DNA from: Bdellovibrionales bacterium GWB1_55_8
GTDB taxonomy: Bacteria > Bdellovibrionota > UBA1018
NCBI GenBank assembly: GCA_001769835.1
Contig: MEPR01000030.1
Coordinates: 15,571-61,680 of the forward strand
Length of the DNA stretch: 46,110 nucleotides
Direction of reading: 5' to 3'
Below the pieces are notes generated by a model. It was not told where the DNA came from. It saw nothing but the letters and a program-made list of their open reading frames with translations, and searched no databases. Position numbers and translations under genes: made by a program. Position 1 is the first letter of the stretch; every line of letters begins with the position of its first letter. Of the stretch, positions 1 to 46,110 are shown one piece after another.

Positions 1-2245
1 TTTTGGCGGAGGTTGAGTCATTGCTTAATCCCGTGACGCTCACTGCGGCAGTGTCGAGTTCGTAGTCCACTGCTGCAGTGGAGCAGCTTGAGGTATTGCC
101 GGCCGCGTCGGTCGATCTGGAATAGAACGAGTAGCTTCCGTCACTCAGGGCACTTGATTGCAGATCAAGCGTTACGCCTGCCGCGGTTCCTGACGCTGTC
201 AGACTTGTGCAGCTGGAATTCGAATGAAGTTCGATGGTGTCGCCACTCGTGACTCCGCTGATTCGGATCGTCGGAGTGCTGTTGTTGCCCGGGCTTGCGG
301 CCGGTGTAATCAGGGTCAATCCTGAAGGGACGCCAGGCGCCGTGTTGTCGAGAACGGCGGAAACCGTTACGACTTCCGACTCGTTTCCTGCGTCATCTTT
401 TGCTTGAACATGGATATAATATGTACCGGTGCCAGAAGCTTGCGAAGCGCTCGCAGTCGCGCCGTAAGCACTCACGGGAGAGCTGCTAGCGGCTTGATCG
501 ATGACGTGCCGATAGGTGCAATTGGCCTTATTGCAGCCCCAATTCCACGAGACGGTTTTCGAGGGAGTGATGCTGCCCGAAAGTCCTGTCACGTTCACGG
601 CTGCCGTATCCAGCACATACGCTGCGCTTGCTATGGAGCAGGTGGAAGAGTTCCCGGCGCTATCGGTTGCCTTTGCGTAAAACGAGTGGCTTCCGTTGGA
701 GAGGGCATTGGATGTGAGATCGAGAGTGGGTCCCGTTGCCTCACCTGCAGCATGCAGCCCCGGAATGCTGCAGCCGCTGTCAACATAGAGCTCAACGGAA
801 TCGCCGGCGACAAGTCCGCTCACGCGGATGGTCGGGGTAGCGTCCGTGCCGGGAGAGGTTGCAGGGGTGACGAGTGCGAGCGCTGAGGGCGCGCTTGGGG
901 CTGTATTATCCAGAACGGCTGAAACGGTCACGACAGCGGACTCATTGCCCTGGGCGTCTTTGGCCTGAACATGCAGATAAAACGTGCCCGTGCCGGAGGA
1001 TTGGCTGGCGGAAGTTGTGCTGTTATAACTTCCGGAGGGCACAGTCCCCGTGTTCTGATCGATGAGCGAGCGATAAGTGCAAGGCGCCTGATCGCAGCTC
1101 CAGCTCCACGATTTTGTTTTGGCCGCCGTCGTATCATTGCTCAACCCGATGACAGAGGGGGCGCTGAGGTCGAGCATGATCGTATTGTCGGTTGTGGTGG
1201 ATGCCAGATTGAAGTTGCCAGCCGCATCGAGCACCACCTGTGCGGCAATCGTGGGCTGAAGAGTTCCGCCGCTTGCAGCGGTGGCTCGTAACAGGAAAGT
1301 GCGGCTGTCAGTTGAAGGATTTGTGATCTCCCAGCTGACACCCGTTGCGCTTCCGGTCTGTCCGATGTCCAAGGCGCTGAAGCTTTCCGCTTGAATGGTT
1401 TTGCTGAAAATGACCGTGAAGTCGATCGGTAAAGTGCCTACCGGATCAGGCTGGCTTGCGGCTTGATTGATCGTTACTGAGACGGGCTGATTATCATAAG
1501 TGACCAGTGGATCGGTGCTGGTCGAAAGCGTGTTGGTATTTCCGGCTGTATCTTGGATCGATTCGGCATTGACCTCCGGAAGGATCGTGCCCGGAGTTGT
1601 GATTGCTGTAGCAGAAAGAGTGAAGCTTCTGTCGTCGCCGCTATTGCTGATTTGCCATGTAATTCCGCTAGCCGTACCGGTTTGTGCAATGTCTGAAGCA
1701 GTGAACGTTGACGCCGTAATCGCTTCGTTGAACTCGACTGCAAATTGAATGGGCAGCGTATTGACGAGCGCAGGTTGAATGCTTTTGCGATTCATCGTTA
1801 CGGTTGGCGCTGCCGTATCGACGCTGATTGCCGGAGAACATTCGGAGACGGTGGATGCATCCACCTGATTAAACGTGGTGACGTGGAACGTGTAGGTCTC
1901 TCCGTTTGTTCCCGTGAAGCTCTTGGTGCCTGTGACACCTGAAAGAAGTTCAATCTCCGGGCCTGTGGAATTCAGGCATCGATCATCAGAGAAAAATTCA
2001 ATCGTTTGTTTTCGCACGTCCATGGACAACGTGGGTGTCCAGCTTGCTGTTAGACCAGTATTTTTCGTCGGAGAGTTTTCGATCCAGGCTAAGCTGGTAG
2101 CAGGCTCGATTTCGGAAACAGAGGTGAGCGCTGCATCGCCAGACTCAGAGTATAAAGCAATCGTCGGACGACAGCCCGATAGAGCAACATTGCTGGCGAT
2201 CATAGAAAACAGTACTAATTTCTGCAGGGCTAATTTTGTAGTCAC
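1..2245 (-). CDS. Ig-like repeat surface lipoprotein, 3' end beyond left edge (partial)
   Basis: An uninterrupted minus-strand frame runs from a GTG at 2245 to the window edge (748 codons, no stop). The GTG follows an AAGGGAG ribosome site. The N-terminus is a lipoprotein signal: MTTKLALQKL, a hydrophobic stretch, then the lipobox LSGC (Cys about residue 25), so the product should be lipid-anchored in the envelope. After a fibronectin-like stretch come two copies of a roughly 96-residue bacterial Ig-like module (shared motifs such as LPIxFxVxF and DIxQTGxAxGxxW). Then comes a roughly 187-residue module containing SWxWxC, TYRxxIDQ, GTxYxHVQAKD and VSAVLDNTAP, which repeats in tandem and continues past the edge. 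Such proteins are usually surface adhesins or stalk proteins; ligand unknown. Two UUA Leu codons lie in the signal peptide. Confidence 0.85.
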   Translation of the reverse strand, partial: MTTKLALQKLVLFSMIASNVALSGCRPTIALYSESGDAALTSVSEIEPATSLAWIENSPTKNTGLTASWTPTLSMDVRKQTIEFFSDDRCLNSTGPEIELLSGVTGTKSFTGTNGETYTFHVTTFNQVDASTVSECSPAISVDTAAPTVTMNRKSIQPALVNTLPIQFAVEFNEAITASTFTASDIAQTGTASGITWQISNSGDDRSFTLSATAITTPGTILPEVNAESIQDTAGNTNTLSTSTDPLVTYDNQPVSVTINQAASQPDPVGTLPIDFTVIFSKTIQAESFSALDIGQTGSATGVSWEITNPSTDSRTFLLRATAASGGTLQPTIAAQVVLDAAGNFNLASTTTDNTIMLDLSAPSVIGLSNDTTAAKTKSWSWSCDQAPCTYRSLIDQNTGTVPSGSYNSTTSASQSSGTGTFYLHVQAKDAQGNESAVVTVSAVLDNTAPSAPSALALVTPATSPGTDATPTIRVSGLVAGDSVELYVDSGCSIPGLHAAGEATGPTLDLTSNALSNGSHSFYAKATDSAGNSSTCSIASAAYVLDTAAVNVTGLSGSITPSKTVSWNWGCNKANCTYRHVIDQAASSSPVSAYGATASASQASGTGTYYIHVQAKDDAGNESEVVTVSAVLDNTAPGVPSGLTLITPAASPGNNSTPTIRISGVTSGDTIELHSNSSCTSLTASGTAAGVTLDLQSSALSDGSYSFYSRSTDAAGNTSSCSTAAVDYELDTAAVSVTGLSNDSTSAK
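28..1150 (-). repeat. Tandem ~561-bp coding repeat in the Ig-like lipoprotein
   Basis: Landmarks recur at a 561-bp spacing (187 codons): AGAACGGC at 351 and 912, and the segment encoding VTGLS or VIGLS near 19, 580 and 1141. At least two full units lie in the window and a third begins at the left edge. Units are diverged at the nucleotide level, so the duplication is not very recent. Confidence 0.8.
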
Positions 2246-2257
2246 CTACGCGCTCCC

Positions 2258-2284
2258 TTGACAATAACAGTATAGTAATTGTCA
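2258..2284. promoter_or_regulatory. Inverted repeat over the putative promoter of the Ig lipoprotein gene
   Basis: Arms TTGACAAT (2258-2265) and ATTGTCA (2278-2284) flank a 12-nt spacer holding TATACT on the minus strand, a possible -10 box about 25 bp before the GTG start. A third TTGACA half-site lies at 2291-2296. An operator is plausible, but no good -35 is visible at 16-18 bp. Confidence 0.35.
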
Positions 2285-2409
2285 GGCATCTTGACAGAAA
2301 ATTCAAATTTAAGCGTTCTGTTTTTTGTTTGTGATTTCAGCTAATTATATCAGGAGGTTGCGTTTTCTTAACGTTTTAGGGTGTGTGTGATCGGGTATTC
2401 AACCCGGAG

Positions 2410-3342
2410 TCAGGCTGCTTTCGCGGGCGCGAAGTTAGCGGTGAGGAGCGGAAGAGCCGCAGGTAGCTCTCCGACGAGGCTCGCTTTTGACGTGAGCACC
2501 AGCACGCCTCTGCAGATCTGCGCGGAACCAATGCGTACCAGCAGCAACCATTCTTCATGAGTGATGCCGAAAGCAGCGCGGATGATGTTGCGCGCGCTTT
2601 TCATGTTGGTGGTTGTACCCGGAGGTGAAAGCTCTACGTACCCAGCGTGGACGAATTTGTTCCAGGTGTCAGGCGTTAGCACCGGGTCCCATTTCAGGCC
2701 GGTCCACAGCGAAAGTTTGGAGCCTGCTCCAAACGTTGCAGTTGCATTGAAGTGCGGCACGGGAGATCCGGGAGGAGGTGTAATTGCAGCCAGAAACAGC
2801 GCACTTGTGGCACCTTTGTCCATGAGCAGCGCTATCCCTTTTCCGAGTGGATCTTTTCCTGTGCGAAGACCATGCATCTGCCATTGGACGAGGTCCGCCA
2901 CTGCAACCCGGCGTTCCACGCGTCTGGTTAAAGCGAGCAGCTGTGGAGTAGCATGAGCTTCCGCAAGTCCGTCGGGCGACGCTTCGCTGGAAGGGTTTTC
3001 CTGATCTTGAGTTTGAGGAGCTGGTTCCGCGCGCTGTTCGAGTTCGAACCCCGCACCCGAGGAAATGTTAATTCCAATTTCCTCAACAGGTACTGAAGCG
3101 GCGCGTTCGGGCGCTGCCTCCGGGGCAGGTGCTGGCGGCTGAACAGGAGGAGGTGCCGCTTTCAGAGTCGGTTTCGCGGGAGGGCGAGCCGGCGGGGGCG
3201 CTGGCTTGGGGGTCGCTATCGAACTGTTTGTTTCGCTTAGGGTTTTTCGATCAAGCAGACGGGTAACGCTAGGCATGTGCCCGGTGTCAGGGTCCAACGA
3301 AAATGCAGGCAGTGATTTGTCGTCGTCCTTTTTTTCCGCCAT
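2410..3342 (-). CDS. Hypothetical protein with Pro/Ala-rich N-terminal half
   Basis: 310 residues, ATG start at 3342. Residues 1-130 are low-complexity and probably disordered, rich in Pro, Ala and Lys (PAPPPARPPAKP-type runs) with a charged MAEKKDDDK start. Residues ~130-310 look like a compact domain, with a predicted helix LLALTRRVERRVAVADLVQWQMHG and later WNKFVHAGYVEL and HEEWLLLVRIG. No signal peptide or membrane segment, so probably cytoplasmic. TATACT on the minus strand at 3361-3366 could be a -10 with a 5' leader of only ~12 nt. I do not recognise the family. Codon use and a long stop-free frame with sensible composition support it as real. Confidence 0.7.
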   Translation of the reverse strand: MAEKKDDDKSLPAFSLDPDTGHMPSVTRLLDRKTLSETNSSIATPKPAPPPARPPAKPTLKAAPPPVQPPAPAPEAAPERAASVPVEEIGINISSGAGFELEQRAEPAPQTQDQENPSSEASPDGLAEAHATPQLLALTRRVERRVAVADLVQWQMHGLRTGKDPLGKGIALLMDKGATSALFLAAITPPPGSPVPHFNATATFGAGSKLSLWTGLKWDPVLTPDTWNKFVHAGYVELSPPGTTTNMKSARNIIRAAFGITHEEWLLLVRIGSAQICRGVLVLTSKASLVGELPAALPLLTANFAPAKAA

Positions 3343-3508
3343 TCAATCGTCCCAACAGCCAGTATAAGCCAACATTGCCGGGCGTTCCCTTTCTCTTTAC
3401 TTTTCGGCTGACGCGGGTAAAACTTCAGTGGTTTTTAAAAAGCGACTAAACTCATAAGGAATAGTAGTTGACGCGTCCGATAGGGCATGATACGCCCAGA
3501 CTAGTTAG

Positions 3509-3530
3509 GTTTTGGACAGGTATCCAAAAC
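3509..3530. promoter_or_regulatory. Perfect dyad upstream of the Rrf2/IscR-like gene
   Basis: Arms GTTTTGGA (3509-3516) and TCCAAAAC (3523-3530) with a 6-nt spacer. It ends one base before the TTGACA box at 3532. The position fits an operator, possibly for autoregulation. The orientation (W4GG..CCW4) is opposite to the E. coli IscR type 2 site, so recognition would have to differ. Confidence 0.5.
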
Positions 3531-3531
3531 T

Positions 3532-3559
3532 TTGACACCAGGCGCTCTCAACGTATTGA
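3532..3559 (+). promoter_or_regulatory. Candidate sigma-70 promoter of the Rrf2-desulfurase-mnmA operon
   Basis: TTGACA (3532-3537), 16-nt spacer, TATTGA (3554-3559), 41 nt upstream of the ATG at 3601. The -35 is consensus, the -10 is weak. The adjacent dyad would place a bound regulator against the -35. Confidence 0.4.
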
Positions 3560-3600
3560 TTTGATGTGAGAGGGGTCCCAAAGGGAAAGGGAGATAGAAA

Positions 3601-4113
3601 ATGCGACTTACTTCAAAAGGACGCTACGCGGTCCGGGCAATTTTGGATCTGACGTTCAACTCCAATGGTCGACCAGTTCGGCTTCAGGAGATCTCGGAGC
3701 GTCAAAGAATTTCACTCCATTATTTGGAACAGCTTTTCCGCAGACTCCGCAAGGGATCCGTCGTGAAGAGTGTTCGAGGCCCTGGCGGTGGATACGTTCT
3801 GTCCCGCTCCATGGATGAGATCTCGGTCAAAGACGTGCTTCTCAGCGTCGGCGAGAATATCAACCCGGCTCGTGACCTCGTCGGTACCGGCGATATCAAG
3901 AGCGACACGGTTGAATTCGTGCTCACCAAAACCTATTTTGAAAATCTCGGTCTGATCATGCAGGAATACCTGACGACGACTTCGGTCGGCGATCTGATCC
4001 GCAAAGCTCGCGGGACGCAGGAACTGCCCAAGGCGGCAAGCTCCATGCTTGATGGCTTCGTACCGCAGCCCGGTATCGGCTCGAATGTCTCGAAGGACCG
4101 CGATCTATCTTGA
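3601..4113 (+). CDS. Rrf2-family IscR-like regulator lacking Fe-S ligands
   Basis: 170 residues with an IscR-type winged-helix domain (MRLTSKGRYAVRA, YLEQLFRRLR, SVRGPGGGYVLSR). It aligns without gaps to E. coli IscR through the cluster region. There the [2Fe-2S] ligands Cys92, Cys98, Cys104 and His107 are replaced by Asp92, Asp98, Val104 and Val107, and the protein contains no cysteine at all. It should bind DNA but cannot sense Fe-S status by the IscR mechanism. It starts the operon with a cysteine desulfurase and mnmA and overlaps the next gene by 29 nt. The leader carries a purine-rich ribosome site (AAAGGGAAAGGGAG). Constitutive apo-type repression or a different signal are both possible. 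Confidence 0.88.
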   Translation: MRLTSKGRYAVRAILDLTFNSNGRPVRLQEISERQRISLHYLEQLFRRLRKGSVVKSVRGPGGGYVLSRSMDEISVKDVLLSVGENINPARDLVGTGDIKSDTVEFVLTKTYFENLGLIMQEYLTTTSVGDLIRKARGTQELPKAASSMLDGFVPQPGIGSNVSKDRDLS

Positions 4114-5254
4114 TTCCAATTCAGGAGCGCCTCTCAGCCCCAGGGCGGTAGAGGCGCTCCTTTCTTTTTCTACCGACCCGCTCATTCCCAATCCTTCAAG
4201 CATCCATAGTCATGGGCAGCGCGCAAAGCGCTGGATGGCGAATTCCCGTGAACAGGTTGCTTTGTCTCTTGGCTCCAACGATCCTGAGCGTGTTCTTTTC
4301 ACCTCGTCAGGCACCGAGGCCAATCAGCTCGCAATCTTTTCTGAACTGGAAGCCAGGATCACGCGCGGAGAAAAACCGCATTGGATCACGACTTCGGTCG
4401 AACATGAGTCTGTCCGTCAGATGGCCGAGTGGGCTGTTGAGCGAGGCGTAAAAGTCAGTTTTCTTCCAGTTGATTCAAAGGGGCTTGTTGATCCGGCGGA
4501 GCTTGAGGCGATGTTTAAGCCGGAAACGGCTCTACTGAGTTTGATCTGGGTGAACAACGAAACAGGAGTGATCCAGAATCTCCAGGATCTCGCTGCGCGC
4601 GCGCGCAGTCGCGGGGTTTCGCTCCATGTGGATGGTGCCCAGGCTTGGGGCAAACTCCCGATTGCCGTGAACGATCTGGGGTGTCATTGGTTTTGCGTTT
4701 CAGGTCATAAAATCGGCGCGCCCGCTGGAATCGGTGCGGTGTGGAGTGCGCGAGGAACTCGCGTTTCACCTTTGATTCGGGGCGCTCAGGAAAAAGGCAG
4801 GCGCGGAGGAACGGAGAACCTTCTTGGGGTGAAAACTCTTGGAGCGGCGGCGTCCGCTCTGGATCCGATTGCCTGGGCCACGCGGGTCGAAGGGTTGCGG
4901 GACCGGCTCGAGAATGCTATTTGCGATCGAATCCCCGGGACTAGAATCCAAGGTAAAGGCGCTCCCCGTGTCGCTAACACCACGAATCTGAGATTTGATG
5001 GGGTCGTCGGAGAAGGACTGGTGCTCGCGTTGGATCTTGCGGGTTATTCTATTTCAGCTGGAGCAGCGTGCTCTAGCGGTGCAACTGATCCTTCCCACGT
5101 GCTTCTTGCCATGGGCGCAAGCAAGGAAGAGGCGAGTTCGGCGATCCGTGTGTCGCTTGCCGACGAGATGCCCTGGGACGTTTTAGCGGGGTTCATCGAC
5201 GCGCTTGACGCGGCGGTATCAAGGGCGCGCTTGGCGCGTCGGCTTCAAGAATGA
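4085..5254 (+). CDS. Cysteine desulfurase, IscS/NifS family
   Basis: PLP enzyme that takes sulfur from L-cysteine and passes a persulfide to acceptors such as MnmA. Visible landmarks: the N-terminal YLDSNSGAPLSPRA, a TSSGTEANQLAI cofactor-binding loop, HVDGAQAWGK, the Schiff-base Lys in VSGHKIGAPAG, and the mobile loop with the catalytic Cys in SAGAACSSGATDPSHV. Length 389 residues, usual for the family. I chose ATG 4085 because family homology begins there; an upstream TTG (4049) lies inside the regulator gene. It lies between the IscR-like gene and mnmA, and no iscU or other scaffold follows. A dedicated role in tRNA thiolation is therefore reasonable, though housekeeping use cannot be excluded. 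Confidence 0.93.
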   Translation: MSRRTAIYLDSNSGAPLSPRAVEALLSFSTDPLIPNPSSIHSHGQRAKRWMANSREQVALSLGSNDPERVLFTSSGTEANQLAIFSELEARITRGEKPHWITTSVEHESVRQMAEWAVERGVKVSFLPVDSKGLVDPAELEAMFKPETALLSLIWVNNETGVIQNLQDLAARARSRGVSLHVDGAQAWGKLPIAVNDLGCHWFCVSGHKIGAPAGIGAVWSARGTRVSPLIRGAQEKGRRGGTENLLGVKTLGAAASALDPIAWATRVEGLRDRLENAICDRIPGTRIQGKGAPRVANTTNLRFDGVVGEGLVLALDLAGYSISAGAACSSGATDPSHVLLAMGASKEEASSAIRVSLADEMPWDVLAGFIDALDAAVSRARLARRLQE

Positions 5255-5264
5255 GAAGGCAATC

Positions 5265-6380
5265 GTGAATCTGAATGCGAACAAAGGCAGCAAAGTACTT
5301 GTAGCGATGAGTGGCGGAGTGGACAGCTCGGTTGCCGCTGTTTTGCTGAAAACCCAGGGATTCGAAGTGATCGGAATCCATCTTCAGCTCTGGAACCAAG
5401 GTGAGGCGAGTTTGGAATCGACCGGCGGCCGTTGCTGCTCGCTCGCGGATTCGAATGATGCCCGCCGCGTTTGCGATCGGATCGAAGTGCCGTTCTATGT
5501 CATCAACGCGCGCGATCTGTTTGCTGAGAAGGTCGTCGACAATTTCGTCCACGAATACCTTTCAAACCGGACTCCCAATCCCTGTATTCAGTGCAATCGG
5601 CACATCAAATTCGATTATCTCTACAGGAAAGCCGATGAGCTGGGCTGCGAGTTCGTGGCTACGGGCCATTATTCACGCATCCATCTGGATCCGGTGAGCG
5701 GTGTTGCGAGCCTGATGAAAGCCTCTGACCCTCAGAAAGATCAAAGTTATTTCCTTTTCCCGATGGACCAGAAAACTTTGCAGCGGACTTTGATGCCGCT
5801 TGGCGGATTCACGAAACCGGTGGTGCGCCGGCTTGCCCAGGAATTCGGTCTGAGCGTGGCCAGCAAGGATGACAGTCAGGAGATCTGTTTCATCGGAGAG
5901 GACGGCTACAAGGATTTCGTGGAAAGCCGCAGTACTCCGGCGCTCCGTCCGCGCGGTACGATCTGTACTGAAGAGGGCGAAACCATCGGCGAACACGAAG
6001 GTCTTTTTCGCTACACCATCGGGCAAAGAAAAGGCCTGCAGCTTGCGAAGAAGGGGACCGAAAACTTTTTTGTCATAGGATCAGATCCGGTCACCCACAA
6101 GCTCATCGTTGGCCCCGAGTCCGGGCTTTTCAAGAAAAAGCTCATGGCCTCCGACGTGAATTGGATACGTCCGGTGAGCCCGCTCAAGGGTCTCCCGTGC
6201 AAGGCGAAAATTCGCTCGCGTCACGATGAAGCCTCCTGTCTGGTCACGTCCTTTGAAAACGGAATCCTTCAAGTTGAATTTGATGAGCCTCAACGAGCGA
6301 TCACTCCGGGGCAGGCGGTGGTGTTCTACGACGGCGAAGAAGTGCTCGGTGGTGCTTTCATCGATAGTGCCGTGGATTGA
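5265..6380 (+). CDS. mnmA: tRNA-specific 2-thiouridylase MnmA
   Basis: ATP-dependent enzyme that installs the 2-thio group of s2U34 in Lys, Glu and Gln tRNAs, taking sulfur relayed from a desulfurase. Seen: the PP-loop SGGVDSSVAA, the catalytic Cys in NPCIQCN, the second catalytic Cys in SQEICFIGE, and the family motifs ATGHYSRI, KDQSYFLF and RYTIGQRKGL. 371 residues from the GTG at 5265, preceded by GAGAAGG at good spacing; an upstream in-frame start at 5205 lies in the desulfurase gene. It begins 10 nt after the desulfurase stop, which suggests the two proteins work as donor and acceptor. Confidence 0.95.
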   Translation: MNLNANKGSKVLVAMSGGVDSSVAAVLLKTQGFEVIGIHLQLWNQGEASLESTGGRCCSLADSNDARRVCDRIEVPFYVINARDLFAEKVVDNFVHEYLSNRTPNPCIQCNRHIKFDYLYRKADELGCEFVATGHYSRIHLDPVSGVASLMKASDPQKDQSYFLFPMDQKTLQRTLMPLGGFTKPVVRRLAQEFGLSVASKDDSQEICFIGEDGYKDFVESRSTPALRPRGTICTEEGETIGEHEGLFRYTIGQRKGLQLAKKGTENFFVIGSDPVTHKLIVGPESGLFKKKLMASDVNWIRPVSPLKGLPCKAKIRSRHDEASCLVTSFENGILQVEFDEPQRAITPGQAVVFYDGEEVLGGAFIDSAVD

Positions 6381-6397
6381 GAGTTTTGCACGTGAAG

Positions 6398-7870
6398 ATG
6401 CGTTATGTGATCCGTACGCTTGGGTGCAAGGCGAATCTGGCCGATAGTCAGAGAATTGAGGCGGAACTTCAGGCTCGTGGGTTCATGCCTTGGAATTCAA
6501 CCGCTGTCCGGCCTGCTGACGTCTGTGTGATCAACAGCTGCACTGTCACGGATGAGGCTGACAGGCAGACCCGAAGGCTCGCTGCGCGCCTCGGGCGTGA
6601 TCACCCAGGCACGGCAGTCGTGGTGACCGGGTGTGCGGCGGAAGTGGATCCAGAGCGGCTCGCTCATTCCAAAGGGATCCGCTATATCGTCGGGAATCGG
6701 GACAAGCCGCAGCTCGTGGATCTGATCATGAAGGAGATTTCCGGGCGCGAATTTTCAGCTCCTGATCAGGACTCTGACGGGCGCGTTCTGGGGATTGCGC
6801 AAGGGTATGCTGAAATGCTTTCTCGTCATCCCATGGATCGGGAGTGGCCCGCGGCGAACGATGCGCTGGGTGCGCCGGTTCCTGATCTGCAGGGTTCGTC
6901 CTCGAAAACGCGCGTATTTCTGAAAATTCAGGAAGGGTGTAATTCATTCTGCACTTATTGCGTGATTCCTTACGGGCGCGGTCCGAGTCGAAGCCTCGAG
7001 CCCGAGAGGATCGTGGAATGGGTTCATTCGATCGTTGCTTCCGGCATTCGAGAAATAGTGCTGACCGGCACGAACATCGGCGATTATGGGACGGATTGGG
7101 CTGGTGAGCCCATGCTTGAAAAGCTGCTTGAGCGCGTGCTTGGAGAGACCGGCATTGAACGGTTGAGGGTGAGTTCTCTTGATCCAACCGAGATCACGCC
7201 CGGCATTGTGAATTTGATGTGTCGGGACGCGCGGCTTTGCCCGCATTTTCATGTTTCACTTCAGAGCGCGAGTGATCGGGTTCTTCGCCTGATGAAACGG
7301 CGTTATGGGATGGCTGAAGTATTGGACTGCTTTGAGCGGATGGCGAGGGTCCCTGCCGGTGTTGGGGGCGTTTTCGTCGGGATGGACGTTATTGCGGGTT
7401 TTCCAGGAGAGACCGCTTTGGAATTTGAAAACGGCTTGAAACGATTTCAGGAGCTGCCCTGGACGAGGCTCCATGTGTTTCCTTATAGTGAACGAGCCGG
7501 AACTCCTGCCACCCGCCTGCCCGACACTGTTCCGGTTCCTGTGCGGCATCAAAGAACTCGGCAGCTGAATGAGCTCAGCTTCAATCGCTTGAGCCAGTGG
7601 AACGACCAGATTCTTGAAAAATCCCGGCAGGGGGCTTTGCTTCAGGGTGTTCTGTTGGAGAAGAGCGGCTTTCATCCGGATCCTTCCAAAATCTGGTTTG
7701 CGGGGTACACCCCCAATTACGTCCGCGTTGCCGTGGGAGTGGATGCTGCGGCTCCTAAAGGGCCTGGAGTAGCCCGTCAGCATGCCATTGTTTCAGTACG
7801 CGCTTATGACGTTTGCCAGGATTCAGCTGGCGGCGGCGACATAATCCTGATTTCAGAGGTTGTGGCATAG
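6398..7870 (+). CDS. mtaB: Radical SAM tRNA methylthiotransferase, MtaB-like
   Basis: Methylthiotransferase predicted to convert t6A37 to ms2t6A37 in tRNA. The N-terminal UPF0004 domain shows TLGCKANLADSQ, NSCTVTDEADRQTR and VVVTGCAAE (three cluster cysteines). The radical SAM core has QEGCNSFCTYCVIPYGRG (CxxxCxxC). A C-terminal TRAM-like region follows. The MtaB subgroup is chosen over MiaB from the TLGCK start and GCAAEVDPE; RimO is less likely. ATG 6398 fits the family start; TTG/GTG codons further upstream (6377, 6392) overlap or abut mnmA. There is an insert of about 35 residues between the two domains (DQDSDGRVLGIAQGYAEML region). It is transcribed with mnmA and continues the tRNA-modification theme. 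Confidence 0.85.
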   Translation: MRYVIRTLGCKANLADSQRIEAELQARGFMPWNSTAVRPADVCVINSCTVTDEADRQTRRLAARLGRDHPGTAVVVTGCAAEVDPERLAHSKGIRYIVGNRDKPQLVDLIMKEISGREFSAPDQDSDGRVLGIAQGYAEMLSRHPMDREWPAANDALGAPVPDLQGSSSKTRVFLKIQEGCNSFCTYCVIPYGRGPSRSLEPERIVEWVHSIVASGIREIVLTGTNIGDYGTDWAGEPMLEKLLERVLGETGIERLRVSSLDPTEITPGIVNLMCRDARLCPHFHVSLQSASDRVLRLMKRRYGMAEVLDCFERMARVPAGVGGVFVGMDVIAGFPGETALEFENGLKRFQELPWTRLHVFPYSERAGTPATRLPDTVPVPVRHQRTRQLNELSFNRLSQWNDQILEKSRQGALLQGVLLEKSGFHPDPSKIWFAGYTPNYVRVAVGVDAAAPKGPGVARQHAIVSVRAYDVCQDSAGGGDIILISEVVA

Positions 7871-7883
7871 GGGAAGCAACAGG

Positions 7884-7912
7884 TTGACTTGATTAGTTAA
7901 CTACTGTATGCC
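7884..7912 (+). promoter_or_regulatory. Candidate sigma-70 promoter for rnc-era-der
   Basis: TTGACT (7884-7889), 17-nt spacer, TATGCC (7907-7912). It lies just after the mtaB-like stop and 29 nt before the rnc ATG at 7942. Confidence 0.45.
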
Positions 7913-7941
7913 CTTGTCGCAGTGCATTGAGTGGTCATCAA

Positions 7942-8634
7942 ATGAATTTCGAACGGTTACAAGAGCGACTAGGTTATCGGTTCGGGGATCGGCGGATTCT
8001 TCTGCAATCCCTTACGCATACGTCGTATGGATATGAATTCCTTCAGGAAAAGACAGTTGCCATGCGCGATAACGAGCGCTTGGAATTTCTTGGGGATGCC
8101 ATTCTTGACTTGGTGGTTTCCGACATTCTCCTTGAGGCTTTTCCGAACGCCAACGAAGGCCATCTTTCAAAAATGCGCGCAGCTGTCGTGAACGAAAAAA
8201 CCCTGGCGGGAGTGGCTCGCGCGCTTGGGCTCCATGAGTGTCTGCGTTTGGGCAAAGGTGAAGTTCAGACGGGAGGAGCTGATAAGCCCTCGATACTGTC
8301 TTCGGCCTTCGAGGCTTTGATCGCGGCGATTTATCTGGATGGCGGGTTCAACGAGGTCTGTCCGGTCGTCCGGCATCTTTTTGCGCCGATGTTTGCTGAA
8401 GAGCGGGCATTGATGAACTTTTACGATCATAAAACCCAGCTTCAGGAAATCGTTCAGGCACGCTGGCGCATCACGCCCACCTATCATGTGGTTCGCGCCG
8501 AAGGGCCGGATCACGCGAAGACGTTCGAGGTCGAAGTTCGGATGGGCGACAAGAAGCTCGCCGTGGCAACGGGTAATTCCAAAAAAGAAGCCGAACAGAA
8601 CGCGGCGAAATTCGCGATTCAGACAGTAGGGTAA
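7942..8634 (+). CDS. rnc: Ribonuclease III
   Basis: Double-strand-specific endoribonuclease for rRNA precursor and mRNA processing. The catalytic signature NERLEFLGDAILDLVVSD is intact and followed by the second acidic cluster (FEALIAAIYLDGG). The C-terminal double-stranded RNA-binding domain spans about residues 155-228 (KTQLQEIVQ to NAAKFAIQ). 230 residues from ATG 7942, normal length; the TTG at 7927 is an alternative with no homology reason. The stop TAA is directly followed by the era ATG, the conserved rnc-era arrangement. Confidence 0.96.
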   Translation: MNFERLQERLGYRFGDRRILLQSLTHTSYGYEFLQEKTVAMRDNERLEFLGDAILDLVVSDILLEAFPNANEGHLSKMRAAVVNEKTLAGVARALGLHECLRLGKGEVQTGGADKPSILSSAFEALIAAIYLDGGFNEVCPVVRHLFAPMFAEERALMNFYDHKTQLQEIVQARWRITPTYHVVRAEGPDHAKTFEVEVRMGDKKLAVATGNSKKEAEQNAAKFAIQTVG

Positions 8635-9549
8635 ATGGCTAAATCAGGATTCATAGCAATTATCGGTCGGCCGAACGCCGGCAAGTCCACGCTTCTCAAT
8701 GAAGTGCTCGGTACTGATGTTTCCATTGTGACTCCGAAGGCGCAGACCACGCGCAATCGTGTCCTGGGAATTCTCACGGAACCTGAGGGGCAGATCGTAT
8801 TTGTGGATACCCCGGGAGTTCACCGCGCGAAAGACGGCGGAATCAACGAATTCATGGTCTCCGAGGCCAAAGAGGCGCTTCAGGGCCCCTCGCTGATCTG
8901 GTATCTCGTCGATCCGTTCTCAGCATTGCACCACGAACTTGCGGTGATCGATCTGATCGGCCAGGCAGAGGCGCCCATTTTTCTGGTGATGAACAAGACG
9001 GACCTTCTCGGGAAAAAGGTGACGCCGGAAAATCTTGAGAAGTTTGAGGTTGAGTTGAAAGCGGAGCTCGAGGGGCGCAAGGCCGTTGTTGAGCGTGTGT
9101 TCCGGATCTCAGCCCGCGAAGCGCAGGGCACAAAGGAACTGCTCAAATCCAGCTGGACGCATATCGAGGAAGGCCCCCGCTATTTCGAGGATCCCGAACA
9201 GGTTTCAGACCGTCCGACCCGATTTTTCGTGGCCGAGATGATCCGCGAGCAGCTACTCCTGAAACTTGGCGAGGAGGTGCCGTATTCCTGTGCTGTTGAG
9301 ATTGAAGTGTTCAACGAGAGTGCAAAGCCTCCGCGAATTGAAGCCGTCATTCACGTGGAACGTGAGTCCCAGAAGGGAATCGTCGTTGGCAAAGGCGGCC
9401 AGAAGATCAAGGAGATCGGTCAGGCTGCTCGCGAACGGATCGAAGCTTTCCTCGGCTATCGCGTTTTCCTGGGTTTGAGGGTAAAGCTTCTCAAGGATTG
9501 GACAAGGGATCGTGAATCCCTCAAACGAATGGGTTACAACCTGCCCTGA
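8635..9549 (+). CDS. era: GTPase Era
   Basis: Ribosome-assembly GTPase that binds the 3' end of 16S rRNA. The G1 motif GRPNAGKST, effector TTRNR, G3 DTPGV and G4 NKTD are present. The C-terminal KH domain holds VVGKGGQKIKEIGQAAR (GxxG loop). 304 residues, standard. The ATG touches the rnc stop codon, so translation is probably coupled; der follows after 9 nt. Confidence 0.96.
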   Translation: MAKSGFIAIIGRPNAGKSTLLNEVLGTDVSIVTPKAQTTRNRVLGILTEPEGQIVFVDTPGVHRAKDGGINEFMVSEAKEALQGPSLIWYLVDPFSALHHELAVIDLIGQAEAPIFLVMNKTDLLGKKVTPENLEKFEVELKAELEGRKAVVERVFRISAREAQGTKELLKSSWTHIEEGPRYFEDPEQVSDRPTRFFVAEMIREQLLLKLGEEVPYSCAVEIEVFNESAKPPRIEAVIHVERESQKGIVVGKGGQKIKEIGQAARERIEAFLGYRVFLGLRVKLLKDWTRDRESLKRMGYNLP

Positions 9550-9558
9550 ACGGAAACT

Positions 9559-10962
9559 ATGCAAACGCCGAAACTGCCGACACTTGCGATAATCGGGCGA
9601 CCGAATGTCGGAAAAAGCACCTTGTTCAACCGGCTCATCCGGCAGCGGCGCGCGCTTGTGCATGATATCCCCGGGGTCACTCGGGATCGGATCGAGCGCG
9701 AGACGGAATGGAGCATCGGTGATCGCCCCTTTCCTCTTCGCCTGATTGATACCGGCGGAATCGGCGGCGAAGTTTTCGCCGATGAGATCAAAAGGCAGGT
9801 CACCATCGCGCTTTCTGAAGCCGATGTCGCGATTCTTGTTCTGGACGGCCGCGCGGGCCTGTTGCCTGCGGACCGCGAACTCGCGCAGGAGCTGTTGAGT
9901 TCAGGTCTCGGATCCAAGATTCCGGTCATAGCCGCAGTGAACAAGGTGGATGCCGAAGTCCATGAAGAGGCTGCTAACGAATTTTATGAACTCGGGATCG
10001 ATCCGATGTTCACGATCGCCGCTGAACATAATCGGGGCATCGATGATCTGCAGGCCGCCGTGCTTGAAGCGCTTCAGAAGCAGGGTTATGAGCCGCTTTC
10101 GTCGCCGTCCGAGTTGATCGAGGAAGGCGACGAATCCGAAGAAAAAGAATACGTCGCAAGAACTCCCAGGATAGCGGTTGTCGGACGCCCGAACGTGGGA
10201 AAGAGCACGTTCATCAACGCGCTGCTTGGACAGGAGCGCATGATCACGAGTCCGATCGCCGGTACCACCACGGATGCGGTTGATTCGCTCGTTATGCTCG
10301 GAGGGAAGGAATTTCTCTTCGTCGATACCGCCGGGATTCGCAGAAAGAGCAAGACAGAGCAAGGTGTCGAGGTTCTTTCAGTTGTTCAGTCGAAGAAGGC
10401 CATTGAGCGCGCGGATCTTGCGATCTTGGTTCTTGACGGAGAATCGGGGATCACCGATCAGGACGAGAAAATCGGCGGCATCATAGAGGAAGCCGGCTGT
10501 AGCGTGGTGCTCGCAGTGAACAAGTGGGACACGCAGAGGCGAAACCGCGACTTCGATCAGGACGATGCGGCAAAGCGGATTCGCGAGACGATGCGCTATC
10601 TGAAGTACGCACCGATTCTGTTCATGAGCGCCAAAGAAGGAGAAGGCTTTGATGATCTCGGCGACCTCCTTCAGGATATTCTCCATCAACGTCAGCTTCG
10701 GATTCCTACCCACGATTTCACAGAGTGGGTCAGGAAAGAGGCTCCGATCCATAATCCGAGGAATGCGAAGTTCTTCCTTTGTCATCAGGCAGGGCGTCAC
10801 CCTCCGACGTTTGTCTGCCACGTGAATGACCCCGAAAAAGTCCATTTCAGCTTGAAGCGGCATTTGGTCAACGCGCTTCGTGAAAAGTGGGGCTATATGG
10901 GGACGCCGATCAAGCTGCTGTTTGTTGAAGCCAAAAACAGGAAAAGCTTACCACGTAAATAA
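9559..10962 (+). CDS. der: Ribosome biogenesis GTPase Der (EngA)
   Basis: Double-domain GTPase needed for 50S assembly. The first G domain (GRPNVGKST near residue 13, DTGG, NKVD) and the second (GRPNVGKST near 212, DTAGI, NKWD) are both intact, followed by the C-terminal KH-like domain (FLCHQAGRHPPTFVCHVND). The linker between the G domains is acidic. 467 residues. The last 15 nt overlap the convergent barrel-protein gene. Confidence 0.96.
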   Translation: MQTPKLPTLAIIGRPNVGKSTLFNRLIRQRRALVHDIPGVTRDRIERETEWSIGDRPFPLRLIDTGGIGGEVFADEIKRQVTIALSEADVAILVLDGRAGLLPADRELAQELLSSGLGSKIPVIAAVNKVDAEVHEEAANEFYELGIDPMFTIAAEHNRGIDDLQAAVLEALQKQGYEPLSSPSELIEEGDESEEKEYVARTPRIAVVGRPNVGKSTFINALLGQERMITSPIAGTTTDAVDSLVMLGGKEFLFVDTAGIRRKSKTEQGVEVLSVVQSKKAIERADLAILVLDGESGITDQDEKIGGIIEEAGCSVVLAVNKWDTQRRNRDFDQDDAAKRIRETMRYLKYAPILFMSAKEGEGFDDLGDLLQDILHQRQLRIPTHDFTEWVRKEAPIHNPRNAKFFLCHQAGRHPPTFVCHVNDPEKVHFSLKRHLVNALREKWGYMGTPIKLLFVEAKNRKSLPRK

Positions 10963-11682
10963 GAGGGATCCGGACAGGGTGTAAAACTGGCCCGACAGGT
11001 TGTCCAGGTGCGGGGTCACGTTCTCAGCCAGGAAATCATCCGTGTTGGTGTCGCGGAAGTGCACCAGGTGTATTTTTGATTCCAGTGAAAAATACATCGC
11101 GCGGTGTTTGATGGGGAATTCAATGCCCAGGCCGCCGCTCAAACCCACCGAGGTGTCAGGATCGGGCTGGCCCTGGAGCAGCGAGGTCTCTGTTTTCGTG
11201 TAGCCGCCGGCACCCAGAAGTAAATACGGGTTGGCGAAGCTGATCGGTGCTGAAAGGTTCTTCGTATCTACATAGTACTTCAGGTCCACGCCGACCCACG
11301 TCATGTTCGCGTCGACGCTTCCCAGTCCTCCCGCGTCCGTCTTGTAGAAATGCGGTGAGGTGTAGAACCCGAGATCGAGGGCTACGTTGAAGTCAAACCA
11401 GTAATGCAGCTTCAGGTCGAAGGTTGGGAAGCCCCCCTGCCAGAGAACCCCTCGATTCCCGCTGACAGCTTCCATTCCGAGCCCGACACTGACGCCAAAA
11501 AAGCGTCCATGTTGAAAAAAACGGGCCTCCGCTTCTTCTTCGGCCTCCTGATTGAATTCGCCATAATCGGTGAACGGGCTGGGGGCGAACTCGTCTTCAT
11601 CGACATCCGCGGCCAACGCGCCCGTGGAGAGAAGAAGCAGCGAAAACACCAGTGGCTTAGAAATAGAAATGAATGCCCGCAT
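10948..11682 (-). CDS. Outer-membrane beta-barrel protein, OmpW/opacity-like
   Basis: 244 residues from ATG 11682. A signal peptide (MRAFISISKPL, hydrophobic core, ALA|ADVDE) precedes an acidic segment (EFNQEAEEEAEARF). About eight alternating amphipathic strands follow and end in SLLFTW, with the terminal aromatic typical of barrels inserted by BAM. Strand-like segments include FFGVSVGLGMEA, HYWFDFNVALDLGFY and MTWVGVDLKYYVD. Function unknown; possibly structural. The start overlaps the end of the upstream barrel gene (stop at 11657), so the two are probably translated together. The 3' end overlaps der by 15 nt in convergent orientation. Confidence 0.75.
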   Translation of the reverse strand: MRAFISISKPLVFSLLLLSTGALAADVDEDEFAPSPFTDYGEFNQEAEEEAEARFFQHGRFFGVSVGLGMEAVSGNRGVLWQGGFPTFDLKLHYWFDFNVALDLGFYTSPHFYKTDAGGLGSVDANMTWVGVDLKYYVDTKNLSAPISFANPYLLLGAGGYTKTETSLLQGQPDPDTSVGLSGGLGIEFPIKHRAMYFSLESKIHLVHFRDTNTDDFLAENVTPHLDNLSGQFYTLSGSLLFTW

Positions 11683-12199
11683 CGAGGAAGCTTGCTCCAT
11701 GTGTTTTCAACGCGAAACCATCGCCCAGGTTATCCAATGATCCGCCCGTCTCGAATGAAAAGCCAAGACTCTCGATGCCGGGAATGAAAAACTCCGCTCC
11801 AAACGCACCCAGAAACTCAACCCCGCTCTTGCCGCCGCCCGATAGAATTCCGGCACCCGTGGTGAAATAGAAGTTCAGGTTGGTCTCATAAAAAAGATTT
11901 TTGAAGAATTTGACCGCGGTGACCGAATTTGACGGGCTGGCCGTTGTCATTCCGAGCACTGCAGCCGCCGCGAGGTCACGGGTAAGGCCGTATTTCAGGC
12001 TGATGCCTGGAACCCCGTTTTCAGCCGTCGCGTTCGCAAACTGGGAGTTGTAACCTAATCCAAGCCTTCCTTGCAGGTCTTTGGCGAGCGCGTCGGCGGA
12101 CGATAGGAAGAGCATTATGCAAGCCGTTCGGGAAATTATTCCGTAAGCGGTCCGTAAACCGGTCCCGACACGGTGCAGTGCTGGTCGTCGTTCTTCCAT
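11657..12199 (-). CDS. Outer-membrane beta-barrel protein
   Basis: 180 residues from ATG 12199, chosen because it is followed by a positively charged stretch and then a hydrophobic signal core (TACIMLFLSSADALA) with an AxA cleavage site before KDLQGRLGLGY. Earlier in-frame starts would read into the divergent promoter region. The mature part is Gly/aromatic-rich with alternating strands (GISLKYGLTRDLAAAAVLG, NLFYETNLNFYFTTG, LGFSFETGG) and ends in IHFYF, a good BAM signal. Overlaps the next gene by 26 nt. Probably divergently controlled with the YfgM-like gene. Confidence 0.7.
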   Translation of the reverse strand: MEERRPALHRVGTGLRTAYGIISRTACIMLFLSSADALAKDLQGRLGLGYNSQFANATAENGVPGISLKYGLTRDLAAAAVLGMTTASPSNSVTAVKFFKNLFYETNLNFYFTTGAGILSGGGKSGVEFLGAFGAEFFIPGIESLGFSFETGGSLDNLGDGFALKTHGASFLDAGIHFYF

Positions 12200-12227
12200 T
12201 CTCTGAGCGTAACTGTGGGATTTCCTT

Positions 12228-12256
12228 TTGACAACCCCTGTAGACTCCCCTAAAAC
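12228..12256 (+). promoter_or_regulatory. Sigma-70 promoter giving a near-leaderless transcript
   Basis: TTGACA (12228-12233), exact 17-nt spacer, TAAAAC (12251-12256). The start codon ATG is at 12264, 7 nt after the -10, so transcription should begin at or one base before the ATG. No ribosome site is present in that gap. Confidence 0.55.
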
Positions 12257-12263
12257 CGAACGT

Positions 12264-13109
12264 ATGTCATCAACATTGACCCAATCTGGAGTTGCCGCTG
12301 GCTCGAGTTCGACATCCCACAAACTGGACCGCAAGGGACTGCGTCGACCTGATCAGTTTTTGGCTTTCGTTTCTCAACTTTTCAAGAAGTTTAGCGAACA
12401 TCGCCAGGCGATGCTTGTGGTGCTTGCGGTGCTCGTCACCGTTGCCGCCGTGACCGCCTTCTGGACGAATCGTCAGGAAACGAAAACCGCGTCCGCGCAG
12501 GCTGCACTCTTTGACGCTCAAAAAAGCCTTGGTGAAGAGCTGAAGAAGGTGGCTGTCGAGCTTGCGCCACCTGTTGCGCCGGCGCCGAAAGCAAAAGCAA
12601 AAGGGGAGACCGCGAAAACCGAAACCCCCGCGCCCAATGTGAACGCGATTCTGTTTACCCGTTTCGATGTTGAGCAGAAACTTCCTGAAACCGTGAAGAA
12701 ATTGAAGAAGGTCGTGGACGAATTTGGCGGCACGTCCGTAGGGTACGAAGCTAATCTTCTCCTCGGAGACCTCTTTTTTGATCATGGCGAAAGCGGCAAG
12801 GCCGTTCCATGGTATTCGCAGGCCGCGTCCACCACATCCGTTTCCTTCCATCGAGCCCTTGCTCTTCAATCATTAGGCTACGCGTACGAGAACGACAGCA
12901 AGCCAGCGGAAGCCCTGGCGGCTTATGAAAAGGCTCTCGGCGCGGGTGCTGCGGATTTGAAGGGTGATTTGTTGTTGGCGACAGCCCGTAGCCACGTGGC
13001 ATTGAACGATCAGGCGAAAGCCCGGAGCACCTATGATCAGATCCTCTCTCAAATGCCGGACACGGAGTTCGCGAAAACAGCACGCGTCCTCAAAGATGAA
13101 CTGCGGTAA
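12264..13109 (+). CDS. YfgM-like TPR membrane protein
   Basis: 281 residues. A cytoplasmic basic N-terminus is followed by one transmembrane helix (about residues 49-66, MLVVLAVLVTVAAVTAFW). A Lys/Ala/Pro-rich linker and periplasmic tetratricopeptide-like repeats come next (YEANLLLGDLFFDHGESGKA, ALALQSLGYAYENDSKPAEA, LATARSHVALNDQAKA). This is the layout of YfgM, an ancillary SecYEG/periplasmic chaperone-network protein. The location directly before bamB and near der matches the conserved yfgM-bamB-der cluster of proteobacteria. ATG 12264 is preferred, since the in-frame TTG at 12228 is the -35 box. Overlaps bamB by 14 nt. Confidence 0.75.
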   Translation: MSSTLTQSGVAAGSSSTSHKLDRKGLRRPDQFLAFVSQLFKKFSEHRQAMLVVLAVLVTVAAVTAFWTNRQETKTASAQAALFDAQKSLGEELKKVAVELAPPVAPAPKAKAKGETAKTETPAPNVNAILFTRFDVEQKLPETVKKLKKVVDEFGGTSVGYEANLLLGDLFFDHGESGKAVPWYSQAASTTSVSFHRALALQSLGYAYENDSKPAEALAAYEKALGAGAADLKGDLLLATARSHVALNDQAKARSTYDQILSQMPDTEFAKTARVLKDELR

Positions 13110-14253
13110 GCGGTTTGCGCTTCTTGCTATAGTTTTGATCCCGGCGTTTGGAGCCGGTTGCTCGGGCAGGAATATCCACTCGGACCTGGGCGACGATTCG
13201 GCCGTTTTAAGGCGTCTCTGGACACGTCCGGCTTACGAGTATTTCGGGGATGTGCCGAACGCGTCTTCGCATGGCGCGGAATATTCCAATCCGGTCCTCG
13301 TTGAAAACACCTTGATTGTTGGCACTCGAGCCGGGTTGATTTCCATCTACCCTTCGCTGAATCAGCAACGCTGGGTTCTCCCTATTCCAAACGGGGTCAC
13401 GGGGGAGCTGGTGGTCGATCGCGGAAATGTTTATTTCGGCGGCGGTGACGGCTTCTTTTATTCCGCCAGCGTTGAAACCGGCCGCGTCAACTGGCGCTAC
13501 GAACTCCGCAATCCGGTTACATCCAGGCCCACTGTGAGCGGCGGCAGGGTTTTTGTAACCGCATCCGATGACACGGTATACGCGTTTGATGCAGGAACTG
13601 GAAAGTGGCTCTGGCATTTTCGGCGAAGGAGTTCGGCCTCTGCGACCATTCGTGGAGCTTCATCACCCCTTGTAGAAGGTCAGGAAGTTCTGGTCGGGCT
13701 GAGCGATGGATTTCTGGTGGCCCTTTCGGTTCATGATGGCCAGCTGAGCTGGGAGCGACGTCTTCATCAGGGGACCAAGTTCACGGACGTGGATGCGCAT
13801 CCGGTTCTGGAATCAAACGTGCTCTATGTTCCCTCTTATGACGGATCCCTTTACTCCCTCAAGCACCCGGGCGGGGACATCCTGTGGCGCTTTGATGCCG
13901 GCGCCAGCAAGAAAGTGGAACTTGAAGAGCAGTCGATCTATCTGCCTTCCTCTGATGGAAATATTTACGCCCTTCAGAAGAGCAACGCGAAGGTCGTCTG
14001 GAAATTTGAGTTGGACGGAGGCGTCCCGACTCAGCTGATTTTGACCGAGAAGTATGTGATCGTCGGGTCGAGTTTTCAGTACCTTTATGTAATTGATAAA
14101 ACCACTGGCAAAGGCGTTTATCGTTTCAATGGGGGGCATGGCAGCGGTTTTTCGGGAGCGCCCGTGTACGATCGCCCATCCCGAAAATTGTACGTGCTGT
14201 CTACTGCGGGAAATCTTTACGCTTTCAGCCTGGCTGCGCCTGGTCGTCTTTGA
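13096..14253 (+). CDS. bamB: BamB-like PQQ-repeat beta-propeller lipoprotein
   Basis: 385 residues from ATG 13096. A lipoprotein signal (MNCGKRFALLAIV...) ends in the lipobox GAGC with Cys near residue 20. The mature part is built of repeated PQQ-like blades with motifs such as GRVNWRYEL, VTASDDTVYAFDAGTGKWLW, VLYVPSYDGSLYSLK, GNIYALQKSNAKVVWKFE and TAGNLYAF. BamB is the outer-membrane lipoprotein of the BAM complex that helps barrel insertion. The start overlaps the YfgM-like gene, so translation is probably coupled. Two barrel-protein genes sit on the other side, possible clients only by proximity. Confidence 0.82.
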   Translation: MNCGKRFALLAIVLIPAFGAGCSGRNIHSDLGDDSAVLRRLWTRPAYEYFGDVPNASSHGAEYSNPVLVENTLIVGTRAGLISIYPSLNQQRWVLPIPNGVTGELVVDRGNVYFGGGDGFFYSASVETGRVNWRYELRNPVTSRPTVSGGRVFVTASDDTVYAFDAGTGKWLWHFRRRSSASATIRGASSPLVEGQEVLVGLSDGFLVALSVHDGQLSWERRLHQGTKFTDVDAHPVLESNVLYVPSYDGSLYSLKHPGGDILWRFDAGASKKVELEEQSIYLPSSDGNIYALQKSNAKVVWKFELDGGVPTQLILTEKYVIVGSSFQYLYVIDKTTGKGVYRFNGGHGSGFSGAPVYDRPSRKLYVLSTAGNLYAFSLAAPGRL

Positions 14254-14844
14254 TCAAAGCTTCCGCGCATTCCATGCTCGCGAGTTCGGGTTGAACTCCA
14301 GGCGATACAGGATGCCGTTGGGAATCGGGACAGGTTCGCTTCCGAGCGGAAGCACCTTCTGCATCATTCTACGAATGACGCCGCCATGCGTGGCAATGCC
14401 AACCCGCTGGAAGGGATTGAGGTCCAGAAAGCGCTCGATCGCGCTGAACGCACGAGCGGAGACCTGACCGCCTGTTTCGCCTCCCGGGTAAAAAACATCC
14501 GCATCAGACACATTCCAGGAGCGCCACTGACGCGCCAGGAGCCCGAAGCGTTTCTCGATTTCCGTTCGAGTAAGTCCCTGCGCCTCGCCGAGGTGGGCTT
14601 CGCGGAGATCACCATCACGGAATATCGGAACCGAAAGATCTCGCGCGATGATTTCAGCTGTTTCCATGGCCCGCGAAAGCGTACTGCTCAGAATGGCGTC
14701 AATTCCGATCGAGCGGAGGCGCGGGATAAGTTGGGCCGCCTGCTCACGACCCGTATCGTTCAGCGGCACGTCTATGTGTCCCTGAAAGCGTTCCTCGCGA
14801 TTCCAATCCGTTTCACCATGTCTGAAGATGATTATTTCCCGCAT
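14254..14844 (-). CDS. Histidine phosphatase family protein (phosphoglycerate-mutase-like)
   Basis: 196 residues. Catalytic RHG motif (IFRHGETDWN, His near residue 8), RFQGHIDVPLNDTGREQA, the second Arg in SSTLSRAMETAEI, the acid in LREAHLGEAQGLT and the second His in IATHGGVIRRM are all present. This fits a cofactor-dependent mutase-like or CobC/PhoE-type phosphatase; substrate cannot be told from sequence. The gene is convergent with bamB with no gap between the stop codons. The start ATG is preceded by AAGGTGG. Confidence 0.88.
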   Translation of the reverse strand: MREIIIFRHGETDWNREERFQGHIDVPLNDTGREQAAQLIPRLRSIGIDAILSSTLSRAMETAEIIARDLSVPIFRDGDLREAHLGEAQGLTRTEIEKRFGLLARQWRSWNVSDADVFYPGGETGGQVSARAFSAIERFLDLNPFQRVGIATHGGVIRRMMQKVLPLGSEPVPIPNGILYRLEFNPNSRAWNARKL

Positions 14845-14874
14845 CCACCTTCAGGATAACATGACAGGTGTTTA

Positions 14875-14902
14875 AAAATCAGACAGTTTTGTTTCTGATT
14901 TT
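14875..14902. promoter_or_regulatory. Perfect dyad upstream of a sigma-54-type promoter
   Basis: Arms AAAATCAGA (14875-14883) and TCTGATTTT (14894-14902) with a 10-nt spacer. It ends 46 bp upstream of the -24 element at 14949, at a distance suitable for an enhancer-binding-protein site. It also lies upstream of the divergent phosphatase gene, so it could serve either. Confidence 0.45.
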
Positions 14903-14948
14903 GCAGTCTGAGGGGGGCTAACTTACTGAAAAGACGTCTGAACTCGGG

Positions 14949-14964
14949 CGGTACGAGGGTTGCT
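14949..14964 (+). promoter_or_regulatory. Candidate sigma-54 promoter
   Basis: CGGTACG, 4 nt, TTGCT. The GG (14950-14951) and GC (14962-14963) are 10 nt apart as required, and the -12 is consensus. Predicted start near 14975, giving a ~38-nt leader to the ATG at 15013. Confidence 0.5.
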
Positions 14965-15012
14965 TTAGAGTAGTAGACCCGTCCACGTCGGGGGGGAAAT
15001 CTTGAGGGAAGT

Positions 15013-15651
15013 ATGAAAAGTTTTCTGAAGGTTCTTGCGGGAAAGATCTCAAAAACCGGCGCTGTTGCTGTTGTCGCGGCTTTCGCGAACCTCTCAACTG
15101 CGCACGCGGGGCAGCAGATCATCCTGAGCATCAGCAATGACGTGACGAAAGATGTGATACGGGCCTCTGTGATGACGGATAAGGATGGAAATCTCACCGG
15201 CATCGAGATTGGCGATCGGAAGTACGATCTCAGGGCGCTCAAGTCAGGTGCCAAGCTGGATTACAAGAAGACGGCCCTTCTTACAGCCAAGGCTCCCAAT
15301 CTCAATCCTGAAACGGGCGGTGTCATTGATCTGATCTGCGCCTCGGGCAACAGGAAAAGCCTTCGGATTCAGCTCAAGCGCGATCAGAACGATCGCTGGA
15401 GCGTTTTTGCGAGCGGCAGACCGGTCTCCGATCTCAAACTCGTTATCGATCTGGACTGGAAGATGAATCCCAGGGGTGCAAAAGACATCAAGCTCGCGCA
15501 GCTGGACTTTGACCCAAATTCGCTGGTCGCCGCACTTCAGGGGCCTTCAAATGCCACGGCGATGATCAATGAAAGTTTCAGCAAACCTGAGGAAGCTCTG
15601 GCTTTTGAACCCGCGCTCGAAAGAACCGCCTCGGCCATGATTGCTTATTGA
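15013..15651 (+). CDS. Exported protein of unknown function
   Basis: 212 residues with a signal peptide: basic MKSFLKVLAGKISK, a hydrophobic segment, cleavage after AHA before GQQII. The mature part has strand-rich segments (VIRASVMTDKDGNLTGIEIG, KSLRIQLKRDQNDRWSVFASG, LKLVIDLDWKMNPRG) and a Glu/Ala-rich C-terminus. One Cys only (DLICASG). I do not recognise a family. GAGGGAAG lies just before the ATG, downstream of a candidate sigma-54 promoter. Its stop abuts the stop of the convergent Rrf2 gene. Confidence 0.7.
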   Translation: MKSFLKVLAGKISKTGAVAVVAAFANLSTAHAGQQIILSISNDVTKDVIRASVMTDKDGNLTGIEIGDRKYDLRALKSGAKLDYKKTALLTAKAPNLNPETGGVIDLICASGNRKSLRIQLKRDQNDRWSVFASGRPVSDLKLVIDLDWKMNPRGAKDIKLAQLDFDPNSLVAALQGPSNATAMINESFSKPEEALAFEPALERTASAMIAY

Positions 15652-16044
15652 TCAGAGAAGGTCCGCGATTGTCGTTTGCTTGAGGAAGTCCAGATAGGAA
15701 TCGCGGGTGGTTTTCCAGCGCAGATGTACCGCGCAAGGTGCCTTCGACGAGCAGGAATTCCTGCCCAGGAAGCAGCCAGACCAGCGACTCACGCTCTCGA
15801 GAGGTTCAATCACATCAAACAGTGTCATCTTCCTGGGGTCCTGAGCGAGGCGAAAACCTCCTCTCAGCCCTTTTTGGGAGACGAGCAGTCCTTCGCGTGA
15901 AAGAGCCTGCAGGAGTTTTCCGAGGTAGTTCTGGGGAGCACTGATTTTTTTCGCGATCGCTGTGGCGCCTGCATAACTGCCTTGCGGGAGTTCCGCTAGA
16001 ACAGCAAGAGCTTTAAGGGCGTGTAAGCCGGATTTTGAGATCAT
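15652..16044 (-). CDS. Rrf2-family regulator with IscR-type Fe-S ligands
   Basis: 130 residues. Winged-helix domain MISKSGLHALKALAVLAE, NYLGKLLQALSREGLL, KGLRGGFRLA, then Cys91-x6-Cys98-x5-Cys104-x2-His107. Cys98, Cys104 and His107 fall on the same residue numbers as the E. coli IscR ligands, and Cys91 is one residue off; NsrR uses three similar cysteines. A redox- or NO-responsive Fe-S sensor is therefore likely. A perfect 12+12-bp dyad lies 6 bp upstream of its ATG, overlapping its own promoter. It is the last gene of an operon with a lipocalin-like protein and a membrane protein, which may be its targets. Confidence 0.88.
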   Translation of the reverse strand: MISKSGLHALKALAVLAELPQGSYAGATAIAKKISAPQNYLGKLLQALSREGLLVSQKGLRGGFRLAQDPRKMTLFDVIEPLESVSRWSGCFLGRNSCSSKAPCAVHLRWKTTRDSYLDFLKQTTIADLL

Positions 16045-16050
16045 GCTCAG

Positions 16051-16078
16051 GATAATAGCATATATGTATGCTATTATC
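16051..16078 (-). promoter_or_regulatory. Perfect 12-bp-arm operator overlapping the promoter of the Fe-S Rrf2 gene
   Basis: Arms GATAATAGCATA (16051-16062) and TATGCTATTATC (16067-16078) with a 4-nt spacer, the size expected for an Rrf2 dimer site. On the minus strand TATTAT within it could be the -10, 7 nt before the ATG, with TAGATA 17 nt upstream. Operator and promoter would then coincide, giving direct autorepression. AT-rich with no T-run after it, so not a terminator. Confidence 0.65.
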
Positions 16079-17112
16079 TATACCAGCAGGGGAACGTACG
16101 GATTGCGTTCACGAGAGACGATCTCCAGCGCCGCGGTGCCATTGGCGTAAAAAGAATTGTCCAGCTTTCCGCCCCGATACACATGGAGACTCAGGTCGGA
16201 AAGTTTGGAATTCGCGCAGTACAGGAGCGAACCATTGGTGTCTTCAAAGGTGAGGCCTGCAAAGTCCTTATGCTCGGAACTGGCTTTGCCTCTGAAAGAG
16301 AGTTCGCCGCGATCGGCTTGAAATTCCCATTCCTGCAGAGTGCTGCTGGATTTCGAACGGATGGAATCCCACAGCGAATGGAACCTGTATTCCTGCCCAT
16401 TATACAGGAAGTAGAACGAGGAGAGCTTCGGGAGTCTTATGGCTCCAAACGCATGAGGGCGAGTCGTGATCCCTTCGAAAATGAATGGAACCGATTCACC
16501 TCGTTCATTGACAAAGGAGTTCGCGTGTCCCCAAACCCACGAATGATCGCTGCGGGGACCTTTGAAATGAGTGAGCATTCCCGGCGCGGATTTCCACTCG
16601 ATCGTCTTGTCGTCATAGACGAGGAAACCCTCAAAACGCAGATCTTCTGAAAGCGTGTTCGAGATGTTTTTCAAGACGCCGGAGCGCGCCAGAGTTTCAG
16701 GGGTCAGGGTGAAAGCGGCCGGTTTGTTCCCGCGGAACTGAAGGTCCCATCGCAAAGCATGGCCTTTGGAGCGGATCGTCCCGCGTGTTCGGCCGTGAGC
16801 CATGTCCAAAGAGAGCTCGCAGTCACCGATTCGGACCGTACTTCCGGGGGCCAGCTTGAAGGCGCTGATATCAAAAGTTTGCCTCAGCGCCGATTTCAGC
16901 ACTTCGCGGTTCTGATCGCGTTCGAACAGAACCCCCCAGATTTCGGAAATGCGGCGGAAGCCGTTTTTGGTGATCAGGGTGGTGAATCGCAGCCAGAAAG
17001 CGCGTTGGGAGGCCGGGTCATTCAACTTCAAAGACCAGGTTTCCTGCGAGGCGTGTTCGCCGCGCTGCAGAGACGACTGGCGGCTGAATGGAGTGGTTTC
17101 ACTCTCGATCAC
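16078..17112 (-). CDS. Lipocalin-like (CrtC/tocopherol-cyclase-like) protein
   Basis: 344 residues, GTG start at 17112 behind AAGGAG. No signal peptide. Segments such as QETWSLKLNDPASQRAFWLR, EIWGVLFERD, ALRWDLQFRG, DDKTIEWKSAPGM, HSWVWGHANSF and FEGITTRPH resemble the two-lobed lipocalin-like fold of hydroxyneurosporene synthase/AttH or tocopherol-cyclase-type proteins. That match is by pattern, not a database hit. Possible role: lipid or isoprenoid handling. The gene overlaps the upstream membrane-protein gene by 14 nt, and its stop codon lies in the Rrf2 operator. Confidence 0.45.
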   Translation of the reverse strand: MIESETTPFSRQSSLQRGEHASQETWSLKLNDPASQRAFWLRFTTLITKNGFRRISEIWGVLFERDQNREVLKSALRQTFDISAFKLAPGSTVRIGDCELSLDMAHGRTRGTIRSKGHALRWDLQFRGNKPAAFTLTPETLARSGVLKNISNTLSEDLRFEGFLVYDDKTIEWKSAPGMLTHFKGPRSDHSWVWGHANSFVNERGESVPFIFEGITTRPHAFGAIRLPKLSSFYFLYNGQEYRFHSLWDSIRSKSSSTLQEWEFQADRGELSFRGKASSEHKDFAGLTFEDTNGSLLYCANSKLSDLSLHVYRGGKLDNSFYANGTAALEIVSRERNPYVPLLV

Positions 17113-17572
17113 GAACTTCTCCTTGTAATCCAGTTTCTGATGCAGTTTGCATTGCGTCCGTTTGAGCTACAGAGGTGCTGCGCCCCGATACGGACTTCCA
17201 AAGTACGAAGATTCCCACGGACGCATCAAACGAGCCACCGAGAAAATAGGCAAAATAAGGCTTATCATGGAAAAACAGGTAGAAAAAAGCGCTCGCCGTG
17301 AAAACTTTCGCGGCAAGGTGCATCAAGAAGTAACCTTTTATCCCGGGCGATCGTGCGGAAAAGAAGCTGAGCAGGGCGAGCATCAGGGCATTTGCGGCGG
17401 CCAAAGTGGACCAAAACCGCTCGTTGAACACAGGCAGGGGTTCTCCAAACCGGAAAACCGTAGGGAAGATATTCAGGACGGACACGAATTCCCCTACGAA
17501 AAGGAACAGGATGACCGCCAACGCAAGATATCCTATCCCTAGCAGGGTCATTGCGCCGGAATAGGATTTCAT
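17099..17572 (-). CDS. Small integral membrane protein, four predicted helices
   Basis: 157 residues. Hydrophobic segments: MTLLGIGYLALAVILFLFVG, FWSTLAAANALMLALLSFF, YFLMHLAAKVFTASAFFYLFF and FAYFLGGSFDASVGIFVLW, then a polar tail of about 30 residues. No enzyme motif. First gene of the operon with the lipocalin-like protein and the Fe-S Rrf2 regulator. Family not recognised. Confidence 0.65.
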   Translation of the reverse strand: MKSYSGAMTLLGIGYLALAVILFLFVGEFVSVLNIFPTVFRFGEPLPVFNERFWSTLAAANALMLALLSFFSARSPGIKGYFLMHLAAKVFTASAFFYLFFHDKPYFAYFLGGSFDASVGIFVLWKSVSGRSTSVAQTDAMQTASETGLQGEVRDRE

Positions 17573-17678
17573 GAAGATGCTCTCATGCAGGTGATCTTAA
17601 AGTGACCCGCTCAAGTTGTCTACCGAGGGCGAGTTGTGTTTCGTGGCAGTTGTGCAGTAAACTTACACACTATCACCC

Positions 17679-20015
17679 ATGAAGAACAAGCTTTGGTTCC
17701 TGCAAATTCCTTTCATCCTGTTTTTCACGCTGGCTTTCGTTGTCGATGAGCTCGGGGTCCAGGGCGCCCTGGAGAATGCAACCCTGCGCGAGACGGTTTT
17801 TCCGACCCTCCGCCGTGTCTCGGGTTTGTTCACTGATGCGAAATTCAAAGTGAGGGGGCCTGAATCCCCGAAGAACAAAGTCATCATCGTTGAAGTCGAT
17901 AGCCGCTCGATCGAGGCGATCGGTCGCTGGCCCTGGCACCGCGATGCCACTGCACTCCTGATTTCGCAGATCATGGAGGCGGGCGCGAAGGTGGTGGGAC
18001 TGGATATCGTGTTCTCGGAGCCCGATCAGCGAGTTCCTGATGAGTTGAAAGCGATACTTCGGCAGAATAAGCTCGGAAATATCGCCGAACAATTCGAGAC
18101 CGATCTTTTCCTGGAATCGGTCATCCGGCAATATGCCGACCGATTGGTTCTCGGTTGGACCAGTGACCAGTATTGTCAGCCTCTCTATCTCGGGCACGAT
18201 GAGTGCGCGGTCGCGGAGCCTGAAGTGCTGGAAACGCATCCCGCCGGCTTTGAGAAATTCGCCTATACTCATTTTGAGTCGCCGAGCGGGTTTGATCCGA
18301 CGCGAACCCCGCTCATGTCGCTGCTGTATTTCATCGCGAATCTTCCGTCGTATAATGCGGTTGCGCATCATTCAGGTTACCTGAACGTATGGCCCGATCC
18401 TGACAGTCTGGTACGCCGCATGAGTCTTCTCATGATGGCTGGCGGGCGGCCTTATCCCGGTCTGGCCCTGGAAATGGCACGAGTCGGACTTGGCGAGGAA
18501 CTGCAGCTGAAACTGGACGATCAGCAACGCGTCGAAAGCGTCATGTTCGCGAAATCAGGGAAAAGCATTCCTGTGACCCCGGTGGGGGTCATGGAGGTGA
18601 ATTTCAGGGGGCCAGGACGCACGTTTCCCTACATTTCCGCCCTGGATGTGCTGAGCGACGACGATAGACTTCAAGGCGACGAGTTCACGGGAGCTTTCAA
18701 AAACGCACTGAAGTCGGACGTGTTCAAGGATGCCTATGTCCTCATCGGCGTTTCCGCCCTGGGCGTTTTCGATATGCGTGCGTTTCCGTTTGATTCGAAC
18801 GTGCCGGGGGTCGAAGGTCACGCGAACATTCTTGATAATCTTATTTCCGTCGACTCGCTGGTGAATACCTCGATGAGTAATGCCTCATTTTGGATCGGCC
18901 TGCTCATGGTGGTCGGAGCGGCGCTTTTCGCTTACACGGTTGGACGGCTCGAGGCGATTCCTGCGGTTCTGTTTTTCATCGGACTGCTGAGCGCCGTGTT
19001 CGCGGTCGACACGAAAATTCTTTTCGCGAGCAATAGGAACTGGAATACCACTTTCTTCTATCTCGAACTCGTGAGCATCTTCGTTTTCACGATCGCGCTG
19101 AAGTACGTCATGGAGGAGCGGAACAAGAAGTTCATTCGGGGAGCTTTCACCAAGTATGTCGCCCCGGCCGTGGTGGACGCGATCTTGAAGGATCCAACCA
19201 AATTGTCGGTCGGCGGTGAAAAACGCGATCTCACGATTCTTTTTTCGGATATTCGGGGTTTCACGACTTTTTCCGAAAAAATGGACGCCAAGCAGCTTGC
19301 CGGGTTGCTGAACGATTACCTTGGCATCATGACTAAGATCGTTTTCCACCATCAGGGAACCCTGGACAAGTATATCGGTGACGCAATCATGGCTTTCTGG
19401 GGCGCCCCTCTCGATCAGCCCAACCACGCGGCCAACGCCTGCAAGGCGGCCATGGACATGATGAAGGCTTTGTCCGAACACAGGGAGCGTTTCCGGCAGG
19501 AATACGGGATTTTGGTGGATATTGGCGTGGGTTTGAACTCGGGAATCGTGAATGTCGGAAATATGGGCTCCGATACGAACTTCGCTTACACCGTCATCGG
19601 CGACCATGTGAATCTGGCCTCGCGCCTGGAGGGTTTGACAAAGGCGTACAAAGCCGGAATCGTCACCAGTCGTTTTACGTTCGACAGCATTCTGGAAAGT
19701 GGTGAGTCGTTGCCACCGCATCGCGTCCTGGATTTTGTGAAGGTTAAAGGAAAGAAACAAGCAGTCGAGCTGATCCAGCTCCTTGAAAAGAAGCTTCCAG
19801 CGGAGGGTCTCAAGCTCTTTGATGAAGGTCGTCAACTCTATCTCGGGCAGAACTGGGATGACGCGAAGGAGCGCTTCCGGGCCGCAAGTGAAATTCTCGC
19901 TGAAGATGGCAAAACGGATGGCCCCTCAGAGATCTACATCGAACGTTGTGATCATTTTAAACTCGAACCTCCCGGTACCGGTTGGGACGGCAGCTGGGAA
20001 ATGCTTTCGAAATAA
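17679..20015 (+). CDS. CHASE2-domain class III adenylate cyclase
   Basis: 778 residues. N-terminal membrane anchor (FLQIPFILFFTLAFVV), then an extracytoplasmic CHASE2 sensor (about residues 60-390; VIIVEVDSRSIEAIGRWPWHR, AGAKVVGLDIVFSEPD), three transmembrane helices (about 400-475) and a cytoplasmic cyclase domain. Catalytic metal aspartates are in LFSDIRGFT and DKYIGDAIMAFWG. The Lys of LDKYIGD and the Thr of YTVIGDHVNLASRLE fit ATP-specific bacterial cyclases, so cAMP is the expected product. A TPR-like tail follows (LKLFDEGRQLYLGQNWDDAKERF). No clear ribosome site before ATG 17679. The external signal is unknown. Confidence 0.92.
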   Translation: MKNKLWFLQIPFILFFTLAFVVDELGVQGALENATLRETVFPTLRRVSGLFTDAKFKVRGPESPKNKVIIVEVDSRSIEAIGRWPWHRDATALLISQIMEAGAKVVGLDIVFSEPDQRVPDELKAILRQNKLGNIAEQFETDLFLESVIRQYADRLVLGWTSDQYCQPLYLGHDECAVAEPEVLETHPAGFEKFAYTHFESPSGFDPTRTPLMSLLYFIANLPSYNAVAHHSGYLNVWPDPDSLVRRMSLLMMAGGRPYPGLALEMARVGLGEELQLKLDDQQRVESVMFAKSGKSIPVTPVGVMEVNFRGPGRTFPYISALDVLSDDDRLQGDEFTGAFKNALKSDVFKDAYVLIGVSALGVFDMRAFPFDSNVPGVEGHANILDNLISVDSLVNTSMSNASFWIGLLMVVGAALFAYTVGRLEAIPAVLFFIGLLSAVFAVDTKILFASNRNWNTTFFYLELVSIFVFTIALKYVMEERNKKFIRGAFTKYVAPAVVDAILKDPTKLSVGGEKRDLTILFSDIRGFTTFSEKMDAKQLAGLLNDYLGIMTKIVFHHQGTLDKYIGDAIMAFWGAPLDQPNHAANACKAAMDMMKALSEHRERFRQEYGILVDIGVGLNSGIVNVGNMGSDTNFAYTVIGDHVNLASRLEGLTKAYKAGIVTSRFTFDSILESGESLPPHRVLDFVKVKGKKQAVELIQLLEKKLPAEGLKLFDEGRQLYLGQNWDDAKERFRAASEILAEDGKTDGPSEIYIERCDHFKLEPPGTGWDGSWEMLSK

Positions 20016-20030
20016 GCTATATGTTCTCGG

Positions 20031-21224
20031 ATGCCGGCGGACCCCGTTCTCAGCACCGCCTGTTTTGACAGGCCTGCTCACTGGGAGCGGGAAGAAGTCT
20101 ATTTGAGCGGCGACGATTTTTTTTCGGCGGTTCTTGCAGGGCTGAGGAGCGCGCGTCAGACAGTCGACTTCGAAGTCTACAGCTTCAATGATGATGAGCT
20201 CGGACGGAGAGTTGCTGACGAGCTTTGTGCCACGGCCAGACGGGGCGTGCGGGTCCGCGTGATGGTGGACGGAGTGGGGTCTCCGCTCTGGGCTGGGCAG
20301 TTTCTTTGGAAACTGGTCGAGGCAGGAGCTCATTCGAAGGTCTATCATCCGCTGCCATGGGTTTTCTGGTCGTTTTCGACTGTCTGGCGCCGGGGCTTCA
20401 ATCGTTTCCTGGGACTGTTCCTGAAGGTGAATCGCCGCAATCACCGAAAGGTCTGCATCGTTGATCGACGGTATGCCTGGCTTGGCAGCATGAATGTGCG
20501 CGCTTGCCATTTGAAGGCTATTTCCGGCGAAAAGGCGTGGCGAGATACCGCAGTTGGAATTGCTGGCCCCGGAGTCATTGACCTGTGCGCGGCGTTCGAG
20601 AAAGCCTGGCGCAGGGCTCGTGGCAGCAGACGTGGCGTTCAGCGGGCTTTTCTCGGGCTCAGGCGCCATCGCCATGAACTATTGTCACAGGTCGTGCGGC
20701 TCAATGATACGCGCGGCAAACGCAAAGTATATCAGGGTGATCTCCTGCAGCGTATCGCCCGCGCCCATCGCAGAGTGTGGATAACGAATGCTTACTTCGT
20801 ACCGAATCGGCAGCTCCTGCAGACGCTCCGATTTGCCGCAGGCATCGGGGTGGATGTTCGCCTGATTGTTCCGCAAAAAAGCGACGTGTTCTTCATGAAC
20901 TGGGTGGTGACCGCTTTTTATTCCGAACTGATCGGTGCCGGGGTCCGGATTTTTGAATACATGCCCACTATTTTACACTCCAAAACGATGATTGTGGACG
21001 ACTGGGCGCTGATTGGATCCACGAATCTGAACTACCGAAGCTGGCTGCATGACCTAGAAGTGGACGTGGTGTTGGCCGATCCGCGTTCGCGATTCATGCT
21101 CCAGACGGCCTTTGTTCAGGATCAGCGGGCGTCTCGGGAGGTCCTTGCAAAGGACCTGGTCCGGCTTTCCTGGGTTCGGAAACTCGGCGGAAAAATCGTG
21201 CTCATGTTCCGCTATTGGATCTGA
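20031..21224 (+). CDS. Phospholipase D-type cardiolipin synthase (ClsB-like)
   Basis: 397 residues with two HKD motifs: NHRKVCIVDRRYAWLGSMN in the first half and LHSKTMIVDDWALIGSTN in the second, the pair required for the PLD catalytic centre. No strong N-terminal membrane helix, as in ClsB/YbhO rather than ClsA. Predicted reaction: transfer of a phosphatidyl group to make cardiolipin or a related phospholipid. It starts 15 nt after the cyclase stop. The convergent gene is pgsA, which makes the phosphatidylglycerol phosphate that leads to its substrate, so the pair is functionally coherent. Confidence 0.88.
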   Translation: MPADPVLSTACFDRPAHWEREEVYLSGDDFFSAVLAGLRSARQTVDFEVYSFNDDELGRRVADELCATARRGVRVRVMVDGVGSPLWAGQFLWKLVEAGAHSKVYHPLPWVFWSFSTVWRRGFNRFLGLFLKVNRRNHRKVCIVDRRYAWLGSMNVRACHLKAISGEKAWRDTAVGIAGPGVIDLCAAFEKAWRRARGSRRGVQRAFLGLRRHRHELLSQVVRLNDTRGKRKVYQGDLLQRIARAHRRVWITNAYFVPNRQLLQTLRFAAGIGVDVRLIVPQKSDVFFMNWVVTAFYSELIGAGVRIFEYMPTILHSKTMIVDDWALIGSTNLNYRSWLHDLEVDVVLADPRSRFMLQTAFVQDQRASREVLAKDLVRLSWVRKLGGKIVLMFRYWI

Positions 21225-21880
21225 GTGCCATCGGTGCTTTCAGTTTTGCTGGAATGGCGCTTCTTGCCCCATTTGGATCCGAACCGCTTTTCGCGGGTTT
21301 TCTTCTTTTCCAGCGCTATTCGGCGCTTTTCCTTCATGCCGACAAAAAAATCAGCGACGTAGTCGCGGGCGGACCAAAGGCTGATCGCCAGCGAAATGTA
21401 AATCAAGGCAGTGCCGATGCTGAAGAACGGAATGCCGAGCAGATCGGTTTTCACCATCAGGAGCGGTATCGCAACCATTTGCGTGGCGGTTTTCCATTTC
21501 GCTGAAGATGAAGCCGGTATGATGACACCCTCAGCGCTGGCAAGGGCCCTCAGGCCGGTAATAGCCAATTCACGACAGATCAGCAGGATCACGATCACCA
21601 CATGGATTCTGCCGAGGTGCTGAAGCATGACCAGCGACGAGACGACAAGGAACTTGTCCGCAAGCGGATCGAGAAGTTTTCCGTATACGGTGATTGTTTT
21701 GCTTTTCCGGGCGATGTACCCATCGAGATAATCCGTGAAACTGGCGATGCCGAATGTGAGGGCAGCCACCAGATCCCAAATAGGGTCGTTCAGAAAAAGA
21801 AGGCCGACGACGACCGGGACAAAGGCGATTCGCGCAAGCGTGATGAAGTTCGGTGTGGTTCGGAAAGTGAGCTCATCCAT
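21212..21880 (-). CDS. pgsA: CDP-diacylglycerol-glycerol-3-phosphate 3-phosphatidyltransferase
   Basis: 222 residues from ATG 21880. The CDP-alcohol phosphatidyltransferase motif is complete: DGYIARKSKTITVYGKLLDP then LADK, with the three metal aspartates. Multiple membrane helices (ITLARIAFVPVVVGLLFL, VVIVILLICRELAITGLRAL and others) follow. RELAITGLR is typical of PgsA. The C-terminal 45 residues are very basic (EKKKTREKRFGSKWGKKR) and extend past the usual family end. It overlaps the convergent cardiolipin synthase gene by 13 nt. Confidence 0.92.
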   Translation of the reverse strand: MDELTFRTTPNFITLARIAFVPVVVGLLFLNDPIWDLVAALTFGIASFTDYLDGYIARKSKTITVYGKLLDPLADKFLVVSSLVMLQHLGRIHVVIVILLICRELAITGLRALASAEGVIIPASSSAKWKTATQMVAIPLLMVKTDLLGIPFFSIGTALIYISLAISLWSARDYVADFFVGMKEKRRIALEKKKTREKRFGSKWGKKRHSSKTESTDGTQIQ

Positions 21881-21910
21881 CGCGTACAAGCTACTTTTGC
21901 AGCAGGGGAG

Positions 21911-21940
21911 TTGTCCAGTATGGAAATCCCGTACTATGAT
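21911..21940 (+). promoter_or_regulatory. Candidate promoter with start site on the next ATG
   Basis: TTGTCC (21911-21916), 18-nt spacer, TATGAT (21935-21940). A gap of exactly 6 nt separates the -10 from ATG 21947, so the mRNA could be leaderless. Confidence 0.4.
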
Positions 21941-21946
21941 GGACGG

Positions 21947-22735
21947 ATGGTTTCCCGTAAACGGCTCAAGCCGCTCTTTGGTGCCCTGTTACTGCTTGCT
22001 GCCTTGGCTGTTTTGCTGGGCGCTGCGGTACCGAAAACGCAGCCTTCCGCCCCCCCGTCCATCCGAAGCATCCTAAAACCGAGTGTTTACGAAAAACTGA
22101 ATGATGACCGTGAAGTCATGGTTCACGCGGACCTGGCCGACTTGAAATTGAACGTTGATGACGCTGAGCCCGAGCAGCGCTACTCCTTTTACGGCGCGAT
22201 GACGGTACGCGCCTCTCTGGCCCAGACCCGGCGGGTGCTCCTGGATTTTCCGCTCTACGCCCAGATGGTTCCTTATGTCGAAAAGGTGGATTATGAGCCC
22301 AGGCGCCGGGAACTCACGCTCAAAGGGGGGATTTGGAAATTCTGGCTGCACTCAAGGATCAAGTTTGAGGAACCAGGAGAGCGCCAGCTGAAATACCGGA
22401 TCATCGGAGGCCATTTTACAGGGCTATCCGGGGAGTTGCTTTTCGAGGAAAGAGGCCCCCTCCGTACCTTGGTTTATTTCAACGGGGAGCTTAAGGGAAA
22501 GGGCTGGCCGCCGCGTTTTGTGATTGAGCGAGGGGCTGAGATTGTCTTTGGCTTTACCGGGCGGCGCATGCGAAACTATATCGAATCGAAAAATGGGCTG
22601 CAGGACCAGCGGAATCAAGACGGTATACCGCAGCGCACCCAAAGCACTCAAAGCACTCAAGGAGAGAGTGATGATAACGAAATCCCCCAACCTCGAAGCG
22701 GTACCCGGTCAGAACGAGGAAAGTCGTTCAGGTAG
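21947..22735 (+). CDS. Exported START/SRPBCC-like protein
   Basis: 262 residues from ATG 21947 (an alternative ATG at 21920 adds nine residues). Signal anchor MVSRKRLKPLFGALLLLAAL... ends near AAVPK. The mature part carries a START/polyketide-cyclase-like pattern: FYGAMTVRASLAQTRRVLLDFPLYAQMVPYVEKVDYEP, then strands FWLHSRIKFEEPG and LKYRIIGGHFTGLSGELLFEE, ending in a helix FVIERGAEIVFGFTGRRMRNYI. Such domains bind hydrophobic ligands; the ligand here is unknown. The final ~22 residues (QSTQSTQGESDD...) overlap the PilZ gene and look like late read-through. Confidence 0.65.
   Translation: MVSRKRLKPLFGALLLLAALAVLLGAAVPKTQPSAPPSIRSILKPSVYEKLNDDREVMVHADLADLKLNVDDAEPEQRYSFYGAMTVRASLAQTRRVLLDFPLYAQMVPYVEKVDYEPRRRELTLKGGIWKFWLHSRIKFEEPGERQLKYRIIGGHFTGLSGELLFEERGPLRTLVYFNGELKGKGWPPRFVIERGAEIVFGFTGRRMRNYIESKNGLQDQRNQDGIPQRTQSTQSTQGESDDNEIPQPRSGTRSERGKSFR
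22641..22660 (+). repeat. Short 9-bp tandem repeat before the PilZ start
   Basis: AAAGCACTC occurs twice in tandem (22641-22649, 22650-22658) plus AA, directly before GGAGAG of the PilZ ribosome site. In the START-like frame it encodes STQ twice. A slippage-prone site; the unit keeps frame. Confidence 0.6.
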
Positions 22736-23393
22736 TGAACGGCGACGGCTCCCACGTTTGAATCTGGCTGGTGAGCAGTTCCGCGTCACCCGCATGAATA
22801 AAGTATTTTCAGTAACCGATCTTTCGCCCGAGGGTATGGCCCTTCGCGTGCTCGAACACGACGACATGCGGCTTTTCCCGGTTGCGACCCGCATCGAGGG
22901 CACGTTGAACCTTCATGGCGAGAAGCATCAGCTGACAGCCGTTGTGCGGCACCTCGGGAACGACGTGATCGGCTGCCAATTCGAAACAGTTCAGGAAAAC
23001 ACCCGAAAGGCTCTGAAGGACTTCCTGGATCCTGAGGCGCTTGGAAAGGAACTCAGGCCCATTCCGGGTGCCGATTCCGGCACTGTCTGGTACCGGGGCC
23101 CGGGTGGCACAAGCCTGCTTCTGTTGCGATCTTCCGATGGCCATTTCCGGAGAATATCCTTGTTCGTCCTTGGAAGTTTTATGCAGTGGGACGAGGAACT
23201 CGGCGTCACGACAGGGCGTGCGCGTTCTGATGAATCTTCCAACGAAGTTCGTGGCATTTTCCGATATGAAACGATGCTCCTTGATCCCGATTCCGCGCCG
23301 GACGCAGGGAAGTTGAATATTGCAAAAACAGTATTGCTGAGTTCTAACTTACCCCAGGACTTGAAACGTCGTTGTGTTCGGCAATTCTCCTGA
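22671..23393 (+). CDS. PilZ-domain protein
   Basis: 240 residues from ATG 22671, which has a strong ribosome site (GGAGAGAG). The PilZ c-di-GMP motif is complete: RRRLPRLNL (RxxxR) followed by VTDLSPEGMAL ([D/N]xSxxG), about residues 25-60, then a beta-barrel region to about residue 120. The C-terminal half (about 120-240: SGTVWYRGPGGTSLLLLRSSD, FRRISLFVLGSFMQWDEE) is of unknown family. Likely a c-di-GMP receptor; target unknown. It overlaps the START-like gene by 65 nt, unusual in this compact but tidy region. Confidence 0.8.
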   Translation: MITKSPNLEAVPGQNEESRSGSERRRLPRLNLAGEQFRVTRMNKVFSVTDLSPEGMALRVLEHDDMRLFPVATRIEGTLNLHGEKHQLTAVVRHLGNDVIGCQFETVQENTRKALKDFLDPEALGKELRPIPGADSGTVWYRGPGGTSLLLLRSSDGHFRRISLFVLGSFMQWDEELGVTTGRARSDESSNEVRGIFRYETMLLDPDSAPDAGKLNIAKTVLLSSNLPQDLKRRCVRQFS

Positions 23394-23438
23394 ACTGAAA
23401 AGAACCTGAGAATGAGTCTGACGAAAAAGGGGTAACGC

Positions 23439-24392
23439 ATGGATCGGAACTTCGCTTTGGAATTTGTCCGGGTGACCGAGGCGGCGGCCCTCGAGAGCGC
23501 GCGTCTGATGGGGCGTGGTGACGAGAAAGCTGCTGATCAAGCTGCTGTGACCGCCATGCGGAAGATGCTGAATTCCGTTCAGTTCGACGGTACCGTGGTG
23601 ATCGGCGAAGGTGAGCGGGACGAGGCGCCGATGCTTTACATCGGTGAGAAGGTCGGCAAGGGCGACGGTCCCGCGCTCGACCTCGCGCTGGATCCTCTTG
23701 AAGGTACGACCGTGTGCGCCACCGGTGGCAGCAACTCGCTTTCAGTGATCGCGATCGCGGAGGAGGGGCATTTTCTTCACGCGCCCGATGTCTACATGGA
23801 AAAAATCGCCGTCGGACCCGACGCGAAAGGGGCCATTGATCTGACCCTTTCGGTGACCGAAAATCTGGCGAATATCGCACGGGTGAAGAATGTTCCTGTG
23901 GAGAATCTCACGACGATCATCCTCGATCGTCCGCGGCACGCGGATTTGATCGCGGAAGTGAGGCGCGCCGGTTCCCGTATCTGGTTGATCGGGGATGGTG
24001 ACGTGTCCGCGGCTGTGGCCACCTGTAAGCGCAAGTCAGGGGTGGATGTATTGCTGGGCACCGGTGGTGCTCCCGAAGGCGTGATCGCTGCGGCCGCTCT
24101 CCGGTGCATGGGCGGGGACATGCAGGGCAGACTCGTGTTCCGCAACGATCAGGAGCGCGAGCGTGCCGGTAAAATGGGAATCAAGGATCTGGACCGGATT
24201 TACCGGATCGAAGACATGGCCAAGGGCCACGTGATGTTCTGCGCTACGGGGGTCACGCAGGGACCGTTGCTGGACGGTGTGCGCTTTTTCCGGGGAGGCG
24301 CAAAGACACATTCCGTCGTGATGCGCTCGGAATCCGGCACGATCCGATACATCGAAGCTGAACATCATTTTGACCGAAAGCCGAGGTACTGA
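23439..24392 (+). CDS. glpX: Fructose-1,6-bisphosphatase class II
   Basis: 317 residues. GlpX signatures: VVIGEGERDEAPMLYIGE and DLALDPLEGTT (metal and substrate site), GDGDVSAAV, GTGGAPEGVIAAAALRCMGGDMQGRL and FCATGVTQGPLLDGVRF. Hydrolyses fructose 1,6-bisphosphate in gluconeogenesis; related enzymes also act on sedoheptulose bisphosphate. AAGGGG lies upstream of the ATG. The START-like gene begins one base after its stop. Confidence 0.95.
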   Translation: MDRNFALEFVRVTEAAALESARLMGRGDEKAADQAAVTAMRKMLNSVQFDGTVVIGEGERDEAPMLYIGEKVGKGDGPALDLALDPLEGTTVCATGGSNSLSVIAIAEEGHFLHAPDVYMEKIAVGPDAKGAIDLTLSVTENLANIARVKNVPVENLTTIILDRPRHADLIAEVRRAGSRIWLIGDGDVSAAVATCKRKSGVDVLLGTGGAPEGVIAAAALRCMGGDMQGRLVFRNDQERERAGKMGIKDLDRIYRIEDMAKGHVMFCATGVTQGPLLDGVRFFRGGAKTHSVVMRSESGTIRYIEAEHHFDRKPRY

Positions 24393-24393
24393 A

Positions 24394-24819
24394 ATGGCGC
24401 AGGCCGAGTTCCATGAAACGCTCGACATCGATCTCGACAAACTTTACGCGGCCATTACCCGTTATGAGGATTATCCGCAATTCGTCGATGGGGTGAAGTC
24501 CACCCGGGTTGAACGAAAAGGCGCGGGACATGCCCGAGTGATCTATCGGGTGGCGATGATGAAGGAAGTGAACTACGTGCTGGATCATCGCGAGGATCCT
24601 GTAAAAGGCATCATCGAGTGGACGATGGTTGAAAGCGACTCGTTCAAGAAGAATAACGGACGCTGGGAGCTTAAAACCGTGGCTCCAGGAAAAACGGATG
24701 TTCGCTACTGGCTGGAACTCGAATTCAACTTTCCGGTTCCGGGTTTGATTCTGAACAAGCTCGTGAAAGGAAGCCTTCCCTCCATGGTGAAAAGCTTCGT
24801 CAAGCGCGCAAAGGCATAA
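24394..24819 (+). CDS. Coenzyme-Q-binding/START-like SRPBCC protein (RatA/COQ10 type)
   Basis: 141 residues from ATG 24394. The pattern AEFHETLDIDLDKLYAAITRYEDYPQFVDGVKS is the start of a polyketide-cyclase/COQ10-type SRPBCC domain. It is followed by VIYRVAMMKEVNYVLDHRED, GIIEWTMVESDSFKKNNGRWEL and a C-terminal helix GLILNKLVKGSLPSMVKSFVKRAK. A soluble hydrophobic-ligand-binding protein or ribosome-associated RatA-like protein; the ligand is unknown. The ATG overlaps the end of glpX by context (TGAAATG). Confidence 0.75.
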   Translation: MAQAEFHETLDIDLDKLYAAITRYEDYPQFVDGVKSTRVERKGAGHARVIYRVAMMKEVNYVLDHREDPVKGIIEWTMVESDSFKKNNGRWELKTVAPGKTDVRYWLELEFNFPVPGLILNKLVKGSLPSMVKSFVKRAKA

Positions 24820-24831
24820 GGAGAGGGTCTC

Positions 24832-25188
24832 ATGGCGGTTGAAGATCTGCAGACACGCGCGGCTGAGATGATGAAAAAGGTGCTCACAGTCGGGGTGGGC
24901 GCGATTTTCCTGACTGAAGAAAGCCTGAGGGGTCTTGTTTCCGAATTCAAACTTCCCAAAGAGCTTCTGAGCGGGATTCTGGATTCGGCATCGAAGACGA
25001 AGAATGAATTCCTGAAAACTCTTTCCGAAGATGTGCTGAGCCGGGTGAGCGAAAAATTCAACCCTGCGGAAGTCCTGCAGGAAGTCCTTTCCAGAAACGA
25101 AATTGATTTGCATATCCGGATTAATGTGCGGCCCAAGGCGAGTCCTGAAGAGGATCAGCACCCGAAAGATTCTTCTGAAACGACCTGA
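24832..25188 (+). CDS. Small helical protein, phasin-like composition
   Basis: 118 residues, ATG behind GGAGAGGG. Mostly helical and amphipathic: LQTRAAEMMKKVLTVGVGAIFL, ESLRGLVSEFKLPKELLSGIL, TKNEFLKTLSEDVLSRVSEKF, then a polar tail. The organisation resembles phasins or small membrane-associated accessory proteins, but no family can be assigned. It is the last gene of the glpX group, 12 nt after the START-like gene. Confidence 0.6.
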   Translation: MAVEDLQTRAAEMMKKVLTVGVGAIFLTEESLRGLVSEFKLPKELLSGILDSASKTKNEFLKTLSEDVLSRVSEKFNPAEVLQEVLSRNEIDLHIRINVRPKASPEEDQHPKDSSETT

Positions 25189-25275
25189 TTGACGCAGTGC
25201 TGCCTCAGTTCGGGGTTGCGAAACTGTGTTGCCCCTATTAACTTCGCGCCATTCACAAACTTGCCGTTTGTATAA

Positions 25276-25298
25276 GCCAGGAATGGGCCTGGCGTTTC
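25276..25298 (+). terminator. Weak terminator-like hairpin
   Basis: GCCAGG (25276-25281), 6-nt loop, CCTGGC (25288-25293), followed by GTTTCT. A short stem and short T-run, so a weak terminator for the glpX group at best. Confidence 0.3.
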
Positions 25299-25346
25299 TA
25301 CCGGACACCGTGCTTTTCAGCAAAATGTCCGACTACAGGGGCGTCT

Positions 25347-25916
25347 ATGTATTTACTTCTTGTTCTCTTCAGCGCGTTTTCCATCCAGGTCCAGGCCGAG
25401 CCGATTCAGAGCCTATTTGAGAAACTTCGGGACAGTGGTGAGGACTATCAGAATGAGGGCGCCGTGTGTGAGCAGGTTGCGCGGCTGGAGCTTCAGCGGG
25501 AATATCCCTCCCATTCTTATGAAATCGTGGTCGGGATCGAATACGCGAACGTCAGGCAGACGATCGGCGAGCTGGATGTCGTTGTTTTTGACCGCCATGG
25601 CCAGGCTATTCTGGTGGGCGAGGTGAAGTGCTGGAGTGACTTGCGCAAGGCGCGAAGGAAAGCGGCCCAGCAGCGCACCAGGTTCCTTGATACGATCCAG
25701 TCGGGAGCCCCGATTGATATGTTTCTTGCCTCTAATCGTTCGGTTCCGTTTCGGCGGGAGCAGTTTCAGGCGCTTTCCCGATTCATTTCGATTTCCCAGC
25801 GCGGCGGACGCAGTTTCGGTTTTGATCGGGATTTGCCAAACTCCCTTTCCGAGATGCGTGAGCTTCGCGAAACGCTTATGCAGTGCCAGGCTGCAGGCAA
25901 GTGCCGAAGGCCTTGA
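25347..25916 (+). CDS. Exported PD-(D/E)XK nuclease-like protein
   Basis: 189 residues. Signal peptide MYLLLVLFSAFSIQVQA cleaved before EPIQ. The nuclease signature is well formed: Glu42 in the first helix (CEQVARLELQREY), Asp77 in GELDVVVFD, then Glu92-Val-Lys94 in ILVGEVKCW, and a following helix DLRKARRKAAQQRTRFL. This resembles restriction-endonuclease-like domains of the Mrr/NERD or UPF0102 type. The Cys near the first helix and two near the C-terminus could form disulfides after export. Substrate not known; a periplasmic or secreted DNase is the simplest reading. Confidence 0.72.
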   Translation: MYLLLVLFSAFSIQVQAEPIQSLFEKLRDSGEDYQNEGAVCEQVARLELQREYPSHSYEIVVGIEYANVRQTIGELDVVVFDRHGQAILVGEVKCWSDLRKARRKAAQQRTRFLDTIQSGAPIDMFLASNRSVPFRREQFQALSRFISISQRGGRSFGFDRDLPNSLSEMRELRETLMQCQAAGKCRRP

Positions 25917-26208
25917 AGCACGGAAATCATGTACAGGCAGACACAGGTGTACAGAAGTTGGTCAGCCCGATGACCAGCTAATGGCGCGACTCAATCGTAA
26001 CATCGCGTAATTACGGGTTAAAATAAATCTGACACATCCGTAATCTAAACTTCTTTCCTGGCATCCTCATTGCTCTAACTCACTGCATAAGCTTTCAAGC
26101 CCGGACGGCGGCGAAGCTTTGAAGTGGCGAAGTTGATCCCAAGGTGCGCCCGTAGAAGCGCCCTCGTGGAGTTGAAGTTGAAGTGGAAGTGGAAGAGAGG
26201 AGTCCCCG
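25917..26208. other. Intergenic region with sigma-54 motif and hexamer repeats
   Basis: No gene seen. Holds an inverted repeat ATTACGG (26010-26016)/CCGTAAT (26038-26044), the sigma-54-type promoter at 26059, and five imperfect hexamers (GGAGTT, GAAGTT, GAAGTG, GAAGTG, GAAGAG; 26168-26197) that run into the ribosome site GAGAGGAG of the next gene. Confidence 0.6.
26059..26074 (+). promoter_or_regulatory. Candidate sigma-54 promoter
   Basis: TGGCATC, 4 nt, TTGCT. GG (26060-26061) and GC (26072-26073) are exactly 10 nt apart; only two of the conserved -24 positions differ from TGGCACG. Predicted start near 26085, a leader of ~124 nt. Confidence 0.5.
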
Positions 26209-26580
26209 ATGTCTGCATCTCATGACAAGACCCAGAAAGTTACGTTCGTTTACTCAAACCTTTACGAACTTTATCGCAGAGGGAAAGACGCTGCAGTTGC
26301 GTCACCCGATCCAGCTCCCGTGCTCTCTGAACCGATCGGTTTTCAAAGCAGTGGAAATGTCTTGAAGGCGCAAGATCTGCGCACGGGCGCTGCCACTGCC
26401 AAGGTGGAAGCTTACGCTCCCGCTGAATTCATCGGCAAGCGCGTGGCTAAACCCGATTTTCTGCCCCCTCGCGATACCGCTGCCATCGACAGTCTGAAGA
26501 AAAATCTCGAGCAGCTGAATGACCTGCATTCACGTCTTCGCTTCATGCTCCAGGAGCTTGAAGATCTGGTTAAAGAATAA
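26209..26580 (+). CDS. Small hypothetical protein with C-terminal coiled coil
   Basis: 123 residues, start set by GAGAGGAG seven bases before the ATG. Polar N-terminus (MSASHDKTQKVTFVYSNLYELYRRG), a Pro/Ala-rich middle, and a C-terminal helix with heptads (IDSLKKNLEQLNDLHSRLRFMLQELEDLVKE). No signal peptide. Family unknown. The long leader and candidate sigma-54 promoter suggest regulated expression. Confidence 0.65.
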   Translation: MSASHDKTQKVTFVYSNLYELYRRGKDAAVASPDPAPVLSEPIGFQSSGNVLKAQDLRTGAATAKVEAYAPAEFIGKRVAKPDFLPPRDTAAIDSLKKNLEQLNDLHSRLRFMLQELEDLVKE

Positions 26581-26593
26581 CCATGATTGCGAC

Positions 26594-26642
26594 CATTCAG
26601 CGATGTTCCACATTCGCGGAGGGACAAGTGTTTCGCTGAATG
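26594..26642. repeat. Intergenic inverted repeat, possible structured RNA
   Basis: CATTCAGCGA (26594-26603) and TCGCTGAATG (26633-26642) are perfect 10-bp arms. Inside them TGTTCC and GGGACA pair with one G-U, giving an extended two-stem fold. It follows the stop of the previous gene by 14 nt and has no T-run. Confidence 0.45.
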
Positions 26643-26693
26643 CGTCGTTGGAAACACACTGACATAACGCGATATGTCGGCTACCCTGGATAT

Positions 26694-26717
26694 ACGCCGT
26701 CCGTTTTGCGGCGTTTT
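26694..26717 (+). promoter_or_regulatory. Hairpin abutting the lipoprotein start codon
   Basis: ACGCCG (26694-26699) pairs with CGGCGT (26709-26714), then TTTT directly before ATG 26718. It could be a short terminator or a start-masking hairpin; no ribosome site is visible. Confidence 0.35.
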
Positions 26718-27008
26718 ATGATCCAACCGAGAAAACAAACAGTCGGATTCATGGAATTAGCTCTATTGGGGTGCCTGGTGTCCGGATCCCTTTTCGGATG
26801 TGAACAGGGCACCTCCATTGAATCTGCTCTCACTCAAGCTCCCGAGCCATCCAGTATTGCCATCCGGCCGGAGCCTGGTTACGTGGTGGACGACGTGCAG
26901 GTGGATGGTGTCTCGGTAGGGCCGGTAACGTCCTATACCTTTTCCAATGTGACAGCTGATCACACGATTTACGCGACTTTCAAGAAATCTGAAACTGGCG
27001 AAAAATAG
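26718..27008 (+). CDS. Small lipoprotein with InlB-type repeat
   Basis: 96 residues from ATG 26718. Signal MIQPRKQTVGFMELALLGCLVSGS with lipobox LFGC. The mature part is short: a linker, then one divergent InlB B-repeat/bacterial-repeat unit (IAIRPEPGYVVDDVQVDG, SYTFSNVTADHTIYATF). Such repeats are common in surface proteins; here a single copy on a lipid anchor. An upstream TTG-start extension to 26640 is possible but would bury the signal peptide. Confidence 0.65.
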   Translation: MIQPRKQTVGFMELALLGCLVSGSLFGCEQGTSIESALTQAPEPSSIAIRPEPGYVVDDVQVDGVSVGPVTSYTFSNVTADHTIYATFKKSETGEK

Positions 27009-27017
27009 AGGATCAAC

Positions 27018-28205
27018 TCATCCGAGTGTCCGGTCTCCTCGTCCTTTCGTGGGTACGGGGGACTCTGAAATCAGATTTTTCGGAAAATCAGGCCGTTCGG
27101 CTCTTACCCGTTCCGGTTTATGAGCCGCCTGGTAGATTTTTTTCGTGGCAAACGCGCCGAGTTTCGGAACCCTAATGACCAGCTCGCCGTCATCGTATTC
27201 TCTCGTGAGCCCCTTTGCGTCCACGGGTGCTGGCAGGGGCATGCTCTCGCTGAACGACTGAAAGGCGGCGGTTCTCTTCGTGCGCCCGTCTTCGAGTTCC
27301 AGTTTGTCCTCATTCCTGCGGTAACCTGAAAGCACGAGCGTGTCGTTCCCGCGCAGGCTCACCTTCATGTTTTCCTGCTCATATTCGGGCACGGTCACTC
27401 TTAAAACGAACGCGTCACCGGCATCTTCCAGCTCGGACCCGAGTTCGACGATCTGGTAGAAGGGGTCTTCGGCCCTGGTCTCATAAGCAGCCAGTTTCCC
27501 GGAGTTCTGCTCGCGGAGCTGGTTCAGTGATTCTGAAGCCTTGCTGTTGATGCGCTCGACGATCTGGTCATGCGAATCCACCGTGTTCTGATATCTCTCG
27601 TTGAAGCGGGTTTCGGAACTGCGAACCGCCTCGTTCGTCGTCGCGCTCATCCGCTCATATTCCTTGCGATAGGCCTGGGCTGCCTGCTCGAGTTTTTGAT
27701 TGCGATCCTGATGCTGGTTCTCAAGACGCTCGGCGTTAACCGCCTTCATCTCGGAAAGGGCCATTTCGCCTTTTTTCTGCTCATGATGGCTCATGGACAT
27801 ATTGGTGTTTTGTATGTCCTTGAGTTTCATGGTGCCCGAGCGCTCTGCCTCCATGATCGAAGTGCGGTTCTGCTGTTGGACTTCCTGTTTTCTTTTTTCC
27901 CCGTCAGCTTTGATCCGGCTTAATTCGATGTCTTGCGCCCGTTTCAAATCGCGAAGTGCTTCGTACCCTTTGGAACGCTGGTTTTCGAGCGCTGCCTGCT
28001 GTTTGGCGGATTGAGTGACCGATCGTTCCTCGTACTGCTCGCGCATATGTTCGTATCTGCTCGAGAGCTCCACTTCCGCATCCCGGAGCTGCCTTCGTGA
28101 ATCAGCCAGCGGATCATCCGAGCGAGCGGCATGGCGCTTCGGACTGTTGGCGGGTTTGGGGGTGATCGGGATCAGTTCCTTCGGATCCGTTGGTTTTATG
28201 GACAT
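27018..28205 (-). CDS. Coiled-coil/Hsp20 (alpha-crystallin) fusion protein
   Basis: 395 residues. Residues ~30-240 form a long, highly charged coiled coil (EVELSSRYEHMREQYEERS, QQAALENQRSKGYEALRDL, ERLENQHQDRNQKLEQAAQ). Residues ~264-350 are an alpha-crystallin domain: DAFVLRVTVPEYEQENMKVS, DTLVLSGYRR, AAFQSFSESMPLPAPVD and YDDGELVIRVPK, the Hsp20 ending. A basic, Pro-rich tail follows. Ordinary bacterial Hsp20 proteins are about 140-180 residues, so the coiled coil is an unusual addition that may set oligomer size or tether the chaperone. Start ATG at 28205 overlaps the stop of the upstream gene (TGATG), so the two are translationally coupled. Confidence 0.82.
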   Translation of the reverse strand: MSIKPTDPKELIPITPKPANSPKRHAARSDDPLADSRRQLRDAEVELSSRYEHMREQYEERSVTQSAKQQAALENQRSKGYEALRDLKRAQDIELSRIKADGEKRKQEVQQQNRTSIMEAERSGTMKLKDIQNTNMSMSHHEQKKGEMALSEMKAVNAERLENQHQDRNQKLEQAAQAYRKEYERMSATTNEAVRSSETRFNERYQNTVDSHDQIVERINSKASESLNQLREQNSGKLAAYETRAEDPFYQIVELGSELEDAGDAFVLRVTVPEYEQENMKVSLRGNDTLVLSGYRRNEDKLELEDGRTKRTAAFQSFSESMPLPAPVDAKGLTREYDDGELVIRVPKLGAFATKKIYQAAHKPERVRAERPDFPKNLISESPVPTKGRGDRTLG

Positions 28206-28531
28206 CAGTGATAGGTCCTCTGGCTTTCAAAGAGGTTGTTCTCGACAATGTTGAAATAAGTGCGGATCAAGCGATGGAATGATTTCTTGTCCAGATTCTC
28301 AAGGAAGGCGCGTTTACGCTCGAGCGTGGGCTGCAGGATCAGTTCCTCAATCAAGCCGTTGATGCGCTTGGTTTCAGGGGAGTCCTCCTGGAACAATGTG
28401 GCACGTTCCAGTTCGGGATCCCAAAATGCGCGGCGCACACACTCGGTGTCAAACAACACGTGGTGGCCTTGAATCGATTGATGAATCAGGTACTCAACTT
28501 CACCTAATTGACGCTTGGATACATAGATCAC
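28205..28531 (-). CDS. Small protein coupled to the Hsp20 fusion
   Basis: 108 residues, GTG start at 28531 after AAGGGGA. Sequence is helical and charged (VSKRQLGEVEYLIHQSIQG, TKRINGLIEELILQPTLERKRAFLENLDKKSFHRLIRTYF). No signal peptide, no known motif. The TGATG overlap with the Hsp20 fusion implies equal production and perhaps physical partnership. Function not recognised. Confidence 0.65.
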   Translation of the reverse strand: MIYVSKRQLGEVEYLIHQSIQGHHVLFDTECVRRAFWDPELERATLFQEDSPETKRINGLIEELILQPTLERKRAFLENLDKKSFHRLIRTYFNIVENNLFESQRTYH

Positions 28532-28539
28532 GCTGTTGT

Positions 28540-28632
28540 TCCCCTTCCTTAGGGCCTGCGTTAATGCGCAGGGATTGCGTGGACTTGAAGAGGGGCCTCT
28601 GGCCCCCCTTCCTGGGGAGCATGGGTTCCTCT
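28540..28632 (-). promoter_or_regulatory. Structured 5' leader of the Hsp20-fusion operon
   Basis: From the predicted start near 28632 the leader is ~100 nt. It can form GGGGCC/GGCCCC (28592-28597 with 28601-28606) and CCTGCG/CGCAGG (28555-28560 with 28567-28572). A CCCCTCTT segment could pair with the ribosome site GAAGGGG. RNA thermometers precede many Hsp20 genes, so a thermosensor is conceivable; folding is not computed. Confidence 0.3.
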
Positions 28633-28638
28633 TTCTCT

Positions 28639-28667
28639 AGTCTAGGCGGGCTCGGAGTTGCAGGCAA
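28639..28667 (-). promoter_or_regulatory. Candidate promoter of the small protein-Hsp20 operon
   Basis: On the minus strand TTGCCT (28667-28662), 17-nt spacer, TAGACT (28644-28639). Four of six matches in each box. No CIRCE element is visible. Confidence 0.35.
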
Positions 28668-28699
28668 GTGGCTGTCTCAAGTTTTGACACAGCGCAGAT

Positions 28700-28729
28700 T
28701 TGACTCCTCATGAATCGGGCCGGTACAAT
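28700..28729 (+). promoter_or_regulatory. Sigma-70 promoter giving a leaderless transcript
   Basis: TTGACT (28700-28705), 18-nt spacer, TACAAT (28724-28729), then 6 nt to ATG 28736. The predicted start is the A of the ATG, with no room for a ribosome site. Confidence 0.55.
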
Positions 28730-28735
28730 CAGACT

Positions 28736-29785
28736 ATGAAGAAGTCGCCCTCAAAAAAAGGCGTGGAACGAAGAAAGAAGCCCAGAGGCCGTACTGCATC
28801 GCGTCCAAAGGCTGAAGCACGCCCCGAGGCGTCAACCCAAGTCCAGGCTGGTATTCCTCGTGCTGCCCATCCCGATGTCCAGAAAGATGTCTGTCGGCAC
28901 TGTGGCAATAAAATCGGCGAGAATGATAAAGCCCTGTTCGTTGAGGAAGAGGTTGGACGGATATTCTGTTCGGAGGAGTGTATTTCGGCTTATTTTTCCC
29001 CGGACGTCCAGCGGCTTGAAAAGGAATATTTTCGCGTCGTGTCCGATGATGACCTTACGTCCAAAGAGCGAGAGCAGTATGGCCATCTGCGCTGGATCAC
29101 GCTTCAGGAGCCTGATGAAATCTGGCGCCAAAAGACGCTGAGTGGTGATTACCGCTATACGCTCATTTCGCAGTTTCAGCCGGGCAGCCGAACGATCTGG
29201 TCCGTCTGTGTTTGCCTTTTCCTGCAGGGGGAGCCCAGTTTTCTTTATCTCGCTTTTACCTCGCGCAATGCCGCAGCGGTGGATCATTACCGCAGGGGTG
29301 AGCGCATGGAGAGAATGCGAGTGGGCGCGACCGGCGGTGCAGAGGCTTACTCGAGTCCGGATAGTTCATCGAACGACGGAGAAGGCGGGGGGGCGATGGA
29401 CCGCCTGGCACCCTCCTGGACTGACGACGAAACGTTGCGCGCGCAGATTTCACAGGAGCGTAAAACCACGGATATCGATCCATCAGAATTCGCCGGGTTT
29501 TCCAAGTATTTGGAGCCGACTCTTGAGGAACCCGATGAGGTCTGGAGTATGGATCTTGGCGAACCTGAACCGGTTCGCATTTTTCAATTCATCCGGCGTT
29601 TCGAAGAACAGGGAACCGGGCCGTTCTGGTACATCATCGTTGCCAAGGAAACCGAGTCGGATGAAGAGCTCGAAGTACTTGACGCCTTCCCGACGCGCGA
29701 TCCGCAGATGGTCGACAGCTTCCGTCGTGGTGAACAGCATGTCGGTGAAATGGAACCTCCGGCAAGCTCCCGAGTGGTCCACTAA
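28736..29785 (+). CDS. Zinc-finger protein with duplicated C-terminal module
   Basis: 349 residues from ATG 28736; the TTG at 28700 is the -35 box. A very basic N-terminus (KKSPSKKGVERRKKPRGR) precedes a Cys53-x2-Cys56-x21-Cys78-x3-Cys82 zinc finger of the FCS/TRASH type (CRHCGN, IFCSEEC). Two related modules follow (about 115-190 and 255-345), each with EPDE[I/V]W, an aromatic FQF or FQP strand, a Trp-centred hydrophobic strand and a final RRGE. They recall the barrel-like PBECR/BECR fold of some phage and toxin proteins, but that is weak pattern similarity only. Cytoplasmic. Nucleic-acid binding is a reasonable guess from the basic tail and finger. Confidence 0.7.
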   Translation: MKKSPSKKGVERRKKPRGRTASRPKAEARPEASTQVQAGIPRAAHPDVQKDVCRHCGNKIGENDKALFVEEEVGRIFCSEECISAYFSPDVQRLEKEYFRVVSDDDLTSKEREQYGHLRWITLQEPDEIWRQKTLSGDYRYTLISQFQPGSRTIWSVCVCLFLQGEPSFLYLAFTSRNAAAVDHYRRGERMERMRVGATGGAEAYSSPDSSSNDGEGGGAMDRLAPSWTDDETLRAQISQERKTTDIDPSEFAGFSKYLEPTLEEPDEVWSMDLGEPEPVRIFQFIRRFEEQGTGPFWYIIVAKETESDEELEVLDAFPTRDPQMVDSFRRGEQHVGEMEPPASSRVVH

Positions 29786-29794
29786 AAATCAAGG

Positions 29795-30340
29795 TCAGCG
29801 AAATACGCCGTATGAATAAGCAGGGCAGCCGTAATAATTTCCGGCCGCCAGGCATGTTTTCATTTGTGCGAGATAAGGTTTCTCCACAATAAAGACCGCA
29901 TTGAAATTAATGTCCGGGAAGTTGGCAAACACTCCGGCCGGGCTGATCTGTATGCATTGAGCGAGGGGCGCTCCCGTCGTTAAGTCAGGCTTCGTGTAAA
30001 TGTGCTCGTCATCGACATACTGAACCGGGAAAATGCAGATCGTGTTTGAATCGCTCGTTGTTCCATGAATCTTGATATCCGCGCGTGATTCGCGTTTCTG
30101 GCAGACGGTGTATTGTCCGCTATCGTCAAATGACCAGTCATAATCCGGGACCACGTTGGGTTTGCTCGGGCAGGTAAAACCGTCATCGGTTGTTGGCGAG
30201 TCAGCGGAGACCAGAGGCCCGGTCACATAAGAACCAGCCGGAACCTTTTTCACGGATGGGACGCTCAGGTTTCCGCAGGCGCTAAGGAGCACGGTAGCTG
30301 CCAGCGCGGGAAAAAAAGATATCAGTTTTGAAGATCTCAT
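29795..30340 (-). CDS. Cys-rich lipoprotein of unknown function
   Basis: 181 residues from ATG 30340, preceded by GGAGG. Signal MRSSKLISFFPALAATVLLSACGN with the lipobox LSAC. The mature part has seven further cysteines (FTCPSKP, TVCQKRE, TICIFP, AQCIQIS, KTCLAAGNYYGCP) and ends in YSYGVFR, suggesting a disulfide-stabilised globular domain. No family recognised. A sigma-54-type promoter lies about 55 nt upstream on the same strand. Confidence 0.65.
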   Translation of the reverse strand: MRSSKLISFFPALAATVLLSACGNLSVPSVKKVPAGSYVTGPLVSADSPTTDDGFTCPSKPNVVPDYDWSFDDSGQYTVCQKRESRADIKIHGTTSDSNTICIFPVQYVDDEHIYTKPDLTTGAPLAQCIQISPAGVFANFPDINFNAVFIVEKPYLAQMKTCLAAGNYYGCPAYSYGVFR

Positions 30341-30393
30341 AAGAGCCTCCGTGAACCATTTTCGCCAGATCAAAGTGGATTTACCCCTGATAA

Positions 30394-30409
30394 AGCAAGG
30401 GATATGCCT
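30394..30409 (-). promoter_or_regulatory. Candidate sigma-54 promoter
   Basis: On the minus strand AGGCATA, 4 nt, TTGCT. The GG and GC are 10 nt apart. Predicted start near 30384, about 44 nt before the lipoprotein ATG. Confidence 0.45.
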
Positions 30410-30504
30410 GAAGTTTCCGTTCTATGTGCGCGAAAGAAAGGCCCTATTTATCGGGACGCTGGTCAGTGGGTGTAAAGGTTTTGGACAGCTGTAATCAGTG
30501 GGAG

Positions 30505-30620
30505 CATTCATACTCGGCTTACCTGAATGACCGTATAAGGCCCATTCGAACGAGGCGAGTCGAACTCGGCTTATGTGAATGGGCCAAAAAAGGTCGTTCA
30601 GTAGGGCCGAGTAATCGGCC
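30505..30620. repeat. Tandem dyads with an 18-nt direct repeat, plus a third hairpin
   Basis: Two hairpins, CATTCA/TGAATG (30505-30510, 30524-30529) and GGCCCATTC/GAATGGGCC (30539-30547, 30577-30585), share the core ACTCGGCTTA-NN-TGAATG (30512-30529 and 30564-30581). A third hairpin GGCCGA/TCGGCC lies at 30605-30620. The cores are 52 bp apart, close to five helical turns. The rest of the gap 30374-30655 shows nothing else. Confidence 0.6.
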
Positions 30621-30655
30621 TTGATGGATTTCTCGGATTTTGATCCCATTCCCTC

Positions 30656-31723
30656 ATGGAAAAATCGCTTCTGCTCCTGGTTGTCGCGGCAGCCGTCGTT
30701 TTATTTGGCTTGGGCGACGCACTTGTCCCGCTCTTGATCGCAACCTTCATGGCGTACCTTCTGCTCCCGCTCGTGAAGAAGCTCGAATCCAAGGGAATCA
30801 GCAAAGAGGCGGCAGTCGCTACGGCCCTGGCCGCCGCGCTGGTTATTGGAATAGGGGCGATTACGCTTCTGATTCCGGTTCTGATGGCGGATTTGAAGGC
30901 GTTCCTGCAGGATCTTCCCCGAATTGCGGAGACAGCGATCCAAAAGGCCGAGGACCTCGCCACGCGATTTGGATGGGAGCTTCCTCTTGGCAAGGAAGAA
31001 TTGACTGCTCAGGCCACGGCGTACTTCACGGAAATTCCCGTCGGTACCCTGAAATCTTTAGGGCTGCTTTTTGGCAAGGCCGTCACGGGCGCAGCAGGAA
31101 TGTTGCTTTCGGTTTTGAATTTCTTACTGATCCCGATCTTTTTCTTTCATCTGATATCGTACTACGAACGCATCGTGAACGAAGCCCGGGCTTTGGTGCC
31201 CCCTCGAAACCGGGTTTGGTTCGATTCCTTTCTGAGCCGTTCGAATCAGATTGTGAGCGCTTATTTCCGTGGGCAGCTTCTGGTCGCACTTCTCCTGGGT
31301 TTCCTGTATGGCGTTGGCTTTTCGATTGCCGGATTGAAGTTTGGATTCGTGATCGGTCTTTTGACCGGTCTATTGAATGTGATTCCTTATGCGGGGCCTC
31401 TGATCGGTCTTGGTCTGGCTTCCACTGTGGCTCTGGCTAATTTCGAAGGAATCGGGTCATTCCTGGGTGTGTGGGCCGTTTTCGCAGTGGTGCAGGGATT
31501 GGAGGGGTTCGTGATCACTCCCCGGATCGTGGGCGACCGCGTTGGCTTGAATGCGCTGGAAACGACGATTGCCCTGATCGTCGGCGGAAACCTCGGTGGG
31601 TTTGTGGGAATGCTGATCGCAATACCGGTAGCGGGGATTGCGAAGTTCATCCTCATTGAAAGCAAAGCGCGTTATCTGACGAGTGATCTGTACGCGGGCA
31701 CTAGCGGCCCCCGTGCTGGTTAA
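30656..31723 (+). CDS. AI-2E/PerM-family transporter
   Basis: 355 residues, about eight membrane helices. Family landmarks: the N-terminal LFGLGDALVPLLIATFMAYLL, the central LLSVLNFLLIPIFFFHLISYYERI, SAYFRGQLLVALLLGFLYGVGF and the conserved GLLTGLLNVIPYAGPLIG and GFVITPRIVGDRVGLN. Members include autoinducer-2 exporters, sodium/proton antiporters and uncharacterised permeases, so the substrate cannot be named. No good ribosome site before ATG 30656. Confidence 0.9.
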   Translation: MEKSLLLLVVAAAVVLFGLGDALVPLLIATFMAYLLLPLVKKLESKGISKEAAVATALAAALVIGIGAITLLIPVLMADLKAFLQDLPRIAETAIQKAEDLATRFGWELPLGKEELTAQATAYFTEIPVGTLKSLGLLFGKAVTGAAGMLLSVLNFLLIPIFFFHLISYYERIVNEARALVPPRNRVWFDSFLSRSNQIVSAYFRGQLLVALLLGFLYGVGFSIAGLKFGFVIGLLTGLLNVIPYAGPLIGLGLASTVALANFEGIGSFLGVWAVFAVVQGLEGFVITPRIVGDRVGLNALETTIALIVGGNLGGFVGMLIAIPVAGIAKFILIESKARYLTSDLYAGTSGPRAG

Positions 31724-31784
31724 TGCGATTCATTTCGGATAGGAGTTCAAAGCCCTAGGGCCACTTTGATCTTTTCTTGGATCA

Positions 31785-31813
31785 TTTTTTGGTGACGATT
31801 TGTCACCAAAAAA
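31785..31813. promoter_or_regulatory. Perfect 12-bp-arm dyad, likely enhancer site for sigma-54 promoter
   Basis: Arms TTTTTTGGTGAC (31785-31796) and GTCACCAAAAAA (31802-31813) with a 5-nt spacer. It ends 52 bp upstream of the -24 element at 31866. The T-run precedes and the A-run follows the stem on both strands, the opposite of a terminator. Confidence 0.6.
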
Positions 31814-31865
31814 CCCTGACAGGGTCAGAAAAACCTGAAATTTCATTAAAACACCCCCATTTTGG

Positions 31866-31881
31866 CGGCACGCGCCTTGCT
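31866..31881 (+). promoter_or_regulatory. Sigma-54 promoter, near-consensus
   Basis: CGGCACG, 4 nt, TTGCT. It differs from the consensus TGGCACG-N4-TTGCW at one position. GG (31867-31868) and GC (31879-31880) have the right 10-nt spacing. Predicted start near 31892, giving a leader of about 100 nt. Confidence 0.7.
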
Positions 31882-31993
31882 CAAGGGTCTCACCAGTTTC
31901 TATCGGCGCAGGATGTGCCGGGGGTGAAAGATCAGCTTGGAGTTCGGGACAGGAGCTCGGCAGATCCATTCAGTAAAAAACGGAGAAAATCAG

Positions 31994-32800
31994 ATGCGCA
32001 AGGTAAACGGGTTGGCGATGGGGATGGCTGCTTTTCTGGCGATGGGCCTGGCGGCGAACTCAGTGAAGGCAGAAGAAAGACTTCTCTCCAGCAACTTCTC
32101 GCGGGAATTTCGTGGAGAACAGGTCATCGATCTGGGTTACGAGCTCCGCTTCTCCGGGATGCGTGGTCTCCTGAACTCAGTGATCGTGATCGCGTCGAGT
32201 GACGCAGGACGAGGACATGTGGAACTCGTGATCGATGGTCGCACGATCGACCGCAGGATCCTCGGGCGTACCTTGGAATCGATCCAGTTCAATGTAGGTC
32301 GAGAACTCTATCCCCAGATCCGCGATGTGCGCTTGCACTTCAAAGGCAATGTCAACCTGGCCTTCTTTGCCGCAGCGCTTGATGATGGTTTCGGAAACGG
32401 TGGCGGACACCGCCCTGATCCGCGTCCCGTTCCCCGGCCTAATCCTCGCCCTGATCCGCGTCCCGATCCCCGTCCCGTTCCTCATCCGGTACCTGGCCCA
32501 CAGATGCTGAGCCAGGCTGAGTTTGATGGATTCATGCGAGAATTGCAGATCCGGGCTTTTGATTCGGATAAGCAGCTGATCGTGAACCAGTACGTGAACT
32601 TCTGGTCCAACCGCTTGATGAGCATGCATCAGCTGGGCGCGACCCTGGGACAGTTCCGGTTCGATGACGGCAGGCTGGGAGCCCTTCGTTCCCTACGTCG
32701 GATTGTCGTAGTGGACACTGTTCTCATGAATACCGTGCTTTCAAAATTCGATTTCGACTCTAACCGTGAGCAAGCAAGGAGGATCTTACTTTCACGCTAA
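31994..32800 (+). CDS. Exported DUF4476-like protein with Pro-Arg repeat linker
   Basis: 268 residues from ATG 31994, with GGAG upstream. Signal peptide MRKVNGLAMGMAAFLAMG... cleaved after VKA before EERL. An N-terminal beta-rich domain (about 30-130; VIDLGYELRFSGMRG, HVELVIDGRTIDRRILG) is joined by a linker of PRPDP/PRPVP/PRPNP repeats (about 138-165). The C-terminal domain (SQAEFDGFMREL, FDSDKQLIVNQYV, MHQLGATLGQFRFDDGRLGALRSL, FDFDSNREQARRIL) matches the DUF4476 pattern. Function unknown. It has its own near-consensus sigma-54 promoter, upstream dyad and a strong terminator, so it is a single-gene unit. Confidence 0.75.
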   Translation: MRKVNGLAMGMAAFLAMGLAANSVKAEERLLSSNFSREFRGEQVIDLGYELRFSGMRGLLNSVIVIASSDAGRGHVELVIDGRTIDRRILGRTLESIQFNVGRELYPQIRDVRLHFKGNVNLAFFAAALDDGFGNGGGHRPDPRPVPRPNPRPDPRPDPRPVPHPVPGPQMLSQAEFDGFMRELQIRAFDSDKQLIVNQYVNFWSNRLMSMHQLGATLGQFRFDDGRLGALRSLRRIVVVDTVLMNTVLSKFDFDSNREQARRILLSR

Positions 32801-32832
32801 TTATTTTCACTGACTGACCCAAACACACCACC

Positions 32833-32868
32833 AGGCCGCCCCTCTGAAACAGACGGGCGGCCTTTTTT
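32833..32868 (+). terminator. Rho-independent terminator after the DUF4476-like gene
   Basis: AGGCCGCCC (32833-32841) and GGGCGGCCT (32855-32863), followed by a run of T to 32868. Confidence 0.9.
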
Positions 32869-32869
32869 A

Positions 32870-32885
32870 TGGGCCGGCTCTTGCT
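32870..32885 (+). promoter_or_regulatory. Candidate sigma-54 promoter
   Basis: TGGGCCG, 4 nt, TTGCT, with GG (32871-32872) and GC (32883-32884) 10 nt apart. It starts two bases after the terminator T-run. The predicted start near 32896 is about 10 nt before ATG 32906. Confidence 0.4.
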
Positions 32886-32905
32886 TCTTGAGCGGCATGG
32901 GCCGC

Positions 32906-33178
32906 ATGAAAATAGTTCTTATTCATCCGAACTCCTCCCTTAGGGCCGGTTTTATTCACGCATTGCGTCTTCATGACATTGAGGTTCAGGATTTTTCCTC
33001 TGCGCAGCAGGCCATGCTTCATCTGGCGAAGGTTCCAGAGGGGGAGTCTTTGGCGGTCCTTGTTGCCTCGAATTCAGCGAGTATCGCCCAGGAGCTTATC
33101 CACGCAGCGGAGGCGCTTCTATCGGTTTCCGTCAATCCTGAGGGAACGGATGATGCCGAGAGTGAGTACGTGAGGTAG
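32906..33178 (+). CDS. Truncated pseudo-receiver-like protein
   Basis: 90 residues from ATG 32906 (in-frame TTG 32888 and ATG 32897 are alternatives). The first 60 residues follow the receiver fold: MKIVLIHPNSSLRAGFIHALRLHDIEVQDFSSAQQAMLHL, then LAVLVASN. The acidic pair after strand 1 is replaced by HPN, and the phosphoacceptor Asp at the end of strand 3 is absent, so phosphorylation is not expected. It is shorter than a full receiver (about 120). It may be a degenerate signalling protein; family assignment is tentative. Confidence 0.55.
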   Translation: MKIVLIHPNSSLRAGFIHALRLHDIEVQDFSSAQQAMLHLAKVPEGESLAVLVASNSASIAQELIHAAEALLSVSVNPEGTDDAESEYVR

Positions 33179-33251
33179 GGGCCTGTGAAAAATTTTCTGA
33201 CGCATCGCGCAAAGGCTTCATTTATTCCAAAGAAATCACGAAAAGTAGGTG

Positions 33252-35648
33252 ATGAAACGCACCTCTCTTTTTCATGCTCTATTAGCGGCTTTCCTCCTGA
33301 CTGCGTCGGTTCGCGTCCATGCGGTGGATGTTCTCTACGATGCTGCGAGCACTTTCTTCAATCCGGAGGACAAGACGCGTTTAGGAATTGAGGTCGAATT
33401 TAAGGGGCTTTCGCCCGAAGCTTCGGCAAATGAGGTTGCGAGAGTTCTGGGTGGCGAAGTGGGGACCCGCACAAGCACCATCAAGACTGACATCAAAGGT
33501 TACGGGGCTGACGGCAAGCCGATCTATAACGAGTTCACTTCAACTCAATATGTCGTGAAGGACAGCTCCATCGGAGACGTGGTGCTCAAACTCGAGACGA
33601 ACCAGATCGATGACGTTGGCAAGATTGATTACGATAAGATGATCGTCGAACTCATCACCGAACCTATTCAGTATCCCCAGGTTGAAAAGCTGGAAGACGC
33701 ACTGAAAGGTCTTGAGCGCATCGGAGCAAAAGGGACCGACCGCTATACAGCGGTATCCACTCAGGTGAACATGGAGATGTTTGCCGGTAGAAGAGAGGAC
33801 GTCAGTGTGCCGAAAATTCTGGACCTGATGCGCGCCTATCTGCGACCGGAGCACAAGGCTCAGATTGATGCACACCTCAAGGTTCCCGCGTTAAGAAAGC
33901 CGTATGTGAGTTCTTATTCTGACGGATTCATGAAAAAGCTCCTCGATCCTCAATACAAACCGACAGAGAGGGAGCTTTTCGACGATTTCTTTTATCGCCA
34001 AAGCATGGAAAGGCTCGGCGACAAGAAGGCGTGGACTGATCCTCTGAAGAAAGTTCAGGCACGTTTTTTTGCACATCCCAATCCGATCGTGCCTTCCGTT
34101 GTGAAGCAAAACTCTCTTCGCGTTTCGTCGTTACTGATGTGGATGTTTCCCGATGATCCGGTCACACACCTGATCCATGACGCCGGCTGGGCCGTTCCAC
34201 GTCCGCTTGTGGAGTTTCGCGAATGGAACAATACGTTCACGGCGGCTGAACCGGCGCGTCAGGCGCTCGGACTCAAAGAAGCCGCGTATAAGTACGGTTA
34301 TTTTGATCACGATAGCCTCATGCAGGAGTTGACGGGCATGGACGGGAAAGTGCTGCCCAAACTTCGTCGCCATGTCAATGCCGACGTGGCTAAGGGTCAG
34401 CCGACGACGTTCCGTTACTATCTGGGAGATCCGGCAACCGTGGAGCGCGCAGAGTACACGATGCATACACGTCAAGCCTACAAGGGGGAAGTTGTCGGTT
34501 TTCTGAATGCGAATGGTTACGGAACGAAAAGCCTCTTGATTCCAGGGGAAAGCGTCGTCATGCACCGGCGGCCCTACCATCGGTACAGCGTCATGGGTAA
34601 GTACAATCCCGGATTGATCAACGCGAATATCGCTCAGGTTCTTGAGAACAAATACGCCGAATATCGTTTTTTCAACGAGTATGCTCCGGGTTCCATGTCT
34701 CGGACCGAAATCCTTTCTGACCTGACGGATAAGTCCAAAAACGTCCGAAAAGTCGTCGGTAAACTGAATGAAAAGTTCCCGAAAGGCTGGGTCCTCAAGG
34801 GGGTCTGGGATCTTGGATCCGAGAAAGACATCATTACAGACAAGGTGGATGTCATTGGCGAAGTTGAAAAATACCAGGCCAGTGACTTTGATGTATATCG
34901 GAACGAGTTGCTTTCAGATAAGGCCCTCGCCGACGCGGCACCGGAATATCTCAACAGTGAGCTCAAGAAACATCCTGGATATAAAGGGTGGAAGCTTTCC
35001 CAGGTGTTCAAAAAACCTGAACTCAGCATGGTCCAGGAGCGGGTGAATATTAAAACGGAGTTCAGGGTGGAAGCCCTGGCTGGAAAGGTTCTTGGCGGTG
35101 GTTCGACCGTCGATCGTTATTCGTATGTTTATCTATTGAATGACACGGCAGGGGAATACAAAGCGCCTCCAAAAGTGGATGTAAAAAAAGTTGAACAGTT
35201 CGCGCAAAAGGTTCTCGATCAGCTTCCGGAAAATCTTCGCGGCATGCCCATGGGAATGGATATCGCTCTTCTTGAGGACGGCACGGCGGTCATGATCGAG
35301 TCCAACCCCGGAGGAAACTCCAACTTCCTTTACGAGGAGTTCGAGGAGAGTGCTGAGGAATTGGCTAAGTTTCTCAAGCAGTATCCCGCTCAAGTCAAAG
35401 CCGGGCGTGTTCATGAGGGTTTGTCGCCCGAAGAGCAGATGAAATGGATCGATCAGAAGTTCAAGGACTGGGGCATTCATCCCGCCAAGCAGTACCCGGG
35501 TTTCACGTTCCTGAAGGATCGCGTCCAGGACAAGGAGTTCAGGCCAAGCCCTCCGAATCCTCGTAATTACGATCTACGACACGCGCCGTGCGGACTTGTG
35601 GAAACGATCCGGGGCTATCTCGCGCCAGTGCCTGCGCTCGTGAAATGA
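33252..35648 (+). CDS. Exported amidoligase/ATP-grasp two-domain protein
   Basis: 798 residues. A clear Sec signal peptide (MKRTSLFHALLAAFLLTASVR, cleavage after VHA24) precedes an amidoligase (COOH-NH2 ligase, glutamine-synthetase-like fold) domain: GIEVEFKG at 45-52, ELITEPI at 133-139, STQVNMEMF at 169-177, LVEFREWN at 319-326. The second half is ATP-grasp-like: GWVLKGVWDLGSEKDI (512-527), VQERVNIKTEFRVEALAGKVLGG (594-616), GMDIALLEDGTAVMIESNPGGNS (668-690), with the Glu/Asn metal ligands in ESN. Both folds make amide bonds using ATP and are known to be linked in peptide-tag or metabolite biosynthesis. Export is odd because the periplasm lacks ATP. GTG 33249 is an alternative start. Next gene: BPL_N-type protein. 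Confidence 0.78.
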   Translation: MKRTSLFHALLAAFLLTASVRVHAVDVLYDAASTFFNPEDKTRLGIEVEFKGLSPEASANEVARVLGGEVGTRTSTIKTDIKGYGADGKPIYNEFTSTQYVVKDSSIGDVVLKLETNQIDDVGKIDYDKMIVELITEPIQYPQVEKLEDALKGLERIGAKGTDRYTAVSTQVNMEMFAGRREDVSVPKILDLMRAYLRPEHKAQIDAHLKVPALRKPYVSSYSDGFMKKLLDPQYKPTERELFDDFFYRQSMERLGDKKAWTDPLKKVQARFFAHPNPIVPSVVKQNSLRVSSLLMWMFPDDPVTHLIHDAGWAVPRPLVEFREWNNTFTAAEPARQALGLKEAAYKYGYFDHDSLMQELTGMDGKVLPKLRRHVNADVAKGQPTTFRYYLGDPATVERAEYTMHTRQAYKGEVVGFLNANGYGTKSLLIPGESVVMHRRPYHRYSVMGKYNPGLINANIAQVLENKYAEYRFFNEYAPGSMSRTEILSDLTDKSKNVRKVVGKLNEKFPKGWVLKGVWDLGSEKDIITDKVDVIGEVEKYQASDFDVYRNELLSDKALADAAPEYLNSELKKHPGYKGWKLSQVFKKPELSMVQERVNIKTEFRVEALAGKVLGGGSTVDRYSYVYLLNDTAGEYKAPPKVDVKKVEQFAQKVLDQLPENLRGMPMGMDIALLEDGTAVMIESNPGGNSNFLYEEFEESAEELAKFLKQYPAQVKAGRVHEGLSPEEQMKWIDQKFKDWGIHPAKQYPGFTFLKDRVQDKEFRPSPPNPRNYDLRHAPCGLVETIRGYLAPVPALVK

Positions 35649-35719
35649 AATACGATTTTAAAATTTGAAAAAGCCCGCGTTTTTTGCTCTTCTGGAGTGA
35701 GTATCTCCGGGAGAATAGA

Positions 35720-36442
35720 ATGCTTCAGGCGTTGGCATCCGTGATTTTCTTTTTCGCTTGTACGATGGTTGCATGTTCTGCCACGGCGGAAGCTCCGCTC
35801 GCACTCGTCTACGATGATGTCGGGGTTTGTGCAGAAGAGTGCGCGCTTCACGCGGCAAATGCAGCGAAGCTCGCGGGATTTCAAGTCGTCACCGTCTCCG
35901 CCGCGACTCTTGATCAGCATCTGAGCGATAAAGCGAGTGTCTGGATTCAGCCCGGCGGGAATGCCATCGAGGTCAGTGATCATCTCGGAGTGGAAAAGCT
36001 TTCACTCATCAGGAATTTTGTGTCGAGGGGGGGCGGTTACATCGGATTCTGCGCCGGAGGCTTCCTGGCCGATGTGACCGTGGATGATGCCGGGTTGAAG
36101 CCCGGATTGGGCATCATCCCTGTCAGCGCTTACGAATATCTGGAAAATGATACTCAAGCGCAGGTTCTGCCGATCCTGTGGGAAGGCTTCCCGAAACACC
36201 TGTTTTTCCAGGAAGGCGCCGCATTTGCTTCAGGTTTAAAAGACCGGGTTCAGGTGATCGCGACCTACAGCGAGGGTGCGGCGGCTGTTATTCAGGCGGT
36301 TTTTGGCAAAGGAATCGTCATTGCAAGTGGGGTGCACCCCGAAGCTCCGGAGCAGTGGCTTGAGCATGAAGGTTTGAGCAGTCCGGATGGTACGCACGAA
36401 GATCTGGCCGCAGAGCTTGTCATGCGTGCTTCCAGGAAATAG
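35720..36442 (+). CDS. Exported BPL_N/class I glutamine-amidotransferase-like protein
   Basis: 240 residues from ATG 35720 (ribosome site GGGAG). The signal peptide MLQALASVIFFFACTMVAC could end at a lipobox-like MVAC or at ATA/AEA. The mature part matches the BPL_N domain, a class I amidotransferase-like fold: LALVYDDVGVC, VWIQPGGNAIEVS, then GGGYIGFCAGGFLADV with the nucleophile-position Cys111, and HPEAPEQW at the His position near the end. Such proteins are found next to amidoligase and ATP-grasp genes. It follows the amidoligase gene by 71 nt on the same strand, so a shared pathway (peptide cleavage or ammonia release) is likely. Confidence 0.78.
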   Translation: MLQALASVIFFFACTMVACSATAEAPLALVYDDVGVCAEECALHAANAAKLAGFQVVTVSAATLDQHLSDKASVWIQPGGNAIEVSDHLGVEKLSLIRNFVSRGGGYIGFCAGGFLADVTVDDAGLKPGLGIIPVSAYEYLENDTQAQVLPILWEGFPKHLFFQEGAAFASGLKDRVQVIATYSEGAAAVIQAVFGKGIVIASGVHPEAPEQWLEHEGLSSPDGTHEDLAAELVMRASRK

Positions 36443-36458
36443 CGGACGGCTTTTTGTT

Positions 36459-36480
36459 CCTGCTGTATAGTTTCAGCAGG
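36459..36480 (+). promoter_or_regulatory. Hairpin that covers the ribosome site of the barrel gene
   Basis: CCTGCTG (36459-36465) and CAGCAGG (36474-36480), 8-nt loop TATAGTTT. The 3' arm includes the first bases of AGGAG (36478-36482), the ribosome site for ATG 36491. It could regulate translation or be a weak terminator; the loop TATAGT also looks like a -10. Confidence 0.4.
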
Positions 36481-36490
36481 AGCTCATTTT

Positions 36491-37258
36491 ATGGCGGTCA
36501 TTCGGTTTCGCGGTCTCGGGGTGTTCACGGCCGTTTTTACGTTGTTCTGTTCGACGTTTGTGTGGGCGAGAGGTGCCGGGGTTCACGAGGATCTTTCCGC
36601 CGGTGTGGTTTATCCCTCAAATAACGATTCGGTTTTGTTGAATCCAGCAGCGCTCGGGAGACTTTCTGGCGCTCTTCTGGATGTGGCAGCCCTGGTTCCT
36701 GAGGCTTCGGATGCCGGTCTGCTTGGCAGCTACTCCTATGCGGGAAGAGGCGTGGGTGTGGGTGCCGGAGCGCTGGCCTTCGGAGATGATATTTTAGGGT
36801 TTGCGGGTTTCGGTTTTGGCATAGGGCCGTTTCAGCTTGGAGCCTCGGTGGCTTCACAGGTTGGCTCGGGTGCAGGTTCTCCTCGACTGGGTGTGGGTGC
36901 GCGGTGGGGTGGAAATTCCGGCCCGGCGTTCGGAATCAGGGTGGATGATGTTTCCGTTGGTCTGGACGAAGCAACGGTCGGGATTGCCTGGTCCGGCGGT
37001 CAGGTTACATTTGAGATCGATTTGGATATTGCCAACGGGCTGAATTACGCATTTGCGCGTCCAGCGTTGGTGTTCAGGCCTTCGCGCGAGTTCTCGTTTT
37101 TGTTGGCATCGTCGTTTGAAGTGATGCCTGAATTTCAGCCGTCCCTGGATGATCTTCAGATCGGAGTCAATTACTGGCTCAGCAATGGCGTGGCTCTTTA
37201 TGGTATTTATAACGGAATGCAGGCGAAGCAGGTCGCCGGGCTGAAGTTCCGGTTTTGA
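36491..37258 (+). CDS. Outer-membrane beta-barrel protein (conjugal-transfer TraF/PorV-like)
   Basis: 255 residues. Signal peptide ending VWA before RGAG. Mature region starts with HEDLSAGVVYPSNNDSVLLNPAALGRL, a pattern seen in FadL/PorV/TraF-type barrel proteins, followed by Gly-rich alternating strands (VGVGAGALAFGDDILGFAGFGFGIG) and a final strand GLKFRF with terminal Phe. Located 49 nt after the BPL_N gene on the same strand; it may be the outer-membrane partner of the exported ligase system or an independent gene behind the ribosome-site hairpin. Confidence 0.7.
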   Translation: MAVIRFRGLGVFTAVFTLFCSTFVWARGAGVHEDLSAGVVYPSNNDSVLLNPAALGRLSGALLDVAALVPEASDAGLLGSYSYAGRGVGVGAGALAFGDDILGFAGFGFGIGPFQLGASVASQVGSGAGSPRLGVGARWGGNSGPAFGIRVDDVSVGLDEATVGIAWSGGQVTFEIDLDIANGLNYAFARPALVFRPSREFSFLLASSFEVMPEFQPSLDDLQIGVNYWLSNGVALYGIYNGMQAKQVAGLKFRF

Positions 37259-37367
37259 CTTCGCGTCAAACGCAGTGCGCGGAGCAAAACTGATTTTTCC
37301 TGTGCACGTCCAACGTTGATTTGTATTTGTAATTCCTGCTCTCGTCGTGTCATGCCTGTTCCTGCAA

Positions 37368-37396
37368 TTGCCGCAGGGACACCGTCGGCGTATATC
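37368..37396 (+). promoter_or_regulatory. Candidate promoter of the SafE-like gene
   Basis: TTGCCG (37368-37373), 17-nt spacer, TATATC (37391-37396). ATG 37405 is 8 nt after the -10, so the leader would be very short or absent. Confidence 0.35.
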
Positions 37397-37404
37397 GTTG
37401 TCCG

Positions 37405-38154
37405 ATGATTTCGCAAATGACATCGCAATCGGCGTCACAACTGGCCGAAGCATTTGTTCCTCTTGCCGTATTGGGCGCGAGCCTCGCAGGAAGCCTTCAT
37501 TGTATCGGCATGTGCGGCGGCCTGGTCACAGCCGTCGCCAAGGACAAGAGAAGCGTGGCACTTTATCATCTGGGAAGGCTGCTGGGGTACGGGACCCTGG
37601 GTGCTATCGCCGGATTTCTTGGTGAGAAGATATTCAGGAGCACTCTTTCAGGGGGCGGGTGGTTACCGTGGATCGCGGCGTCCGCACTGGCCCTGAGTTT
37701 TATTTTTCTCGGAATCCGCGTCTGGCGCGAGAAACCGATGCATCTTTCTCTTCCCGCTTTTTTGCTGCCTCTTTATTTTTCCTCAATGAAGGGTCTCAAG
37801 AAAGAAATGAGCATGACTGCTTTTTCCACGGGCCTCTTCTCAGTTTTCCTTCCCTGTGGTTGGTTGCACAGCTTCGTTCTGGCCGCCGTCGCTACGAGGA
37901 GTCCGTTCACCGGAGCCGCCTTTTTGAGCCTGTTCTGGCTGGGAACCCTGCCGGCTCTCTCGATCGCGCCATTGTTCGTACACCGAGTGCTTCAGCCCAT
38001 CGCCATTCGTGCGCCAAAGATTTCTGGCGCCTTTCTGGTTCTTGCAGGCGTCGTTGCTCTTTCTTATAAAGTCCTTCCATTGACCTGGTCTGTTTCAGCA
38101 GGGGAGCATTCTCAGTCGGGTCAGCATTGTCCGCATCCCGCGCATGCAAAATGA
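37405..38154 (+). CDS. SafE/UreH-like six-helix membrane protein with metal-binding tail
   Basis: 249 residues. The family motif GSLHCIGMCGGLV lies in the first membrane helix, and FLPCGWLHSFVLAA in the fourth. This is the DsbD-like urease-accessory/SafE group often tied to copper or nickel handling and cytochrome oxidase assembly. The His/Cys-rich C-terminus HSQSGQHCPHPAHAK supports metal binding. No cytochrome or urease genes are in the window, so the metal is unknown. Confidence 0.82.
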   Translation: MISQMTSQSASQLAEAFVPLAVLGASLAGSLHCIGMCGGLVTAVAKDKRSVALYHLGRLLGYGTLGAIAGFLGEKIFRSTLSGGGWLPWIAASALALSFIFLGIRVWREKPMHLSLPAFLLPLYFSSMKGLKKEMSMTAFSTGLFSVFLPCGWLHSFVLAAVATRSPFTGAAFLSLFWLGTLPALSIAPLFVHRVLQPIAIRAPKISGAFLVLAGVVALSYKVLPLTWSVSAGEHSQSGQHCPHPAHAK

Positions 38155-38215
38155 AGCTAGTAACTAATTGGATTGATAGCGCTTTTTTTTGCACACTTCT
38201 TTGATAATATCCGTC

Positions 38216-38243
38216 TTTGCAAAAGAACGCGGCGTGTTAAAAT
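38216..38243 (+). promoter_or_regulatory. Candidate sigma-70 promoter for the STAS-like gene
   Basis: TTTGCA (38216-38221), 16-nt spacer, TAAAAT (38238-38243), 52 nt before ATG 38296. Confidence 0.4.
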
Positions 38244-38295
38244 TATCTAATCCACACGCATCAAGCGATTTTGAAGCACGTTTGCGAGGAGAAGT

Positions 38296-38694
38296 ATGAT
38301 TGAACCTGGAAAGTTGACCTACCTGTTGGCCGAAAAGAAATCCATTCTGGTGGTTTCTTTTATCGGGCCGCTTGTTCGCACGAATGCGCATGTACTGGAG
38401 AAGTGCATCAAGGAAATTTCGAAGCGCGAAGCTACCTGGGTGATCGTAAACTTCAGGGACGTTCCAGCGAATTTGGACAGAACTGTTTACCCTGCCTTGG
38501 CCCGACTGCAGCAGGTGATTCGCAGCAAGCCCGCTGAACTGAAAATGACAGCCTTGCATCCGGAACTTCGCAAACAGCTGGACCAGCAGGGGCTGCTACG
38601 CCCTAAAGAAGTTGTGGACAATCTAGCCATCGCGCTTCAAGCCGTTGTGGCGTCGGCGATGACTCCGTCGGAGCCGGGTCAGCAGGCCGCGTAA
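38296..38694 (+). CDS. STAS-domain-like protein
   Basis: 132 residues, strong ribosome site GAGGAGA. Pattern of a STAS/anti-sigma-factor-antagonist fold: SILVVSFIGPLVRTNAHVLEKCIKEI, ATWVIVNFRDVPANLDRTVYPALARLQQVI, AELKMTALHPELRKQLDQQGLL, EVVDNLAIALQAVV. The usual phosphorylatable Ser in the DxSG loop is not evident (VPANLDR), so it may not be a SpoIIAA-type switch. It converges on the SulP gene, whose C-terminus is also a STAS domain. Confidence 0.65.
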   Translation: MIEPGKLTYLLAEKKSILVVSFIGPLVRTNAHVLEKCIKEISKREATWVIVNFRDVPANLDRTVYPALARLQQVIRSKPAELKMTALHPELRKQLDQQGLLRPKEVVDNLAIALQAVVASAMTPSEPGQQAA

Positions 38695-38701
38695 GCCAAG
38701 T

Positions 38702-40468
38702 TCAGCTCACCACCGCAGTCGCACCAAGTGGGGGATTTTCCGCCGCTGGAAGAAGGGTTTCCTTTGCTCGCATAATCGCCTGCTCGGTAGTTGAACAGAT
38801 CTCGATTTTTGTTCGCAGGTTTGACTTGTGTATCAACTCGAGAGGCTGCTGTTTCACCCCCGCCAGGATGACGTAGCGATCCTGACTGAGCAGCTTCTCG
38901 ATAGCGCTCTCGAGAGCGACAAGCCCTGTGACATCCATCACAGGTACCGCTTCCATTACAAAAATGACCGTGCGCACGCGATCCGTGATGCCGCCTACGG
39001 CGTTCATCGCGTTCTCGGCTGCCCCGAAAAACAAGGGGCCCGCTATTTCGTAAAGCAGAATATCAGAAGGAAGTTTTTCCTTTAGTTGAACGGTTTCACT
39101 CTCGGCAAGGGCATGTCCGGAGGTGATCGCGGCCATCCGGCGCATGAACAGCATGGCTGCGAGGACGACACCGACCGTGACTCCCACGACCATGTCAAAA
39201 ACGACCGTGAGTCCCAAGCAAAGGAGCAGAACGATCACGTCGCTTCGGGGTGCCACCTTGATGATGTGCCACACGTGCCGAATACCGGCCATGTTGTACG
39301 CCACGAGCAGTAGCAGTGCGGAAAGAGCCGCCATCGGAAGGTAGGCCACGGCGGGCGCGAGAATCAGGACAACGAGCAAGGCAAACGCGGCATGAATCAC
39401 GGCGGAAATCGGAGAGGTTGCGCCGAAGCGGATGTTCGTGGCAGTGCGGGCGATGGCTCCCGTTGCCGCGATTCCGCCGAAGAACGGCGCGACGACATTG
39501 CCGACCCCAAGCGCGATCAGTTCCGAATCCGGGTCGTGCTTGGTCTGGGCCATGCCGTCCGCGACGACTGCCGAGAGAAGCGATTCAATGGCGCCCAGCA
39601 TTGCGATCGCGAAGGCGGAAGGAAAAATAGCTTCAATCGTCTGAAGAGAAAGAACAAAGGGTTGTTCCCCGGGCAGGGTGAAATTCCAGGGCATCTGGAA
39701 ACTCGGGAGTGACTGCGGGATGCCGCCAAAGACGCTGCCGATCGTTGCGACCTGAAAGCCCGGAATGAGACTGGTTGCCATGGCAGCGAGAACGGAGCTG
39801 GTGGTGAGCGCGATCAGGGGGGCCGGGATCTTTTTATTGAAACGGGGCCAGATGAGCAGCAAGGCGAGCGTCGTCGCGCCGATCAGGAACTCACGCAGGG
39901 AGAAAGTCGAATAGGAACCGATCAGCGTGGCGACGCGAGGAAGGTAATCGTCCGGTAATGCTCCCGGATGTAGTCCGAAAAAATCCTTCAGCTGGAGGGT
40001 CGCGATCACGATGCCGATACCGGCGGTGAATCCGGTTGTCACCGGATGCGGGATGAACTGAATGAATTTCCCCATCCGCGCCAAGCCCATCAGCATCAAA
40101 ATGAGGCCAGCCATAAAACCCGCCACGAGCAGACCGGAAAAGCCCCACTTATGCGCAATCGGCGCGAGAATTACGACGAAGGCCGCGGTGGGACCGGACA
40201 CCTGATGGCGAGAACCGCCCAGCAGTGCCACTAATGCGCCCGCGATAATGACGGTGTAAAGACCAAACTCGGGTTTTACTCCGCTTGCGATCGCAAGGGC
40301 CATTCCGAGGGGAATGGCCACCATTCCCACGACAAGCCCGGCCATCAGATCCGAACGGAAATCAGCGCCGGAGTAGCCTTCCTTCATGCGGTCGCGAAGG
40401 GCGGAGAACAAGCGTAAACGTGCAAAAGGAAATAAAGCGGACGGGTACTTGTAACGATAGCGCATCAT
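38702..40468 (-). CDS. SulP/SLC26-family anion transporter with STAS domain
   Basis: 588 residues. About 12-14 membrane helices with SulP landmarks: DLMAGLVVGMVAIPLGMALAIASG, LYTVIIAGALVALLGGSRHQVSGPTAAFVV, PHPVTTGFTAGIGIVIATLQLKDFFG, GGIAATGAIARTATNIRFGATSPIS. C-terminal STAS domain (about 470-560) with VIFVMEAVPVMDVTGLVALESA. Substrate may be sulfate, dicarboxylate or bicarbonate and cannot be fixed from sequence. The gene is divergent from the Fur-family gene across a perfect dyad, so metal-dependent control is possible. Confidence 0.92.
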   Translation of the reverse strand: MMRYRYKYPSALFPFARLRLFSALRDRMKEGYSGADFRSDLMAGLVVGMVAIPLGMALAIASGVKPEFGLYTVIIAGALVALLGGSRHQVSGPTAAFVVILAPIAHKWGFSGLLVAGFMAGLILMLMGLARMGKFIQFIPHPVTTGFTAGIGIVIATLQLKDFFGLHPGALPDDYLPRVATLIGSYSTFSLREFLIGATTLALLLIWPRFNKKIPAPLIALTTSSVLAAMATSLIPGFQVATIGSVFGGIPQSLPSFQMPWNFTLPGEQPFVLSLQTIEAIFPSAFAIAMLGAIESLLSAVVADGMAQTKHDPDSELIALGVGNVVAPFFGGIAATGAIARTATNIRFGATSPISAVIHAAFALLVVLILAPAVAYLPMAALSALLLLVAYNMAGIRHVWHIIKVAPRSDVIVLLLCLGLTVVFDMVVGVTVGVVLAAMLFMRRMAAITSGHALAESETVQLKEKLPSDILLYEIAGPLFFGAAENAMNAVGGITDRVRTVIFVMEAVPVMDVTGLVALESAIEKLLSQDRYVILAGVKQQPLELIHKSNLRTKIEICSTTEQAIMRAKETLLPAAENPPLGATAVVS

Positions 40469-40481
40469 CGAACCTTACTTC

Positions 40482-40503
40482 TTATTGCATCATGGTGCAA
40501 TAA
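40482..40503. promoter_or_regulatory. Dyad between the SulP and Fur-family genes
   Basis: TTATTGCA (40482-40489) and TGCAATAA (40496-40503), 6-nt spacer. It lies 13 bp upstream of the SulP start and 18 bp upstream of the Fur-family start, as expected for an operator controlling both. Confidence 0.6.
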
Positions 40504-40521
40504 CATCGTAGAAGGTAAGTA

Positions 40522-40950
40522 ATGAAAAAACACAAAGACCTGGTGACATTTCTGCGTTCAAAGAAATTGCGGGTCACTGCGGCAAGAAGGGCGCTCCTTC
40601 AGTTTTTTCTGGATCGCGATCAGGAGCGGGTGACCTTTTCGGAGTTGCAGAAATTTGTTGCCGATGAGCTTCCGTCCATGGATAGATCGAGCGTCTATCG
40701 GAACGTCGAGGTTTTCAAGAAACTCGGATTGATCCAGGAGCTCAGGATTCCACGCATTGGAAAATGTCTCGAGTACGTTTTTGACAGAAAAGTGCAGCAT
40801 TACGTCATCTGCAAGGCCTGTGGGACCCTGAATCGCGGAAACAAGACTCTTTTTCAGAAAATAGAAACCGCTCTGCACGATGTGCACGGGTTCAGGAAAG
40901 CCAACCTTTCCGTTGTGTTTTATGGTCATTGCAGAAAATGCGCGACTTGA
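40522..40950 (+). CDS. Fur-family regulator
   Basis: 142 residues. Winged-helix DNA-binding domain (LRVTAARRALLQFFLD, FSELQKFVADELPSMDRSSVYRNVEVFKKLGLIQEL). Two CxxC motifs (ICKACG, HCRKC) form the structural zinc site. The regulatory site looks reduced: the usual HHxH run before the first CxxC is replaced by QHYVICKAC with one His. It may sense metal or peroxide differently from canonical Fur, Zur or PerR. It probably controls the divergent SulP gene and itself through the dyad between them. Confidence 0.85.
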   Translation: MKKHKDLVTFLRSKKLRVTAARRALLQFFLDRDQERVTFSELQKFVADELPSMDRSSVYRNVEVFKKLGLIQELRIPRIGKCLEYVFDRKVQHYVICKACGTLNRGNKTLFQKIETALHDVHGFRKANLSVVFYGHCRKCAT

Positions 40951-41042
40951 CGGCGGCCGGCTGAGCGCTTCAAGGCAGTTTGCGAATGTTCTTTCCGATC
41001 ATCCGGGCCGCTATTACCATGAATACTATAAAAGGAGTGTTC

Positions 41043-41630
41043 ATGAAGAATACAACAAGATTGGCAGTGATAGCCTTGGTTCCGGCAGTAATTGCACTCA
41101 CGTTCGCGCCTTCAGTATTTGCTAAGGCGAAGGTTTCGGTCGTCGGCGCGGCTGATTACTACGGTTTGACTGAGTTTGGCAGTAATGAGCTAGGTGAAAC
41201 GGTTAAGGGCGACCTGGGTTATGGCGGCGGTCTCCTGTTCGAGCTTCCCATGAGTAAAAGTGTCGGACTGGAGCTAGGCGGGATTTTTCTGAAACGAAAA
41301 GTCAAGGGCATCACCTCCGTGGATGAGTCAGGCGCAATAGTCAGCGGGTCTACCGACGGAAAAATCCTGAATGCCCCCGCTGCGCTGCGTTTTACCGTAG
41401 GTCGGGTCTTTTCGTTTCATGCGGGCGGTTTTTACGAGCGCGCATTTGAAGATGGCGGCTCGTACGACTATGGCGCTACTGCGGGTTTTCGCCTGAATAT
41501 TCCGACACGCGCGGGCGCATTCTTCATCGAGCCCCGTTATAACCACGGGTTGAAGAAAGAAGATGGTTCCACGATCAATAATAAAGTCGTGCTCGGACTT
41601 GTTGGTTTCAGTTTCGGCAGTTCACGTTAA
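41043..41630 (+). CDS. Outer-membrane beta-barrel protein
   Basis: 195 residues from ATG 41043, with ribosome site AAGGAG. Signal peptide MKNTTRLAVIALVPAVIALT... cleaved after VFA before KAKV. Strands such as LGYGGGLLFELPMSKSVGLELGGIFLKRKV and FSFHAGGFYERAF suggest an eight-stranded opacity-type barrel, ending VGFSFGSSR; the C-terminal aromatic is four residues from the end. Function unknown. Followed by a strong terminator. Confidence 0.75.
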   Translation: MKNTTRLAVIALVPAVIALTFAPSVFAKAKVSVVGAADYYGLTEFGSNELGETVKGDLGYGGGLLFELPMSKSVGLELGGIFLKRKVKGITSVDESGAIVSGSTDGKILNAPAALRFTVGRVFSFHAGGFYERAFEDGGSYDYGATAGFRLNIPTRAGAFFIEPRYNHGLKKEDGSTINNKVVLGLVGFSFGSSR

Positions 41631-41656
41631 ATTGAAGCTGTTTTAGGCTGAGTTTT

Positions 41657-41690
41657 AGCCCGGATGAAATCGACATTCGGGCTTTTTTTT
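41657..41690 (+). terminator. Rho-independent terminator
   Basis: AGCCCG (41657-41662) pairs with CGGGCT (41678-41683), extended inward by a G-U pair and two A-T pairs, followed by eight Ts. Ends the barrel-protein transcript. Confidence 0.88.
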
Positions 41691-41908
41691 ATGCTTTTTT
41701 ATCAAAAACGACGCATTTCAGGCTAAAAAGTGCATCGAAGTAAAAAAAAGAGCTAGGAGTTGGCGACCGACTATGACATCTTCTGCCTGTCGGAATCGAG
41801 CAGTTCACGCGATTTACGGCCGAGCGAGGGGGCTTCCGGTTTTCTCGCGAAGTAAGTTTGAGTAATTTTAGAGCTCTTTTAGGGCTTCTTTAAGGAGAAA
41901 GTAAGAAA
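41691..41908 (+). promoter_or_regulatory. Leader region of the HU-like gene
   Basis: No gene seen. The ribosome site TTAAGGAG lies 14 nt before ATG 41909. The region is A/T-rich next to the terminator and more GC-rich in its middle; I could not pick a promoter with confidence. Confidence 0.4.
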
Positions 41909-42268
41909 ATGGCTAAAACCACCAAATCAATCAAGTTCAATATGGTCACCGAACTGCACGATCGTATCGTGAAGATCGCCACCACCACCCGCACGGGTGA
42001 AGTGCGCATCAAGCGCGGCGACCTGAAGAAGACGATCGAAGACGTTTTCACCACCGGCGCCAAGAAAGCCGCTTCCGGTGAGCGTGTTCGTTTTCCCGTG
42101 ATCGGAACGCTGGTCCGCAAGGACGTGCAGGCTCGTAAAGCCGGCAAAGGCGTGAATCCTTTCACCGGTGAAGCCATGACGATCAAAGCTCGTCCGGCGA
42201 CCAAGAAGCCCCGCTGGAGCTTCCCGAAATCTCTGAAAGAGACTTTCGCGAACAAGCGCTTCTGGTAA
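41909..42268 (+). CDS. HU/IHF-family DNA-binding protein, long form
   Basis: 119 residues against the usual ~90. The DNA-binding arm region is clear: RVRFPVIGTLVRKDVQARKAGKGVNPFTGEAMTIKARPATKK, close to the family signature (ARxGxNPxTGE). The N-terminal dimerisation helices are extended by about 12 residues (MAKTTKSIKFNM) and the C-terminus adds WSFPKSLKETFANKRFW. A nucleoid-associated role is expected. Monocistronic, between two terminators. Confidence 0.9.
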   Translation: MAKTTKSIKFNMVTELHDRIVKIATTTRTGEVRIKRGDLKKTIEDVFTTGAKKAASGERVRFPVIGTLVRKDVQARKAGKGVNPFTGEAMTIKARPATKKPRWSFPKSLKETFANKRFW

Positions 42269-42291
42269 TCAGTAGTCGCTTTTGATTTGAG

Positions 42292-42339
42292 GGCCGGTTT
42301 GACCGACCGCTTTATGCGGGAAGTTGACCGGCCTTTTTT
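42292..42339 (+). terminator. Rho-independent terminator of the HU-like gene
   Basis: GGCCGGT (42292-42298) and ACCGGCC (42327-42333), followed by six Ts. A second small stem (ACCGC/GCGG) fits in the loop. Confidence 0.88.
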
Positions 42340-42377
42340 GATTCAGCACCCGGATACTGAAACAACGGGAGATTCCA

Positions 42378-42875
42378 ATGCGTTTTCATTCGATCACCGT
42401 AGGTGGTCTGTTCCTTCTTTCTTCGCTGCATGGATCGGCAAGCGGTCTTGCCGCTGATTACAATGGAAGCTGGAATTCGGCGAGCGGTACAGCGGTTTTT
42501 TACGACGACAATCGCGGTCCGATTGCTTACGAACAGTGCACGTTGCGACTGGATGTTCAGCAGACAAATGATCGCCTTACGATCGCTTTTCTCGGTGTGG
42601 ACTGCAGTATTACGGATGATCTCCCGTTCAGCCATGAAGCCATCGGGATTGGGCTGGAGATCCGCGGCGACGCACTCTATGGGGATGGAGGGCAGAAAGT
42701 GGGAACGATCACCGAGAAACTGATCTCGTTTGATCATGCGGACAACTCGGATGGAATGCATTATTTCGACGTCGATCGCGAGGCTTCCGGAGCGCTGACG
42801 GTGAACTGGGCCTACCGTAACAATCTATTCCCCGGGTTTGATGTTCAGGGCAGCGTTTTTCGCAAGCCTGAGTGA
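42378..42875 (+). CDS. Exported hypothetical protein
   Basis: 165 residues. Signal peptide MRFHSITVGGLFLLSSLHG... ending near GLAA before DYNG. The mature domain is beta-rich (YNGSWNSASGTAVFYDD, CTLRLDVQQTNDRLTIAFLGVDC, SFDHADNSDGMHYFDVD, GALTVNWAYRNNLF) with two cysteines likely disulfide-bonded, recalling a small lipocalin-like barrel. No family named. It converges on the tRNA gene. Confidence 0.65.
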   Translation: MRFHSITVGGLFLLSSLHGSASGLAADYNGSWNSASGTAVFYDDNRGPIAYEQCTLRLDVQQTNDRLTIAFLGVDCSITDDLPFSHEAIGIGLEIRGDALYGDGGQKVGTITEKLISFDHADNSDGMHYFDVDREASGALTVNWAYRNNLFPGFDVQGSVFRKPE

Positions 42876-42885
42876 AAAAAAAGAG

Positions 42886-42958
42886 TGGCGTACCCCGGAT
42901 TCGAACCGGGACTTGAGCGATTTTAAGTCGCTTGCCTCTACCGTTGGGCTAGTACGCC
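42886..42958 (-). tRNA. tRNA with UAA (Leu) anticodon and short variable loop
   Basis: 73 nt, CCA not encoded. Seven-pair acceptor GGCGTAC/GTACGCC, A73. The D arm has three pairs (GCC/GGC). Anticodon stem AGCGA/TCGCT with loop CTTAAAA, so the anticodon is UAA (minus strand 42925-42923). The variable loop is CAAGT, 5 nt. T arm CCCGG-TTCGAAT-CCGGG. Every other dimension is that of a class I tRNA. Canonical bacterial tRNA-Leu is class II with a long variable arm, so charging by LeuRS is not assured. It lies 34 nt downstream of metF on the same strand and is followed by a run of eight Ts. Confidence 0.9.
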
Positions 42959-42992
42959 GCACTACGGAATCTATTTAATTCGCCCGAGCGTG

Positions 42993-43931
42993 TCAACCGA
43001 GCAACGGTGCTAAAAGTTTAAGGGCGCCTACCGCAGCTTGAGCGTCAGAGATGACAAAGAGGTGGATCCCCGGGGCGCCCAGCTCGCGGAGCCTGCTCAC
43101 CAGTTTCAGGAGCACCTCAATTCCTCTTTCCTCAGAATCAGGGCCGGGCTCCTCCGGAAGCTGGCTCAGAAGAGATGCCGGGATGGTTACGTTGAAGCGC
43201 GCGGCCATTTTCAAGGCCTGGGACCGGGACTTCAGAATACGAGTGCCTGGAAGAATCGGCACCGTGATTCCGTTTCGGTCGCACTGGTCGCGGAACCGTG
43301 CATACACGTCCGGATCAAATAACATGTCCGTGATCCCATATTGAGCTCCTGCTAGGACCTTCTTTTCAAAATAGCTGATCCGCTTCTCGGAATCCGGAAA
43401 GTCGGGATACAGCGCCGCGCCGATGCAGAAATCAGTCCGTTCAAAGCCGTCTCGCCCCGGCCCTCCGGGCCGCGGAATGTAGTCCCCGCGGTTCATGCTC
43501 GAAATTTGCCCGATCAGCTCGTAGGCGTAATTGTAGCCTCCTTCGCGGGGTTTCCATTCGATGACCCCTTCGGGGGGATCTCCGCGAAGGGCCAGGATGT
43601 TTCGGATGCCGAAATAATGGTGATCGACGAGCTGGTTTTCGACTTCAAACGGGGTCAGATCCCGGCAGGTGAAATGCGCGATGCAGGGTACGCCGAAGGT
43701 TTCCTTGATGGCCTGTGCGATCGGGAGGCTTCCACCCCGAAGGCTTCCTCCGGCACCTTTGGTGACGGCGAGAAATTGCGCTCCTGCTTGCGTCAACAGT
43801 TGGATTTGATCCAGGACCTTCGCCTGCTCTGAACCATTGCGAGGCGGAATGACTTCGGCCGAAAGAGTGAAGGGGGACTCGCGGAGAACGTCTGTGAGTT
43901 TTCGATCGGGCTTGAATGGAAATACGGCCAT
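42993..43931 (-). CDS. metF: Methylenetetrahydrofolate reductase
   Basis: 312 residues from ATG 43931. MTHFR landmarks: LSAEVIPPRNGSEQ (family FExxPP/EVxPP region), AVTKGAGGSLRGGSL, PCIAHFTCRDLTPFEVENQL, GIRNILALRGDPP, YPDFPDSEKRISYFEKKVLAGAQYGITDMLFD. FAD enzyme that reduces 5,10-methylene- to 5-methyl-THF for methionine synthesis. The EVIPP variant and the absence of a C-terminal regulatory domain are normal for bacteria. The tRNA follows on the same strand. Confidence 0.93.
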   Translation of the reverse strand: MAVFPFKPDRKLTDVLRESPFTLSAEVIPPRNGSEQAKVLDQIQLLTQAGAQFLAVTKGAGGSLRGGSLPIAQAIKETFGVPCIAHFTCRDLTPFEVENQLVDHHYFGIRNILALRGDPPEGVIEWKPREGGYNYAYELIGQISSMNRGDYIPRPGGPGRDGFERTDFCIGAALYPDFPDSEKRISYFEKKVLAGAQYGITDMLFDPDVYARFRDQCDRNGITVPILPGTRILKSRSQALKMAARFNVTIPASLLSQLPEEPGPDSEERGIEVLLKLVSRLRELGAPGIHLFVISDAQAAVGALKLLAPLLG

Positions 43932-44026
43932 TTCTGTTATTTTCCTGAAGTGGCGCATCTTGTAAAGCTAAAGCGGGCATTCATTTTTATGGGAATCGCT
44001 GGCCGTTTCCAGTATTTCTGGCCTGG

Positions 44027-45046
44027 ATGACTCTTCTGCGCGAACTAGCCTCGTATTTGCGCCCGACCCGACTCGGAGCAATGCATTGGGCCGCCAAACG
44101 CGCGCTTGAGGCTAGAGGATATCGCTGGGAGCTTCGACGCAAAGGTGAGCTCAAGCTTGGAGTGCTTCGAAAATCATGGATCAAACCAGGGCATAAGCGA
44201 AGCTCGGAGCTGGGAATTCGGCGCCTGGTTATTCTTCCTGGGTTAGGGGACTCGCCGCTCTCCTGGATTCCGGTATTCGGGCTCGCACAAGCAGCCGTCC
44301 GACGGTCCTACGACGAGATCGTCTACGTGGATTTTCCAGGGTTCTCCGGATTCCTGGCGCAGGAGCGCTCCTTTCATTCGATGGATCTTCTTCTGGATGC
44401 TGTTTTCGATCTGCTCGATTCCTTGAAGCCGGATACGGTCTTAGGTCATTCCCTCGGTGGATGGATAGCGGCGCTTTACGCGGCTGAATGCGGTAAAGGC
44501 GTGCGTCCCCTCAGCCCTTCTGGGAAAAAAATGGATTATGAAGGGCCCCGCCGGATGCTTCTGGTTCTTCCCGCGGGGCTATTTGAGGATCAGAGCCAAA
44601 GAGAACGCTGGCAGGATTCCATTGCTCAGTTCATGACCGATGAAGCAGGGGCGGAGTGGCGTTCCCATGCTTTTCATCGTGAACCCCTCTGGTTTCGCTG
44701 GGTCGCTGCTGATGCCCGTCAGTTCCTTGCCCGTGATGACGTTCGTCAGTTTCTGAAATCCGTCCGTGATGAACATTATCTCGATGCGAGAATTCCGGAG
44801 ATCCGTTCCGAAACAGCACTGCTTTGGACGGAACACGATCGCCTGCTGCCATTATCTGTTGGCGAATATTGGATGCGAAGAATCCCGAACACCATCCATC
44901 ATGCCATTCTCCTGAAAGGCGTGGGGCATAGTCCGCATCTGGAGAATCCTGTCGCAATCGCGAGCGTTCTCAGCAGACTGATCTCGAGCAAAAAGCCTCA
45001 TCGATGGTCAAGTCGCTGGTGGGTTCAGTTGAACTCCACCAGGTGA
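44027..45046 (+). CDS. Alpha/beta hydrolase
   Basis: 339 residues. Oxyanion region LVILPGLGDSPLSW, nucleophile elbow LGHSLGG (Ser near residue 142), acid in LLWTEHDRLLP and His in GVGHSPHLENP: a complete triad. The N-terminal ~65 residues are basic and lie before the hydrolase core. No signal peptide. Substrate (ester or amide) unknown. Its 3' end overlaps the convergent tyrS gene by 22 nt. Confidence 0.88.
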   Translation: MTLLRELASYLRPTRLGAMHWAAKRALEARGYRWELRRKGELKLGVLRKSWIKPGHKRSSELGIRRLVILPGLGDSPLSWIPVFGLAQAAVRRSYDEIVYVDFPGFSGFLAQERSFHSMDLLLDAVFDLLDSLKPDTVLGHSLGGWIAALYAAECGKGVRPLSPSGKKMDYEGPRRMLLVLPAGLFEDQSQRERWQDSIAQFMTDEAGAEWRSHAFHREPLWFRWVAADARQFLARDDVRQFLKSVRDEHYLDARIPEIRSETALLWTEHDRLLPLSVGEYWMRRIPNTIHHAILLKGVGHSPHLENPVAIASVLSRLISSKKPHRWSSRWWVQLNSTR

Positions 45047-46110
45047 TAGTTTTTCTTTCCCTTGCGAAGGACGACATACTGATTTGCGATCAGATGGCCC
45101 TCCGTCACGAGGGTGGCTACATCCGCAGTGCGCTCATTATTGATGTAAATCCCCCCGGCCGTGATCTCCTTGCGAGCGGCCCCTTTGGACGCTGACAGGC
45201 CGGTCTCCACCACCAGATCAATGAGCGGAATTCCCTGCTCGACGCGTGCTCTGGGTATTTTGGTACTCGGGGCTTCACCCAGGACCTCAAGAAGCGTGCG
45301 CCCGTCCAGTTCGCGAATGGACGAGCCGAAAAGAGCCTGTGACGCCCGCTCCACCCTTTGCAGTTCGGCGTCACCATGAATCAGACGAGTCACTTCACGG
45401 GCGAGTGCCTGTTGAGCTTCTCTCTTTTCGGGCTGCATCCGGACGGATTCCTCAAGTTGCAGGATTTTCTCGTGACTGAGAAAGGTGAAGAACTTGATGA
45501 AGGTGATGACATCGGCATCGGCGGTCTGAATGAAAAATTGATAGAACTGGTAGGGTGATGTTTTCGATGCGCTCAGCCAGATCGTACCTTGTTCCGTCTT
45601 GCCGAACTTTGTGCCATCGGCTTTCATGACGAGCGGCAGGGTGATTCCGAAGATCCCTTCGTTCGAGCCTTTCACCCGGCGAATCAGGTCCGTACCTGCC
45701 ACGACGTTACCCCACTGGTCTGAACCTCCGATCTGCAAGCGACAGTTTTCGTGTTCATTGAGGTAAAGGAAGTCATAGGCCTGCAGCAGAACGTAGGAAA
45801 ACTCAGTGTAGGATATCCCATGTTCCCGGTCTTCGAGCCGTGCGCGAATGGATTCCTTGGCCATCATGTGATTCACGGTGAAATGTTTGCCGACATCCCG
45901 CAAAAACGTAATGAAGGATATTCCGCTGAACCAGTCCGCGTTATTGAGAATGCGGGCGCTGTCAGGTCCCTTGGTATCAAGCAGGTTTTCAATGACCGCT
46001 CGAATTCCGGCGACGTTCTGCTCGATCCTTTGATCATCAAGAAGCGCGCGTTCCTGGGCTTTAAAGCTGGGATCGCCGATCATACCTGTGGCGCCACCAA
46101 CGAGCGCGAT
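45025..46110 (-). CDS. tyrS: Tyrosyl-tRNA synthetase, 5' end beyond right edge (partial)
   Basis: 361 codons in the window, open at the right edge where the frame reads IALVGGATGMIGDPS, so about 50 N-terminal residues are missing. Landmarks: LQIGGSDQWGNVVAGTDLIRR (Tyr-binding), KADGTKFGKTE (KMSKS-type loop in its KFGKT form) and a C-terminal S4-like domain (LIDLVVETGLSASKGAARKEI, GGIYINNER). Charges tRNA-Tyr. The S4 domain is complete at the C-terminus. It converges on the hydrolase gene. Confidence 0.96.
   Translation of the reverse strand: MALVGGATGMIGDPSFKAQERALLDDQRIEQNVAGIRAVIENLLDTKGPDSARILNNADWFSGISFITFLRDVGKHFTVNHMMAKESIRARLEDREHGISYTEFSYVLLQAYDFLYLNEHENCRLQIGGSDQWGNVVAGTDLIRRVKGSNEGIFGITLPLVMKADGTKFGKTEQGTIWLSASKTSPYQFYQFFIQTADADVITFIKFFTFLSHEKILQLEESVRMQPEKREAQQALAREVTRLIHGDAELQRVERASQALFGSSIRELDGRTLLEVLGEAPSTKIPRARVEQGIPLIDLVVETGLSASKGAARKEITAGGIYINNERTADVATLVTEGHLIANQYVVLRKGKKNYHLVEFN

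What the first reader, a model, noticed from the sequence alone, without database searches (positions are those of the whole stretch)
33252..36442. Exported amidoligase/ATP-grasp fusion with an exported BPL_N partner
Seen: one 798-residue protein has an amidoligase domain and an ATP-grasp-like half behind a typical signal peptide. The next gene encodes an exported BPL_N protein with an intact Cys nucleophile position, and a barrel protein follows. Known: amidoligase, ATP-grasp and amidotransferase-like genes cluster in cytoplasmic peptide-ligation pathways. Inference: here the whole set is sent out of the cytoplasm, where ATP is lacking. It may act in another cell, in a compartment with ATP, or be exported folded with ligand. 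This is the best candidate in the window for an undescribed system (for example envelope peptide tagging or prey modification).
Basis: partly seen in the sequence, partly recalled or inferred. Interest (0 to 1): 0.85.

Follow-up and report, generated by a model that had tools for sequence, protein, structure and literature searches.

The report
Exported peptide-ligase and hydrolase pair
A bacterium related to Bdellovibrio secretes a two-domain enzyme of a kind that makes peptide bonds with ATP, together with a partner built like an amide-cutting enzyme, although ATP is normally absent outside cells; the same exported set recurs across the phylum, mostly with a short terminal cysteine tag, and appears to be undescribed.

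Summary
Observation confirmed, with one correction. The 798-aa protein (33252-35648) has a Sec-type signal peptide, an Amidoligase_2 domain above Pfam's cut-off, and an ATP-grasp module (R2K-like; below Pfam's cut-off here, above it in relatives; Foldseek's listed hits are almost all ATP-grasp enzymes). The next gene (35720-36442) is an exported BPL_N protein with the class-I amidotransferase Cys and HPE motif. The barrel gene is not part: it lies behind a terminator-like hairpin and is not conserved.

Relatives in four families of the phylum (Bdellovibrionota) keep the signal peptides, every ATP-grasp catalytic residue checked (10 of 10), and, in 8 of 11 neighbourhoods, an adjacent exported BPL_N gene. 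The fusion is one member of a phylum-wide set of exported amidoligase-fold proteins. Canonical cytosolic amidoligases in the same phylum lack signal peptides.

New here: most exported ligases carry a cysteine in a short C-x-x-hydrophobic tag at the C-terminus or the mature N-terminus (C-terminal Cys in 15 of 18 proteins of a second set; about 0.7 expected).

Best reading: an exported ATP-dependent amide ligase with its opposing hydrolase, working where another cell supplies ATP. Substrate and ATP source are inferred, not shown; the lifestyle of this MAG is unresolved.

The parts
33252..35648 (+). exported amidoligase/ATP-grasp fusion protein, 798 aa
   Evidence: ORF, Pfam, full-length orthologues at 36-41% identity
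33252..33323 (+). Sec-type signal peptide MKRTSLFHALLAAFLLTASVRVHA
   Evidence: sequence; heuristic score; signal peptides at the same place in L017, L020, L021, L069, L070, L073, L074
33372..34001 (+). Amidoligase_2 (COOH-NH2 ligase fold) domain, residues 41-250; GIEVEF motif with E47 and E49
   Evidence: PF12224 64.7 bits; E49 15/15, E47 14/15, E133 14/14, N173 15/15 conserved
34527..35387 (+). pre-ATP-grasp and ATP-grasp module, residues 426-712; K516, R605, D670, E683-x-N685
   Evidence: R2K_2/R2K_3 sub-threshold, over the cut-off in L069 and L070; catalytic residues 10/10; Foldseek to ATP-grasp enzymes
35589..35591 (+). Cys780, the only cysteine of the protein, 19 residues from the C-terminus (APCGLVETI); weak form of the terminal Cys tag
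   Evidence: the strict tag pattern C-x-x-[LVM]-[FL] is not met here but is in orthologues L020, L021, L069, L070, L071
35720..36442 (+). exported BPL_N (class-I amidotransferase fold) protein, 240 aa
   Evidence: PF09825 65.5 bits; adjacent exported BPL_N in 8 of 11 ligase neighbourhoods
35720..35794 (+). N-terminal export signal of the BPL_N protein (signal peptide, possibly lipoprotein type with TMVAC)
   Evidence: sequence; 33 of 42 relatives flagged as exported by the heuristic, this one not
35828..35842 (+). Cys37-x3-Cys41 pair after the first strand, likely a disulphide in an oxidising compartment
   Evidence: invariant in alignment A2; a C-x(2-4)-C pair in 32 of 42 BPL_N relatives
36050..36052 (+). 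nucleophile Cys111 in GFCAGG
   Evidence: invariant in A2; G-x-C-[AG]-G in 42 of 42 relatives
36335..36343 (+). HPE motif (catalytic His and Glu of class-I amidotransferases)
   Evidence: invariant in A2; 41 of 42 relatives
36456..36483 (+). terminator-like hairpin that closes the two-gene unit
   Evidence: 10-pair stem; sites of this kind are only slightly above the shuffled number, so weak by itself

Best explanation
The two genes encode an exported amide/peptide ligase and its opposing hydrolase. Shown: both proteins carry export signals that are conserved in relatives; both ligase domains keep their catalytic residues; the BPL_N partner keeps the Cys and the HPE motif of class-I amidotransferase-fold hydrolases and is repeatedly the neighbour; the ligase belongs to a phylum-wide set of exported amidoligase-fold proteins, most with a cysteine tag at one terminus. 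Inferred: after Sec export the amidoligase domain and the ATP-grasp domain each activate a carboxylate with ATP and join amino acids or short peptides to an acceptor outside the producer's cytoplasm; BPL_N trims or removes the product, as RimB does for RimK. ATP comes from another cell (a prey or host whose contents leak into a shared compartment, as in the bdelloplast of Bdellovibrio), not from the producer's own periplasm. The terminal Cys peptide, usually one per polypeptide, sorts or tethers the enzymes to a common partner.
For: Domains. Export conserved in orthologues and paralogues. ATP-grasp K516, R605, D670, E683, N685 invariant in all 10 sequences covering them; amidoligase E49, E133, N173 invariant: not what a dead, repurposed fold would show. 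BPL_N adjacent in the window, L021, L020, L023, L030 and L069 (directly downstream) and L018 and L072 (convergent), across families f1, f2, f13 and f18, although genomes carry only a few BPL_N genes (3 in this genome). CX3C pair in exported BPL_N fits an oxidising compartment. In the same phylum, canonical cytosolic Amidoligase_2 genes lack signal peptides, and three checked have a Peptidase_C26/GATase gene as neighbour, so ligase plus class-I-amidotransferase-fold hydrolase is a recurring pairing that here is exported. Divergent amidoligases with a complete start are mostly exported or lipoproteins. Terminal tag: strict motif in 16 of 41 exported ligases against 1 of 158 other exported proteins, and none in about 25,000 interior residues; Cys in the last 25 aa in 15 of 18 proteins of a second set (expected 0.7). 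Predators of this phylum grow inside another cell and use its contents (PMC7529429; PMC12724312).
Against: No ATP source is shown. The lifestyle of this MAG is unresolved: it has HMG-CoA reductase and lacks DXP reductoisomerase, a trait enriched in predators, but lacks tryptophan dioxygenase, reported as the most predator-specific gene. BPL_N also occurs widely without an amidoligase nearby, so it is not an obligate partner. Two paralogues in this genome have a damaged or missing amidoligase domain (L017 E47K; L018 domain lost). The second Lys that names the R2K clade is not universal (K531: T in L020, E in L022 and L070). Signal peptides were called with a home-made heuristic, not SignalP. 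The ligase AlphaFold model is poor overall.
Confidence: 0.4

Rival explanations
1. Own-envelope modification: the pair works in the producer's periplasm or surface and ligates amino acids to its own peptidoglycan, a capsule or a surface protein, with ATP or another activated donor that reaches the periplasm by leakage or a dedicated carrier.
For: Export and the CX3C pair fit a periplasmic home; several related amidoligases look like lipoproteins, which would tie them to the envelope (L190, L196, L197, L199, L200, L203). Amidoligases and ATP-grasp enzymes are known for capsule and peptidoglycan work (established knowledge).
Against: No bacterial periplasmic ATP pool adequate for such ligases is known to me; no ATP/ADP carrier of the TLC family was found in this genome, but that search had no positive control. 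No envelope-synthesis genes recur next to the pair.
Confidence: 0.22
2. Repurposed folds: the exported domains no longer ligate but bind peptides, nucleotides or envelope polymers, and the Cys tag holds them on a surface.
For: Absence of ATP outside the cytoplasm; in paralogue L018 the amidoligase domain is lost and in L017 one active-site Glu is Lys.
Against: Five ATP-grasp catalytic residues invariant in all 10 sequences, and amidoligase E49, E133 and N173 invariant, at 28-41% overall identity; the BPL_N nucleophile motif is kept in 42 of 42.
Confidence: 0.2
3. Injected effector: the proteins pass the producer's envelope and act inside the cytoplasm of a prey or host cell, where ATP is plentiful; the terminal Cys tag is the second-step delivery signal.
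For: R2K clade members of the CDC123 family have been proposed as secreted effectors or toxin accessories (PMC4431377); the tag is confined to these exported proteins and close neighbours and sits at either end; the phylum is largely predatory (PMC12724312).
Against: No delivery apparatus is linked to the genes; CX3C in the BPL_N partner argues for an oxidising place of action for that protein.
Confidence: 0.15
4. Wrong starts: the proteins are cytoplasmic and the N-terminal hydrophobic stretches are not signal peptides.
For: SignalP could not be run; about 30% of ORFs in a sample of one related genome are flagged by the heuristic, and the window's BPL_N is not flagged.
Against: Hydrophobic stretches with cleavage-like sites occur in orthologues, split versions, paralogues and the partner, while cytosolic amidoligases and RimK-like ATP-grasp proteins of the same phylum have none.
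Confidence: 0.03

Closest known systems
Amidoligase_2 (PF12224) / COOH-NH2 ligase superfamily
   Same: Fold and catalytic Glu residues; in this phylum canonical members also pair with a class-I amidotransferase-fold hydrolase gene (Peptidase_C26).
   Different: Canonical members here are cytosolic, about 320-345 aa and above 150 bits; this one is exported, divergent (65 bits), fused to ATP-grasp, and paired with BPL_N.
R2K clade of ATP-grasp enzymes (PF18299, PF14243; PMC4431377)
   Same: Closest Pfam models; the conserved RAGNYA Lys, the Asp and the E-x-N motif are present.
   Different: Sub-threshold for the window protein; the second Lys is not universal; fusion to an amidoligase behind a signal peptide is not described in the parts of that paper that were read.
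RimK/RimB and the Pseudomonas rlo operon (PMC12239564)
   Same: An ATP-grasp ligase encoded next to a peptidase that undoes its product; in rlo the peptidase is secreted.
   Different: RimK and RloC are cytosolic; here the ligase itself is exported and the hydrolase is BPL_N rather than a retropepsin.
BPL_N / class-I glutamine amidotransferase fold (PF09825)
   Same: G-x-C-[AG]-G nucleophile motif and HPE; Foldseek hits include PuuD (gamma-Glu-GABA hydrolase) and class-I amidotransferase subunits, weakly.
   Different: Exported, with a conserved CX3C pair; no biotin-protein-ligase domain.
C-terminal sorting tags such as PEP-CTERM or MYXO-CTERM (from memory)
   Same: Short terminal motif shared by exported proteins of different families.
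   Different: No hydrophobic helix or basic tail; occurs at either terminus; restricted to ligases and close neighbours; no NCBIfam model matches the tagged proteins tried.

Membership tests
Amidoligase_2 (PF12224) | profile match above the curated cut-off | tested here: met
   64.7 bits, cut-off 22
Amidoligase_2 (PF12224) | conserved catalytic Glu residues of the GxExE motif | tested here: met
   E47 and E49 present; 14/15 and 15/15 in relatives
Amidoligase_2 (PF12224) | ATP-dependent COOH-NH2 ligation | not testable with these tools
   needs enzyme assay
R2K ATP-grasp clade | profile match above the curated cut-off | tested here: inconclusive
   window 22.5 and 20.3 bits, below 26; relatives L069 and L070 above
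R2K ATP-grasp clade | RAGNYA strand-2 Lys, Asp, E-x-N (general ATP-grasp residues) | tested here: met
   K516, D670, E683-x-N685, plus R605, in 10/10
R2K ATP-grasp clade | second conserved Lys/Arg in the strand 2-3 loop | tested here: inconclusive
   K531 in the window and six relatives, but T in L020 and E in L022 and L070
R2K ATP-grasp clade | ATP-grasp fold | tested here: met
   Foldseek hits almost all ATP-grasp enzymes, best E 8e-5, although the overall model is poor
BPL_N / class-I amidotransferase fold | profile above cut-off with Cys nucleophile and His-x-Glu | tested here: met
   65.5 bits, cut-off 24.2; GFCAGG and HPE
Biotin protein ligase | BPL catalytic domain after BPL_N | tested here: not met
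   only BPL_N, plus a weak Peptidase_S51 match, in a 242-aa protein
RimK/RimB-type ligase-peptidase pair | cytosolic ATP-grasp ligase with retropepsin partner | tested here: not met
   ligase exported, partner BPL_N; works-like claim only
known anti-phage defence proteins | match in PADLOC-DB | tested here: not met
   no match at E up to 0.01

The most novel reading that the evidence does not exclude
Bdellovibrionota possess a dedicated extracytoplasmic amide-ligation toolkit: amidoligases, ATP-grasp and IucA/IucC-like ligases, with cysteine hydrolases as partners, exported by Sec and sorted by a new terminal cysteine tag (C-x-x-hydrophobic-hydrophobic, usually one per polypeptide, at either end), which runs on the ATP of a prey or host cell.
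Probability: 0.3. Interest if true: 0.92.

Novelty: new variant of a known kind. Interest (0 to 1): 0.78.

Why it matters
Peptide-bond-forming ligases that need ATP are treated as cytoplasmic enzymes. A lineage that exports them repeatedly, with active sites intact, implies either an ATP-containing extracytoplasmic compartment or remote action on another cell. In predatory bacteria it would make a testable candidate for how a predator chemically modifies its prey or seals itself off. The terminal Cys tag would be a new sorting signal and a handle for finding the rest of the set.

Tried and rejected
Barrel gene 36491-37258 as a third partner: no Pfam match, no counterpart in related loci, hairpin in between. 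Phage, plasmid or viral origin: no match. Defence system: no PADLOC match. Tat export or export with bound ligand: no twin-Arg motif in the signal peptides seen. Direct PDB sequence match: none for the ligase; only meaningless weak ones for BPL_N. Tag as a general feature of exported proteins in the phylum: rejected, 1 of 158 background exported proteins with the strict motif. R2K_3 search as a source of further exported ATP-grasp proteins: the new hits read out were cytosolic. Iyer 2009 (PMC3268129) is not held, so its gene neighbourhoods could not be checked for an exported version.
Full report
What is in the window. The 798-aa ORF 33252-35648 begins with a Sec-type signal peptide, then an Amidoligase_2 domain (residues 41-250, 64.7 bits against a cut-off of 22) and an ATP-grasp module (R2K_2 22.5 bits and R2K_3 20.3 bits, just under their cut-offs). 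A model from five sequences is poor overall (mean pLDDT 52), but its ATP-grasp half is usable, and the listed Foldseek hits are almost all ATP-grasp enzymes, chiefly peptide and carboxylate-amine ligases (MdnC, LysX/ArgX, Ddl, PsnB). The next gene, 35720-36442, is BPL_N (65.5 bits) with GFCAGG and HPE; its model resembles class-I amidotransferases and PuuD weakly. A terminator-like hairpin at 36456-36483 follows it; such sites are only slightly more frequent than in shuffles (8 found, 5.7 expected), so it is weak evidence alone. The barrel gene behind it has no counterpart in related loci and is dropped from the system.

Where it comes from. Near relatives in named collections are groundwater MAGs labelled Deltaproteobacteria and Bdellovibrio sp., so the phylum is Bdellovibrionota. 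From memory, the 3,988,594-base complete genome G229 has the size of B. bacteriovorus Tiberius, which would make family f13 Bdellovibrionaceae. A pattern scan of the GTDB genome collection found only four relatives of the fusion, all of this group; plasmids, phages and viral contigs have none.

Conservation of the pair. In 369 genomes of the phylum, 37 have matches to the family. Fusion proteins with complete or near-complete reading occur in families f1, f2, f13, f15, f18 and f24 (window, L017, L020, L021, L022/L023, L069, L070, L071, L072/L073). G227 has a split form in which ATP-grasp (448 aa) and amidoligase (369 aa) are adjacent genes, each with its own signal peptide (L074). Of 11 ligase neighbourhoods that can be read, eight have an adjacent exported BPL_N: directly downstream in the window, L021, L020, L023, L030 and L069, convergent in L018 and L072; absent in L017, L070 and L071. 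This genome holds three BPL_N genes, so repeated adjacency is not chance. BPL_N is nevertheless also common without an amidoligase beside it (83 of 369 genomes have BPL_N matches). In some of those places its neighbours are other enzymes of related chemistry: an IucA/IucC-like protein (sub-threshold, 23 bits against 25) and an exported amidoligase in L126, a transglutaminase-elicitor-like protein in L140 (and its homologue in L157), and a protein that reads as a nitrilase-type hydrolase in L145 (the nitrilase reading is by eye).

Are the active sites intact? Yes. In a 17-sequence alignment, K516, R605, D670, E683 and N685 of the ATP-grasp module are invariant in all 10 sequences that cover them; amidoligase E49 (15/15), E133 (14/14) and N173 (15/15) likewise. 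Exceptions are informative: paralogue L017 has Lys for E47, and paralogue L018 has lost the amidoligase domain but keeps ATP-grasp and a BPL_N neighbour. The BPL_N nucleophile motif is kept in 42 of 42 relatives, HPE in 41, and a C-x(2-4)-C pair suggestive of a disulphide in 32.

A wider exported set. A phylum census of Amidoligase_2 separates two kinds. Canonical members (most above 150 bits) that were read out have no signal peptide, and three checked have a Peptidase_C26/GATase neighbour. Divergent members are mostly exported or lipoproteins, apart from three cytosolic proteins (L192-L194), two of which start like helicases. So a ligase gene with a class-I-amidotransferase-fold hydrolase neighbour exists in a cytosolic and in an exported form in this phylum.

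A terminal cysteine tag. Most exported ligases carry, near one end, a Cys in a C-x-x-hydrophobic-hydrophobic context: at the extreme C-terminus (CEKLLL, CELLLTVR, CEKVFN, CGRVFS, CSAVFAGH, CKALFN, CQAVFQ, CSIVFM) or just behind the signal peptide (VCARVF, RCESVF, FCSAVF, QCELMF). The strict motif is at an end in 16 of 41 exported ligases, in none of about 25,000 interior residues, and in 1 of 158 other exported proteins from three genomes. The pattern was noticed in these same data, so a second set was fetched afterwards: 15 of 18 complete proteins have a Cys in the last 25 residues, with 0.7 expected from their own Cys content; the background rate is 26 of 158. Many of these 18 are homologous, so the count overstates independence; but three separate sequence clusters show it (18 of 18, 10 of 11, 4 of 4), and in the fourth the Cys sits mostly at the mature N-terminus instead. 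Split proteins usually have one tag each and fusions one in all, which fits sorting or tethering better than folding. The window's own tag is a weak form (APCGLVETI). No NCBIfam model matches eight exported proteins tried, most of them tagged, and no paper was found.

Mechanism. Two ATP-using ligase domains in one exported polypeptide, with an amide-hydrolase-like partner, most simply make and trim amide-linked amino-acid or peptide additions outside the producer. ATP is the open point. The phylum is described as largely predatory (PMC12724312) and Bdellovibrio grows in the prey periplasm using prey cytoplasm as its nutrient source (PMC7529429), so ATP from a dying neighbour is a natural source, but nothing here shows it. 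This genome has HMG-CoA reductase and no DXP reductoisomerase, a trait enriched in predators, but no tryptophan dioxygenase, reported as the most predator-specific gene. Its lifestyle therefore stays open.

Limits. Signal peptides were judged by a simple heuristic and by eye. The R2K assignment of the window protein rests on relatives and fold search. Genomes outside the phylum were not surveyed by family. Literature was limited to open-licence papers; Iyer et al. 2009 could not be read.

Noticed in passing
L074, L071, L126, L205, L206, L272, L286 and others: Short terminal cysteine tag (C-x-x-hydrophobic-hydrophobic) at the C-terminus or mature N-terminus of exported ligases and some neighbours, nearly absent from other exported proteins of the phylum.
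   Followed up: partly
L085:1865-4975, L087:5647-9342: Exported proteins of 1036 and 1231 aa with an aldehyde-dehydrogenase domain and an R2K ATP-grasp domain behind signal peptides; a similar 1122-aa exported protein in L093 has the ATP-grasp match.
   Followed up: no
L126:6379-13650: Exported BPL_N followed by an exported IucA/IucC-like protein (sub-threshold), an exported Amidoligase_2 protein and a 971-aa protein with amidoligase-like motifs; the last three each carry a C-terminal Cys tag.
   Followed up: partly
L074:2800-7496 and L145:3150-5862: Proteins without Pfam matches; L074:5250-7496 shows an amidoligase-like GFESEY motif by eye, and it and L145:3150-4487 share a conserved CTxW segment that looks like a cysteine-hydrolase motif.
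   Followed up: no
L140:7592-9058 and L157:4484-5977: Exported proteins next to exported BPL_N; the L140 one matches transglutaminase-elicitor and the L157 one is its homologue.
   Followed up: no
L193:4584-6923, L194:4660-7521: Apparently cytosolic proteins with a helicase-like N-terminus and an amidoligase domain.
   Followed up: no
L019:7260-10287 (contig C63 of the window's genome): Further paralogue of the ligase, broken by assembly gaps, with an unrelated-looking C-terminal half ending in a Cys tag-like GDCVRKAL.
   Followed up: no
L030:1354-4008: C-terminal end of a ligase continuing into a long extension of more than 800 aa without Pfam match, with an exported BPL_N gene directly downstream.
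   Followed up: no
window 28700-29785: PBECR2 (phage Barnase-EndoU-ColicinE5/D-RelE-like nuclease) domain protein.
   Followed up: no

Follow-up and report, generated by a model that had tools for sequence, protein, structure and literature searches.

The question raised by this locus is what a leucine tRNA with a short variable loop is doing in a bacterium. Reviews describe cytosolic tRNA-Leu as a class II tRNA, with a long variable arm. Within the window, the whole 46,110-nt stretch of DNA from Bdellovibrionales bacterium GWB1_55_8 that was analysed, positions 42886–42958 on the minus strand carry one complete 73-nt tRNA of class I, GGCGTACTAGCCCAACGGTAGAGGCAAGCGACTTAAAATCGCTCAAGTCCCGGTTCGAATCCGGGGTACGCCA, with the anticodon of tRNA-Leu(UAA). 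With which amino acid this tRNA is charged, which codons depend on it, and from where it came are considered below in turn.

The single tRNA call made by ARAGORN in the window was tRNA-Leu(UAA), at 42885–42958 on the minus strand, and Rfam RF00005 matched 42886–42958 over its full length at 60.4 bits (threshold 29, E 1e-10). The cloverleaf folds at −29 kcal/mol, against a mean of −19.1 for dinucleotide shuffles (z −3.4, 0/200 as stable), with stems of 7/3/5/5 bp, and all 20 expected stem pairs are intact. A tRNA pseudogene was ruled out by the intact stems and the stable fold, and an Allo-tRNA or other 8/4 or 9/3 tRNA, with its long variable arm, by the 7/5 split and the short loop. All three analyses agree with the original prediction, which had described a 73-nt cloverleaf with a Leu UAA anticodon, a CTTAAAA loop, and a 5-nt variable loop; its word "perfect" is slightly generous in view of the D arm, which is leucine-type, has one extra base, and consists of three Watson-Crick pairs (10-25, 11-24, 12-23) with C13 opposite A22. 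Canonical bacterial class II tRNA-Leu has a variable arm of at least 10 nt, and the 5-nt loop places this gene outside that group. Other tRNAs listed from the same genome encode CCA and this one does not; one CCA-adding enzyme is present in the genome. A separate terminator hairpin was looked for after the tRNA, and none was found. The features of the locus are collected in Table 1.

Table 1. Features at and around the class I tRNA-Leu(UAA) gene, in window coordinates.
Feature	Position	Strand	Basis
Class I tRNA-Leu(UAA) gene, 73 nt, no CCA	42886–42958	−	ARAGORN, Rfam RF00005, fold
Anticodon UAA in loop CTTAAAA	42923–42925	−	ARAGORN; anticodon at position 34
D arm, leucine-type: 3-bp stem, C13/A22, A14 A15, G18 G19 U20 A20a	42934–42949	−	Sequence comparison
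Variable loop CAAGT, 5 nt; U48 pairs with A15	42911–42915	−	Sequence comparison
Discriminator A73	42886	−	Kept in 124/125 family members
Putative sigma-70-type promoter TTGACA-17-TAGATT, ending 9 nt before the tRNA	42968–42996	−	10/12 matches; 0.1 expected in shuffles
Run of 8 T just 3′ of the tRNA, possible transcription stop	42875–42882	−	Sequence
metF (methylenetetrahydrofolate reductase), upstream neighbour marking the slot	42993–43958	−	Pfam PF02219, 199 bits; adjoins class II tRNA-Leu(UAA) in relatives

An orphan 165-aa ORF (42378–42875, plus strand) is convergent with the tRNA; it matched no Pfam family, and the loci fetched from relatives contained no homologue of it. Elsewhere in the window, a purine riboswitch aptamer was found at 25248–25355 on the plus strand (Rfam RF00167, 46.5 bits, cut-off 37), with an ORF beginning at 25347 directly downstream.

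In E. coli, the determinants of tRNA-Leu are A73, the trans-Levitt pair A15-U48, G18G19, and A20a, and the long variable arm is dispensable for LeuRS, arm-truncated tRNAs staying active (PMC9976931). The whole E. coli leucine set is present in the class I tRNA-Leu(UAA). A73 together with A15-U48 was found in all three class II Leu tRNAs of the genome, and among its 26 tabulated non-Leu tRNAs only in tRNA-Arg(CCU). The search for LeuRS gave one match over the cut-off in the genome, clearly of bacterial type. As a separate observation, this LeuRS (L367:1495–3921) is without ~55–60 residues found in Thermus LeuRS, at about residues 580–636.

Charging with an amino acid other than leucine, which would recode UUA or cause mistranslation, had been offered by the original prediction, and would suit a class I body, the usual form for most other amino acids, joined to a Leu anticodon. 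The presence of every leucine determinant, in a combination rare elsewhere in the genome, and of a single ordinary LeuRS makes it extremely improbable, as do the UUA positions of metF, where almost every orthologue has Leu or Ile opposite the two UUA codons. Few codons enter this small test, which supports leucine and gives no hint of recoding in the aligned sequences. UUA positions of a less conserved hydrolase gave an uninformative alignment, and PDB searches with the hydrolase and with SulP returned nothing bearing on decoding. Judged by its sequence, the class I tRNA-Leu(UAA) is most likely leucine-accepting.

UUA makes up 37 of the 1290 Leu codons (2.9%) in 39 window genes, and CUA is about equally rare (30 codons). 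Since UUA is present in core genes (iscS-like, rnc, der, and metF, with one codon in leuS), the class I tRNA looks like a general decoder. The rarity of UUA would also be expected of a regulator dedicated to rare-codon genes, like Streptomyces bldA, as would the enrichment of UUA in a lipoprotein-like repeat protein (2–2245, minus strand, GTG start), where it accounts for 7/52 Leu codons, above the window average; the two UUA codons that had been pointed out in the signal peptide of this protein are indeed there, as codons 5 and 10. A regulator of this kind is nevertheless very unlikely, and is not required to explain the gene, given that rnc, der, metF, leuS, and other core genes use UUA, that CUA is equally rare, and that a near-consensus putative promoter lies ahead of the tRNA.

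A tRNA census with RF00005 of the 3.78-Mb, 96-contig draft assembly found 40 tRNAs that passed the cut-off; the Leu tRNAs among them were Leu(CAA), Leu(UAG), Leu(CAG), and the class I Leu(UAA). Neither this census nor two pattern searches found a class II Leu(UAA) in the draft genome, and the class II gene was found in 45/58 relatives searched. The assembly contains no tRNA-fMet, -His, or -Ile(GAU) either, which are essential as well, so the absence of the class II gene alone proves little, and this gene may be hidden in an unassembled gap. The occupied slot next to metF is a stronger argument for replacement than the absence of a class II gene. On the sequence at hand, the class I tRNA-Leu(UAA) is probably the genome's only UUA decoder.

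The class I gene lies directly downstream of metF, and metF adjoins class II tRNA-Leu(UAA) in nine fetched relatives. The class II gene was found within ~100 nt after metF in six relatives (G002, G005, G018, G021, G026, and G037), of which G037 belongs to a different family within the order; the two genes are not linked everywhere, the class II gene being elsewhere in two relatives (G001 and G003). Close relatives with a normal isotype and another anticodon at this locus had been envisaged as grounds for dropping the original prediction, and what relatives carry there is the same anticodon, in class II form. A BLAST search with the 73-mer in 57 relatives gave no match, and pattern matches in relatives for the class I tRNA turned out not to be tRNAs. 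The class I Leu(UAA) is a singleton among 58 genomes of its class, and uniqueness is claimed within these 58 genomes, since the comparison across the phylum covers the matches listed. No intermediate arm forms were seen among the relatives compared, which include no genome of the same genus. Because the class I gene stands in the metF slot of the ancestral UUA decoder, random insertion is unlikely, and from the gene order it can be inferred that the class I gene took the place of the class II tRNA-Leu(UAA) in situ.

Relatives of the gene were sought with a family pattern consisting of a leucine-type D arm, a UAA anticodon, and a short variable region, which matched at least 120 viral contigs and at least 117 bacterial contigs; these counts are lower bounds, since the pattern demanded GGTAGA and so missed the GGCAGA form, which dominates the order of Curtobacterium. 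When ARAGORN was run on 80 viral loci among the matches listed, 80 Leu(UAA) calls were returned. A total of 125 distinct class I Leu(UAA) sequences had A73 in 124 and C13 in 123, neither of which was imposed by the search; positions 15-48 were A-U in 86 and G-C in 30, and the acceptor, anticodon, and T stems varied with pairing kept (compensatory changes). GGTAGA, C25, CTTAAAA, and the T-loop motif were built into the search pattern, and the parser required G10 and purines at 14 and 15, so these are not counted as findings. The gene in the window has the C13/A22, GGYAGAGGC-type D arm, CTTAAAA loop, 5-nt variable loop, and A73 of the family. Among the matches listed, the nearest sequences were from Verrucomicrobiales (L278 and L316) and Myxococcales (L258), followed by two phage contigs (L147 and L106), with a best identity of 64/71 (L278), the sequence being too short to settle the donor. 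A plasmid search gave only two records. With its leucine determinants, an orthologous class II slot, and a large class I Leu(UAA) family, the tRNA is well supported as a variant Leu tRNA, the first of the possibilities raised for it.

Class I Leu(UAA) was also found in named phages, annotated simply as tRNA-Leu. In Vibrio phage KVP40 and relatives, some class I Leu(UAA) matches fall under a tRNA-Ile or tRNA-Met annotation; the annotation may be wrong, or the tRNA may be of another kind. Class I Leu(UAA) was also found in Saccharothrix, Lentzea, Allokutzneria, Crossiella, and related high-GC actinobacteria (nine loci), where it corresponds to Streptomyces bldA; one Lentzea genome has two copies.

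The same metF slot would be occupied if a deletion had removed the long arm of the ancestral class II tRNA-Leu(UAA) in place, as in mitochondria, without any foreign gene. Truncation of this kind seems to occur, since Leu(UAA) of Candidatus Uzinura (L284) and Limnoglobus roseus (L320) joins a D arm like that of class II to a short variable loop, and 55/71 aligned positions of the gene in the window are identical to the class II gene of G018. The best family match among the matches listed is higher, however, and the D arm (U8A9, C12-G23, C13), the anticodon stem, and the variable loop fit the class I family and not the native class II gene, from which the acceptor stem and the missing CCA also differ. 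Replacement is favoured on account of the D arm and anticodon stem, which fit the family, and of the acceptor stem and 3′ end, which differ from the native gene; truncation in place is considered unlikely. The Uzinura and Limnoglobus loci are perhaps independent in-place truncations, and Limnoglobus also has a class II copy.

To compare the two classes, a pattern matching both was applied to 49 class I genomes, of which 46 were without a class II match and 3 had both. In the order of Curtobacterium, 122 of 168 genomes matched this pattern, and by length the matches listed comprised 111 genomes with class I only, 11 with class II only, and 0 with both. As a control, the same pattern matched 242/292 genomes of the window's phylum, and the matches listed were class II. 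The gene could instead be an extra phage-derived tRNA, supplementing a class II Leu(UAA) that is missing from the draft assembly: the family is carried by at least 120 viral contigs, CCA is not encoded, other essential tRNAs are missing from the assembly as well, and both classes do occur together in the three genomes mentioned. Such a supplement is decidedly unlikely, as the native class II slot is occupied, neither a prophage gene nor a duplicated end of a tRNA was seen beside the tRNA, and mutual exclusion of class I and class II is the rule in other lineages. A second copy of the tRNA's 3′ end was not found within the window, and a simple phage remnant was ruled out as the main reading by this result together with the class II slot.

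Taken as a whole, the locus very probably holds a working, leucine-charged UUA decoder, which belongs to the class I family and sits in the ancestral class II slot. A functional class I tRNA-Leu(UAA) would be recognised by LeuRS through A73, A15-U48, G18G19, and A20a, none of which should need a long variable arm; its 3′ CCA end would be added by the CCA-adding enzyme, and it would read UUA, possibly also UUG, as leucine. Its source would be the class I Leu(UAA) family of phages and scattered bacteria, by horizontal acquisition, and the acquired gene would have taken over the slot of the ancestral class II tRNA-Leu(UAA) next to metF.

With the canonical bacterial class II tRNA-Leu(UAA), the gene shares UAA, the CTTAAAA loop, A73, A15-U48, G18G19, A20a, the 3-bp D stem, and, in several relatives, the locus downstream of metF, but it differs in its variable region (5 nt here, an arm of ~13–20 nt there), in its acceptor and anticodon stems, and in encoding no CCA. 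Phage class I tRNA-Leu(UAA) (Serratia phage Kamaji, Bacillus phage P59) has the D arm GCCCARNGGTAGAGGC, the short variable loop, A73, and the anticodon in common with it, but is phage-borne, and many members have G15-C48 instead of A15-U48. The class I tRNA-Leu(UAA) of Actinomycetales, Myxococcales, and Verrucomicrobiales shares the family signature, and in most cases no other Leu tRNA with a UAA anticodon was matched in the genome; this form is the norm in the order of Curtobacterium, whereas the gene in the window stands alone within its class. Animal mitochondrial tRNA-Leu(UUR) likewise has no long arm and is charged via A73 and A14 (PMC9976931), but is organellar and independently derived, with another LeuRS and structure. 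The mycobacterial tRNA-Leu(UAG) with a short variable loop, part of a transferred tRNA cluster, is also bacterial and apparently horizontally acquired, but its anticodon is UAG, and it is an extra beside a normal class II isoacceptor and not a replacement (PMC6582537).

In searches of open-access literature, no paper was found that assigns a class I tRNA-Leu(UAA) the part of main or normal UUA decoder in a bacterium, the mycobacterial tRNA-Leu(UAG) coming nearest, and this role is provisionally taken to be undescribed. The evidence leans towards a broader picture, in which bacterial tRNA-Leu is not universally class II, and a mobile class I Leu(UAA) shared with phages displaced the class II UUA decoder in several lineages, became usual in an actinobacterial order, and entered the native slot here. 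If so, living bacteria could do without the long arm of tRNA-Leu, as in vitro work with E. coli implied, and leucine and serine identity would be separable in its absence. Where UUA is read solely or mainly by an armless tRNA, nature would have provided a test of the real requirements of LeuRS, EF-Tu, the ribosome, and tRNA-modifying enzymes, and in high-GC actinobacteria the same question bears on the UUA/bldA regulatory system. The class I Leu(UAA) family also suggests a common pool of tRNA genes on which both phages and the core gene sets of bacteria draw.
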